Assembly: GCA_963575645.1 (NCBI GenBank)
Contig: OY754465.1
Span: 1,984,001-2,048,000 of the forward strand
Direction: 5' to 3'
DNA from: Xanthostigma xanthostigma
Lineage: Eukaryota > Arthropoda > Insecta > Raphidioptera > Raphidiidae
DNA: 64,000 bases
Part shown: positions 1 through 64,000 of the stretch, piece after piece
How positions within the stretch are numbered: the stretch's first letter is position 1
Layout of the letters: every line of letters begins with the position of its first letter
Position numbers and translations under genes: made by a program
The notes under the pieces: generated by a model
What the model was told of the DNA's origin: nothing
What the model saw: only the letters and a program-made list of their open reading frames with translations
Databases searched by the model: none

Positions 1-340
1 TTTGTTGTGAGCAAGAACCAATCAGGAAGCAGTATCCTCACGTGGGCACTTGAACACCCGCATGGCGTCATTCTGCCAGATAACAGACACGTTTTGCTCT
101 GTGTTTATATTCGAACTGTCACTGCGCGCGCACCAGATCTATCCACAAAACACGCTTGAAAAATAATCTCGTGTGAAGCGAGCACTTAACAGCTATCGCT
201 AGAAAACTAGTACCTATAGGCAAATCTAGCAGCGTTTCTAGCCTCGTGTGCAGTGGCCTTTACTTACGATGAAGCCAGAGCAATGAAGAATTCTGAATCG
301 CAATTTAAGTTTTAACACGGCTAATACTTAGGAGAAATTC
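1..340. other. no gene seen; weak similarity to 51440-51970
   Basis: The first 110 bp on the minus strand share CTGATTGGTTCTTGCTCA and the TTTATT...CAAAAC context with 51440-51560. The piece at 215-260 shares CTCGTGTGCAG-GGCC with 51945-51970. This is probably an old repeat, family unknown. Confidence 0.4.
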
Positions 341-391
341 CATCCAATTGGGCGACGGGACCATTCCAACTTCACAATGTTGACATTTGAT
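341..391 (+). repeat. left-end fragment of the CCAATTGGGCGACGGG repeat
   Basis: About 50 bp match the left ends of the repeats at 28165 and 36751. The match stops at an AT-rich stretch just before the hAT MITE at 417. Confidence 0.7.
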
Positions 392-416
392 ATCTATCTA
401 TATTCTATATCTATAC

Positions 417-945
417 TAGTGATGTGCCGCCGTGCCGGATATCCGTATCCGTATCCGCGGATATCCGAGGGAGAAGAAAGATCCGTATCCGTTAGTTTTT
501 TGGCGGATCTTTTACCTTATTAATTTTCAATTCATAGATGAAATTTTATATATAAAGGTGATTAGGTAATAATGAAAAACTGTTAAATTCCATTCATTTT
601 TTTTTATTTTTTAAAATCGTATTTGGCATCTTAATATTGCAAACATTTATCGTAGTGAGTACCATACCAATAGTACATAACTCAAAGGTACTAAAAAACT
701 ATCTTTATAATGAGATATTGCACATCGATCTTTGGAAAGAGACAATCTGTTATGAGAGTTAACTCTTAAAGAGGTCAATAACTTTTTCCCATAACAGATA
801 GTCTCTTCCCAAAGGTCGATGTGCAATATTTACTGCCGCGTACTCTAAGAAAGTTAAGATCCGTATCCGCGGATCTTGAAACCAAATATCCGTATTCAGA
901 TCCGTATCCGCGGATATGCATTTTTAACGATCCGGCACATCACTA
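417..945. mobile_element. hAT MITE copy 1, 529 bp, 8-bp duplication ATCTATAC
   Basis: The ends are TAGTGATGTGCC and GGCACATCACTA. The 8 bp ATCTATAC lie directly before (409-416) and after (946-953) the element. An inner palindrome pairs a stretch beginning ATTGCACATCGATC with its complement ~110 bp later. Short words CCGTATCCGCGGAT repeat near both ends. Two more copies lie at 22796 and 41273. Confidence 0.95.
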
Positions 946-946
946 A

Positions 947-1075
947 TCTATACTAATATATAAAGCTGAAGAGTTGGCTTGTTTGAACGCGCTCATTTCA
1001 GGAACTACTGGTTCGAATTGAAAAAAAATTTTTTGGTGGATAGCCCATTTATCGAGGAAGGCTATAGGCCAGGGG
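947..1075 (+). mobile_element. Helitron 5' end fragment
   Basis: The 5' end A|TCTATACTAATATATAAAG is followed by the family words GAACTACTGGTTCGAATTG and CCCATTTATCGAGGAAGG, shared with 15477-15812 and 31830-32170. The match breaks at 1068-1075, where a hAT-like terminus (CAGGGGTCGGCAACC) begins; its other end was not found. Confidence 0.65.
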
Positions 1076-1509
1076 TCGGCAACCTGTTGAGACGGAAGAG
1101 ACAAAAGTTACAATTTAATAATAATTAATTCAAATATTTTTTGTCCCTTTTCCTGTTTGCCTCATTTACTATTGTAGTGTCACTATTGCATTTGAGATGA
1201 TCTTTTGCTCGTCTTATTGGCATATTGTATACCTATACAATGCCTATATTTTCTTCTAACCATCAATCTGCACTGTCCTTTCGCTTGTACACTTGTCGTC
1301 TGCACTGCCTCCGTAAAAGGAATTCCGTATGCAAATACAATTAAAGACCAACTTAACTTCTTATTTACTAGATGCGTTTTTAACATACAAATACAGTAAT
1401 ATTTTACTTAGCGAATACCTCCCGCAGACGGACATCTTGAACGTTTCTAGATCACAGCCCGATCTCAAATGAACATGGATAACTAAATTCAGTCAATTTT
1501 AAACTAAAA

Positions 1510-1920
1510 AAAATCTTTTTTATTACTCATGCGGGAAAAGTGGTATCTTTACGCATGCTGTTACGGTTGAAAAGTAGCTATTTTCATTTGCGTGCGGAAA
1601 CTTTATTTGTCGCACTGAAATCATTGTTTGCCGCACGCAAATTCAGAGAAAAAAACAAAATAATAACGGTGTTAATGTCAACGAAACAAACTGTCATTTG
1701 AAGCAGATTTGAGGTTAAAATTTTCGATTATGGACTTTTATTCTTGACCATTTTAACAATTTTAACTCAATTTTCAACTTTTTAATGATTTAATTTTAAT
1801 TTTTATTACTTCTAATTTCTTTTTTTAATTCGTAATAAAATTTTAATTCAATTTAATTCGTAATAAAAAACAGTATGTGCAACTCGTGCGGCATTGTCGC
1901 ACTAGTTGCACAATATACTA
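1510..1920 (+). repeat. dispersed repeat TACTCATGCGGGAAAAGTGG, copy 1
   Basis: It starts TTATTACTCATGCGGGAAAA and ends in an imperfect palindrome (TGTGCAACTCGTGCGG / CGCACTAGTTGCACA) at 1876-1913. Other copies lie at 9925 and 37665. The family is unknown. Confidence 0.8.
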
Positions 1921-2204
1921 TTTCTTCACATCTCGATCGAAAGTACATAATTTCGGCATCGATTGTAAGGCAGACAGTCGCACATTTACGCTCTGGTGGG
2001 ATTACACGCACTGATGCGGGAAGTACGTACGTTCGGGCGGCAGTAAAGAAAAACAACCCATCAACGGTTGTTTAGATGTCGTTTCCATAGCAACCCTATT
2101 ACGCTAATAGTCGCGAACAGCTGTCATTCGTGTTTTTACGTATAACCCCAAAGCTTTTTGCTTGGAACTTATCAGTATTTTTATGTAAATGTTAATGTAT
2201 TTAA

Positions 2205-2792
2205 ATCCAAAATCATTAGATTTAAAAATCAAAAAAACTTTAACATGTATAGTCTTGTGAAAAATATGTCAACCTAGCATGCAAACTGTATTTTAATTTT
2301 TTGCAAATAACTAAATAATGTCAGCAGTTCCGAAAACTATGTAAAGCATCGATGTCTTACGCATATTTTAATATTTTTTCCACTTTAATCAATAAAAAAA
2401 TTATTAAACCTTAGCAATTTCTGATTATGGACTTTTATTCTTGACAATTTTAACAATTTTAACTGAATTTTCAACTCTTCAATGATTTAATTTTAATTTT
2501 CATTACTTATAAGTTATAATTTATTTTTTTAATTATTTACTGCAAAAAAAAATATGTAAAATACAGATATTTACATAAATTCATTTTTCCTAACCTAACT
2601 TTGTACAAAAAATTCAAAAGTTAGTCCATTAAGTAAAATACTAAAATAATTAATTAATAATAAAAAACATGTTTTATTTATGCCTTTATGACAATTTATT
2701 GGTATCATCGACTTATAACCTTTTTATTTGAAAAAGTTCTGATTTAGAATTCGACTTACTTTTGATTGGGACTGTAACGTATATCAACTTCC
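2205..2792 (-). mobile_element. TTAA-flanked DNA element, copy 3, partial
   Basis: The end GGAAGTTGATATACG (minus strand) abuts TTAA at 2793-2796. The ~590 bp before it match the corresponding ends of copies 1 and 2, including GCATCGATGTCTTACGCAT. The other terminus was not found. Confidence 0.75.
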
Positions 2793-3433
2793 TTAAAAGA
2801 ATTAATGTCAATGCGCGTTCAAAAGAGATTTCACTGTACCGTGCATAAGATAGTTGTAGTTATATTTTGTTCTTGTGTTGCTAGAAATAGAGTCATTATG
2901 TTTGTTTATAAAATGGACATTTGCGTTTCAACTAATGAATAACAAAAGAACGGCAAAAATATTCTTCAACAAAGAAAAATTCCTTTCTTACTTAAATTTA
3001 TAATATAATTTCTTTTATGAGACCCACTTCCTCGTTGAAGTAACTATCAAATTTTTTAAAAACATTTAAATTATGAGACGATTTATTAACATGAACTTTT
3101 CTGGTGTAATTTTGATCTGTATCAATACCAAGAAATTTGCTTTTAGTCACTTCAGTGTCGAGCCCGATATTAGGTAATTTTTTCAGGCAAAGTCGACTGT
3201 CGGTTGTTTTTCAACTCTCAGAAATGTCTGAAAAAAATTATGAACGTTGAGAATTAGGTGTAGATTGTACGAAAATTATTTGCCTTTTGTAATTTTTTTC
3301 ACAATAGAGTCAAATGCGATAAAACATCTTGAGAACCAGTTTTAGTGTATACCAACTTAAAATAAAGCTTATTGAATAGATGAAGATTGACTCTATTCAA
3401 TAATTAGAGTAACTGTGATCCATTGAAGTTAAT

Positions 3434-3525
3434 GATGAGTATTTGGAAAGAATTCCGTGGCATAAGGAATAAGTATTGCTTCATTTTCGATCCTTATGCC
3501 ACGGAATTCTTTCCAAATACTCATC
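3434..3525. repeat. perfect 35-bp stem hairpin with 22-base loop
   Basis: GATGAGTATTTGGAAAGAAT to CATAAGGA (3434-3468) is exactly complementary to 3491-3525. A perfect stem suggests a recent inverted duplication or a tiny foldback element more than a microRNA precursor. Confidence 0.9.
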
Positions 3526-3561
3526 CTTATTGAATAGGTTAGTGCAACATTTTAAATTAAA

Positions 3562-4653
3562 CTAGCGGTCCGTCCCGGCTTCTCCCGGGTGCGATAGATA
3601 TAATTCTGTAAAATGTATTTCGTTTGCGGCCCGACGTCTGAACTAATAGCTTCGAGCAAATTCTACCAGATTTGCTTTTGAACTAATAGTTTTGAGCGAA
3701 TTATATCAGATGTCGCTATTTGGTACTAAAACATTACCTATTTTGTTTGCTTCTGAACTAATAGTTTTCAGTAATTTCTATGAGATTTCGCGACATGTTA
3801 CTAAAACAGTTTTATAATATTATTTTTCAGAATATTAATAATAAAACAGTTTTATTATGAGAAAACATCGTAATTTTGTACAAAATACTTAATAAAAACT
3901 ATCCTATAGTGTAAGTTGGATTTAGCAAGACACATTTAAAAAATGTCATTAATTTCGGTTCAGTGGTTTCGGAGATTAACGCGGACTAACATTGTGATAC
4001 GAGTATATACAGTGTGGTCACTTAAGTGTGCAGCATATGGGAAAATTTTTAATTAAATGCACAACCAAAATACAAATATTGCCAAAAGTTGGTGCATGTC
4101 CGATAATCATTTTAGGTGCTCTTAGAATTGTTGAATCTCAAACAGCATAGGTACAGGGTGGGTCAAAAAATATAAAAATTGTACAAGAGTAAAGTGCCCT
4201 TATTTCAAAAAATTCAGCGAAATGTTATAAGAAAAAGTTGTTTAGAATTAAAAGTTATGCCCAAATACCAAAACATGTCCTTCTAAGAAAAAAAAAATTT
4301 TTTTTTGAAAACTCAAAATTATAATTTTTTTGACAATTTTTTTTTATACATATCTACTTACCTTAAACACACTAATAAATTATTCAAAATCAAATCAATT
4401 TCGCATAACTTTGTTCAAATTCAGGCATATTTGTAAAATTAACTTAGATTTTTAATTTTTTATGGAATCACAAACTTTATGTTTGTTGCAACGATATTAA
4501 ACACCCTGTATGCTGTTTGAGTTTCAACAATTCTAAGAGCACCTAAAATGATTATCGGACATGCACCAACTTTTGGCAATATTTGTATTTTGGTTGTGCA
4601 TTTAATTAAAAAATTTTCCCATATGTTGCACACTTAAGTGACCACACTGTAGA
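3562..4653 (-). mobile_element. Helitron (non-autonomous), carrying a MITE 4 bp inside its 5' end
   Basis: On the minus strand the element starts A|TCTATATAC and ends ACGGACCGCTAG|T. A stem-loop (CCCGG-GAGAAG-CCGGG) lies about 12 bases before the CTAG end, the standard Helitron 3' structure. It sits between A and T without a target duplication. Most of its apparent length is the MITE at 4010-4649; without it the Helitron is about 450 bp. A related truncated copy lies at 29700-30018. Confidence 0.85.
4010..4649. mobile_element. Tc1/mariner-type MITE, 640 bp, long terminal inverted repeats
   Basis: TA flanks the element on both sides (4008-4009, 4650-4651). The termini read CAGTGTGGTCACTTAAGTG, and each arm extends about 155 bp nearly perfectly, ending in the word CAGGGTG. 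The ~320-bp centre is AT-rich and non-coding. The element lies in the 5' tip of the Helitron at 3562-4653. Confidence 0.93.
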
Positions 4654-4819
4654 TTGATGTTGTTTGCAGCATAATAATTGGATGTTTCTTATATATGCTC
4701 TAACTAATAAAATCGAAAAGTTTTTTAAAGAAAAAAGTATATCGACCTAACCGTTTAATTACCTTTTTTTAATTAATTAACTAAACTGAATCTTTTTTTA
4801 GAATAGAAACACTGTGGAC

Positions 4820-5776
4820 CAGTGGCGGATTTACCAGCAGGCTGAGTAGGCTGAAGCCTAGGGCGGCAAATTTTAAGGGGCGGCAGATTTAGTTTATAAA
4901 TTTTTTATTTCGATTTATAAAATTAAACAAAAAATTATTATCCACACAAAATACGAATTTCGAAAATTGGAGAGAAATCAAAATATTTAACAAAAATCGA
5001 AATATAGTCCTTATATACAGTGTTAAATACTAAATATTTCAACATCTCTTCATGAACAATTGCTAAGCGCTTTGTAAAATATCCTTTAATGATCATGAAT
5101 TTTTAGAATATCGCAATAGCGATTCGATAAAAGAATTAAAAACAAAAAACACGGTTTTTTCAATATTTCTTTAAATCTTTAAGGTTATGTGAAAAAGTTA
5201 TATTCATAAAAGTTGTAGATCCTTTTAATACCTACAACATTGCCATACAACATTTTTCGATTGGGGGTCAACTTTCGCCGGAAATAACGAAAAACCGCGT
5301 TTGACCCCTAAAATGCACCCCCCACAGCCCTCTGGCCTTTTACGCATTTGAATTTTTGGTTTCTGTATTTCTGACGGCAGTTTCTTCCCTTCCTCATCAT
5401 TCGTTTTCTGTTATTAATTTTGTCCTTGTCAAAAGCTAACTTCACTGGTCTATTAACTGATAAACAAATTAAAAAAAACATTGTTTCAGCAGGATTTTCA
5501 CAGGCAACCTTAGCGATCTTTCTTAATTATGGTCTTAACTATCATCTCTAATTTTTTCGTTCGTCCACCTTATGACGACACATTTTCTGCAGCCGTCTCT
5601 TGGACTATTAATTTTCAATGATACTAACCATACGAGAAAAGTTGGAACACAAATCATAAAGTTGGAATTTCATTGATAAAAAATGTAATTGATATGATTG
5701 TGGACTAAGGTATCAAAATTCAGAGGCGGCAAAAATTGAATAGCCTACAGGCGGCAAATCTGTAAATCCGCCACTG
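4820..5776. mobile_element. hAT-family non-autonomous element, 957 bp, 8-bp duplication CTGTGGAC
   Basis: The termini are CAGTGGCGGATTTAC and GTAAATCCGCCACTG, classic hAT ends. They are flanked by identical 8-bp copies of CTGTGGAC at 4812-4819 and 5777-5784. The subterminal regions share GGCGGCAAAT words. I could not find an open transposase frame; the interior is AT-rich with one GC-richer stretch near 5260-5340. Confidence 0.93.
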
Positions 5777-5784
5777 CTGTGGAC

Positions 5785-6880
5785 AACTAAATTCTTGTTT
5801 GGCTTAATACAACGGAATATTTACGATGTCTGCACAAAATCGGTTCGCTTATGTATTAATTTTTAAACCCGCATGAGCGATTCTTCTTTGATTGCCAACA
5901 GCGCTTCACTATGTCCATGAGGCCGTTATAGCCGTTAGAGTAGGGTTTGAACTTATTTCATACAAAGTTTGTCGCTGCACAACTATTACCGATTCTCAAG
6001 GCCCGATCCAGCTATTTCGCCGCTCCGGGCAAAATAATATTTGCCGCCTTTTACCCATGCGTTGTTCCATAGATGGTATAATTTTTTTTTTGTTTACCCA
6101 GCTTTCAAATTTTCGCCGCCGACGCCGCGCTGTCCTCAATTTTGCCGTCCCGGGCAATTGTCCGGTTTGCCCCCCGCCCCCAGATCGGACCCGATTCTCA
6201 ATGGGTTTTATAGTTATTAGGATTCCGTAACTCAACAGGAAAGAAGGAAGCCTTATAGGATCACTTTGTTGTTCTTCCGTCTGTTTGTCAAAAGTCTTGG
6301 GAATCAAAACCTATAGACTCATGAAATTTAGCAAGAAGCAATGTCTTATAGCACAAGTAAGGGAGAAATCCTGAAACCGTAAAGCAGTTACACCACAGAA
6401 AAAAATAATGTTTTTAAACCGCAACAACGTGCTACGCACGTACACAATAACAAACAGATAGATAAAAAATGTATTCATTAAATACCAAAAACATTGGTGT
6501 AGAATAAGTCAATACATATACAAAAAAAAAAATAGAATTAAATAATGCTAATATCGAAGTAGTCGGTAATTGTGTAAGGACCATTTAATTACCAAGATAT
6601 TTTTAAGTTCACTTCTCAGTTTTTTTGCTGACATATTTCTTAATCTGCACGATAAATGATTATTAAAATTAATTCTTTGTGTTACACAATTTTTTTTTTA
6701 ACTAACGTGAGTTTTGTTCTTGGTGGACGCAAAAGAAATGCAGACTGTCCTCTGGTGTTAAAATTGTGGTCGATTTAATATTTACGGAAAAAAACTGTAG
6801 TTTTCATTGATAAACATGACTGACTCCAAAATATATATTACTATATTTTATTGTTTATGAAATAGTTCCTGCAAGAATCT
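5785..6880. other. no gene; degraded repeat sequence
   Basis: A GC-rich patch at 5990-6200 has hAT-like words (GGCCCGATCCAGC, CCCCCAGATCGGACC). TTAGGATTCCGTAACTCAAC near 6220 resembles a common insect repeat motif. Frames of 103-112 residues across it on both strands mirror each other and are not genes. Confidence 0.5.
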
Positions 6881-7057
6881 CGTGGTTCTAAGCCACCTTT
6901 ATTGCTCGTGTGACTGGTAAAACGTACTGACTTGTGTTTTTCCATAGTGTCACAACTTGCACAGAAAATAGTGCGTTACATTCGAGATAATCCCAACCAC
7001 GGTTAGGTAAAGATAGTACTAATGTCAAAACCGACTTTAATGCGGGCAAAATTGCGA

Positions 7058-7516
7058 GTAAATAATAATAATAATTCTTTATTTTATAGTACCATACAGG
7101 TATAAAACAAGTCATAAAAAGATATCACAATTTAAAATGATTAAAATCGAAAAATGGCATCAAAATTTTAAAAAGTTACATTAAAAATTCAAATAATCAA
7201 CTATGCTATAAAAAGTATTGTTCAGTAAATATTTTTTTAGTTGTAGTTTGAAGAGTTTATTATTCAAAGATCTTATTTCAAAAGGAACTGCATTAAATAT
7301 TTTTATTAACTGGATATGCATGCTTTTTCTGACTATGGTTTGTTTTACGTTTGGAACGTGAAGATCCGTCCTTGCCCTAGTGGAATATTCATGGGTTGTA
7401 ATCTCCTGTTCAAAATAACTAAAATTTTGTTTAACAAAGCAAGCTGATTCTAAAATATATACACAATGCAGAGTTAATATCCCCAGTTTCTTAAAATGTG
7501 GTCTACATGACTCACG
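7058..7516 (-). mobile_element. LINE 3' end (CR1/Jockey-like) with (ATT)n tail
   Basis: On the minus strand a 111-codon frame (7181-7516) ends in TAA and encodes the C-terminus typical of CR1/Jockey-type reverse transcriptase proteins: FKKLGILTLHCVYILESACF, then HEYSTRARTDLHVPN and FNAVPFEIRSLNNKLFKLQL. The 3' untranslated part ends in an (ATT)n tail at about 7060-7075. The copy is truncated at its 5' side, where an in-frame stop also occurs just upstream. It has no Met start, as expected for an internal piece. Confidence 0.85.
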
Positions 7517-9060
7517 TCGTGGACACTAGAAACCCGCATGGAACCGCGACTCTATTGTGTAAGAGTCGTTTTCCCCATCCTTCGGTTCCGTTCTGTGTAG
7601 CTGTTCTCTGGCATTCGCTGGCTGACTCTATGACGCCGTCGCGATAGTCTGTTCGTGTGTTGTTGTTGATGGGAATTGACCTGTGCAAGGCTGTTTCAAG
7701 GTCGTACATTGGCCGATCATCAGATACCTATGTATGTAATGTACCTTGGCTATTGCTGCTATTACATCGCACAGCACGTCTTCTCTTGGCAATACGCTCT
7801 TCTTCTTTTACTGTTTCATCAACATCTCTCGTCTTCTTGGCACCAGCATGATCTACATACAAACATACTTTTGTATACAATGTGTCCATCCGCGATTGTT
7901 GAAATCACTCTCGAACTTTCGGTCCAGAACTGGTCAGTGTGATCAAAACAAACTCATCGTTCGGGTTTTCTGGAGGTTTTCTAGTGTTAAAGAAATTATT
8001 GGACTGGGATCATGTTTGGGTCTTTTGATGAAACCATTAAAATCATTCGTGAACGAATATAGCGAAGACTTGAAGAAATACTTGCTGCCTGCTACATCTC
8101 TTCTACTCTGTGCAGGACACTAAATGACTTCCTGCAAAATTATTGAAAATTGCAAAAACCATCTCCGGGTTTTCGTCCTACGCTGGCTCAGGATTTCAAA
8201 GCGCAATAAATGCTTCCAGTCAGACTAGTGTTTCCTTCAAAGACAGGAAAACTGAGTGATTTTAATGAGGATTAAGATTCTGAGTCATTGGCTTATTTTT
8301 TGCTACATCTTTGTATCAAAAAGACTCGTTGAAAACCTGGAGGCAAAAGGAACTAGTCATAACTCGATGCGATTTTTTCCTTGAAAACTTATGACGAAAT
8401 GAACTATATTTTCTAATATGGTAGCCTGCCGCTCTGGTTCGTCCAGTAATCATATTAAAAGCCACGATAACCAACCACCGCTGGTGGAATATTGAATTTC
8501 CTTCTCCAGTTTTGTATATTGTTCTCATCAGTTCACTCTTACAATATGTAAACACAAATGTAAGTGAAGTTGCCTATATACAAGGAATTATTCTCGTAAT
8601 ATTTCAACAATGAAAACATTTAAATATTTTTTACTACTTGTAGGACGCGACTTAGCTCGCGTGAATACCGATTTTCACCAGATTTGGAGTTGACAAAAAC
8701 AAATCTAGACACGCTTTCTATCGTCTAGCCGTCACCTGAAAATTCTGCACAAGGATGAAATTACAAACCGACCTTCTTTTTTATTTCTTTTACTAGCCAG
8801 ACAGACAACCATTCTTGCAATGCGTTTTCACGTAGCTTTTCTTATTTCTGAAGGGCACTCACCTAATTTGTGGGCGCGCTTTAAACTTGAAATCGTTGAA
8901 CTGATTTCTATTGAATTTCATTGATTTTTGTTGAATAAAAAGTAATGTCTGATTTAAATATTCAACAAATTGTCAAAAGCTGAACCCGCAATCAGCAAAC
9001 CACTGACTGGAACTTGAGTCCTGGAAATTTACGCGGGAAAAGAATGCTTGTGGATCCAGT
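7517..9060. other. no recognised gene; possibly decayed coding or mobile DNA
   Basis: Several short frames (65-125 residues) overlap on both strands without any family I recognise. The GC content at 7510-8120 is slightly raised. It follows the 5' side of the LINE fragment on the minus strand. Confidence 0.4.
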
Positions 9061-9078
9061 CGACCTAAACACAGGAAA

Positions 9079-9400
9079 GTGGTTGGACTCTTAACCGATC
9101 ATCCACCCCTGAGCATCTACACACAATGGGGATACCGGATACGTCTAGGAATCGACACAGTGTAGATTTTGCGAAATGGAAGACGAAACAGCCAACCATA
9201 TACTGTTCGTATGCGAGGCCCTAACCTACAGGAAACCAACCATCTTTGGATACATTGATGAGAGCGGAGCAATTCCTCAGGACAATCTAGTCACCAATCT
9301 TCTGGAGCTCATGAGAAGATCCAAACTATTGGAGGACTAGATCAATGACAAGCGGGAGCATAAAAATTCTTCTAGGTTGACGTGCCATAACCCTTAATTT
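9079..9400 (+). mobile_element. LINE 3' fragment with C-terminal zinc-finger motif (LOA/I-like)
   Basis: A frame from about 9147 to the TAG at 9338-9340 reads CRFCEMEDETANHILFVCEA, with the Cys-Cys-His-Cys layout found after the RNase H region of LOA/I-type LINE proteins. RKPTIFGYIDESG and LVTNLLELMRRSKLLED follow. Just upstream, LTDHPPLSIYTQWGYRIRLG lies in a different frame, so the copy is frameshifted. The downstream GACGTGCCATAACCC probably belongs to its 3' untranslated region. Confidence 0.8.
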
Positions 9401-9924
9401 ATTCATTCAATGCCTTTCAGTGTCCTTCAGGCCATAACTCGCTTAACTATCCGAATCGGATTTATGATGCTATACCCTTTTTTTTGCTTAAAATGTTCTG
9501 AGGAATACATCCCTAAAGCTCGGCAGATTCGTCTTGTATATTACCTAGTATTGATTGTTAGCGAGAGTTTTAACCCCAAAAATATTGCCCAATATAACGT
9601 GAAAGAGAACTTTTTAGAGTACAACAGCAATTGGTTAAGATGTTAATCAAATTACTCATTGCTTCGTGTATAGTGAAAGAACCCGGGGCCCGGACAACGA
9701 ATGACAATGACCTCTTCGGAGGGTGTTCGTTGGTGCAGAACGAACATGCAAAGAAACGTTTTACTGTGTGCGTCGTGTGTATTGCGTACGAGCAACATTC
9801 AGATTTCGGACGTTACTCCAATAACAACACTACGTTCTAATGACGACAAGTTGCACTGGAAGCTATGTTTTCTGTCTACTTCCATTAATTATTTCAGATT
9901 TCTTTTTACTTTTTTAATCAATTT

Positions 9925-10246
9925 TTTTATTACTCATGCGGGAAAAGTGGTATCTTTACGCATGCTGTTACGGTTGAAAAGTAGCTATTTTCATTTGCGT
10001 GCGGAAACTTTATTTGTCGCACTGAAATTATTGTTTGCCGCACGCAAATTCAGAGAAAAAAACAAAATAATAACGGTGTTAATGCCAACGAAACAAACTG
10101 TCATTTGAAGCAGATTTGAGGTTAAAATTTTCGATTATGGACTTTTATTCTTGACAATTTTAACAATTTTAACTGAATTTTCAACTTTTTAATGATTTAA
10201 TTTTAATTTTTATTACTTCTAATTTCTTTTTTTAATTCGTAATAAA
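9925..10246 (+). repeat. dispersed repeat TACTCATGCGGGAAAAGTGG, copy 2 (right end lost)
   Basis: It is nearly identical to copy 1 from TTATTACTCATGCGGG to AATTCGTAATAAAA, then abuts the 3' side of a SINE. The right palindrome is missing. Confidence 0.8.
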
Positions 10247-10680
10247 ATGAAGGAATTTTAGGACATTAGGATAAGGTAGGCAAATTTTTAACAAAGGAGT
10301 TTGACAAGTAATCGGCCATGGCCTTGAATAAGGAACCATCACGATATTTATCTGGAATGATTGTGGGAAACCATGAAAAACCCCAACAAGATGGCCGGTA
10401 CACGAATTACCGTTTCTCGGCGAGAGGCAGCAGAAAAAAGTCCCAGTCACATCTGCCCCCGCCGGGAATCGAACCCGGTACCTCTCGAATGCGAGTCTAG
10501 TGCTCTCACCGCTCGGTAAAAATAACATTTGTTGTGCATCTGTCGGGAATCGAACCCGGGACATCCGCAGGACAGATAAGTATTTTACCGAACCATTGAC
10601 CTTGTCTTTGTTTAAATTAAAATATAAGGCACTTTTATTAACCTGATACTTCAATTTCATTAAATTCCTATAAGAAAAGC
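10247..10680 (-). mobile_element. dimeric tRNA-derived SINE, copy 1
   Basis: On the minus strand an AT-rich leader is followed by one tRNA-like unit (CCCGGGTTCGATTCCCGACA) and a second (GGTTCGATTCCCGGCGGGGG). Then comes the body with CAGATGTGACTGGGAC, TCTCGCCGAGAAACGG and GGCCATCTTGTTGGGG. Both B boxes are intact. The 3' tail is missing; the copy abuts an AT-rich repeat. Confidence 0.85.
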
Positions 10681-11021
10681 CGTTTCACGAGTGAACTACC
10701 TTAAAAAAAAATTCGTAAGAAAACGAAATCGCTGACATGGGTCCCGTTACGATTTTATATGAAAGGTACCTTGATGAATGTTATTTTTATATCGATCGTT
10801 TTATAATGTAATCTGTTCAGTAGCCGCATAGTGAAGTGAGTTAAACACGTTAATCGAGAAATAAATCACTTTTTAAAGAGTTTCGGCCGTTAAAACATAC
10901 CATTATTAAATTTACGCACCGCAAAAACATAAATTAGTTACAGTAGCCGCCGATCAATTGATTGGATAATTCTCTCGATATTTAATAAACTGCTGACGCC
11001 TCCTTCAGTATAAATAGACAG

Positions 11022-11875
11022 TAGTGATGTGTCGCTCCTGAGCGAATCGTTCATAATGAACGACTCCTTTCTCGGAACGGATCGAGTCGCTCTCTTTTTT
11101 TGTGAATGACTGACTCCGAGCGCCATTGCTCTGTGCTGTTGCATTCGCACATTTACAGAGCGCACACAGCACAGGCCACAGAGGCACTAGCGCTCCTGAG
11201 CGAATGACTGACTCTGAGCGCCATTGCTCTGTGCTGATCTGTTCTGTAATGTTGCATTCGCACATTTACAGAGCGCACACAGCACAGACCACAGAGGCAC
11301 TAGCGCTCCTGAGCGAATGACTGACTCCGAGCGCCATCGCTCTGTGCTGAGCTGTTCTGTGCTGTTGCATTCGCACATTTACAGAGCGCACACAGCACAG
11401 GCCACAGAGGCACTAGCGCTCCTGAGCGAATGACTGACTCCGAGCGCCATTGCTCTGTGATGAGCTATTCTGTACTCATTCGCACATTAACAGAGCGCAC
11501 ACAGCACAGGCCACAGAGGCACTAGCGCTCCTGAGCGAATGACTGACTCCGAGCGCCATCGCTCTGTGCTGAGCTATTCTGTACTGTTGCATTCGCACAT
11601 TTACAGAGCGCACACAGCACAGGCCACAGAGGCACTAGTGCTCCTGAGCGAATGACTGACTCCGAGCGCCATTGCTCTGTGCTGAGCTATTCTGTGCTGT
11701 TGCATTCGCACATTTACAGAGCGCACACAGCACAGGCCACAGAGGCACTAGCGCTCCTGAGCGAATGACTGACTCTGAGCGCCATTGCTCTGTGCTGATC
11801 TATTCTGTGCTGTTGCATTCGCACATTTACAGAGCGCACACAGCACAAGCCACAGAGGCACTAGCGCTCCTGAAT
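11022..11875. repeat. 113-bp tandem array (seven units) attached to a hAT-like end
   Basis: The word CACTAGCGCTCCTGAGCG recurs at 11185, 11298, 11411, 11520, 11633, 11746 and 11859. The spacing is 113 bp, except one 109-bp unit. Each unit also has GACTGACTCCGAGCGCCAT and TTTACAGAGCGCACACAGCA. The array starts after TAGTGATGTGTCGCTCC at 11022, similar to the hAT MITE end TAGTGATGTGCC. Open frames through the array on both strands reflect the repeat only. Confidence 0.92.
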
Positions 11876-12529
11876 AAAAAAATAAATAAATAAATTTGCT
11901 AGATTTTAGTGCAACAGGACGGCTAGTTTCTTTTAATAGAGCTTTGTCTTTTTAATGTAGATAAAAATTAAACTATTGCGTGATCTATGCTGCTAGTTCA
12001 GGGTTAACAAACAGATATGAATCTTTTTTCTCATGATATGTAGCAGTGCTGTAATTCGTTATTGTGCAATCATACGAAGTGCATATAATATAAGAACATT
12101 AAACTTTAAATAATGTGTAGTGCGGTCCTTTTTTGTGAACAAGGCAGGTATGGTAAAGTCGATCACTTATCCTTGTCTAATATAAGTATATGACTAATGA
12201 GCACTGCCAAAATTCAACTGCATTGTAGCGCGGGCGCATTATGTACATTATTAATTTATGTATGCTCGAGTATATTTGCACGTATTGTGTGCCAAAGTTT
12301 ATAGGGTACACCATTTTTGTCTTGGAAACTATGAAAACCTCCGCGTTAGGTTTGCCCCCACAATTCTTCGGAATGGTAAATGTTTGTTGTCGCGGATTAA
12401 AAAAAGAAATCGCCACAAGCGGTTAGGACATTATGTATAAAATAATCAGTCAAGACTAGATATCTAAGGGTAGTATTTAAACGAGTGACTGTAAATTACA
12501 ATTTTGGGTTACTGTATTACTAGGTGAGT
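11876..12529. other. no gene or known repeat seen
   Basis: The stretch starts with an (AAAT)n run at the end of the 113-bp array and is otherwise unremarkable AT-rich sequence. Confidence 0.5.
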
Positions 12530-12656
12530 GACTGACTGAGAGTGACGAGAAAATAATAGTTGGGTGACTAAATTATTAAGTGAGCGACTAAATTACTAAG
12601 TTGTTAATAGTTAATTGTTTGAATAGAACTGCGTTTTCTAAAAAATATATATTTAA

Positions 12657-13185
12657 CTAGCGGCCCTGTACGTGCTTCGCTACGTATAAAGTGAAATAAT
12701 AAAACAATAGCGTAAAGTATTCGTAGATAACTGGTCTTTAAAACACTTGCTCTATTTCGGGGGTTCACTCCGGCTGCGCCGTCGTGCTCGAAAAAAAATC
12801 ATTTGTTTTAAACGTTATTCAGTTTTTTTACATCCTCGATCTAGATATATGGTTGTTAAGTTCGTTGCGCCATCTATTGAATATTCACTCAATCCAGTCA
12901 ACAGGTATCGCCATCTCATATGGTTGTTAAGTTCGTTGCGCCATCTATTGAATATTCACTCAATCCAGTCAACAGGTATCGCCATCTTATATGGTTGTAT
13001 TATGACTGTCAAGGAATAGACAAATAATTTGCAATAAAATAATATTGCGACTATAAATTGAAATGTAAGCTATCCTATCTTTCAAGTTGGGTCGAATTGC
13101 ACACGGTGTGCAAATCAAATTTAAAATCGGTTCAGTAGTTTAGGAGTTCATCGCTGTCAATTAAATATACATTTTTTAGAAAACG
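12657..13185 (-). mobile_element. Helitron, sister of 14681-15476, 5' end degenerate
   Basis: The 3' end on the minus strand is GGGCCGCTAG|T at 12657-12660, with the TACGT-AGCGAAGC-ACGTA stem next to it. The body shares the ~65-bp unit (two copies) and the word GCACACCGTGTGCAA with the 14681 copy. The 5' tip is replaced by sequence that belongs to a flanking inverted repeat. Confidence 0.8.
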
Positions 13186-13205
13186 CAGTTCTATTCAAAC
13201 AATTA

Positions 13206-13440
13206 ACTATTTAATTCGCATACTCCGTTATCGTCCACCCCGGAATTGTTTTTTTAAAAACTCCACATTTGCCCCTTCCCGTTTCACTGCGAGACAATTC
13301 GCATACCCCTTTATCGTTCACCCCGGAATTACAATTCGCATACCCGTTTATCGTTCACCCCGGAATTATTTTTTAAAAACTCCACCTTTGCCCCATCGTG
13401 TTTCACTGCGAGACAATTCGCATACCCCTTTATCAAAAAA
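13206..13440 (-). repeat. minisatellite, ~2-3 units, same family as 17322-17885
   Basis: AATTCGCATACCCCTTTATC with GTTCACCCCGGAATT and TTTAAAAACTCCAC recur. On the minus strand the unit reads GCAGTGAAAC, GGAGTTTTTAAAAA, ATTCCGGGGT, the same order of words as at 17322. Confidence 0.75.
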
Positions 13441-13711
13441 AGCGGTGGTTTTCAATCTTCATGAAAATGTGAGTTTAAGTTGTAGTCTCAAAGTGAAAAA
13501 AAATAATAAAAAGTAAAAACAAAAGAAGATATCTGCTTCAAAATTACCGAAGGCATTCTAGTCGCTCACTTAGTAATTTAGTCACCCAACTATTATTTTA
13601 ATATCTCAAGTTATTAAAACAGTATCTCATCATCGGTCACCAAATTTTTTTTTTATTCGACCGTTTTATAATTCCCCGATATCTAATGGTACTGATGAAT
13701 TTTAATTGCAG

Positions 13712-13929
13712 ATCCTCAAATGGAACAAGGCTATAGATCCGAGGTACAGGAATGTGCTTTGGTGATATCCCTCCAGATGTTCAACCTCATCTTGGAACGA
13801 TGCGTTACTCTGCTACGCGAAGAATTGGAAAAGCGTGAAAGACTGTTGACGCGTGTCATGGAAGATCCATCGTCAACACATCTGATTATTCTTGGCGAAG
13901 ATCTACAAGTTATTCTTCCTGCTATCAAG
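13712..13929 (+). CDS. Smg6: Smg6 exon (first in window): EST1 helical region
   Basis: The acceptor is tttaattgcag and the donor AAG|GTACAG. The exon starts with the last two bases of a codon, and the reading frame from 13714 is open throughout. It encodes about 72 residues that look amphipathic and helical, with LVISLQMFNLILERC followed by a charged stretch (LREELEKRER) and ending LGEDLQVILPAIK. The end matches the region just before the conserved tryptophan-rich segment of SMG6. An ATG at 13720 is internal and not the gene start, because the frame is open before it and a good acceptor precedes it. Confidence 0.9.
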
Positions 13930-16900
13930 GTACAGAATAAATTTTAATTTCTTGTTATAGTCAATTATTATCAACAAGTTTATTTGAAAATAAAAAGCAA
14001 AATAGTTTTCTTTTTGAATTCAAAGCTGTGCTACTGATGGTGTATCAACTTTTACAGTTTCCATTAAAAACTGCTTCCGGAATAACTATAAACAAAGCCC
14101 AGAGGCAAATGGCATTCATTTAGAAAAAACATGTTTTTCGCACGACCAGCTGTATATGACTTGATCACGTGCAATCGAATCCTAAAAATCTTTAGGTTTT
14201 TGCAAAAGATGGTAAAACAAAAAACATTGTGTATAGGTCCGTCTTGAATAATTTGGAGTCTTGCTTTGTGATTTTTTTAATCAATTTATATCAATTGTAA
14301 TCGCTGATTCCACGTGGTAAAAACTAGTCAACCAAATACTGCAAATCAGTGTTTTGGCAATCTTTTACCAGAAACATTAACGGTAACAAAGCCAACGACA
14401 AAGATCTAACGACACAGTTATAGTACGCGTGTTTTGTAAGTTGTTGAGCGTTTATAATCTATGTAATCTGTTACGATGCAGTTCGTAACAAGAGCATCAT
14501 TGTATTGCAACAGCGGTTTTCACAAATTTGCGTTTATGAACACCCGGTCACCGCATGTGAAATATGGTGGATTGATGTGGTGCTTTTGCTTGTTTCAGAT
14601 CTGGTGTGATTGGATGATTTGCCACAGTCACGTATGGAATCCTCCGCCATCTTGCGCAGACTACCGTGTGGGGTAAGTTATCTTTATTTATAAAAATTAC
14701 GTGTCACGTGTTTGTCCGCGATGAACTCCTAAACTACTGAACCGATTTTAAATTTGATTTGCACACCGTGTGCAATTCGAAAGATAGGATAGCTTACATT
14801 TCAATTTATAGTCGCAATATTATTTTATTGCAAATTATTTGTCTTATTCCTTGACAGTCATAATACAACCATATAAGATGGCGATACCTGTTGACTGAAT
14901 ATTCAATAGATGGCGCAACGAACTTAACAACCATATAAGATGGCGATACCTGTTGACTGTATTGAGTGAATATTCAATAGATGGCGCAACGAACTTAACA
15001 ACCATATAAGATGGCGATACCTGTTGACTGGATTGAGTGAATATTCAATAGATGGCGCAACGAACTTAACAACCATATATCTAGATCGAGGATGTAAAAA
15101 AACTGAATATCGTTTAAAACAAATGCTTTTTTTTTCGAGCACGACGCCGCAGCCGGAGTGAACCCTCGAAATAGTGCAAGTGTTTTAAAGACCAGTTATC
15201 CACGAATACTTTACGCTATTCTTTTTCGAGCACGATGGCGCAGCCGGAGTGCTGGAAATAGAGCAAGTGTTTTAAAGACCAGTTATCCACGAATACTTTA
15301 CGCTATTTTTTTTCGAGCACGACGGCGCAGCCGGAGTGCTCGACATACACACATATACGCCCATGTATATTTTAAAATAGCTAGCAATTAATAAAATAGA
15401 TAGATAGATAGATGTTCCAATTAAATTGTTTTATTATTTCACTTTATACGTAGCGAAGCACGTACAGGGCCGCTAGTACTAATATATAAAACGGAAGAGT
15501 TTGTTTGTTTGTTTGGTTGAAAGCGCTAATCTCTAGAACTACTGGTTCGAATTGAAACTTTTTTTTTCTTGAATAGCCCATTTATCGAGGAAGGCTATAT
15601 GTCATATAATATCACGGTACGACCAACAGGCGCGAAGCATCAATGAGAAATGTTGCAAAATGTAACTCATTTGTCCGTCCGACAAAAACTTTTGAACGGT
15701 AACTCCGATCATCATGAATTAATCTTGGTAAACTAAGATGAATGTGCGTACTCATGTCCCTCCCCCCCAATTCGTTCTTTTGCACCCGGATGAAACCGGG
15801 CGGGACCGCTAGTATTATATATGGAGGAACAAATAAAAAATACCTAAGCAAACAAAAAAGTATGATCTAAACTGCTAGAAAACAATTTTTTAAAGCGCGC
15901 GTTGAGACACAATCACCCGCAAAGGCCCGCGCGACAGGCAGCCTTTGTGATATTAAGTCGTTGGATCGGGAAGCAGTGAGTGGAAGTTTCGGGTTAAAAC
16001 TTAAAGTCCTGACAGTGACTTTGTTGGGAAGTAAATTTTTCTTATATAGTATTGTAATATTGTAACAATGTGAAATCTAATTATTGACATCAATTTTTTT
16101 TTTCAAACTACAATTTTAATAGTCTAAGTTACTCCTTATAACATTAACTATCTGCAGTGAAAGTCTCGTCAAAATCGGTCCAGTCGCTTAGGAGATTAGC
16201 CGAAACAAACAGACAGACAGACAAAAACTTTAAAAATTGTTCTTTGTTTTTAGTACCGCATTGTGTAAAAAGCTGTTATTTTGACATTATTATAGACACT
16301 TCAATTTTATAGATAATGAAAAATTATAATGTCATTAAAACTTTTGTTCAGTTGTTTTTATTATTGCATAATCTGTTTCGTGTGACCTTGGTAAACCAAA
16401 TTATAAATTCATAGTCTTTTTCTGTCTCGTTTTATCTGATTTTATATAACAGTTCAGATTGGTTTTGCTATGCGCGTGTAATTACAAAAAAACAAATGAA
16501 AATAGAACAAGTGAATGAAAGAATGTGTGGCGTTTTATTTTCTTCAAACTGTGAAGTTGCGTGTATTTTGTGTACAGGCCCCAAGGCGACACCTGGACCC
16601 GGTTAGCGTTGCTTATGAACTTTTTGGAGAAATTAGAACACGAACAACAATTACAACAGTCAATGTTGGTTAGTGGACCTATTGAAGGTGAGCTCTAGTT
16701 ATTAATTATTACACATATTTTTTGTATCTTTATATTAAATTTGTTTTCACATAATGCCTCCACTACACACATGGCCAGCACCGCCACTTACAGGCACTCA
16801 CGATTGTGTAGAGGGCATATTCGTCGGTGCGTGGACATAAACGCCTGTAATCGGTTGATTGTCGGTACATCAAAGGAATGCGTGGCCAGCATCGTGCGCC

Positions 16901-19900
16901 CGTACACACAATCGGACCGGCACGATTGTGTGGAGGGCTAGGCAATCATCGCGGCGATGATAGGCACTTATTTGAGTAGCGGTGCTGGCCACGTGTATAG
17001 TGGAGGCATAATATGCGAAGCATTTGAACCGACTTACTTATATGCGGGGCTTGAGAATAATTAGCCGAAATCGCTTGGATGCCGTTGATTTTGTGACGTC
17101 ATCGTGATTGTTTTCCCAATTCTAATTCATCTGGGCGCAGTGCCGAATAAAGGGAAAATTTGAATATGAAAAAAGCGTTTTAGGGTTCCGTAGCCAAATG
17201 ACAAAGAAGGTTAGAGTACGATAACTGCAACATATCCACTGGAAATATACACAATTATTATTTTATATAACATATAGCAGTGTTATTAGCCGTTTTAAGT
17301 GCGGAAAATTGATTTCTTTTTGCGCTGTGCAGTGAAAAGGGGAATGCGTTTGGGGGGAGTTATTTAAAAAACAACTACGGGGTCGTGTCGATGCGATGGC
17401 GTTTTTTTGCGCAGTGAAAAGGAGAGGGCGTTTGGAGGAGTTCTTTAAAAAACAATTACGGGCTCGTGTCGATGCGATGGCGTTTTTTTGCGCAGTGAAA
17501 AGGAGAGGGAGCTTGGAGGAGTTCTTTAAAAAACAATTCCGGGCTCGTGCCGATGCGATGGCGTTTTTTTTGCGCAGTGAAAAGGGGATGACGTTTGGGG
17601 GAGCTCTTTAAAAAACAATTACGAGGTCGTGTCGATGCGATGGCGTTTTTTTTGCGCAGTGAAATGGGGAAGGCGTTTTGGGAGGAGTTCTTTAAAAAAC
17701 AATTACGGGGTCGTGTCGATGTGACGGCGTTTTTTTTTGCGCAGTGAAAAGGGGAAGGCGTTTTGGGGGGGAGTTCTTTAAAAAACAATTACGGGGTCGT
17801 GTCGATGTGACGGCGTTTTTTTTTGCGCAGTGAAAAGGGGAAGGCGTTTTGGGGGGGAGTTCTTTAAAAAACAATTACGGGGTCGTGTATAAAAAGTAAG
17901 ATAGTAATACAGTAATTCTACACTAGTTGCTTTGACGTGTATATGTGATTTCTGATTGGTTATATTCAAAAAAATGACTGTGAAAGACGAAAGGTGGTTC
18001 CAGTTTTTTACGTATTTTTGAGGAAATTTGTGAATAATCTGCAAAAATAAGTCGAAATTTGGGCACATTGAGTTATCGTACTGGATCCGACAAAAGTTAA
18101 TAATAATAATGTGTTTAACGTCCGTTTCTCGACTTTGTCATAACAGACGCCATTCGCACCATTACTATTTTCCATCTATCATACTGCCCGTTAATTTCTA
18201 CAATTTCTAAACTTCAACTGAATTAATAGCAATGAGCGAATGAAGGATTTTTTTTAGGAAAATAGGAGTTTGACAGGTAATCGGCCATCGCCTTGAATAA
18301 GGAATCATCTCGATATTTACCTGGAGTTATTGAAGGAAACCATGGAAAACCTCAACAAGACGGCCGGTACAGGAATTATCGTGTGATAAAATTATGCGGG
18401 ATACTAGGCTAAATATAAAAACAATTTTTACTCACTAGAACATCATTTAATCGTCAACGTTTCGGCAGAAATTCATGTCTTCTTCAGGACCTTAAAAATG
18501 TCTAGTAAAAAGTCCTGAAGAAGCATGAATTTCTGTCGAAACGTTGACGATTAAATGATGTTCTAGTGAATAAAAATAGTTTTTATATTTAGCCTTGTAT
18601 CCCGCATAATTTTATCATACCGTAATATCAAGGTGTCTTATTTTATTTTGTTAACAGGAATTATCGTTTCTCGGCGAGAGGCGGTTGGAAAAAAACTCCC
18701 AGCCACATCTGCCTCCGCCGGGATTCGAGCCCGGTACCTCCGGAATGCGAGTCTAGTTACGCTACACCGCTCGGTATATTAACTAGAATTACTCTGCGTT
18801 CGATTGCATAGCGTAATTAAATTTCACTTCTGTCGTGTGTAGTGTAAACTACACGGTTTTATTAAGTACGCTTCGCCGTGCAACTGTGTTGAATAAGAAG
18901 TTACACATTTCCGATTGTGACGGCACACATTTTTTTTACCTGTGCGTTTAAAAAATCGAATTCTCGTCGCCCTTTTGATACGTTGTGAACCTGGTATAAT
19001 AATTATTTTTTTGCCGCCGTAAGAAGTGCGAGAGTAAGTAACGGTACTAGTTAATACACAAGAGACGCAGAACAGGGTTCCAGTGGCCAATTGTTAACTT
19101 GCGTAACAGTATTTCATTCTCGTAAATCGTGAATGTATTATTTCGTTTATATTGCGGACATTATTTGTGCTCACGCGGCAAAGTGGCTTAAGGACGTAGT
19201 CCTATGTTCAGGCTCGTTTTCAACCGTTATTTCAGATTTTTTTTTAATATCAAAATAATGTACGATGTTTTCAATTTTGTTACATGTTTTTACTGACATC
19301 GTACACTAAGACAAAAAATTTTTTTTTGCTTAATTTTACGCCATTTTATAATTGTTTTTTTAACCTAAAGTAGACAACTTTAAGTGGAGGTAGGTGGGTA
19401 GCGCGGGTGATAACGTCACTTGGAGTCAACTGAATTATAAAAATTAAATTGGTTATTGTTTCGTAGGCTTGTGGCTCTATCCCGTACTAGAAATAAACAT
19501 TTTTGTTGATAAATAACAAAATGGCGGATTTTTGAAAAAAAACAACAAGAAAATCGTGATTTTTTCGTTGAAAATAGGTTAAAAAAAATAGAAATAATTT
19601 TTATAATTAAGTAATTCTAGTACCGGACGGAGATATTGTTGTGTAGAATACCCTGTGCAAAACTGAAAGCAATCGGTTGTATACAATTGTTTCAATCACC
19701 CGCGCCACTTAGAAAAACGTAGTTTTGAGAAAAACGCGTTTAAAGTTTTAATTTCAGATTTCTTACAAAAAAATAAAAATGAATATTTACACTAATCAGC
19801 TATGCCTGGTGTATATTAAACCTTCCGTTTCTTCAAAGGCATCGTTTTCTGTTAATTTGTTTGCTCTACTCTGCGAGAGTATAAGGGTAACATGATAACA

Positions 19901-22900
19901 ATTGAGAGGTAAGAGCAGGTAAGAGTCTTACCGTAAGACCGTTGCTGCTCTCGACTATATGCTATAGCTTTGTAAATATTTAATATTTCGGTCTAAAATT
20001 TTTACAGTATTTTCTCAATATATTATATTTACTAAAAATGTAAAAAAAAATAAATTCGTTTTTTCAAAACCCGAACACCAGACTACGTCCTTAAGTCGGT
20101 CGCATTTTTTGGTAAATCATTAACTAATTTATAACTGTTTTTTTTTTTTGACCCGACGACGAAAAAGAAAGACTAAAACTTGGCAATCTCTTGCTGGGTT
20201 GTAAAAAGAATTGTCAAAAATTATCGTTTTTTTCAATTTTTAAAATGAGCTTTTCTTAGGAATTTTATGAAATTGAAGTATAAGGTTAATAAAAGTTGCC
20301 TTATATTTAATTTAAATAAAGACAAGGTCAATGGTTCGGCGGTAAAATACTTATCTGCCCTGCGGGTGTCCCGGGTTCGATTCCCGACAGATGCACAACA
20401 AATGTTATTTTTACGGGGTGGAGTAGCGGTGAGAGCACTAGACTCGCATTCGGGAGGCACCAAGTTCGAATCCCGGCGGGGGTAGATGTGGCTGGGAGTT
20501 TTTCCTACTGCCTCTCGCCGAGAAGCGGTAATTCCTGGACCGGCCATCTTGTTGAGGTGATCCATGGTTTCCCTAAATAATTTCAAATAAATATCGAGAT
20601 GGTTCCTTATTCAAAGCCATGTCTCCTAATCTAAAAACTTGCCTATCTTATCCTTTATTTCCTAAAAAAAACCTTCATTCGCCCATTGCTATTGCAAGTT
20701 GGAATTCAGTAGAACATAACGGGAAGTGTGGTAGATGGATAATAGTAATAGTGCGAATGGCGTCTGTTATGACACAATGTCGAGAAACGGACGTTAAACA
20801 CATTATTATTATTATTATTATTATTATCTAAGATGACTGTAAATTAAATTTGTATTTAATATTTATTAAAAAAAAACTTCACTCAAATCTGCAGCAATCT
20901 TGCATTAACATTTTCCTGCTTTTAATAAAAAAAAAACTTGGGTCGCAGTGCGAAACCCTGCCGACAATATAGTGTATTTGCTATTACAGATAGTGTGGCT
21001 TTATTATGTGAACTAAAATTTGTTTTTGGCCAAAATAAAAAAAATAGGTCCCTTAAAATCATATTTTTTTCTTAATTTCAATATTACTACCAATAACCCA
21101 AATTCATTTCACCCTTCACTAAGTAAATCCATATCAACAAACTAATAAAATGTTTAAGTCCGATCCTGTCGGGCCGATTTTAATAAAATTTTGGCAGCAC
21201 ATGTTTATCTTACTAATTGCTTAAATTTCAAATTTGAAATGAATTTTTTCGATATTTTTGAACCCAAAATATTTTTCAACCTCTAAAACACACCCTTAAA
21301 GTGGCCCGATTGGGCCCATTTTAAATAGGCTTCGTGCGGTGATGAATTTCAATATGTGGTCCAAATTTCGTTAAAATTAATTAACTAGGAGGCTATGAAA
21401 CGTCGAGAAATTGTGGTCCGATCCCTATTGGCTAAGAGCTGGCTACGGAGAAAATGGGTGACTCGGTGCAGAGCTGAAAATTTGCAGAATAGTAGGAGAT
21501 AGTACAAGTAAGTAGGGAAAAAATTGCCAGAAGGCTAGGCGGAAGATAAAGAGACGCCAGAAGGCGCTAATGTTGCGTATTATTCTGTAATTCAAAACTA
21601 GATTATATTATATTGTAATATATATTATACATTATATAGTTATAACGGCATACTGGAAATTCAAACATGATATAATAATTATACATTGGACAAATATTCA
21701 AAATTATTAATGACATTTTGATAGAAATAAAATTAAATAAATTACGTTGTTATAACAACGTAATTTTATTAATGAAAATATATGACGATTAATTTTATTT
21801 CTATCAAAATGACAATTTTGAATATTTCTCGAATGTAATTATTATAATATCATGTTTGAATTTTCAGTATGCCCTTATAACTATATAATGTACCTATAAT
21901 ATATATAATGTATAATGTATATAATCTAGTTTTGAATGACAGAATAAGTATAGAAATTGCCAGAAGTGCACTGATTTTTCGCAACATTAGCGCCTTCTGG
22001 CGGCTCTTTATCTTCCGCCTAGCCTTCTGGCAATTTTTTCCCTACTTACTTGTACTATCTCCTATTATTCTGCAAATTTTCAGCTCTGCACCGAGTCACC
22101 CATTTTCTCCGTAGTCAGCTCTCCGTCTATATAGGTCTCGCCATCCCACCGACGCCAATAGTGTAAGTGCCTTGCGGCAAATGCACTAATAACAAAAATT
22201 AATTATGGTAAATAACGAAATTCGTCGCCGCCCCTTTAAAGCTGAGTTTGCGCGTTACTGATTATTAATAATTTGCATAATATATCTACTTAGTGCTGAC
22301 CGTATATTTATATCAGGTTATGAGATGGTCCGATTGCCGGAGGACGGAAGTCTGAGCGGTTTCACGCCGTTGATGTGCAACGTCCAGGAACCAGCGTACA
22401 CCAGAGCCGACGGCGATATGGAACAGGCGCAGACCTGCTATCGCATCTCCAGACTGTTGTTCTTTGGCACCGTCTACCTGTGCGGCTGCGAACCGCCCGT
22501 TCTCAAGCTGCACAAATACGACGACGGACACAGCGATTATATCTCTGTCGTTCGCACGTTCAGCAGGGGATCGCATTCGTCGCCGCAGGACTTGGTGAGC
22601 ATCCTAGGATAGTATTGTAACAAAACTCTGTTCGTGGTGGAAAATATCTACCTATTTACAATAGTGAAACGTTAACAAAACCAAATAAACTGAAAATTAC
22701 ATCTCTATAACGTAACAGAAACAGAACAACAATTCTAACTAATAAAATAAAAGAGTAAGTAATGAAGAATACAAAGTCACTATTTATGTACCTACTAGTG
22801 ATGTGCCATATATCCGTATCCGCGGATATCCGAGGGAGAAGAAAGATCTGTATCCGTTAGTTTTTATGCGGATCTTTTACCTTATTAATTTTCACATCAT

Positions 22901-25900
22901 AGATGAAATTTTATATATATATATATAGGTGATTAGGTAATAATGAAAACCTGTTAAATTCCATTCAGATTATTTTTTATTTTTTAAAATCGTATTTGGT
23001 ACCTTTATATTGCAAACTTTTATCGTAGTGACAACCATACCAATAGTACATAACTCAAAGGTACTAAAAAACTATCTTTATAATGAGATATTGCACATCG
23101 ATCTTTGGAAAGAGACAATCTGTTATGAGAGTTGACTCTTAAAGACGTCAATAACTTTTTCCCATAACAGATAGTCTCTTTCCAAAGGTCGATGTGCAAT
23201 ATTTACCGCCGCGTACTCTAAGAAAGTTAAGATCCGTATCCGTATCCGCGGATCTTGAAACCAAATATCCGTATTCAGATCCGTATCCGCGGATATACAT
23301 TTTTAACGATCCGGCACATCACTAGTACCTACACAAAATATTTACAACACAGGAACACACCAACATTTATTTAGCACACTTATTTATTAACTATATACAG
23401 TTCATTTATCTCTTTATCTCAGCAGTTACCTCAGCACTGCTCACGGTACTGACTGTCAATTTATGTCATCACTATTTGTCGATTGTTAACTCGATGAAGC
23501 ACAATGTCTCTGTCGGCTGAGGTATCGTCGTGGTATATATATCCGCTGGATAGTTCTCTCTTTTTCTTGCAGTCATTGTTGTCTGGAATTTGGCAACAAA
23601 GCCTTTTTTTACTTACGAATATTGTTACTGTTTGAACAATCAAGCCGATTGTTGTCCCACTACAATCCGTGTGTCATTGTTAGAATGACGAGCCGAGTGT
23701 TGTCTCACGAAATTCTTTGTCGTGCCTCCTGGGGGGTCTCTGTTACAGTATCTTTTGATGCTTCATCTGAGATACAGACACGTAACGAATAGAGTGGCTC
23801 ATCTTTTAAGTTTGAGGATTATTATTGATCAAATAAAAAAAATGAAATCGTATTTGTGTTTCAGTCAAGTGATTCAGACATCCTGGTCGAGAGTTTCAGC
23901 GAAGATGACGAGGAAGACGACGAGAGTCGCGCCAATGAGACCAGAGAAACGGCTTCTGACTTGGAGAAATCGTTGGATGAAGCGACCACGCCGGATGATA
24001 TCAGAAATCTGTTGCACAGAAAAGAACAGCTGGAGAGACGACATCGAACGCAAGAGAAACGTCGAGAACGCGTTCAGGTAAATCCAAAGTTTAGTTATTT
24101 TGTAGTTTGTGCTCTGTTCTTTTGATGCAGTTGTGAAAACTCGAGTGTTTCCAAAATTGTTGGGTGCCGGTTGGGGGTTATTGTTTATTTCTTAGTGTAA
24201 CAACTCTGTCTTCATCATTCCATCAAAATGATTGACTTAATGAAAACCATATATCTCTTAATTAAATATATGAATTACTCAATGTGCGGTGAGTGTACGC
24301 AACAAAGCGTATCGAAAATATATCTGCGTCTCTTTCTTCGATGTAATTCCCTGATTTCTCCGATGATAGGATTGGTTGATGTACTTGCATTCAATCTGAA
24401 TAAAGTATATCTGTTTCAAAAACTTTGTCTTTTTCTATGACGTTAACATGGGCGTACCAAGCTTTTGCCTCAGGAGGGGGCAAATTAGAAATTTCTTAAT
24501 CCAAGTCCCCCGTGCTTGTTTTGCCCTCCTAGATACGTCAGTGCTTACGGCTTAAAAAAAGACAAGTATATGTTTGCACTCTAATAGTTCGATTGCGATT
24601 TTATTCCTATGCTCAGTATATAATAAAAGTATATGGTGAAAACAGACAAAACTAAATTGTTTCTCGAGTTGAATTACACAAGGGCCGAAAGTTTCATTCT
24701 TACACTGCAGTGCAAGGATATCAAACTTTCGGCCAGTGTGGTGTATACTATTTTTCTTCATACCTCGGTCGTAAGTACGCTTATTAAGTACATTAATTAT
24801 TTACTTATTAATTACATAAAAACACAGACAAATTCCAAGCAAGTAGCTTTGAGGTTATATGCAAAAACACGAATGACAGCTGTTCGCGACTATAAGCTAA
24901 AATGTAATGCTATGGAAACGACATCTAAACAACAATTGATAGTTTCTTTACTGCCGCCCGAACGTACGTACTTCCCGCATCGGTGCGTGTAATCCCACCA
25001 ATGCGTAAATGTTCGACTTTCTGCCGAAAGTATGTACTTTCGATCGAGGTACGAAGAAAAATTGTATTGATTCCTAAGTTTTAAAGAATATATGACGACA
25101 AAAAGACCTTCATTTTTCCTTGCGTGGATACAGCGAACAGTTAATCATAAATAAATATAGTTTAAAAAAAAAAAACTAAAAAACACGCTTTATATCGAAC
25201 TAAAAAGTAAAAAATATTTTTTTTTAAAATAAGCTTAAAACAATAATGAATAAAAAATACTAGTATTATTGTGAAAAAAGCGTGGGGCGCTCGATGTACG
25301 AAAATGTGGAACAAAACGCCCCACGCTTTTTTTAGAATAATACTAGTATTTTTTATTCATTATTGTTTTAAGCTTATTTTAAAAAAAATATTTTTTACTT
25401 TTTAGTTCGATATAAATGTTGTTTTTTAGTTTTTTTTTAAACTATATTTATTTTCCACTTTTTAGTTCGATATAAAGCGTGTTTTTTAGTTTTTTTTTAA
25501 ACTATATTTATTTTCCACTTTTTAGTTCGATATAAAGCGTGTTTTTTAGTTTTTTTTTAAAGTATATTTATTTTCCACTTTTTAGTTCGAGTTATTGTCA
25601 AAAATCTGCCGAAAAAAAAAACAATTTTTTTTTCGGCGTGGGAACCCACGACCCGTGATTCCGAGAGTTGACGTCAGCGAAGACCCGTGCCTTAGACCGC
25701 ACGGCTAACCACTGTAGTTACAGTGCTGGCATATTATACTACAGTAATAAACCACTTGCTGTAGTCCAAACGAAGGTTACAAACAAACATACATACAAAC
25801 TTACAAGTGAAGTTAATATAAAGCGTGTAAAAACGACTATTTTTCGTGAAAGAATTGCTTAATAAAATATTACTTGTCTACTTTCTTTACACAATACACA

Positions 25901-28900
25901 AGAATTCCATCAAAAATTTTATTAGGACATGTTAAGTATTTTTTTAATGTCATTTTAATTTATGTCAGCTGCGTACCACGAAATGTTCTTGAATATTGTG
26001 TTACAGGAATTTAAATATATTTTTAAATGGTAAACTTGAAATTGCTTTTTAAGTGTTTATGAAACTATATTTTGTAATTTATATAGTATTTTTTTAATTT
26101 ATTATAGTGTAGCAGGAGCATTATAATACAATAAATTATTGCAGGATTACATCTGAAATTCATTTAAATGTCTTTCGATAGAAATATTTCTTTAAAGCGT
26201 AACTTCTAAGTTCAGAAGCAGTAAAAATTCTTGTATTAATGTTGATCTTGACACTGAATCTGTATATATACAAGGTGACTCATAATTTCAACGTTTAATG
26301 CAAATTAAAGTTCAGCAAAGATACCTTTGCCTTTTTCGAGTCTTTTTACACGCTTTATATTAACTTCATTTGTAAGTTTGTATGTATGTATGTTTGTTTG
26401 TAACCTTCCTTTGGACTACAGCAAGTGGTTTATTACTGTAGTATTATATGCCAGCACTGTAACTACAGTGGTTAGCCGTGCGGTCTAAGGCATGGGTCTT
26501 CGCTGACGTCAACTCTCGGAATCACGGGTCGTGGGTTCTAATCCCGTCCACGCCGAAAAAAAAATTGTTTTTTTTTCGGCAAATTTTTGACAATAAACTA
26601 AAAAGTGGAAAGTAAATATAGTTTTAAAAAAAACTAAAAAACACGCTTTATATCGACCTAAAAAGTAAAAAATATTTTTTTTTTAAATAAGCTTAAAACA
26701 ATGAATAAAAAATACAAGTATTATTGTGAAAAAAGCGTGGGGCGCTCGATGTACGAAAATGTGGAACAAAGCGCCCCACGCTTTTTTCACAATAATAATT
26801 GTATTTTTTATTCACTATTGTCTTAAGCTTATTTTAAAAAAAATATTTTTTACTTTTTAGTTCGATATAAAACGTGTTTTTTAGTTTTTTTAAACTATAT
26901 TTATTTAGTCAGTGATTGCAATATTTTGAAAGTTCAACTACGTCCTTTATTTTCGTGTAGTTTTTAAAAATATTTAGACCTGTGTTCATTTTTAATCCTT
27001 CAATACTATTTCTGTAGAAAGCAGAAAATATGTTTATCCGGATATTTTAACCCACTGTGAACCGTTGAAATTTTCTGATTACATTTTAACAAATTTCTGC
27101 AAAAGTAGTCCAACATCGATACTGGTACGTATAGGCTGTGTGCACGAAGCCTATTAGCGCCGCTAGTGGGAAATAGAGAATTATTGAACTCACTTTTTAT
27201 TGAAATCGCGACACGTTTCTAAGGTAATAAGTCAAAAACATTAGTTGGCCATGATGTTTAAAAAAAAAATGTAATAAAGAAAACTGATGTTAATTTGCTT
27301 ACATTGACAGCGGAACGTCAAATTAGGGCGCCAATATTCTTTATTTTACTTAAATCGCCATCAGCGCAACAGCCCGGAACACAACAAGCATTTCCAGATA
27401 ACATAGTTTGTCCTATGTTTTCTTTGTAATTAAAAAACTTCATAAAATTATAACTATTTTCACTTTTAATAAAAATTGTTCACTGACATACGGAAAATTT
27501 GAGTTTGAAGTTTCCCCTAGTGCTCACCACAAACGCTCGCATCGAAAAATTTGTAACTCCGCCTCCCTGCACATAGCCAGACAAAAAATTCTGGAAGCAC
27601 TACATTATTAACGAGCTAGATTACTATCACAGTTAGGAAGTTAATTTATTCATGGTGCGGCACTGCGTAAAGTGAAAGACGATGAGATATCGCGTACACA
27701 CTACTACTGTCAAAGCTCACATAAAATACGTTTAAATCGGTTCCTTCACTTCCATATTACTCACAACCGATACGTCTCGTGGCTCCTGCTCTCGGGAAAC
27801 GGCTGACTGGACTAGTGATTGCCAATTGTTTTTGTACCTATCGATATTTGTACTTTCTCTTTCATTTTTAATGATATCACTAATAATTCATTTTCTTGTG
27901 ACTATTTTAAACGGATGCATCCATGCATATAGTAGATATTATAATATAACTTTTGATTAATTGTCATCCAGAAATAGAAATACGATGCGCATAATCGTTG
28001 CATTTGTATTAATAATCGTATTCACGCATGGATAGTGTAGAATGCGAGTCAGTGTCCTCCATGATCACCTATTATTATTTCTCCCCACTTACCTACACAG
28101 TATTTATTTATTTATTTGACAAAGTCTACTGTATTACCTATCTGAATTGAGTTGGACAAAAAATGCCAGCCAATTGGGCGACGGGACCATTCCAACTTCA
28201 AAATGTTGACATTTGATATAGTATTATAATAAAGAAAATCAAATTTCTGAAATCGCGTGAGGTGACGCAGGTAATGACTAGTATTCAATATACAGTGTAA
28301 ACTCTTTATAACGTCCTTCGTTATAACGAAAAACTCCCTATACCGTCGAAATTTTTACGATTTGGTTGGTTTACCTTAAAACCTGTACATTAATACCCTC
28401 TTTATAACGCAACAGCCATTCTCTATTACGAAGAAATATGTTCATATTTAGGCGTCAGCAAATGTTTACAGACATAAAGAGGACCATTCTGAACCATCAC
28501 CATCTATTCAACAAGCACTTGATAACGCCAAACTATAGGTATATGTGTTTGGAATAAATTAATTTTGTGAAAATTGGTTATTTTTTTTTCTTCCCTCCAT
28601 ATAACGAAAAAAATGTTCGGTCCCTTAAAATTCGTTATAAAGAGATTATACAGTACATTGAAGATTATTATTAATTTGGTTGTTTTTCTTTCTTCACTCC
28701 ATATAACGGTAACTCTCTATAACGATAAAAAATGCTCAGTCCCTTGAGTTTCGTTATAAAGAGTTTACACTGTATTTGCTATTCATTGCCATGGTTACCT
28801 GCAATAATATTTCCACGTCATGTAAAAATTAAGCAAAGCATGCTTAACTAGTTTATTTCTGACAGATCTACAAAACAAAAGAACAGCTGATTTTTTTTAT

Positions 28901-31900
28901 TTTCAAAATATTTCCGAAACTATAAAGTTTAGAAAAAAATTTATTTACGAAACTTTCTTGAAAAAATAATTGGAATAACAACCCGCTATGAAAAGTATAC
29001 CATTATTATATAAAAAAACACCGTTATAGCATGTTTTTTGCGCATGCGCCGATTTTCCCCAAAAACAATAAGGCTCTTCATAATATTTACTTATCAAACA
29101 TCCTCCCAAAATTTGGTTTTAATCCGTTCATCCGTTTGACCTGTATCGTGTTCACAGACAAACAAACTAACAGACAAACAAACTAACAGACTAACAGGCG
29201 CACAGAGTTTTTCCAAAAATATGTTTTTTGGATTCGGGGACCTCAAAACGAAAAGATATTGTAAAATTTTGAAAAATGATTTTTTACCTAATCCAGTAGT
29301 ACCATTCCCCACTTGTGGGTTGGAATGGTAAAAAAAATATTTTTAAAATATGTTTTTGTTAACCCTGGGCGCACAGCTTGTGTTCGAGTGTGTCTGTGTG
29401 CAATTCGCGACATCGCATCGTGGGAAAAGACGCGTGGGTGTGGCTTACACTCGGAGTACGTTGGTCAGAATATGCGATACGCCATAAGGCGCACATTATG
29501 TAACTACTATCTCCTGTAACAATGTGTCGCGATGATAAGAAACGTTTACAAATCACGTTTGTACGGTCAAACCTGTCAGATCGCACACGGTTGTAATCTC
29601 AAAGCGTTCATAAGGTCGTATTTTCCAGCACCACCGCTTATGCGTTAAGTCAGAACATTTCCGTCCTTTTTTCTCTTACCGAAAAAGTGAACGTTCATTG
29701 AAAGAAATTACAATAGCTTTGAGCAAATTCTAAGTACCGGATTTGCTTCTGAACTAATAGCTTTGAGCGAATTCTAACAGATGTCGCTACTTGCCATTAA
29801 AACGGGGTTTTTTTGTTTGCTTCTGAACTAACAGCTTTGAGTAAATTCTATCAGATGTCGTTACATGTTACTAAAATAGTTTTTTTGATACACCGTAATT
29901 TTGTATAAAATATTTAATAAAGATCGTAACTTGCACCAAACTAAACACATTTACGAAATTTCATTAAAATCGGTTCAGATTAACGCGAACGAACATCGTG
30001 ACAAGAGATATTTATATACAGTATGTAAACACGTAAGGTGCACATAGGGAAATTAACATTAGGAAAAAATGACTGGATCAGAGTGAGCCTTGAAATCTTG
30101 TTTTTCAATTTGACAGATAATATTCTTTTGCAAAATGAATGTGTATACTACCGAAGAAAATATTCAAATGATTACAACATAACCGGACTTTTTTTATTAA
30201 TGGGACATGAAATTCTCAAAAATACTTAAAATGGTGCGAGATCAAATATCTCCGCCTATTCGTGTTGAACCTAAAGACATTTGGGTCACTGATTTACCAA
30301 CGCGCATACGTCATACCAGACAATTTTTGAATGAAATGTTTCTAAACAGATGGAGTTGTTTTTTTTTTTATTTTTGTACAAAAAAATTAAAATTATGATT
30401 TATAAGAGCTTTTTATTATTAAAAAAGCCAAGTAAAATAAAAATAAATCAAACTAAAATAGAAATCCTCAAGATTACCACGATAATTCAATAAAAATAAC
30501 AATTAATGCAGTCATGGCTAACTCTGATCCAAGTATTTTTTCCCAATGCTAATTTCCCTATGTGCACCTTACGTGTTTACATACTGTATATAGTTAGAAT
30601 ATAGATATAAGTTCAAATCTTTGATTAAATTATAAATCAATAAAACAATATAATATGACGTTTAGATCTGAGTTTAGATCTTCTTCAGAAATATCTAAAA
30701 ATATAAAAAATAATTAGTAAAATCTACTTATCATATATATTAATACGCTAAGGTTAAAGATGTTTGCCTCCCTTTTTAGAAAAAACCTCACAATTTCTCC
30801 ACATAAATTATACTTATATCATTTTACAGATAATTGCTTGCTCTACTGACATCGAAAACTAAAAAATTTATTATTGCTTTTGTTTTTGTTAATTAATTAA
30901 AATACAGCAACGCTAAACAACGTCTGCCATCTGACGGCTTTAATTTTGATACAACGTCAACACTTCGATCTGTCATCTGACCTTCATATTGTCATACAAC
31001 AGACACAATACCGCATACTGCCATCTGACGGCTTTAATTTTGAAACAGCGAGCGACGCTGAACAACGTCACAGCAATGCTGCATGATGCCATCTGACGGC
31101 TTAGCTCAACGCTTTTGCTACTTGCGCCTCTATATGACAATTTTAGTAAAATATTTCTTCGATCTGTCATCTCATATTGTAATACAACAAAAAGAAGAAC
31201 GTTATAAGCAGTGTGCAAAATTAGAAACGAATTGAATACCTGCAATTATATTTAAAAAAATAATTTTGTAAAGTGATAATTATTATACTTATTTAGTGCG
31301 AATAATTCGCACAGGTCACACTAGTTTTATATTAAAACGCAGAAGTTAATTGTATATTTCAAGTTATTAATATGGGTTGCATGCGTCCGTAAAATATACA
31401 CTAAACTACACTACACTGGCAATGGGAGAAAATCTGGAATCACTTTGGACAAATATTAAAAATATATTGGCAGAAACGGTGACGAATAATGGTAGCGATC
31501 AGCAGGCTTTTGTTTTCAACAGTTGTGGATAGTACGTTTAGCTATATTCATGTAACAATACTGGTATTGTACGAGAACCTGGTGGTCCTAACTGTACCTT
31601 AAGTCTTTCCAGTGGGTAACTATCAGCACATGTCACATGATAGTGTCTTCGAGACGCCCGACCCGGCTAAATAACTTGGCTAATTCTTAGGCACTAATGC
31701 AATCACGACTGTGAAACGTGAAACGTATTGAATAAATGGGTTGAGGCCAGTAAAATTAAGATGATTTGATCCTAAACATGTCCACAAAATCGCAAATGGA
31801 TGCAAATTTAAGGGGACATTTATATAAGAGAGTAGCGGTCCCGCCCGGTTTCACCCTGGTGCAAAAGAACGAGTGGGGGGGAGGGACACGAGTACGCACG

Positions 31901-34900
31901 TTCGTCTTAGTTTACCGAGATGAATGTTGTGTCCAAATTTCATGATGATCGGAGCTACCGTTCAACAGTTTTTGTCGGACGGACAAATTTTGAGTTACAT
32001 TTTGCAACATTTTGCATTGATGCTCCGCTCCTATTGGTCGTAGCGTGATATTACATAGCCTATAGCCTTCCTCGATAAATGAGCTATCCAACAAAAACAT
32101 TTTTCAATTCGAACCAGTAGTTCCTTGATATTAGCGCGTTCAACCAAACAAACAAACTCTTCAGCTTTTATATTGTCAAAAATTTATAAAAAATTATTAA
32201 AGTAGAGAAGTTGAAAATTTCCATGGCTAAGAAAATGTCTAAAAACATCCAACGTTTAAAAATACGAGAAATTATTTGAATTTTTCTATCTAATATATAA
32301 AATTCTCGTGTCACAGTTTTTGTTGCCATACTCCTCCGAAACGGCTTGACCGATTTTGATGAAATTTTTTGTGCTTATCCGGTATCTATGAGAATCGGCC
32401 AACATCTATTTTTCATCCCCCTAAATGTTAGGGGTAGTCCACCCCTAAATTTTTTTTTTATTTTTTAGACAAAATTTTTAATTTCTATTTTTTTATGATA
32501 CAACATACAAAAATACATACAATCCTCAATTTTCACCCTTCTACGATCAACCCTTATTTTTTAATAGCCATTTTAGTAATTTAATCATTTTTCCTCTCCG
32601 GTCGAAAACTGATCAATCGTCATTTAATTAGTTATCCCCGCCAGATGTCTACAGGTGTCACTTCGCCAACATCTATTTTTCATCCCCCTAAATGTTAGGG
32701 GTAGTCCACCCCTAAATTTTTTTTCTTCCTTCCCCATTCGTTCTTTTGCACCGGGCACGACGGCGCAGCCGGAGTGCTCGACATACACACATATACGTCC
32801 ATGTATATTTTAAAATAAATAAAATAGATAGATAGATGTTCCAATTAAATTGTTTTATTATTTCACTTTATACGTAGCGAAGCACGTACAGGGCCGCTAG
32901 TTTTTTATAAAAATCGGACCAAAATTTGTCTCCTTATCCGCTCCAAGCTCTTCTAACTTTCGAATTAGTAGAAACTGCAGAGTTCATCATTTTACTGGTC
33001 TAGGTTTTCATAGAACAGTTTTTATAAATACTCACTTCTAATCGAGTCGCTATTCAAATTATGTACTAGAGATTTTTTTCAACATCATCCCTGATGTTGC
33101 ATTGTGGAATGAATGAACCATTAATTGTAACTAGTGTGCCCTGTGCGAATTATTCGCACTAAATAAGTATAATAATAATTATCACTTTACAAAATTATTT
33201 TTTAAATATGATTGCAGGTATTCAATTCGTTTCTAATTTTGCACACTGCTTATAACGTTCTTCTTTTTGTTGTATTACAATATGAAGCTCAGATGACAGA
33301 TCGAAGAAATATTTTACTAAAATTGTCATATAGAGGCGCAAGTAGCAAAAGCGTTGAGCTAAGCCGTCAGATGGCATCATGCAGCATTGCTGTGACGTTG
33401 TTCAGCGTTGCTCGTTGTTTCAAAATTAAAGCCGTCAGATGGCAGTATGAAGTATAGTGTCTTAATGTATATATTATGTAAATAAATCATTCAACTCAAT
33501 TTAATGAATCAAAATTTATTGCGGGTATTCAATTCGTTTCTAATTTTGCACACAGCTTATAACGTTTTTCTTTTTGTTGTATTACAATATGAAGGTCAGA
33601 TGACAGATCGAAGTGTTGACGTTGTTTCAAAATTAAAGCCGTCAGATGGCAGACGTTGTTCAGCGTTGCTGTATTGTGTTTTAATGTATATCTATATATA
33701 TAAGTTTAATAATTAATTAATTTACAAAAACAAAAGCAATAATAATTTTTTTAGTTGTCGATGTCAGTAGAGCAAGCAATTATCTGTAAAATGATATATG
33801 TATAATTTATGTGGAGAAAAATTGTGAGGTTTTTTCTAAAAAGGGAGGCAAACATCTTATGCGAGATCTCGGCTGAGCCCCAGCCTCGCGAGATTGCATA
33901 CACTGATTGTAATCGATTCAATTTAGACTTGGGTTAGTTCTGTTTACAGCGGTATTGCACGTATCAATTAGAAGAGATCACAGATTTATGTTTTGGGAAA
34001 AGCGATACTGTACGCCGTTCGGTTTTGCGCTGTCATTTGCCTTATAAGGGCAAGCTGTAATCGGCCAGTTTTGTATCCGGTTTTGTAACCGAAGATAAGC
34101 ACACACACATAATGCTTATAAATTAGGTTCTGCCTCTATGGTCCAGCCTTCAGCGCCACAAGACTATCTGCGGGAGTGTTTGTCGATTTGTTGCCTGTGT
34201 CGACAGCAAACTGCACTATAAAATTTGCATTTGCATTTAGCAACCGTATCTTACACTGTGCTTGTGCGATGTGTTGCCAGATCTATTATTTTCTTCCTGC
34301 GTGTCGTTACAATATCTAATTTCTTTTGCGCTTTTATTCATCTCTGACCAAAAACTCTTTAATATTAACTAGTGTACCTTTGGGGTGGCGTAGTGGTTTC
34401 GTATCCCGGCGGGGGCAGATGTGGCTGGGACTTTTTCCTACTGCCTCTCGCCGAGAAACGGTAATTCCTGTACCGGCCATCTTGTTGAGGTTTTCTATGG
34501 TTTCCCACAATAATTCCAGATAAATATCGAGATGGTTCCTTATTTAAAGCCGTGGCCGATTATCTGTCAAACTCCTATGCTCAAAATATGCCTGCCTTAT
34601 CCCAATGTCCTAAAATTCCTTCATTCGTCCATTGCTATTAATTAAGCGGAAGTTTAATAATGTAGAAAATAACGGGAAGTGTCATAAATGAAAAACATCT
34701 CGTTGAGGTCTTCCACGGTTTCCCACAATAATTCCAGATAGTTGGCAAAACCAAAAGTGCACATCCCGCAAGTTTTCCACTGTATGATAAAAAAATAACA
34801 ATTAAAAAATATTTTTAATAAATTTAAAAAGATTTAAAAATTTAAAGAAATAAATAATTAAAAATTGAAAAAATATTTTTTTTAAGTTTGCAAAAATAAA

Positions 34901-37900
34901 AAAAATTAAGATCTATACATAATATAATATATAATTAATATCAAGTGGAATAAAATAAAACAAAATAAAAAGAAAAAAAAAAAAAAAGAAAAAAAAATCA
35001 ATGATTTCGTAAGGAATCGAACCCAGGACCTTGCCTTTGGGGATCCAACGGCATAACCATTACGCCACGGCGGCCTAATACATGTAGTGTGTTATCACGG
35101 TATAGAAGTGTAGCACTTGTTTTATGGATTACACTGTATTTACACATCAATTATTATAGGTATTGTTTTTTTAAACTATTAGCTGTTAAAAATAATAAAA
35201 TAAAACTGTTTATAAAAATTAAACTACTGAACACATTTTAGTGAATTTAAATAGGGTTCTGGTCTGATAGTAAACAAAGTGAATAAAATATAACCCAAGG
35301 CAATCCGACCAAAATTGCGATCTGTAGAGTCGTGACGTACGTACGTACATACGTACAGACCAACCGACAACTGCTGTTTGTGATTTTCAATTACAATTTT
35401 AATAGTATTTATGAACTCGAATTGATTTGAAAATGGTTCTATTTTACAGATTAGAATCTCCTCTTTTCAAAAAGCTTCAATTTGAATGGATTTCGTGTGA
35501 AATTAACTTAGATATAACTTCTTATATGAACGAAAGTCAGCTCTGACGCACAAAGCGATAATAAAGCACATACCGCTAGTTTAGCGGTATGTGCAATAAA
35601 TATCGAGATGGTTCCGTATTCAAAGCCATGGCCGATTACCTGTCACAACTCCTATATGCTCAAAATTTGCCTGCCTTATCCCAATGTCCTAAAAAATTCC
35701 TTCATTCGTCCATTGCTATTAATTAAGCGGAAGTTTAAAAATGTAGAAAATAACGGGAAATGTAATAGATGGAAAATAGTAATGGTGCGAATGGCAAATG
35801 GCGAACGGACGTTATAATAATAATAATAATAATACGTTTTATTTCATATATGACTACAGAGCCGTGAAATAAGTCAAAAATTGGTACAAATTTCTATATA
35901 TATTTTTTCAGATCATAATTTGTCTGGGCTATTAAAAATGTTTTTAATTCTTTTTTAAAAGTTCCTGCATTCCGAATAGATTTTACATTTTGGGGGATCA
36001 TTTCTAATTACAGTTGGGAAGGAAGCTCCCGCGTCTTTTGCCTAAATGCGCCGCCAACGGGTGTGGCGATAGCGAGATAAAACGCGCGAACTGTTTGTTG
36101 AAAGAAGAAGGTTTGTGCAACAAAACCGTTAACAAACTATAAACAATGCGAAAGAGTGCGCGACGTTTGCACAGATGTTGTTCTCTGCATCGAGTACTCT
36201 GTGTCTTCTCGTCCAGTTTACATGTTAGAACTTACCAAATTTGGTCAAAAGCCATTGACATAGACGCTGAACAAATAGCTTGAGTTAGCTATCTCGCCGG
36301 GCGTGGGTGAAGTGTTAATCATTCGTTGCAAAAATACGCGACGGCGCGCGATGCCGTGAACCCGGATCTTGAAATCCGTATTGTATTTGGCCATCCGATA
36401 TCTTACGCAAGGTCGCTTTTCCCGTCGCCTTGCGCCAGGAAACAGTAATTACCTGTAATGTTTTTGGCCAGTTCCGAAACGTGATTGAAAATCGATTGTC
36501 GAAATCTTGGCGAAATAAGGGTCTTCTAGAAGTCTCGACAAAAGTTTGAAAGAACTCATGGTCCTCTGGCATATCAACATCAGAAGTCTTTTGTTTGTCT
36601 TTCCACAACATTGCTTATACCGATATTACACTAAATTAATGGCTAGGATTTAACGCGGCGACAAATTAATCTGAATTAGGGATTAAACAAAAATTAAATA
36701 GCAAAAATTGTAGGTTGGCAGCTACTGAGGAGGATAGATTTAAGTAAAAATTCCAGCCAATTGGGCGACGGGACCATTCCAACTTCGAAAATGTTGACAT
36801 TTGATTATAATAAAGAAAATAAAATTTCTGATATCGCGTGAGGTGACGCGGGTAATGGCCAGTATTCGATATGATATTAACTATTCGTTGCCATGGTTAC
36901 CTACACAATATGTTCCACGTCATGTGAAAATTAATCAAAGCATGTCTAACTAGGTTATTTCTGACAGAACTACAAAACAAAAGAGCGGCTGATTTTTTTT
37001 TTATTTTCAAAATATTTCTGAAACTATAAAGCTTAGAAAAAAAAATTTTCAACAAAATTTTCTTGAAAAAATAAATAGAATATTAAGCCGTTATGAAAAG
37101 TATACCATTATTATATAAAAAACACCGTTTTAGCATATATCTCTTCTGCGCATGCGCCGATTTTCCCCAAAAACAATAGGGCTCTTCATATTTGCATACC
37201 CAAACATCCTCCCAAAATTTGGTTTCAATCCGCTCATCCGTTTGACCTGTATCGTGTTCACAGACTAACAGACGCACAGAGTTTTTCCAAAAATATGTTT
37301 ATTGGATTCGGGTGACCTCAAAACGGACAAATATTGTAAAATTATTGAGAAGTGATTTTTGACCTAAACTAGTACCATTCCCCACTTGTGGGTTGGAATG
37401 GTAAAAGAAATAATAATGGTAACAAGTTAAAAATTAATGTTTTTCCTTGAGTTTTTAGTTTGGTAATTTAATAATCCGGACATTATTTTTCGTTCAGTCT
37501 GTACACTTATTTGTAACATCATCCTATACGTACAAATCGGTGTATATTTTCATAGCTCTAAGATAAAGTACCTTTGACGGGCTCAAATTTCACACAATGC
37601 TAACTATACCAGTTGACAATGAAAGTATTTATAAAATTGTTTGGGTCGTGATAAATATTTTTTATTTATTACTCATGCGGGAAAAGTGGTATCTTTACGC
37701 ATGCTGTTACGGTTGAAAAGTAGCTATTTTCATTTGCGTGCGGAAACTTTATTTGTCGCACTGAAATTATTGTTTGCCGCACGCAAATTCAGAGAAAAAA
37801 ACAAAATAATAACGGTGTTAATAATACTTAATATCAACGAAACAAACTGTCATTTGAAGCAGATTTGAGGTTAAAATTTTCGATTATGGACTTTTATTCT

Positions 37901-40900
37901 TGACAATTTTAACTGAATTTTCAAGTTTTTAATGATTTAATTTTAATTTTTATTACTTCTAATTTCATTTTTTAATTCGTAATAAAATTTTAATTTAATT
38001 TAATTCGTAATAAAAAATAGTATGTGCAACTCGTGCGGCATTGTCGCACCAGTTGCACAATATACTATAATTTTATCGGTTTTATTGAATGAAATAGTTG
38101 AAATCACGACATGCCAATGCAAATTTACGAATATTTTAGAGCAGACATTATGGAAATACCACTATCACACCCAACACATCCAAATTACGGTATCGAAGTT
38201 GTCGATGTCTGGTTTGATAAGCATAGATGACATATAAATATAAATTAGACGTCCGTTAAAACAAAAGAAGGTTGTTACTTGGACAGTGTCGTAGTGGCGC
38301 ACGAGGCAAAATTATGATTTCGTGCCTTCAAAAATCATATATATTAATACGCTAAGGTTAGAGATGTTTGCCTCCCCTTTTAGAAAAAAACTCACAATTT
38401 CTTCACATAAATTATATTATATCATTTTACAGATAATTGCTTGCTCTACTGACATCGACAACTAAAAAATTTATTATTGCTTTTGTTTTTGTAAATTAAT
38501 TAAAATACAGCAACGCTGAACAACGTCTGCCATCTGACGGCTTTAATTTTGAAACAACGTCAACACTTCGATCTGTCATCTGACCTTCATATTAAAAATA
38601 CAACAGACACAATACTGCATACTGCCATCTGACGGCTTTAATTTTGAAACAGCGAGCAACGCTGAACAACGTCACAGCAATGCTGCATGATGTCATCTGA
38701 CGGCTTAGCTCAACGCTTTTGCTACTTGCGCCTCTATATGACAATTTTAGTAATATTTCTTCGATCTGCCATCTGAGCTTCATATTGTAATACAACAAAA
38801 AGAAGAACGCTATAAGCAGTGTGCAAAATTAGAAACAAATTGAATACCTGCAATCATATTTAAAAAAATAATTTTGTAAAGTGATAATTATTATACTTAT
38901 TAAGTGCGAATAATTCGCACAGGTCACACTAGTTATGATATATTCAACTAAAACAGTCGTATACCAGTCAACGCTCAGTGTTCCTAATCATTTATCGTGT
39001 TCTTTCGCTGTAGACATCAAAATTAAACCGACGCGCTTTATTATTTACTAGCGGCCCGGTCCGGCTTCGCCCGAATTTGTAAATTGCCACCGTTTTTTCG
39101 TCGGCTTACGTTGTAAAATTGATATCCACGAAAAGAGCTTAACATTAAAATTGGTATAGTAAGCTATCCTTAAAAGATAGAGTTTTCTGTAGACCTATAA
39201 AAGAGGAACAATTCCACCATACATTGTTTTATTATATTTCAAAGGGATTAGGCAACGTTTTCGAGGAAAGATCCCAGTCGGCTCGATTTTTTCCGATATC
39301 TTCAACAATCGTCGTAGCATTTCAACCAAATTACACAAAACACTAATGAATTATACACATAAACCTTTCTCTTGAATCACTCCGTTCATTGGTGAAAATG
39401 CGTTCGGTAGTTTTTGGAGTTTATCGCGTTCAGACAGACAGACAGATGCGGAGGGGTTACTATTAATAGCGCCCTCCGAGGGTTGCGCCTCTTTTGCCAC
39501 TGTGCTCTTCTGGAGCGTAGAATAAGTGTTAAAATTAGACGATGACAAAGGCGTGGATTCTTCTACATATAAGAATATAATTTTTGTTTAGCTAAAGCGA
39601 TAATATGAATGCATTCCTTCTTTAACTACAAATTGAAACTGGCTAAGTAATTTTCTTTTAACTATAGTTTTTATTGTTACAGGCAATTCTTCAACAGTCG
39701 ATTGTGAGTGTGGTGATTGAAGTGAAACCGCACTATTTAGTTCCGGACACGAATTGTTTCGTGGATTATCTTGTCCAGCTTCAAGCAATCACTAAGGCTG
39801 CCATCAATGCTCAACCGATTTACACCCTTATGGTGCCACTAGTTGGTAAGTGTTTCTATGATTCATTATCAATCCATTATATTATAGTTGGAGTCCCGTA
39901 ATTCAGTCAGGACACGATGGTGGCCACTTTTTGGAGAAAACTGGGAAATGTCAGGAAATTTTGATTTGCGCACCGAAGGTTCCATACCTACATTTAACAA
40001 ATGTTGTCGACCAATTAAACTTTGGTACCTACCTGGCGCCATATCTTAAAATGCAATGTTAATTTCTATGAAACGCAAATATAAATTGTTTATTTCTGTT
40101 AATTTATACGTAAAGTCGAGGAAAAAACTAAAAAAATGATCTAAACACCAGGAAAAATTCTCCAAAATTTGTTTTGCAGGAAAAATTGTCACTTAGCTAG
40201 AAACTTTTCCTCATATCTACAATTTTGGGATCAGTACAAGATACTATAATAAAAATGTATTAACAAGTTTAAAAATCTACATTTGTCATAAAAGTGGAGA
40301 AAATCAGAACTCCCCCACCCCTTAAGTCTGCTTACGCAACTTTTCAACAGATCACCTTCTTTAGGCTTTCGATAAAAATGAATTTTGAACCGGTCAACTC
40401 GGGATGGGTCAACAGATGGAAAGAGGTTTAGAAAGAAAGGGCATAATTAAAGATATTTATTTCTTGTTTTTCGAATTTGAAACACCAACATTAATTTTGG
40501 TATTTAAATCTCAGGAATTATTCCTTCTATCCCTTGTTTCTTTCATCCATTTTATTCCATCCCCATTATTCTCCCAAAAGTTTATTTGGTTCCATCTCAC
40601 CTTCCATGTTTCCATGCAACCGTTTTTTCTTCTGAGCGTGGTTTACATTCACTTCTTTCTCGAGTATTCTGTAAATTTCTGGCTGCTGCTTCCTTTTTCT
40701 TTGTTGAACTTGGCTGGACACGCTGCCGCGTGTCTGGATGCACGAAATTCCGGAAAGATCTCAATGTTTCCTTTCTTCTTCGTTTGTTATTCCTTCTGTC
40801 TTCTTTTCTCGGTGTTGAACTTGGCTTGACACGCTGCCGCGTGTCTAGATGCACGAAATTCCGGAAAGATCTCAATGTTTCCTTTCTTCTTCGTTTGTTA

Positions 40901-43900
40901 TTCCTTCTGTCCTCTTTTCTCGGATGCTCGTTTACTAATCCGAACGAATCTCGTTGCAAACGTAACATCCGATGCAGTATCCGGCGGGGCTGAAAATGAA
41001 TGACAAGCGTCAGTGATATACTGCAGATTGCTTTGTGTCAGGAAATGATAAAACATCTAATATTATTGAATCCACAATATGCATGACTATAATATACAAA
41101 CATGAGTGACACCAGGTTGACCGCAAAGTGCATTGACATTGGGAACAACTTGATGCTGTGTTTGTACCATGTCGGTACTCCGCTCATTAACAAAGTCACC
41201 TCGGACAGTTTTGTCCTCTCTGTCGGTATATTATTGTCTATAGTTCTATTCAAATACTTCTCTCATGGCCATTAGTGATGTGCCGGATATCCGTATCCGC
41301 GGATATCAGAGAGATAAGAAAGATCTGTATCCATATCCGTTAGTTTTTGGCGGATCTTTTACGGATCTTTTACCTTATTAATTTTCAATTCATAGATGAA
41401 ATTTTATATATATAGGTGATTAGGTAATAACGAAAACCTGTTAAATTCCATTCAGATTATTTTTTATTATTTTTAAATCGTATTTGGCACCTTTATATTG
41501 CAAACATTTATCGTAGTGAGTACCATACTAATAGTACATAACTCAAAGGTACTAAATCAACTATCTTTATAATGAGATATTGCACATCGATCTTTGGAAA
41601 GAGACAATCTGTTATGAGAGTTAACTCTTAAAGAGGTCTATAACTTTTTCCCATAACAGATAGTCTCTTTCCAAAGGTCGATGTGCAATATTTACCGCCG
41701 CGTACTCTAAGAAAGTTAAGATCCGTATCCGCGGATCTTGAAACCAAAAATCCGTATTCAGATCCGTATCTGCGGATAAACATTTTTAACGGTCCGGCAC
41801 ATCACTAATGGCCATATTCACCGAACGTAAGTAGTCATTTATTCGGTTCATTTGTTCATCAGGTTACTCTATTCCTCCGAATAAATAGCGATAATTCAAT
41901 TCACCAACCATAAGTCTATTCTGTCTTACTTCCAGGGTGTAATATTGATTCGCCTGATAAAATAATAATGGCCGCCACATAGATCATAATACCTAACCTA
42001 TAAACGTGGAATACTATATCTACAGTTGCTCTTGCGAATTTATTTATGTGTTGTTTATTAATCTTTTGTGAAGTCTATAGCTGCGAAACATTAAAGTTTT
42101 GCGTGCAATTAGGCTTTTGAAAAAAAAATAATTATCGATTTTTTTATTGTATTTTAAAACTTTATTATAAATAATATTGATAATCGATGCGAAAAACTTT
42201 CAAAAAACTTTTTTTAAATTAATTATAAGCAATTTAAAATTGATAAAATATTTTAAAAAATCACGTGACCGTAAACGCACTAAAATTGTTTTTGACAGTT
42301 GTGACGTCATATTGTTAAAATGTATATAAGCAGTCTATCAATGGCTTCTACATATTGTGTATTGACTAAAACTATTCTAAATTTAGTATAAAAAAATATT
42401 GTTGACAAGTAATTCTATTTAATAATGTGTGACAAAGCTTTTGTAAAAGCCAATTCTGCTAATATACTTACTGTAGATATTATTTAGGATCACAGATTTT
42501 CTAAAAAATGATACATTTTCGGTTCAATTCAGCTGAGACTAAGTTTTTTTTAAAAATAATAATGTGACTGTAATATTTTATGAGAAACTAAATATTTTTC
42601 ATTAAATATAATTAGTTAATTTATTATTTATTATTATTATTTGTAGGGTGTCACCCGAAAGATATACCTATATAAAGATTATATTTCTAGTTGAAACATA
42701 CCTTTTCACTACATTATTAAAATACACAGCGGCTTTTAAGTATGAAAATCGGTTTATATTTTTAATGACGCTCTGTTCTGAACTTACAGTCTTTACCACC
42801 TGGCAAATACTTAATCGTATGTACCACACACCATTTTTGTCATGTGTATGCGAGTTATGGTTCAAAAAATTCTGGCACATCATAATCTAACTGAAATACA
42901 CTATTTTATTTAATTGTTTGAAAATTTTTATTGTTGTCACATTGTTACTAATTTTTTCAATTGTTATCTTAATATGAGAAAAAAAAACACAGCTCATACT
43001 AAGTCTATTATTAAAAGATATTAAGTATTATTATGTATGTAGGTACTACATTTCCTTGAATATCGATTTTTGTGAGTTTTTTGTGACCTATGCAAAGCAA
43101 ATATTATTGATTGAAATATTATACAAGACATTGCTAAGAAAAATACATCGATAAAATTGATATACCATATTATTCTTAAAAATGAGTGCCGAGAAATGAC
43201 AATGGGTGAGTAAAATTACATCCGAAACGACAATTTTTAAAGGATCTAAAATAACGGCGGCATATTTCAAAATGACGACCTACATAAATAATATTTACAA
43301 AGGGAACGACTGTTATTATAGAGAAAAATAGTTGGTAAAGTTGAATCTTAATTTCTCGTTTAAAAAATACATAACATTGAAATTAATTCGTTTCGTAAAA
43401 AAAAAATAGTACAAAATCAACAAATCACAGCAAATTAATAATATGTTTATTGAACTATTCCAAGCAAAGTTCGGTCACCCAGATATTTAAATTTATACGT
43501 TGATATAAATTATTATTAATTACAGTATTATATTAAAATACTTACATCAAAATGATCTTTGCAACACAAAAAATGGATGTTTCATGATGCTGACACCATT
43601 GTTTTCGACGTGTAACATCTTGTGGCACATTTAAAAACATTTTGTGGGGAGTTTTTTATGTAATATTCGTACACCTTTGTACAAAGCAAGCACGATAACA
43701 TTTAAGATTCGACATTTTTGATAAATTTATTAATATATTGACTGTATTCAATCAATGAGAGGTTAAAACACTGTGTCAATTGCATGTGATGATAATAGAA
43801 ATTTACATTATGACGTCACATTACGCTCGGGAAATGTCGGCTCGTTCTCGGAACTGGGTACAAAAATTTATTTTTAATTTGATATAACTTTTGAATTATA

Positions 43901-46900
43901 ACGAAAATAAAAAAAAGAAAAATAGTTTTGTTATAAAACTTATATACGATCTTTCCATTTATGACAAAAAAAAATTTCATTCAAAAGCCCAATTGGGGTA
44001 GGAAAAAACAGTATTTTGTGAAACTTTTTTTGACGTTTCCACTAACGTCGGATTTTTGGGTGAACGTCAAAATGTTCAATAAAAAGAGCAAGGAGTATAG
44101 TGCAGTGTATTCTTTAATTAACTTTTCTAGCTGATATTTTGTTTGGCGAATTAAAAGTAATTTTTATTCTAACGAATAAATTTGTTCCAAGATTAGTAAC
44201 TTCTATCTTTAATAGTGTTCGGTGAATATGAAAATCAGTCAATTAATAATAAATATCAACCTATGGTAACTATTTGTTCTCTGACTCGAATGATTTTTGA
44301 TAGTCGCGAATTGCTCGACTTTTCCTAGCATCAATTCAGTTAGAGATTATGTTGTACTATTATAGACGCTCGACAACTGTGCAAAAACCATTTAATTAGA
44401 ATCCTCTTCGCACGAGGTCTTTTTTGATCTCTTTAATTCATACCATTTGGATTAAAATTAGCGGATTTTGGATGCAATAAAAGATGAGGATTTGTTTGTT
44501 AAGCATTTGTTGCCCCTCTTTTATTCTATATTCTCCAATAAAAAATAAATAAAACTAGTGTGACCTGTGCGAATTATTCGCACTAAATAGGTATAATAAT
44601 TATCACTTTACAAAATAAATTTTTTAAATATGATTGCAGTATTCAATTCGTTTCTAATTTTCTTTTCTTTTTGTTGTATTACAATATGAAGCTCACATGA
44701 CAGATCGAAGAAATATTTTACTAAAATTGTCATATAGAGGCGCCAGTAGCAAAAGCGTTGAGCTAAGCCGTCAGATGGCATCATGCAGCATTGCTGTGAC
44801 GTTGTTCAGCGTTGCTCGCTGTTTCAAAATTAAAGCCGTCAGATGGCAGTATGCGGTATTGTGTCTGTTGTATTACAATATGAAGGTCAGATGACAGATC
44901 GAAGTGTTGACGTTGTTTCAAAATTAAAGCCGTCAGATGGCAGACGTTGTTCAGCGTTGCTGTATTTTAATTAATTTACAAAAACAAAAGCAATAATAAA
45001 TTTTTTAGTTGTCGATGTCAGTAGAGCAAGCAATTATCTCTAAAATGATATATAATTTATGTGGACAAATTGTGAGGCTTTTTCTAAAAAGGGAGGCAAA
45101 CATCTTTAACCTTAGCGTATTAATATATATGATTGTCGCTCTCTTATGATGACTACCATACGAAATCCATATACTCGCGACCAGAGTGTGTTTAGAATTG
45201 AGAACTGCATGGCAAAAACCACGTCGACTTAACGAAGTTTGTTTGTTGCAGTACTGAACGAGCTGGAAGGTCTGGCGCGCGGAGGCAGAACGCCGCCGCC
45301 GGCATCGCGCCCGACTGTCGATCCGGCACACGTCGCCCGCGTAGCCGAGGCGTCGCGGTGTGCCCTGGATTTCCTGCGATCGCGACAACCGTCCGTGCGT
45401 TATGTGACGACGCGCGGCACAACAATGCCAACGTCCAACTTCACCCTCGAGGAAGACATCAGCGACTTGGACGTTGGACCGAGGAACGACGACCGCATTC
45501 TCACGACGGCGCTCAGCCTTTGTCGTACGTCAAACCGGGATCGACACGAAGAAGGTAAGCGAACCGCCGGTTCGAACTTTTTTCCGTCAGGGTATTTAAG
45601 GAGGTTGATGCGGTTACAGTCCCAATCAAAAGTAAGTCGAATTCTAAATGGAAACTTTTCCATAATAAATTTTTACAAAAGGTTATAAGTCGATGATACC
45701 AATAAATTATTGTCATAAAGGCATAAATAAATATTTTTTTTTAATATCAATTAATTATTTCAGTATTTTACTTAATGTACTAACTTTTGAATTTTTTGTA
45801 CAAAGTTAGGCTAGAAAAAATAAATTTATGTAAATATCTGTATTTTACATATTTTTTGCAATAAATAATTAAAAAAAGAAATTAGAAGGAATAAAAAAAA
45901 AATTATTTCATTAAAAAGTTGAAAATTCAGTTAATATTGTCAAGAATAAAAGTCCATAATCGAAAAGTGCTAAGGTTTAATAATTATTTTTATTGATTTA
46001 ATGTCTCCTAATTAAATTGAAAAAAATATTAAAATATGCGTAAGACATCGATGCTTTACATAGTTAGTTTTCGGAACTGCTGACATTATGTGGTTATTTG
46101 CAAAAAATTAAAATGTAGCGTTTGCATGCTAGGTTGACATATTTTCCACAAGACTACATGTAAAAGTTTTTTTTTAATTTTTAACTTTATAAATCTCCTA
46201 ATGATTTTGAATTTTTGACGTGATAACGTCTTATAAATTGATGAATCACCAATCTTATAAATTGATAAAACACCGGCTGCATGCACGAAAAAGTGTAACG
46301 TTCGTAACGTTCCGCCTGACCCTGTGCGTGCTTTTCTCGAAAACGGCCCTAACGATTTGGATGAAATTTACTGAAAAGGGATTTTGGGGGGCAAAAAATC
46401 GTTTTAGCTAGGTCTCATCTCTCGAAAAAATCGTTTTCTTACAAATTTTATCATTATATAAAAATCAATTTTTTGACGTATGAAAATACTTAAATATTGT
46501 AAGTAGGTTTTGGAATTTTATATAAACAGTGAAACAATTGTTTTATAAATATTATGACAGCTAATCTTTGAGACTTAAAATAAATACGAAAGAAAGAAAG
46601 TTAAAAAAAACCATTATATTATATGGTGAGTAATTTTAATAAATAAAATTAACCTAAATTTGAAGCGAAAGATGCAATATCATAGATTCGAATTATTATA
46701 ATTATTATATAAATTTAGGTTATGTATTACGGAATACGTTATCACGTAAAACTATCGTCCGTAAACCGACTTTACAGACAACCAATTTTTTACAGAAAAT
46801 TTTGTAATAAAAAAATCTATTAAAAAAACTTTATTTCAGTTTTTTTCATTATCTTCGTAAAACGGCTCAACCTCCTTAAACTGTTCTAAAATGTTCGTAT

Positions 46901-48231
46901 CGCAGTGTTAGTCCACTGGAATTTTTATTTCGCTTCAATTATAATGTTTTTTATAGGATAAAATAGCACTCAAAATTTTAATATCTTGTGACGTCATTCT
47001 TGTAATATAAAAACATATTAAATCGGTTACACGAGACGCGTTGCGAATTTACTCACGTGCGTATCATCTATTTATATAGGTTTGTATGTGTTTTAACTAC
47101 AAGTCTGACGTCACACTTCAACCCATCATGACTGGCGGCGTTTTTTGACATGGCAAAAATTGCAATAAATTATATTTTATATAAACCGATAATTTCCGGT
47201 TTCTTATTATTGTATTCACATAATTTAAGGAGGTTGAGTCGTTTTACGAAGATAATGAAAAAAATCTGAAATAAAGTTTTTTTAATAGATTTTTTTATGA
47301 CAAAATTTTCTGTAAAAAATACAAAATCATTAGGAGATTTATAAAGTTAAAAATTAAAAAAACTCTTACATGTAGTCTTATGGAAAATATGTCAACCTGG
47401 CATGCAAACGGTTCATTTTAATTTTTTGCAAATAACCAAATAATGTCAGCAGTTCCGAAAACTAACTATGTAAAGCATCGATGTCTTACGCATATTTTAA
47501 TATTTTTTTCCAATTTAATTAGGAGACTTTTAATCAATAAAAAAAATTATTAAACCCCTGCACTTTTCGATTATGAACTTTTATTCTTAACAATTTTAAC
47601 TGAATTTTCAACTTTTTAATGATTTAATTTTTATTTTTATTACTTCTAATTTCTTTTTTTAATTATTTACTGCAAAAAATATATAAAATACAGATATTTA
47701 CATAAATTTATTTTTTCTAACCTAACTTTGTACAAAAAATTCAAAAGTTAGTCCATTAAGTAAAATATTGAAATAATTAATTAATATTAAAAAAATGATT
47801 TATTTATGCCTTTATGACAATAATTTATTGGTATCATCGACTTATAAGCTTTTGTAAAAATTTATTATTGAAAAGTTCCCATTTAGAATTCGACTTACTT
47901 TTGATTGGGACTGTAACGCATCAACCTCCTTAATCATTTGTTTTTTATTTATTTAGTCTCAAATTATATCCTATCCAGGATCCTTTTTATCTGGTTATGC
48001 TCCAGTTTAGATTCGATGTCGGCTAAAACCTACTTAAACGCGAGCGAAACCGCTGGTTAAATTTTTAGGTTATGTTGTAATGTGTAAATAAAAACAGGTG
48101 AACCGAGGCGCTTGTATCGCGAAGTGGTTCTGCTCACCGACGACCGGAACTTGCGCGTGAAAGCGTTGGCGCGCGATGTCCCCGTACGCGAATTGCCCGA
48201 CTTCATCAGGTGGGCCAGTCTTCAGGGGTGA
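13712..48231 (+). CDS. Smg6: SMG6/EST1A endonuclease, C-terminal 496 residues in eight exons (5' end not found)
   Basis: SMG6 cuts mRNAs carrying premature stop codons in nonsense-mediated decay, through a C-terminal PIN nuclease domain acting near the terminating ribosome in the cytoplasm. Eight exons (13712-13929, 14599-14672, 16578-16687, 22317-22594, 23865-24077, 39683-39845, 45252-45554, 48098-48231) have consensus GT-AG borders. Their phases join without any break: 1491 coding bases after two leading bases, or 497 codons including TGA. The order of motifs matches my recollection of human SMG6: LPAIK-IWCDWM, LSGFTPL, an acidic linker, LVPDTN, LNELEGLA, NDDRIL and LTDDRNLRVKAL. The three aspartates expected in the PIN active site are present. 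Introns are 669, 1905, 5629, 1270, 15605, 5406 and 2543 bp and consist largely of transposons. The first exon here begins two bases into a codon, so upstream exons exist but were not recognised. The first AATAAA after the stop is at 48718, inside a foldback repeat. Confidence 0.95.
14599..14672 (+). CDS. Smg6: Smg6 exon: WCDWM...WNPPPS motif
   Basis: The acceptor is tgcttgtttcag and the donor GTGGG|GTAAGTT with the intron GT at 14673. The 74-base exon continues the previous frame in phase 0 and leaves two bases for the next codon. Its residues IWCDWMICHSHVWNPPPS align with the SMG6 segment I recall as VWSDWMLGYPDTWNPPP, the most diagnostic piece of the N-terminal half here. A Helitron begins at 14681, eight bases after the exon end. 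Confidence 0.93.
14681..15476 (+). mobile_element. Helitron (non-autonomous), 796 bp, next to a Smg6 splice donor
   Basis: The element begins A|TCTTTATTTATAAAAATTAC and ends GGGCCGCTAG|T. A stem-loop lies before the end (TACGT-AGCGAAGC-ACGTA). It contains tandem copies of a ~65-bp unit (AACCATATAAGATGGCGATA) and of a second unit (CTTTACGCTATT). The 5' end lies eight bases after the end of a Smg6 exon. A sister copy in the opposite orientation lies at 12657. Confidence 0.88.
15477..15812 (+). mobile_element. second Helitron, directly abutting the first
   Basis: Immediately after the CTAG of the first Helitron comes TACTAATATATAAAACGG with the family words ACTACTGGTTCGAATTG and CCCATTTATCGAGGAAGG, and the unit ends GGGCGGGACCGCTAG|T. 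The leading TC of a canonical end is not clear here. The two lie head to tail. Confidence 0.75.
16578..16687 (+). CDS. Smg6: Smg6 exon: GPQGDTWTRLALLMNFLEKL
   Basis: The acceptor is tttgtgtacag and the donor GAAG|GTGAGC. Joined to the previous exon the frame reads VGPQGDTWTRLALLMNF and continues as a glutamine- and glutamate-rich helix (EHEQQLQQ), then SGPIEG. This corresponds to the segment of SMG6 that reads VWSTLADFCNIL in human. The exon leaves one base for the next codon. No start or stop lies in it. Confidence 0.88.
16755..17008. mobile_element. PIF/Harbinger-like MITE, 254 bp, TAA duplication
   Basis: The ends are ~45-bp inverted repeats starting TGCCTCCACTACACACATGG, flanked by TAA on both sides (16752-16754, 17009-17011). 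A 3-bp TWA duplication is the hallmark of PIF/Harbinger. It starts 67 bp after a Smg6 exon. Confidence 0.82.
17322..17885 (+). repeat. minisatellite, seven units of ~80-87 bp
   Basis: GCGCAGTGAAAAGGGGAAGG with GGAGTTCTTTAAAAAACAAT and TACGGGGTCGTGTCGATGCG repeats seven times. Frames of 60-110 residues on both strands are read through by chance because many units share length modulo three. It lies in the 5.6-kb Smg6 intron. Confidence 0.92.
18255..18790 (-). mobile_element. tRNA-derived SINE, copy 3, interrupted by a retroposon
   Basis: The second tRNA-like unit (GGTGTAGCGTAACTAGACTC, GGGCTCGAATCCCGGCGG) and the body are present on the minus strand. A 271-bp sequence with a 14-bp target duplication splits it at 18383-18653. 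Confidence 0.82.
18383..18653. mobile_element. palindromic retroposon insertion, possibly Penelope-like, 14-bp duplication
   Basis: ACAGGAATTATCGT stands on both sides (18369-18382, 18654-18667); a 14-bp duplication fits target-primed reverse transcription. The insert is a hairpin with ~100-bp arms (CATCATTTAATCGTCAACG, ATGCGGGATAC). Both strands carry CTGAAGA ... GAAACG, which recalls the hammerhead-like motif of Penelope-type repeats. The family assignment is tentative. Confidence 0.6.
19192..20090. mobile_element. TTAA-flanked DNA element, 899 bp, termini GGACGTAGTC
   Basis: TTAA flanks both sides (19188-19191, 20091-20094). The termini are GGACGTAGTC and GACTACGTCC, extending as an imperfect inverted repeat through GTTC. 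The interior is AT-rich and non-coding. It lies in the 5.6-kb Smg6 intron. Confidence 0.82.
20250..20828 (+). mobile_element. dimeric tRNA-derived SINE, copy 2, longest, with (ATT)n tail
   Basis: It has the leader, tRNA-like unit 1 (B box GGTTCGATTCC at ~20372), tRNA-like unit 2 (A box TAGCGGTGAGAGC, B box AGTTCGAATCC at ~20464), the conserved body (TGGCTGGGAGTTTTTCCTAC, CTCTCGCCGAGAAGCGGTAA), a 3' part ending in CGAATGGCGTCTGTTATGAC and an (ATT)n tail. Confidence 0.88.
21430..22129. mobile_element. foldback element copy 1, ~700 bp
   Basis: Nearly the whole element is one hairpin. AGAGCTGGCTACGGAG with GGGTGACTCGGTGCAGAG at the left pairs with the right end, and GCCAGAAGGCTAGGCGGAAG and AAATTCAAACATGATATAAT pair further in. 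It ends 187 bp before the Smg6 exon at 22317. A sister copy lies at 48414. Confidence 0.85.
22317..22594 (+). CDS. Smg6: Smg6 exon: LSGFTPLM segment of the EST1 region
   Basis: The acceptor is atttatatcag and the donor TTG|GTGAGC. The exon encodes about 93 residues. It includes RLPEDGSLSGFTPLM, which matches the LEEDRLLSGFVPLL segment of SMG6, then RISRLLFFGTVYLCG and LKLHKYDDGHSDYISVV. It ends exactly on a codon. Its GC content is clearly higher than the flanking DNA, as in the other Smg6 exons. A solo LTR starts 22 bases after the exon end. Confidence 0.92.
22616..23747. mobile_element. solo LTR of a Ty3/gypsy-like retrotransposon (fossil)
   Basis: The sequence begins TGTAACA and ends TGTTACA and is flanked by a 4-bp duplication GTAT (22612-22615 and 23748-23751), as expected of an LTR retrotransposon insertion. 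Without the hAT MITE inserted in it, it is about 595 bp. No internal coding region remains, so this is a solo LTR left by recombination. It makes up nearly all of the 1270-bp Smg6 intron. The family call rests only on the ends and the 4-bp duplication. Confidence 0.75.
22796..23324. mobile_element. hAT MITE copy 2, 529 bp, 8-bp duplication GTACCTAC
   Basis: This copy has the same length, termini and inner hairpin as copy 1. The duplication GTACCTAC occupies 22788-22795 and 23325-23332. It is inserted inside the solo LTR at 22616-23747, so it is younger than that LTR. Confidence 0.95.
23865..24077 (+). CDS. Smg6: Smg6 exon: acidic linker and coiled coil before the PIN domain
   Basis: The acceptor is tatttgtgtttcag and the donor CAG|GTAAAT. 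The 71 codons start and end in phase 0. An acidic stretch (ILVESFSEDDEEDDES) is followed by a charged, probably coiled-coil helix (LLHRKEQLERRHRTQEKRRE). This matches the VVIEDFEEDSEAE and ARKIAEQQRRQEKIQ segments I recall just upstream of the PIN domain in SMG6. A Met at 23842 lies in the intron and is not a start. Confidence 0.92.
24820..25065 (-). repeat. repeat shared with 1925-2165
   Basis: The reverse complement carries CGATCGAAAGTACATA, GGGATTACACGCAC, GCGGGAAGTACGTACGTTCG and GCGAACAGCTGTCATTCGTG in the same order as 1925-2165. No ends were recognised. Confidence 0.7.
25636..25720 (-). repeat. tRNA-like sequence in the left arm of the foldback
   Basis: On the minus strand GGTTAGCCGTGCGGTCTAAG resembles the D-arm and A box of tRNA-Leu/Ser, and CGTGGGTTCCCACG takes the place of the T arm, without a normal B box. 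The acceptor stem is poor. It is probably a tRNA-derived repeat, not a working tRNA. Confidence 0.55.
26468..26560 (+). repeat. tRNA-like sequence in the right arm of the foldback
   Basis: GGTTAGCCGTGCGGTCTAAG is followed by GGGTCTTCGCTGACG and CGTGGGTTCTAATCCCG, a recognisable A-box/B-box layout (B box GGTTCTAATCC). Only about four acceptor pairs form. It ends in the AAAAAAAAATTGTTTTTTTT hairpin, whose T-run could act as a pol III terminator. Confidence 0.55.
26907..28164. other. Smg6 intron, nothing recognised
   Basis: It is AT-rich and lacks clear inverted repeats, open frames or copies elsewhere in the window. Confidence 0.5.
28165..29330 (+). repeat. dispersed repeat with 3' hairpin, copy 1 (interrupted by a MITE)
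   Basis: The left end carries CCAATTGGGCGACGGGACC and the right end a strong hairpin (TACCATTCC / GGAATGGTA around CCACTTGTGGG). The word GCGCATGCGCCGATTTTCCC lies near 29040. A second copy is at 36751-37403, and a left-end fragment lies at 341-391. No open reading frame or family was recognised. Confidence 0.8.
28293..28772. mobile_element. Tc1/pogo-type MITE, 480 bp, with an empty site elsewhere in the window
   Basis: The termini are a perfect 21-bp inverted repeat starting CAGTGTAAACTCTTTATAAC, with TA on both sides. The word CGTTATAA recurs inside. The element interrupts the dispersed repeat at 28165-29330; the sister copy near 36870 lacks it. Confidence 0.92.
29700..30018 (-). mobile_element. 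truncated copy of the Helitron at 3562
   Basis: It shares the words GCTTCTGAACTAATAG and CAGATGTCGCTA, repeated in tandem, and the terminal region before the MITE. The CTAG end is missing. The MITE at 30019-30586 lies at its TA-rich end. Confidence 0.65.
30019..30586. mobile_element. Tc1/mariner-type MITE, 568 bp
   Basis: The ends are inverted repeats beginning CAGTATGTAAACACGTAAGG, about 75 bp per arm, flanked by TA (30017-30018 and 30587-30588). The inner frames are broken and give no recognisable transposase. It is inserted in the TA-rich end of a repeat related to the Helitron at 3562, close to the site used there by an unrelated MITE. Confidence 0.93.
30731..31324 (+). mobile_element. 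short Helitron family, copy 1 (594 bp)
   Basis: It starts A|TCATATATATTAATACGC and ends with a perfect stem-loop (GTGCGAA-TAA-TTCGCAC at 31296-31312) followed by AGGTCACACTAG|T. The interior holds several copies of the word TGCCATCTGACGGCTTTAAT. Three other copies are present. Frames read through these units are not genes. Confidence 0.92.
31830..32170 (-). mobile_element. Helitron fragment of the CGAGGAAGGCTATAGG family
   Basis: On the minus strand it carries GAACTACTGGTTCGAATTG, then TTATCGAGGAAGGCTATAGG, and ends near CGGGCGGGACCGCTA, matching 15477-15812 along most of its length. The terminal CTAG is not intact. Confidence 0.7.
32289..32900 (+). mobile_element. Helitron with intact ends, apparently chimeric
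   Basis: It starts A|TCTAATATATAAAATTCTC and ends GGGCCGCTAG|T with the AGCGAAGC stem-loop. The first ~440 bp carry CTCCGAAACGGCTTGACCG and a duplicated block (ATTTTTCATCCCCCTAAATG twice, ~270 bp apart). From about 32735 it switches to the 3' part shared with 14681-15476. Length is 612 bp. Confidence 0.85.
33131..33859 (-). mobile_element. short Helitron family, copy 2, internally duplicated
   Basis: The 3' end on the minus strand (CACACTAG|T) and the GTGCGAATAATTCGCAC stem are intact. A ~310-bp inner segment (word TATTCAATTCGTTTCTAATT) is present twice in tandem. The 5' end stops at about 33859 and lacks the ATATATATTAATACGC tip. Confidence 0.88.
33860..34374. other. Smg6 intron, GC-richer unclassified sequence
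   Basis: It starts abruptly where a Helitron copy loses its 5' tip (GCGAGATCTCGGCTGAGCC) and contains a TATA-like CTATAAAATTTGC at 34214. It could be part of a mobile element, but no ends were found. Confidence 0.4.
34375..34735 (+). mobile_element. tRNA-derived SINE, copy 4, head shortened
   Basis: TTTCGTATCCCGGCGGGGGC leads into the conserved body (GGCTGGGACTTTTTCCTACT, CTCGCCGAGAAACGGTAATT) and the 3' part (CTTCATTCGTCCATTGCTAT). The tRNA-like head is mostly lost. A short second piece of the body follows at ~34698. Confidence 0.8.
35020..35085 (-). repeat. tRNA-like sequence (pseudogene or SINE head)
   Basis: On the minus strand GCCGTGGCGTAATGGTTATG resembles a D arm and A box, and GGTCCTGGGTTCGATTCC a T arm and B box. 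The acceptor and anticodon stems do not pair well. A long T-run follows on the minus strand, fitting a pol III terminator. Confidence 0.45.
35566..35594. repeat. perfect 13-bp stem hairpin beside a SINE fragment
   Basis: GCACATACCGCTA and TAGCGGTATGTGC pair around a 3-base loop, immediately before the SINE 3' part at 35595. The left half ends in CTAG and resembles a Helitron 3' end, but no 5' end was found. Confidence 0.6.
35595..35835 (+). mobile_element. SINE 3' part, copy 5, with (ATA)n tail
   Basis: It starts in the body (AATATCGAGATGGTTCCGTA-like) and runs through CTTCATTCGTCCATTGCTAT to GGACGTTATAATAATAATAA. The tail is shared with the tail of a LINE on the other strand that begins directly after it. 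Confidence 0.78.
35840..36001 (-). mobile_element. LINE 3' end (CR1/Jockey-like), short
   Basis: On the minus strand a 35-codon piece (35894-36001) reads IPQNVKSIRNAGTFKKELKT then FLIAQTNYDLKKYI and stops, the same type of C-terminus as at 7181. The tail (ATT)n lies at about 35815-35835 and meets the tail of a SINE on the plus strand. Confidence 0.75.
36315..36611 (-). CDS. unrecognised 98-codon frame in a GC-richer, repeat-free patch
   Basis: The frame starts MLWKDKQKTSDVDMPEDHEF and ends FATND. I recognise no domain, signal peptide or membrane segment. It lies on the minus strand in the 15.6-kb Smg6 intron, in a stretch (36050-36610) with more GC than its surroundings and no repeat I could identify. 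It could be an exon of a nested gene, a decayed gene fragment or a chance frame; no splice sites or poly(A) signal were convincing. Confidence 0.2.
   Translation of the reverse strand: MLWKDKQKTSDVDMPEDHEFFQTFVETSRRPLFRQDFDNRFSITFRNWPKTLQVITVSWRKATGKATLRKISDGQIQYGFQDPGSRHRAPSRIFATND
36751..37403 (+). repeat. dispersed repeat with 3' hairpin, copy 2 (uninterrupted)
   Basis: It is colinear with 28165-29330 from CCAATTGGGCGACGGGACC to the TTGGAATGGTA hairpin, but lacks the 480-bp MITE. The two copies differ by scattered substitutions and small indels. Confidence 0.8.
37665..38066 (+). repeat. dispersed repeat TACTCATGCGGGAAAAGTGG, copy 3
   Basis: It matches copy 1 over its full length, including the right palindrome, and ends CACAATATACTAT. 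Outside this stretch the flanks of copies 1 and 3 differ, which fixes both borders. Confidence 0.82.
38335..38932 (+). mobile_element. short Helitron family, copy 3 (598 bp)
   Basis: The ends match copy 1 exactly: A|TCATATATATTAATACGC at the left and GTGCGAATAATTCGCAC then AGGTCACACTAG|T at the right. The copy lies in the large Smg6 intron. Confidence 0.92.
39048..39480 (-). mobile_element. CTAG-ended Helitron-like repeat
   Basis: The minus strand ends CCGGGCCGCTAG|T after a GC-rich stem-forming stretch (GGGCGAAGCCGG). Near the other side are words common in insect Helitron-like repeats (tandem CAGA, GCGTTCGGTAGTTTTTGGAG). The 5' boundary is unclear. The Smg6 PIN exon starts 200 bp further on. 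Confidence 0.5.
39683..39845 (+). CDS. Smg6: Smg6 exon: first part of the PIN nuclease domain
   Basis: The acceptor is ttattgttacag and the donor GTTG|GTAAGT. The exon encodes AILQQSIVSVVIEVKPHYLVP followed by DTNCFVDYL and ends YTLMVPLV. LVPDTN is the beta-1 motif of PIN domains, and its aspartate is the first metal ligand (D1251 in human SMG6 by recollection). The exon sits after a 15.6-kb intron that is mostly mobile elements. Confidence 0.95.
40703..40923 (+). repeat. tandem duplication, two 111-bp units
   Basis: GTTGAACTTGGCTGGACACG to TTCTTTTCTCGG is repeated with few differences. Frames of 123-141 residues over it are low-complexity, rich in Phe, Leu and Ser (or Lys and Arg on the other strand), and resemble no protein I know. 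Confidence 0.85.
41273..41807. mobile_element. hAT MITE copy 3, 535 bp, 8-bp duplication ATGGCCAT
   Basis: The ends and interior match the other two copies. The duplication ATGGCCAT occupies 41265-41272 and 41808-41815. The copy lies in the Smg6 intron between the first and second PIN exons. Confidence 0.95.
41816..44554. other. Smg6 intron, AT-rich, nothing recognised
   Basis: The 2.7 kb are strongly AT-rich with short chance frames only. TGACGTCA-type words occur at 42303 and 43813 but do not define an element. Confidence 0.5.
44555..45132 (-). mobile_element. short Helitron family, copy 4 (578 bp)
   Basis: It has the same ends on the minus strand and the same internal GCCGTCAGATGGCA words. 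It lies 119 bp upstream of the acceptor of the central PIN exon of Smg6. Confidence 0.92.
45252..45554 (+). CDS. Smg6: Smg6 exon: central PIN domain
   Basis: The acceptor is gtttgttgcag and the donor GAAG|GTAAGC. It encodes about 101 residues. VLNELEGLARG matches VINELDGLAKG of SMG6, and a basic helix with LDFLRSRQPSVRYVTTRG follows. GPRNDDRILTTALSLC then supplies the second catalytic aspartate within the NDD motif. A proline- and arginine-rich insert (RTPPPASRPTVDP) replaces the shorter linker of the human protein. The exon is very GC-rich. A Helitron copy ends 119 bases upstream of the acceptor. Confidence 0.95.
45600..46875 (+). mobile_element. TTAA-flanked DNA element, copy 1 (1276 bp)
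   Basis: TTAA lies on both sides (45596-45599, 46876-46879). The ends read GGAGGTTGATGCGGTTACAG and, on the other strand, GGAGGTTGAGCCGTTTTACG. TTAA targeting suggests a piggyBac-like or other TTAA-specific transposase. No coding frame was seen. It fills the first half of the last Smg6 intron, starting 45 bp after the donor. Confidence 0.85.
47229..47929 (-). mobile_element. TTAA-flanked DNA element, copy 2, inverted (701 bp)
   Basis: TTAA flanks it (47225-47228, 47930-47933). It matches the reverse complement of copy 1 at both ends but lacks ~575 bp of the middle (copy 1 positions ~46205-46795). The two copies face each other across 345 bp of other sequence. Confidence 0.85.
48098..48231 (+). 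CDS. Smg6: Smg6 terminal exon: end of PIN domain and stop
   Basis: The acceptor is ataaaaacag. The first two bases complete a glycine codon, then EPRRLYREVVLLTDDRNLRV, KALARDVPVRELPDF and IRWASLQG lead to TGA at 48229-48231. LLTDDRNLRVKAL is the last conserved PIN motif and carries the third catalytic aspartate (D1392 in human by recollection). The human protein ends a similar distance after it (FLTWAQVG). The stop overlaps a possible donor (CAG|GGGTGAGTT), so read-through splicing to a further exon is conceivable but not supported by homology. Confidence 0.94.
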
Positions 48232-48413
48232 GTTGATGCCGTCGCCGCCGCTATTGCTGTACTTGCGTGATCCGAACGCACCTTTAATCAACTATAATGC
48301 CGTAATGGGCAACGTCATTGTCATTTAAATATCACAGGTAAAACCCGCATTGTATCGAAACTTTGTTAGAGTGAATATTTTTACAAATACAGGCGGCTGG
48401 CAATGGCTAAGAG

Positions 48414-49115
48414 CTGGCTACGGAGAAAATGGGTGACTCGGTGCAGAGCTGAAAATTTGCAGAATAATAGGAGATAGTACAAGTAAGTAGGGAAAAAATT
48501 GCCAGAAGGCTAGGCGGAAGATAAAGAGTCGCCAGAAGGCGCTAATGTTGCGAAAAATCAGTGCACTTCTGGCAATTTCTATACTTATTCTGTAATTCAA
48601 AACTAGATTATATATTATCTATACATTATATAGTTATAAGGGCATACTGAAAATTCAAACATGATATAATAATTACATTCGACAAATATTCAAAATTATT
48701 AATCACATTTTGATAGAAATAAAATTAAATAAATTAATAAAATTACGTTGTTATAACAACGTAATTGTATTAATGAAAATATATGACGATTAATTTTATT
48801 TCTATCAAAATGTGATTAATAATTTTGAATATTTGTCGAATGTAATTATTATATCATGTTTGAATTTTCAGTATGCCCTTATAACTATATAATGTATAGA
48901 TAATATATAATCTAGTTTTGAATTACAGAATAAGTATAGAAATTGCCAGAAGTGCACTGATTTTTCGCAACATTAGCGCCTTCTAGCGACTCTTTATCTT
49001 CCGCCTAGCCTTCTGGCAATTTTTTCCCTACTTACTTATACTATCTCCTATTATTCTGAAAATTTTCAACTCTGCACCGAGTCACCCATTTTCACCGTAG
49101 CCAGCTCTTCGTCTA
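48414..49115. mobile_element. foldback element copy 2, ~702 bp, downstream of the Smg6 stop
   Basis: It has the same arms and centre as 21430-22129 and is highly similar. It begins about 180 bp after the Smg6 stop codon and includes the first downstream AATAAA. Confidence 0.85.
48718..48723 (+). promoter_or_regulatory. first AATAAA downstream of the Smg6 stop, within a foldback repeat
   Basis: No AATAAA is present between the Smg6 stop and this position. This hexamer lies in the AT-rich part of the foldback element at 48414-49115 and is followed by ATTAAA. It is a candidate poly(A) signal only; no transcript evidence is available. Confidence 0.25.
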
Positions 49116-49223
49116 CAAGGGGAAGCGCGGATATATTTCCGACAACATTTCGTGTGTTGGACCAAAAAAGTCATATCTTTCGATAAAAAAAATAAATTTC
49201 TTCTTCTAACATATCACTTAGGC

Positions 49224-50067
49224 TGGAAACAGTGCTCGACCGCGACGGTCAGCGGGTACCGTACGCGCTGTTCGTTGATAGCGTTCAATTGATGATGGAT
49301 CCTTTTGCAGTGAAATCTATAATTATTTATACAAACGATTACGAAGGAAATGTAGAAGAAGATATCATGTTCACCTAATACTTGTGGAACGGCTAATTGA
49401 AGACGAATTATATACACTGTTCTCAAAATTGCGAGAAGATGATTGTTTGTACACCTATCCCCCGATTTACACGGTAGATACGTTCCTTGAGAAAAACGTG
49501 TAAATCGAAAATTAAAAATTTTCAAGTTAAAACCGTGTAAATCGAAAAGCTTGCAGAAAATGCATAATTTTGCTATTGTGATTTTTTTCAATATTTTTGG
49601 GTGTACACAGAAATAAAAATAAAATGCATTGACAAGTTAAAATATGTAATATATTACGGAAACACTTTAATTTTATGCGAAGAAATACAGACACAGTGTG
49701 CGTGTGCAGCAAATCAGCACATAAGCTCGGGATTCCCCGTGAGATGTGTACACAGCGCACGTGTTCAATCACAGTAGTATTTAGTAGAGTGCGATAAAAA
49801 CAAAAAAAAAAAATATTTGGAAAACCGTGTAAAAGCGAAAACGTGTAAAACAAGTACCGTGTAAATCGGGGGATGGGTGTACTGTACAAAAGTAGGGACG
49901 CGCGTACTCGTTCAGTGTCGTACTAAATGACGAGCTCGACCGGCGATTTTCGTCAGCGCGGATCAAATTGTCAGCGCTGCACTGTACGCGTGATAGACTT
50001 GCTTGCATTGATATAGCTATACGCTCGACTGACGTACTCGCTTACCGTCGGGCGAGCACTGTTTCCA
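49224..50067. mobile_element. inverted-repeat DNA element, ~844 bp, with a nested MITE
   Basis: The ends are TGGAAACAGTGCTCG and its complement, with imperfect continuation (CGACGGT, AGCG, GTAC) on both sides. I could not identify a target duplication. Another inverted-repeat element lies inside at about 49447-49884. Confidence 0.65.
49447..49884. mobile_element. nested MITE with termini CCCCCGATTTACACGGTA
   Basis: GTACACCTATCCCCCGATTT at the left matches the complement of the right end (CAGTACACCCATCCCCCGAT), which abuts TA. GTGTAAATCG words repeat inside. The left tip is degenerate, so the TA duplication is visible on one side only. Confidence 0.65.
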
Positions 50068-50558
50068 ACGTGAGGTAGTGTCACCGCCGCTCTTACTATA
50101 AGTTAGGGAAGAGAGGAAAATAAACAGCCCGTATATTTTGAAACCTTTTTCAGGTTAGAAATCTTCATACCGTAAGAGGTGAATGTGGTCGTTTGTAATT
50201 TTGCCAGTATAATTGTTCGTCTGATCACCCATTTGCATCTCAATTTTAATAATTGGAAGAAACAAGCCATTATTGAACTTTAAAACGGATTATCGATACA
50301 AATTAAAAGGAATGTTTTTTTATATATATTATAATCTAGGAAAAATTTAATTAAATTTTACAAAATAGTTTTTGGTGTACATTCCTCAATCATTGTTTGT
50401 AAATATCAACAAAAACATTGTCCATTTCTAAGGGATTATTCATATATATACCGTGTGCCATAGTAAATAAAAAGAATTTTATTTTTCGTAAAAAAAATTG
50501 TATGGTACATATTTTTGTGTCATTTTCTTTGTGTTGTGATAATACAAATCGTTTCTAA

Positions 50559-51263
50559 TGGCCCCCATACACCTCGTTCTTTTTTGGCAGTTTTAACCGC
50601 CGGGTAAAACTGTACGGTTAAACACGAACAACGGCCATCCCCATACACCTCGTTCTTTTATGGCAGTTTTAACCGCACTGGTAAAACTGTACGGTTAATT
50701 TAAACACAGAGGCGTAGTTTCGTAATTCGTTCAGTTTTTCTGAAGTCGTGGCATCATTAATACGATCTGCTTTGATGGAAAATACAATAATATTGATATT
50801 ATTTTATGTTTAATAAACATTAATAAACAATATAATGCAAAAATAATTAATAAAATTGATTGATATTAGTCTAAATTAGAGTGTTTTATTTGACACCATT
50901 ATTTTTTCCTCTAAATTAATCAATATGTTTATAGCAATTTTCATTTATTTTTGTCAAAATTGCTTAGCACTAAAACGGTTAAAATATAAATCAATACTCA
51001 AACTAATTACAATCATTTAATTAATATGACTTATTTGCTGTACGTCGCACCACTGAATAAACACGTCGATTCTATCGGAAAGCGCCACACATTACGATTT
51101 AAAACGACAACCAGCAAACACGTCGTGTTTAAAATCAAGCTTCGGCAGATAAAAAAACTGCCGTGTTTCATCGACAGTTTTTGCCCATACACTTCGGTTT
51201 TGACCGACGTGTTTTATCGTGACGATGAAAACTGCCAAAAAAGAACGAGGTGTATGGGGGCCT
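50559..51263. mobile_element. PIF/Harbinger-like MITE, 705 bp, left terminus duplicated
   Basis: The termini are GGCCCCCATACACCTCGTTC and its complement, flanked by TAA (50556-50558, 51264-51266). The left terminal block (CCCATACACCTCGTTCTTTT ... GGTAAAACTGTACGGTTAA) is repeated in tandem ~70 bp further in. No transposase was seen. Confidence 0.82.
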
Positions 51264-51266
51264 TAA

Positions 51267-53689
51267 TGATTGTTGCGTTACGACGAACTGAAAAAAATGC
51301 ATAATGGCTGCTGCAGACGAGGCTTTTTTTACCGCTTGATGTTGCTGCTAGGTTCCAAGCGTGCTATTGTGACAGTTTATGTATTGGCTTCGCAGGATGC
51401 GTGTAAATGGTTTTGGTGCGCGAGTGATGGCAACAAAAATGGACGTTTATTGTGCCCGAACAAAACACAAACTGTGACGCCACGTTGTTTTATGACGTTT
51501 GCCCATGTGACAAAATACTGTTTTCTGATTGGTTCTTGCTCAGAGCCAACAGAGAACCAAATTCGAAGACAGTCTCGATTCCATGTATATTTAATACCCT
51601 CTATATTGCTAGCAAAGATCGGGAGAAAGACTTAGACACTTATACGTCTGTTCCACCTAGTATACTTTGAGTCTCATGCTCATGGATGCGCGTCAGTTGC
51701 AGCTTTGCGCATGGAACTAAGCTCTATTCCACTTACTAATTGCCCCACTACAGACGCGACACTAAAAAACAGTCATTTGCTGTCTCACTTCACGGGTCAC
51801 GCTTCCACATACGGCCACTGGCAATATAGGAGCTATTAAATATATGCTCGATTCTAATTTTGAAATCCAGCTTCTTACCACGCAGTGGAGCCCACAGTGG
51901 CGTCGTTTATATTCTCGCGGTCAGCAGCGAATCTAGCGCGCAAAACCAGTCTCGTGTGCAGCGGCCTTCTTGCTGCACATATTTTCTATTCAGTAAAATC
52001 GCACTGGGGATGCGGAGTTGTCGTGATGAGCAGGTGACTTGATCCATGAAAATGATTTTGGATTGGGATCTGGTTGAAAAATATTTTATTATACGCTCCT
52101 TGCGTGCACAGACGCGTGTCGATATTTTAGCCAAAAATTATGATAAGTAATTGGAATCGTTATTTCATACGCACCACATGTCTTAGAACACGAGCTTTGT
52201 GGATGACGAGACGATGGTAATTCGATCAAATACTTTTTTTATCTAAATATAGATTTATAACTGGTGCTCAAGAAGTATGAACGAATTTCGCGGTCTTTTT
52301 TAAATGCAGCGCAAACGACTGTTTGATTCAAGCGTCGAGACTTAAACTGTTTTAGTAATACATAAAATTCGTTTTAAACGTATGATTATAATACAATTTC
52401 TCCTTATTTTTGAGAGGCTTTATTTTTTATAAAACCTAATTTGCTAGACTGTTTTTACTGGTAATTGTTATCAGATCTGGGCCAATAACTGACTAATTAC
52501 CAAATACTTTATTTTTTCAAAATTACTATAATTAGAACATTGTTAAAGTATTTCAATTTTCAAATATTATTTGCTAAATATTCCAATTACTATAGGGTAT
52601 TTCAATCATGAAGTCAACGGTGATTCAATTAGTATTAGTAAGTAATTTTCCTTGAATTAGGACCCAGTTCTGGTTATTTTTTCGGAAATAGTGCCTCTTG
52701 CGATCAGAACAATTATAGTCCCCTTGCGGTCAATCAATATTATTAAAAGAAAATAATGTTAGGAATGACCACACTTACAGTAAAAAAAATTGATAATTTC
52801 TAAAACACCATCATATCAACAGCACTCCGTAGTCGGGTTTTAAGGAACTCTCTTATACCCCCTTCGCTTTTCACTGCGCAACAAAAACACCATCGCATCA
52901 ACAATGTTGAATTAAATAAAAAATGAAGACAAATATTGGCTTTAGTAATGAGAATTAAAATTCTTGTGCCATGTTATTTTGTTGCTTGGAAAAATCTGCT
53001 AGATTGCATTCGGAATTGTTTAGATGACTTAATGATTGATTCTTTCTGTAGGAAATTTGGAATTGCCGATTTATAAAGTTATTGACCGCAAGTGAGAGCA
53101 TCCCTGACATTATTTGCATTTTGTCATATTGATTGACCGCAATTGTTCCGACCGCAAGTGGGATGACACCATTTTTTAGAAGCTCATCACGTAAACACCG
53201 GATTAAGACATAACAAGTTGATATTGATCCATTAATTTCTTTGCGATTTTTCATTGTGACTGAATATCCAGAAATATTGAACCAGCTTACTTTGCCGAAT
53301 AGGTACTAGATATTTTAATGTTTTGCTATTGTATTTTTAGTATTTTTTATTTGTGACTATTTACAACCTTTTTCTTTAGTTTCTAATTGCTGAAAACAAT
53401 AAATTATGGGTGGAATAATTGCGTTTTCAATACATAATTGTAGCGTAAATAATAAATATAGTATTTATTATTGTGGACTGCCTTTGTGATGATTTCTTAT
53501 TCTATAATTTGTAGGTTATATTATTTTGTTGGCCGTCACTAATCACTATATTGTTTATAGTCCAAGCTACTACCGTACAAGCGTCTACTGGACAACACTT
53601 ACTAAAGTGTTATAATTAAAAACACATAATGTGGCGAGAAACATAAATTCGATAATTATTTTTTTTTTTTGTCATTTTTTTGGCTATTT
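51267..53689. other. intergenic, no gene seen
   Basis: Frames at 51270-51670 and 51860-52134 are short and resemble nothing known. 51440-51970 has a faint match to 1-260. One minisatellite unit lies at 52795-52912. Confidence 0.45.
52795..52912 (-). repeat. single minisatellite unit of the 17322 family
   Basis: On the minus strand TGATGCGATGGTGTTTTTG is followed by GCGCAGTGAAAAGCGAAGGG, GAGTTCCTTAAAAC and ACTACGG, then a second GTTGATATGATGGTGTTTT. This is one full unit plus the start of another. Confidence 0.75.
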
Positions 53690-54170
53690 GTGTTCGCTAT
53701 TGGGTGTTTGTTGTATTTGGCAAAATATATGACGTTCAAGACAAACATGCAAATAGAGGCAAATACGACCATCCACACATGGCAGTCAAATAGCAAACAC
53801 ACAAACATTTGGCAGCAGAACGCAAGGTTCAAAATTCCCGGAATTTTAGCACTGTTTCATTGTCCCAATTCATTTTCAATAGTAATTGTTCCAGTTCTCG
53901 CTCACAGCACAGACACAAAAATACTGCACGTCCGTACGGGTTCACGGCGCGTGCGCTTCTGAATATGGCCATTGTGTGGACGGTTTATTTGCGTATTTGC
54001 CTATTTGATTCCTTTGATGTGCCTCGAAAAACCGACAAGCGCACGGTAACGCGTATTTGGTATTGGCCGTATTTGTCAAATAGGCAGATAAGGCCAACAC
54101 TTTGTCAAATAGACTGTCCACACTTATGGTAATTGTTTGCCAAATATTCCAAATACACAAATACAAATAG
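53690..54170. repeat. cluster of short inverted repeats built on GTGTGGAC and TATTTG
   Basis: CCATTGTGTGGACGG near 53968 pairs with the complement of GTCCACACTTATGG near 54117. A further version (CATCCACACATGG) lies near 53770. CAAATA/TATTTG words are frequent. It may be a degraded Harbinger-like MITE; no clear target duplication was found. Confidence 0.4.
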
Positions 54171-55424
54171 GCATGTGAAGTGCCGGCATAATAGATACTC
54201 ACAGCAAACATTTTGAAAAAAAGTAATTGAATTAGTCTGCTGCCATTAATTTCATGTTTTTCATCATATTATCTGATAATTTCAATAATAAAGTTTTAGT
54301 AGTTTTGTCCAGTAAACTTTTGTACGGTCCGAGGTTGGACGTTCATATCGAAAACACTATCTAATTTGTATATTTTTTATTTATACTATTCTATTGTGTT
54401 TTGATTTGTTTTCATAATTATTATTGTCCGCGTACTTATTTTTTTTTTAATTTACAGAAATTTAAGACGTTTATTGATATAGTATATTTATTTTTGTTTT
54501 AAAAATTGTTTTCCCAATTATTCTACATTATTAAAAATATTTACTTCTGACGTTCTGTATTGGTCAACAAATTGTGTGCTTGTCTTATGATTAATAAAAA
54601 TAGTTCAAACAATTGAATATTTTTATTTTTGTTTTTCTAAAACAAAATGGCAGCCGACCATCATACTTTTCAAGTTTTACTGAAATACCAGCAAAAATGA
54701 ACAGATAATTGAAATGTCAATTGTTTTCTCTTTTTCTTAAATGGAGTTATTAGTCTTGTGTAAAAGCATAAAATAAGTATAAATAATTATGCGAGTGTGG
54801 TTATGAGATGAACTGCCAATTTTACTTTTTTTCAAATAGTAAATTGATTCTTATTAATTTATGGGAAAACAAAATGTGATCGAAAAATGTATGCAGTCTG
54901 GTTTGTTACTATGGAGATGGTTTATCCACGAAGTCTGTAACCAGGAGACCTAACTTCCTGTGCTTGCCGGATCGTTTTCGCGAGATGGCGCTGTAATCAC
55001 TACCTGGGAAAACTTCGGTTCTTTCCGCCTGTTCTCGCCACAGTTACCGAAGTTGTTTAACTTCACAGACACTGCACACATGCAAGCCATGAACGTGCGT
55101 GCGTTAGCCAGTATAACTGACGCCATATTGGTTCATGCGACATGCGCAACGCTCGAGTCGGGTCCCCTGGTTACAGACTCCGTGCGTTTTTCTAATACCC
55201 TGTGTCGGAATTTGTTGATTACAATGAAGTATTGAATCATTATCTTTTATCAATGTCTTGTTTTTTTGTTCCCGAATGCAATTTGCACAGAATATATGTT
55301 GAATAAAATCGCAAAAGCCTCAATGGAATTGCTGTTCAAAGACCGGCCGAATCGATTTTTTAAAATTAGCTTTCGACATTCGACCCGATCTCCTGACACG
55401 ATCTGCGTTGACTGCTGTGAGTCG
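54171..55424. other. intergenic, nothing recognised
   Basis: It is AT-rich up to ~54880, then a GC-richer patch (54900-55200) with a 91-codon frame that shows no known motif. Confidence 0.45.
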
Positions 55425-55978
55425 GAAAAACCCTCGAAAAATGTAGATATTTTGAGCCGGAACGAGATTCCCTTCCACCCCCGATGTCGAGGATGCTGAA
55501 CAAGGCGTAGAAATTAAAAAAAATTCTCTTTGGGTTTGCGCAACCCCCTCCAAAACGGCCAAAAACCACCCCCGAACGGTGTTAAACGCGCATTACGTTA
55601 TTCCCTTCCGGAAAAAAAAATGTTTTTTCCCTGACGATGCTGAGCACGGTGGTGGTGTTGAAAATTGCCGCCGACTCTCACCAACTCCTCCACCGGCCAA
55701 ATATTGCCGGCGATATGAAAAAAAATTCACCCTTTTCGGCGGTGAGATTTGGCCGCTGGAGGGATTGTTGAGAGTCGGCGGCAATTTTCAACACCACCAC
55801 CGTGCTCAGCATCCTCAGGGAAAAAACATTTTTTTTTCGGAAAGGCGGTGGTTTTTTGTCCGTTTTGGGGGGTTGCGTAAATTTTAATATCACCACCGTC
55901 CTCAACATCCTCGGAAACGGGAGGGAGGGGGAGATCTCGTTCCGGCTCAAAATATTTACATGTTCTTCCGACACATGC
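55425..55978. mobile_element. foldback element, ~550 bp, GC-rich arms
   Basis: AGCCGGAACGAGAT, CATCGTCAGGGAAAAAACAT-like and GCCGCCGACTCTCA stretches on the left are matched by reverse complements on the right (e.g. TGAGAGTCGGCGGC-like near 55770). The hairpin centre is at about 55725. Several frames run through it because of its composition; none is a convincing gene. Confidence 0.7.
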
Positions 55979-56222
55979 CAAGATGGGCGCTTTGATTCTC
56001 GAGCATGTGCTGCATTTTAACTGACCTTGAAACTCACGTTGGCAAATGTTCTTTCGATTTTTTTTCTGAATCGAGCACCAAAGGACAATACTTCTTTGTC
56101 TGGAGGATTTGGTACGATGCTGTCCAAAAACAAATGTATTTGTATTTCAATGTGGTTTATGCATAAAAATAATGGTGCTTTAAAAATCCGTCCCGAGATT
56201 TGATTTTGATGTTTCAACAGTA

Positions 56223-57737
56223 TAGACCAAGATACCAGACCCGCCAGACCTATGTCATTTTATCAGTAAATGTACAATATTTAGTTAAGAACGTATGCCA
56301 ATTTGCTAACATGAAAGCGGAGATAACAGTTTCTTAAGATACATAAAACACGTGCTTACCTACATACGCAATGGTATGAGTGCGAGTGAGAGCATTAGAT
56401 GATTTTTTTTTTGTTGGACAGCTTCATGAAATGTAGATTGTTTATTTGTTTCCATGGAGTTTTTCTCTCTTAAACTCATAGATTACCTCTGTGTGTGTGT
56501 ATTAAACAATCTGCATTTCATGAAGCTGTCAAACAAAAAAAATCATATAATGCTCTCACTCGCACTCATACTATTGCGTACGTAAGTAAGCACGTGTTTT
56601 ATGTACCTTTAGAAGCTGTCATACGTTCTTAAGGTAGTACGAGCACCAAGGCAATTTTAAATAAAAGGCTTGATTTTTTTATATGAAGTTGGACTAAGTC
56701 TAAACCAATTCTGAAAATTTTAGGGGGAGTTGCCCGATTATTTAAATAAATAAATGACTTCAAAAGTAGGCATATTTAACATTGGCTTTATGGTCAAACG
56801 GTAGATGGATGATATGTTTTCATTGATTTCTCCAAAACTAGTCGGTGGAAATTAAGAAAACAAAACTATTTAAATTAAAGTTAAAACCTTAATAAATTAT
56901 TGAAAACAAAAAAAAAACTCGTTGTGCCCGACTAATAGGTCATATGCATGTATTTTTTTTTATATTTTTAATAGATTATTTAGTCAACCATAATACGGAA
57001 AAAAATTGATAATCATTTAAAAATGTAATATTATCACAAAAAAAAAAATATGAAATTTCACATTCAAAAATAGACAGTTTAAACAATCGGCCATGTTGGC
57101 GGGCTTATGTGACGTCACTATATATGATGCATGTCAACTTTGATGTCAAATTGTCAATGTTCTAAATGAAGTTTATTTGTTGTTTTCTCTAAATACTGAC
57201 GTAATCTTACTGTGAGACGACCCAGTCGCCATGGAAACTGTTATTGATATACACTCTGACGTCACGCTGCGTTTTGAAAATTCGAAAATAGCGCGTATTT
57301 TCTACGTTTCTATTTTATTATTTGTATTTTTTTCAGTGATGAGATTAATAAAATAACCATTACGATATGATCAGGAACTAAAATATATTTCAAAATAAAA
57401 ATTTAAACCAATTTGGAGTCTCATGCATATGACCTATTAAAAAGATATTTAATTAAAAAGATCAATTGTCTTTTTAATTAGTCGGGCACAACGAGTTTTT
57501 TTTTTGTTTTCAATAATTTATTAAGGTTTTAACTTTAATTTAAATATTTTTTTTTTTTTAATTTCCACCGACTAGTTTTGGACAAATCAATGAAAACATA
57601 ATATCATCCATCTACCGAAATATAAAAAAAATCAAGCCTTTCATTTAAAATTGCCTTGGTGCTCGTACTACCTTAACTAAATATTGTACATTTATTGATA
57701 AAATCTTAGGTCTGGCGGGTCTGGGATCGTGGTATTA
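56223..57737. mobile_element. large palindromic element, ~1.5 kb, interrupted by a TTAA insertion
   Basis: The outer arms begin CCAGACCCGCCAGACCTA on each strand and continue through ACAATATTTAGTTAAGGTAG, GAGCACCAAGGCAATTTTAA and CAACGAGTTTTTT. The loop is ~430 bp. The left arm is split by the 340-bp element at 56289-56628; the right arm is continuous there. The exact outer borders and target duplication are uncertain. Confidence 0.8.
56289..56628. mobile_element. TTAA MITE, 340 bp, with its empty site preserved
   Basis: TTAA stands on both sides (56285-56288, 56629-56632). The termini are GAACGTATGCCA and, on the other strand, GAACGTATGACA. Subterminal arms of ~110 bp (CATAAAACACGTGCTTAC, AGTGCGAGTGAGAGCATTA) make a hairpin. 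The uninterrupted target CTACCTTAACTAAAT is seen at 57669-57683, in the opposite arm of the host palindrome. Confidence 0.88.
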
Positions 57738-58286
57738 GTAGAAGATAATAGTAATAATAATAGTTTTACTTACTTATAAACAATTGATACAGCGACATTT
57801 TTATTCCTTTAGGATAAATAGTCTGATGCAATAGACTAATTGTTATTTTATGACGATACCTTTTGATCCCACTCATGTCTTTTCTGGGCAGCATATAAAC
57901 CAAATCGTACAACGTCCTTTTCAGAAATCAGCTATTTACTATTTTTTTTAAATTCCGCTGGGGCATGTTTACGATGATCTCTTCCCTAAGGAACTTACCA
58001 GCTCACTAGATTAATAATTATGTTTTGCATGTAATTTTTCTCTTTTAAATTTATATATTTTAAAAATATACACGTTAATATTATAAGCATTGTGAAAAAT
58101 TTCTGAGTGATCATCATACAATTTGTTACATTTTTCCGTCTCAGGAAATAATCAAAATAGATAATATTTTAGATATAATTGTGTAAATAAAATTATTGTT
58201 ATAAAACCAATAAATAAATTTACAGTAGGAATTTTTAATCTATTGTTGTTTTTTTCTGTTTCACCACTTTTTGTATTATCAAAATA

Positions 58287-58506
58287 CAGTAGAGTCTCAC
58301 TAATCCGGCACTATTAAAAACTAGAGGGTGTCGGATTATTGGAATGGTCGGATTATTGGATTGTGTAGAAAAATTCATAATATGTAAATAAAGTAAAGCG
58401 AGCGATCGCGGAACAAAAGTAGGGAGGGGTGAGGGAGGCGTAAGCGAAGGGTGCCGGATTATTGGACATACCGAACTACTGAAGTGCCGGATTAGTGAGA
58501 CTACTG
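58287..58506. mobile_element. Tigger-type MITE, 220 bp, TA target duplication
   Basis: The ends are inverted repeats beginning CAGTAGAGTCTCACTAATCC and CAGTAGTCTCACTAATCCGG (a two-base gap between them), flanked by TA on both sides. Words such as GGATTATTGGA recur inside. The terminus CAGTAG and the TA duplication match the pogo element 1.1 kb downstream, but the inner sequence differs, so it is a separate family. Confidence 0.9.
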
Positions 58507-59599
58507 TATTTCAGTTTTGTCATCAATGTTAACAAATCGTAGGAGTGGCCATGCAACGTTAAAAAGCGTGATTATTTAAAGGTAAGATAGCATATAACTA
58601 CAATACTCTTTCTGCGAGTCTTGAAAGAAAAAAAAATACTGACTCCTGGCTCCTGAAACTTGGAGCATTTGCTTTGCAAATGTGAAGCAGTCATGATACG
58701 AAGACTCCGTCACTTGAACGAGTCATTTCCAACGCCTGATCAAGTTTGTTAACAGATTCCAGAACCATTCCAGGCTTTTTCAAAAGCCTTAACCTCGTTC
58801 AGGAATAAACAAGTCAGGGCTACACAATAGATCTACCAAAATCGCTGTTGATGCGTACCTCACACCCTCTATCTAATCTAATACCTAAATTTTTACAAAG
58901 ATTTTAAATGTAAAAACTCTTAAACATGTAAGGTAAGTAGTACTAAAAAATCAGAGATAATAATTAATTATCTGCAATTTCTGGGATCCTCAATTATTGA
59001 GGATCTCAGAGCCGCGTATTCGAGGCCGACTGTAGTAATTGATAGCTACTACCGCATTAAAGTTGATCGACACCATTATTACTACTCACGTCGATCATTA
59101 TTAAATGTTTACATATTGCGTATTACTACAGTAGATGAATATTGACATATGGTAGCACTTAACCATATGTTAAAAATTTACATAGCAAATTCGAAGTTAT
59201 TAATCAAAAAATTTAAAAAAATATTTTAGCACTGATCACGGAGATCCAGACAACAAAGTATCTTTATCCCATATTCCTGTTACGCGGTAAACATAATTTC
59301 GACAACAATTAGCAACAGTGGCTGGGGGCGTAGCGTGGGTTGACATTCTATTGAGCACCCCCGAAGTAAAACAACAAATCGTCGTTGGTTCTGTAATAGA
59401 TTTTACGTTTTTTAGATGAAAAGGTTCAGAAACGGAGCTGTATACACTAGTAATACCTCCAAATTAATTTTACAGTAACCAACAAGGGGCAGTAACTCTT
59501 ATGTGAAAAGTTGTATCAAATAATTCCTCCCATGTGCCAATAAATCCGAAATTAACGTTAAATAATTTTTAAGAAAATACTTCGTCTTAATTAAACATG
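58507..59599. other. intergenic, nothing recognised
   Basis: It lies between two Tigger-type elements; no open frame or repeat was identified. Confidence 0.45.
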
Positions 59600-59699
59600 T
59601 ACAGTAGAACTCCAATTATCCGAACTCCGACTATCCGAATCGCCGATTATCCGAATCACAAAAAATTGTCCAAAAAAAGTCTAAGTGCGCTATTATTCT

Positions 59700-59835
59700 T
59701 CCCCCCGCGAAGCCAGTGTTTGCGCGTCAAGTCTTGACTTGACTTGTCTTAACTTGCCGTTGTGACTACACTGACTTCCCCCCGCGAAGTCAGTGTAGGC
59801 ACAACGGCAAGTTAAGACAAGTTCCGGCGCATTGC
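59700..59835. repeat. hairpin and direct repeat in the pogo 5' leader
   Basis: The word CTTCCCCCCGCGAAG occurs twice about 75 bp apart. A stretch reading TTGTCTTAACTTGCCGTTGTG followed by ACACTGACTTC is matched by its reverse complement downstream, giving a long GC-rich stem directly before the transposase start. It lies inside the element, between the end and the gene. Confidence 0.7.
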
Positions 59836-59937
59836 AGTCACGGCCGCACCTGTCATTGTTTGTTTTGATTAGCCAGTGTGCTATTGACCTTGCTCACTTT
59901 TGTTTGTGCGTGTACAATACTGTATTGTTTTTATACC

Positions 59938-61200
59938 ATGGCTTCGAAAAGAAAACGTGTTGTGCTATCGTTAGCGGACAAACTGAAAATTATAGAGCAA
60001 CTCGATAAAGGTGTAACGGGTAAGAAGTTGTCTGAGATTTATGGTGTTGGACAAGCAACAATTTCTGACATTAAAAACAGTAAGTCAACACTTTTAAACT
60101 TTGTTTCGGTGCTTGAAAATGAAGATGGAAGTTCCTCCAGGAAAACAATGAAGCCAGCAACCAACAAAAATTTGGAAGATGCCGTGTTTAAATGGTTTTT
60201 GCAGCAACGTTCTATGGGAAATCCGATTTCAGGTCCAATCCTTTGTGAAAAAGCCAAAATCTTAGCAGAAAAGCTTGGTTATTCATCTTTTAAGGCTAGT
60301 AACGGCTGGCTAAGGAATTTTAAATTCAGGCATGGTGTACGCGAGTTAGATTTGGCTGGTGAGAAGCTTTCAGCAGACTCTGCAGCTGCTGAAAATTTTA
60401 TTGAAAAATTTAAAATTGCATCAGAATCCTATGATCCGGAGTTTGTTTATAATGCCGATGAAACTGGCCTTGTTTGGAAAGCATTACCAAAAACCACTTT
60501 GGCTTCTAAAAGGGAATCTAGTGCCCCTGGACATAAGGTCAGTAAAGAACGTGTTACAGTGCTTAACTGTGCCAACTCCACTGGAAATCATAAACTGCCA
60601 CTTCTTTTGATAGGAAAATCAAGAAATCCAAGAGCATTTAAAAACGTAAAAAAACTTCCACTCTTCTACAAAAGTCAACCCAAGGCCTGGATGACTGCAG
60701 CTTTGTTTACCGAATGGTATGATGAAGTGTTTATTCCTGAAGTGAAAAAGCACCAAAAATCGGTGGGAAAAGAAGGCAGTAAGGTGCTTTTAATTGTTGA
60801 TAACGCACCCACTCATCCTACAGCAGAACTGTTGGAAAGAGAGAATGGGCAGTTTAAAACGACGTTTTTGCCTCCCAATGTTACAAGTTTGCTGCAACCC
60901 ATGGACCAGTCTGTTATTGAAACAATGAAGCGCCATTACAGAAGGCAACTGCTGAGAAAACTGCTGATCGAAGGTGCTGAAGATGAAGAATTGGTTTTGG
61001 CAAATCATAGCAAAATAAATTTAAAGGACTGCTGTTACATGGTAGCGGAAGCTTGGAGTTTGGTTACGGCAGTGACGCTAAGACGTGCGTGGAATAAACT
61101 GAAAGGCCTACCGTCTGAGAAGAACAAAAAAAAGAATCTGAAGAAAATGAGAAACAAGAATATGGAGAGGATGATGATGATGAAGATGCGTTGTCACTAG
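59938..61200 (+). CDS. pogo/Tigger transposase (CENP-B/jerky-like), 420 residues, C-terminus frameshifted
   Basis: The protein binds the transposon ends and cuts and pastes the element in the nucleus. Residues 1-60 form a Psq-type helix-turn-helix (KLKIIEQLDKG, VGQATISDI). Residues ~80-140 form a CENP-B-type DNA-binding helix-turn-helix (FKASNGWLRNFKFRHGV). A DDE_1 domain follows with the three aspartates of the pogo DDD triad, seen in YNADETGLVW, LLIVDNAPTHP and LLQPMDQSVIET. The start at 59938 is preferred over an in-frame ATG at 59878 because it has a strong context (ACCATGG) and begins with the family-typical MASKRKR. After residue ~397 the frame runs into a lysine- and methionine-rich tail and stops. 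The expected acidic C-terminus lies in another frame beyond an A8 run at 61126-61133. Confidence 0.93.
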   Translation: MASKRKRVVLSLADKLKIIEQLDKGVTGKKLSEIYGVGQATISDIKNSKSTLLNFVSVLENEDGSSSRKTMKPATNKNLEDAVFKWFLQQRSMGNPISGPILCEKAKILAEKLGYSSFKASNGWLRNFKFRHGVRELDLAGEKLSADSAAAENFIEKFKIASESYDPEFVYNADETGLVWKALPKTTLASKRESSAPGHKVSKERVTVLNCANSTGNHKLPLLLIGKSRNPRAFKNVKKLPLFYKSQPKAWMTAALFTEWYDEVFIPEVKKHQKSVGKEGSKVLLIVDNAPTHPTAELLERENGQFKTTFLPPNVTSLLQPMDQSVIETMKRHYRRQLLRKLLIEGAEDEELVLANHSKINLKDCCYMVAEAWSLVTAVTLRRAWNKLKGLPSEKNKKKNLKKMRNKNMERMMMMKMRCH

Positions 61201-61577
61201 AGGAAATAAGAAAAATGATTGTAAAAGTTCCTGGTTGTACAGAAGTAAGTGCTGAAGATGTAGGAGAGTGGATGGCTTGTGACACGTCTGACCCTGGTTT
61301 TCAAATTCTCAATGACGATGAAATTGTTGTAAGTGTGAGAGAAGATGTTGAAGTGGAAGTGGAAGAAGAACTTTCTGCTGATGTTGAAGTAGACGCTGGA
61401 CCATCAGCTAGTGAAGCATTTGCCGGCCTCGAGACTGCTTTGAAGTGGATGGAGCGTCAGCCCGAGTGTGACCACTTGCAACTGCTCACCGTCAAGCGAA
61501 TGCGTGACCTGGCTGCCCGAAAACGGTTGAAGACCGCAAAACAGCTTACATTAACGGAGATGTTTAAAAAACAATGA
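61119..61577 (+). pseudogene. acidic C-terminal part of the pogo transposase, in a shifted frame
   Basis: This frame is open from 61119 to the TAA at 61575-61577 and overlaps the end of the upstream frame. It reads DALSLEEIRKMI, VPGCTEVSAEDVGEWM and DPGFQILNDDEI, typical of the C-terminal tail of Tigger/jerky-like transposases, and ends LTLTEMFKKQ. It would be continuous with the transposase if the A8 run at 61126-61133 differed by one base. The cause may be a real frameshift, a homopolymer error in the assembly or slippage. Confidence 0.85.
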
Positions 61578-61804
61578 TTTTTATTTCTAAACTTGTATGT
61601 ACATAAGTACATTTTATTTATATTTAAAACATGTGAAAATTTCATGTTTCTTTCATTTAATTCAATAAAAAAATAGTGCAATATCAAAACGTAGCTTTTA
61701 TTCTCTCCAATGGCAATTTTTTTAAAAAATCCGATTATCCGAATATTTGATTATCCGAATGGGTCCCGGTCCCCATTAATTCGGATAATTGGAGTTCTAC
61801 TGTA

Positions 61805-62901
61805 TAGAGAAGATAAGTATGAATTAGTAATATACCTCTGAAATTGCTAGTTCTTACCATCCATTGCTGAAATAACCACTTTTTGGCCTTTCCTGCAAAT
61901 TTTACTTTTTGCACATAAGAGGTATTACAGAACCAATGACGAAATACTGAACGTGCTTACGGAACTTTGTTTTGCTAAAATATTCTATCACATTATCACA
62001 ATTAACTTTCCTGTCTTTTTAAATAGATAAAATGGAAAGATTGGTTAGCGCGCTTGGCGCAATGTGGACCTTAAGTAAGATTTTATCAACTTTACATTTT
62101 GAGAAAAGTCTCTTTTACATGAAACCATCGAAACACACTCGGAACAAACTCAGCATAGCCCCATTTTACGACGAATCTGGGAAGCTCCAATGTAGACCAT
62201 TGAAACTAGGTAGCTATTTATTATTTATTGGTTTGTCTTCGCAGAGTGACTCTTCTGGAAGTATTCTCTGGCTGTGCGAGTGAGTTGCCGTTGTCACCAC
62301 TTGGCGCTTGGCACTCGAGGCTGAACGCCGCCCCCCCTTTTGCCGCCTCTGTTTCTTAACGTTATAATATTTTCTACCATCGAAATCAAGCAGTCGGTCG
62401 CTCCCAAGACTTCTGCGCTTGGAGTTCAGAAGTATTAACTACGAACATAGTCCTTTCAGACAGTATATAAATATGATTATATTTTTTTATGGCATAGTTA
62501 TTTTGAAACATTAATGTAAAATATACATGATTTCAATACCAGATAGTAATCAGTCAATTCTACACTTGAATGATGATGTTTGTAAGAAGTTTATAATTAT
62601 TTTTCCAGAACAATGATTCTTTTTTCTTTTATTTCTATTTGTATTCGTAATACCTTCTGGTATAAAAACCTTGTGTTTAGATTTACCATTTTGTCCGAAC
62701 GTGATTCTGATTTTAGTGTGACGGTAGTGTAATTTGTTATTTAGTATATTATAGAAGCTCATCAACTAAGGTCGTTGGCGTCTTATTATAATTTTAAAAT
62801 AAAAAGGTAAAGTCATTAATGGAGTACAGATTTTTCTGATTTCTATCTCTCAAAAGGGGAGATTCAAGTATTACGTAAGCAGAATTTTAGCAATTTTTTT
62901 G
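61805..62901. other. intergenic, no supported gene
   Basis: A chance 83-codon frame at 62032-62283 lacks homology and splice support. The sequence then leads into the satellite array. Confidence 0.45.
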
Positions 62902-64000
62902 GGTCCAGACGGCTTATACTAACAGGAAATGACACGCCGAAGTCACTGAGTCCATCGGTTGCGCTGTACCGCCTACCATTTTGAAGATAGACTAGTTCGA
63001 AGTGCTTTTCTGGAAAGTCTGGAATACGCATCGGATGCAATCAAAATTCGGTGTACTGATAGAAAACGACACGCTGAATTCAATGAGCGTACCCAGAGGT
63101 CTGTATCTATAACCGTTTCGGAGATAGAGACGTTTGAATGTTGCTTCGGTGTTTAAAAACACTTCAAACACCCACTGAAACAAAAGTTGAGCTTATTTTT
63201 GGATTCGGAGTGTCATTTCCTGTTAGTATAAGCCGTCTGGACCTGAAAAGCGAGTTATTGGAAAATCTTGAAAATCGACTAAAAACGCGATTTTTCCCAT
63301 AGTATAGCCTTAGTTTTTTTGTGATTTTTTTAAGACAATTTTGGACAATGTCTCCGATCCGATTCAAATTCGGTAGGCTTATGTAAAATGACACGCTGAA
63401 GTCAGTAAGCCCCTCCGTTGCTTCGTATCACTTACCGTTTCGAAGATAGAGCCGTTCGAAGTGGTTTTCTGGAAAGTCTGGAATACGCATCGGATGCATT
63501 CAAAATTCGTTGTACTGATAGAAAACGACACGCTGAATTCAATGAGCGCACCCGGAGGTCTGTATCTATAACCGTTTCGGAGATAGAGACGTTCGAACGT
63601 CGCTTTGGTGTTTAAAAACACTTTAAATGCCCACCCAACCAAAAGTTGAGCTTATTTTTGGATTCGGAGTGTCATTTCCTGTTTGTATAAGCCGTCTGGA
63701 TCTGAAAAGCGAGTTATTGGAAAATCTTGAAAATCGACTAAAAACGCGATTTTTCCCATAGTATAGCCTTAGTTTTTTTGTGATTTTTTTAAGACAATTT
63801 TGGACAATGTCTCCGATTCGATTCAAATTCGGCAGGCTTATGTAAAATGACACGCTGAAGTCAGTAAGCCCCTCCGTTGCTTCGTATCACTTACCGTTTC
63901 GAAGATAGACCCGAACGAAGTGGTTTTCTGGAAAGTCTGGAATACGCATCGGATGCATTTAAAATTCGGTGTACTGATAGAAAACGACACGCTGAATTCA
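62902..64000. repeat. satellite array, 459-bp monomer, runs off the window
   Basis: CTGGAAAGTCTGGAATACGC occurs at 63010, 63469 and 63928, and AAATGACACG at 62927, 63386 and 63845: a period of exactly 459 bp. Units 2 and 3 are nearly identical; unit 1 is more diverged. The array starts at an inverted junction: 62902-62932 is the reverse complement of part of the monomer (63212-63244). Confidence 0.93.

Follow-up and report, generated by a model that had tools for sequence, protein, structure and literature searches.

A young pogo-type transposon with a frame-broken transposase and multiplied MITE derivatives in Xanthostigma xanthostigma

The window considered here is a 64,000-nucleotide stretch of the X. 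xanthostigma genome assembly, and at positions 59602-61802 it holds a 2,201-bp DNA transposon whose perfect 23-bp inverted ends lie between TA dinucleotides. Positions 59600-59624 and 61780-61804 form a perfect 25-nt inverted pair, made up of the TA and the 23-bp terminal inverted repeat (TIR). Two stop-to-stop frames of at least 170 amino acids are found in the window (end-running frames left out), of which the transposase frame is the longer. The element and the repeat that surrounds it comprise the following features.

59375..61944, no strand: older repeat of ~365 bp that has inverted ends of its own, split by the transposon (from flank matches, empty-site alignments and the inverted ends of unoccupied copies)
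59600..59601, no strand: left copy of the TA target-site duplication, a single TA at paralogous empty sites
59602..59624, + strand: 5' TIR, 23 bp, a perfect inverted pair with 61780-61802; both ends exact in 12/12 copies found
59608..59655, + strand: three tandem ATTATCCGAA-type boxes with 15-16 nt spacing, the first inside the TIR (direct-repeat family D1)
59742..59822, no strand: long leader hairpin with 37-nt arms and a 7-nt loop (inverted pair I1; RNA fold z -12.6)
59938..61200, + strand: transposase frame of 420 aa, with two helix-turn-helix (HTH) DNA-binding domains and a DDE domain, then an out-of-frame basic tail past the A-run
61126..61133, + strand: A-run at the frame break, different in length among the 3 copies with the run
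61191..61577, + strand: acidic C-terminal tail in a different frame, with the degenerate PIP-box-like QLTLTEMF near its end
61727..61760, + strand: subterminal pair of ATTATCCGAA-type boxes on the 3' side (direct-repeat families D1 and D3)
61780..61802, - strand: 3' TIR, 23 bp, a perfect inverted pair with 59602-59624
61803..61804, no strand: right copy of the TA target-site duplication, a single TA at paralogous empty sites

The ATTATCCGAA-type boxes are putative transposase binding sites. The hairpin, which lies in the transposase leader, is very stable (-63 kcal/mol), and its matches in the whole-element genome search are confined to copies of this transposon; it could hinder translation or serve as an input to small-RNA silencing.

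Within the 420-aa frame, Pfam domains CENP-B_N (residues 4-55, 34.6 bits), HTH_Tnp_Tc5 (77-135, 64.5 bits) and DDE_1 (203-385, 166.1 bits) all exceed their cut-offs. Residues 6-131 match the structure of the CENP-B DNA-binding domain (1hlv, E 5.2e-14), CENP-B being the sole match in a PDB sequence search at a threshold of E 0.001. The acidic triad of the DDE_1 domain (DDxD), derived from motif positions, is D174, D288 and D323, with 34 residues separating the last two (DD34D). A single-sequence structure model of the frame has a mean pLDDT of 50.8 overall and is poor over the catalytic domain (below 50 at residues 140-356). A first-pass annotation, made from the letters of this DNA, had listed perfect 23-bp ends, a TA duplication, a full DDD triad and both HTH domains, and each of these is recovered here.

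The two possible C-termini differ in character. The out-of-frame tail ending at 61200 is short and basic (10 basic and 1 acidic among 24 residues), while the tail from 61191 is acidic, with 28 acidic and 16 basic among the 128 residues counted. The QLTLTEMF near its end fits a relaxed PIP-box pattern but fails the strict Qxx[ILM]xxF[FY]; when the tail was shuffled 20,000 times, this relaxed pattern, which was picked post hoc, occurred within the last 20 residues at a frequency of 0.00045. Among 17 other transposase-match loci in the genome (20 fetched, less 3 of the transposon's own family), a strict PIP motif ends the transposase-side frame in two (L041 QTTINDFF and L043 QTKITSFF) and a near-PIP motif is seen in two more (L047 QTKIDDFM and L048 QTKITDYL); the frames printed for the remaining 13 have none, save relaxed matches on the opposite strand. 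According to one review, yeast two-hybrid work identified Drosophila pogo transposase as a partner of PCNA, and its PIP-box is conserved in human Tigger and Lemi1, with unclear relevance (PMC5371812). Given the PIP-like motif in the tail and these reports, a break ahead of the tail would take away a possible PCNA contact and leave the binding and catalytic domains whole.

Membership of the pogo superfamily is judged on TIRs, a TA target-site duplication, CENP-B_N and Tc5-type HTH domains and a DDE_1 domain with a DDxD triad, all of which the element has, and the assignment is firm. The earlier call of a pogo/Tigger type is upheld by the ends, the TA, the domains and DD34D. Tigger elements are given a TA target, TIRs of 8-33 bp and a protein of ~492 aa, range 300-685, in the relevant passage of PMC9219625, and a catalytic spacing of DD29-36D in that of PMC7386202. 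The window element resembles them in its TA target, 23-bp TIR, length of ~2.2 kb, CENP-B_N, HTH and DDE domains, and a spacing of 34 residues; it differs in that the frame of this copy is broken past the catalytic domain. An autonomous Tigger has a single uninterrupted transposase frame, whereas here there is a 420-aa frame and a tail in another, although on length alone the 420-aa frame would pass the 'intact' cut-off of >300 aa stated in PMC9219625. The spacing range quoted for pogoR, the Drosophila pogo type, is DD29-59D/E (PMC7386202) and overlaps that of Tigger. A PIP-box is likewise reported for Drosophila pogo, human Tigger and Lemi1 in the part of PMC5371812 cited above; the window motif is degenerate, with M in place of the consensus F, and the features compared do not separate Tigger from pogoR. 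As the spacing ranges overlap and the assignment draws on published ranges in place of a tree against named references, Tigger is the probable placement within the superfamily. The eukaryotic sequence searched for relatives was the host genome; tblastn confirmed none in viral contigs (14 pattern matches) or in prokaryote genome contigs (45 pattern matches).

The host genome search covered 623 Mb in 28 contigs. This assembly contains a bantam microRNA, a sign of an arthropod, and a TTAGG-type telomere pattern had no match in it. An exact pattern search for the 25-nt end returned 24 matches, which are the two ends of 12 copies, and the reversed pattern returned none in the host genome. These 12 are the window copy, a near full-length copy at C1:82194649-82196808, an internally deleted copy at C10:13602046-13603187 and nine short ones, and in all of them both ends are exact and flanked by TA. 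A search with window positions 60848-61600, which copies lacking that stretch escape, gave the same 12 with 12/12 candidates scored. As the whole-element search scored the best 40 of 420 candidates and the assembly may be incomplete, a further copy, intact or decayed, is conceivable. The nine MITE-size copies measure 464-558 bp between the TAs, having kept both ends of the long element and lost its middle. By their shared junctions they sort into four deletion classes (2, 4, 2 and 1 members); L019 is placed with L018, the alignment giving the same edges and the script's shorter left edge for L019 reflecting one substitution near the junction. Members of one class lie on different contigs, with one pair ~35 Mb apart on C9, and since the junctions are shared at unlinked places, three of the classes multiplied once their deletion was in place. 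L012 and L020, which belong to different classes, both carry an extra gap of 16 bp close to the 3' end; here a deletion between local direct repeats has probably recurred. Deletion-derived MITEs of pogo-like elements are a known general kind, from which the nine short copies show no evident difference. A term search of PMC9976928 gave no match for 'MITE'.

Divergence between the copies is very low. The window and C1 copies differ by 3 substitutions over ~2,157 aligned bp, indels aside, and the columns common to all 12 copies hold five clear single-copy substitutions (59629, 59630, 61458, 61545 and 61676), with the deletion junctions (60845-60847 and 61416-61441), the T/A tract and a small gap in L017 (61750) set aside as alignment effects. 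The host repeat is apparently high-copy in the genome, the flank searches having scored 40 matches per flank of 1,588 and 1,645 first-look candidates. In seven of the eight paralogues fetched the site is empty, a single TA standing in place of the window's TA-element-TA; the eighth, L050, has a mutated insertion site. The right flank of the older repeat opens with its own TA at the insertion point. The window copy thus landed recently in an older, abundant repeat, and the extreme youth that had first been deduced from intactness alone now has the low divergence and the paralogous empty sites behind it.

The A-run at 61126-61133 lies just past the DDE domain, and there the frame from 59938 departs from the tail frame and runs to a stop at 61200, the tail being open in the other frame up to 61577. 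The first-pass annotation had seen this A8 run as splitting off the acidic C-terminus and as the only visible defect; the break is confirmed, but it is not the sole one, as the T/A tract at 61717-61729, outside the coding frame, is 2 bp shorter in the window copy than in the 11 others (13 against 15 in 11/11). The suggested comparison of A-run length between genomic copies could be made for the 3 of the 12 copies that hold the run, and no two of them agree. The C1 copy reads through the run in a single 553-aa stop-to-stop frame (530 counted from the ATG), but it lacks 48 bp, in frame, of the region coding for the catalytic domain. The third copy has its frames unjoined, as in the window. With the C1 copy short of 48 bp of catalytic sequence and the others unjoined, none of the copies found in the assembly combines an intact catalytic domain with an intact tail.

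Of the 23 runs of at least 5 that were listed, 20 are invariant among the copies that hold them (12 of these 20 being two-copy comparisons only), and the variable ones are the A-run and the two halves of the single T/A tract. The boundary within that tract also moves between the 11 other copies (L010-L020), in five arrangements with the total fixed at 15, the window alone being shorter, which suggests substitution via transient misalignment and not plain length slippage. The pattern of run lengths fits length-dependent slippage, and it fits homopolymer errors also.

On one rival reading, the break lies in the sequencing or assembly of the homopolymer and the copy truly encodes a full-length transposase, which the first-pass annotation had thought possible. 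Indels specific to the window are confined to its two longest A/T tracts, a typical place for such errors, and its clearly private substitutions among the three longest copies number only two (59765 and 61227; position 59812 separates it from the C1 copy, with no information from the third). Set against this, two runs of 7 do not vary (10/10 and 12/12 copies) and the T/A tract adds up to 15 in 11/11 others, so the assembly handles such tracts well there and is unlikely to be generally poor; and in the third copy this run, again of a different length, likewise leaves the frames out of register. Long runs commonly slip in nature. Real slippage is therefore held to be the likely source of the A-run change, and an error in the assembly an unlikely one that still deserves some weight. 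That the tail-less 420-aa protein could still act is conceivable, if somewhat doubtful. Nor is the break a mutation common to a dead lineage, as the run length differs in each of the three copies; many copies with the same shifted frame, which the first-pass annotation took as the sign of such a lineage, are not seen among those found. In its broader form, that the family spread solely as inherited broken copies, the idea of a dead lineage can point to the want of any copy found intact in catalytic domain and tail together, but each of the three longest copies is damaged in its own way and the deletion derivatives have multiplied while diverging very little, which makes it quite improbable.

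It has also to be asked whether the run is functional, as a site of programmed frameshifting or transcriptional slippage that yields a tail-less and a tailed protein. A run of at least 8 A's right behind the catalytic domain, variable in 3 copies, would suit such a site, and bacterial insertion sequences use slippage at such runs (PMC1088944 and PMC6211511); the titles listed in a literature search on transposase frameshifts at homopolymers include no pogo. However, the frames are already joined in the C1 copy, an A or T run of at least 6 is present in 0/7 relative loci where the region was found (~5 independent cases, L038-L040 apparently being a single family; in 10 further non-family loci the motif did not locate the region, and they carry no information), and the RNA around the run shows no notable folding (z 0.15). 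Programmed frameshifting was rejected on these grounds as very unlikely. Less probable again is that the run, slipping at the DNA or RNA level, serves as a length-variable switch between transposase lacking the tail and transposase with an acidic, possibly PCNA-binding tail; were that true, replication coupling would be toggled copy by copy within the family.

Other pogo-type sequences were met in the same genome. An older MITE family (L021-L028, 8 copies fetched, 312-417 bp including the TAs) shares only the outer ~58-75 bp with the window transposon, repeated boxes included, at ~83-92% identity, and one transposase may once have moved both this and the young family. Half-sites within 2 mismatches number 522 in the genome, and 498 of them fall outside the young family's exact ends. 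When 20 transposase-match loci were screened for similar ends, both were exact in the 3 of the window transposon's family, L034 and L047 each showed a single end at 3 mismatches, and the other 15 lacked any end within 4 mismatches; no autonomous partner of the older MITE family was among them. By hand count, 42/103 transposase matches fall in a ~7 Mb block at ~8.7-15.6 Mb of C10, ~1% of the genome (best 100 of 330 candidates scored, some matches being two pieces of one element), which may be a low-recombination or otherwise transposon-rich region. A distant pogo-like family gave 11 equal-scoring matches, each in a stop-free 573-aa frame (e.g. C2:14685321, C4:19500019 and C8:15457690), and judged by these frames the family seems intact, with an activity that may exceed that of the window element. 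At C4:33004179-33010452, three adjacent diverged pogo-type open frames of 520, 659 and 543 aa (L037, L033 and L035) lie without clear inverted ends, possibly a domesticated gene cluster.

Taken together, a young cut-and-paste transposon of the pogo superfamily, Tigger-like, with a frame-broken copy and MITE derivatives, is very probably what the window holds. Binding of end boxes, excision by a DDD nuclease and insertion at TA are the known mechanism of the pogo/Tigger group. Judged from its anatomy, the transposase of this family would use its two HTH domains to bind the terminal ATTATCCGAA boxes, and its DDD nuclease would excise the element and insert it at TA. The window copy landed recently in the older, abundant repeat, after which its A-run changed in length, most likely through polymerase slippage, and the break severs the acidic tail from a complete DNA-binding and catalytic core. 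Internally deleted copies arose and then multiplied; as they multiplied after the deletion, a working transposase appears to have acted in trans recently. The long copies are damaged at different places, and so the family, in the assembly searched, has probably reached or almost reached the end of its autonomous phase.

As a young pogo-type transposon the element is ordinary, broken in the tail in its present copy, and a further member of a kind already known. What it offers is a small and very young pogo/Tigger invasion caught in decay, in which two long copies are hurt differently and MITE classes have multiplied after deletion; this leaves general understanding unchanged, and makes a useful example for annotation and dating.
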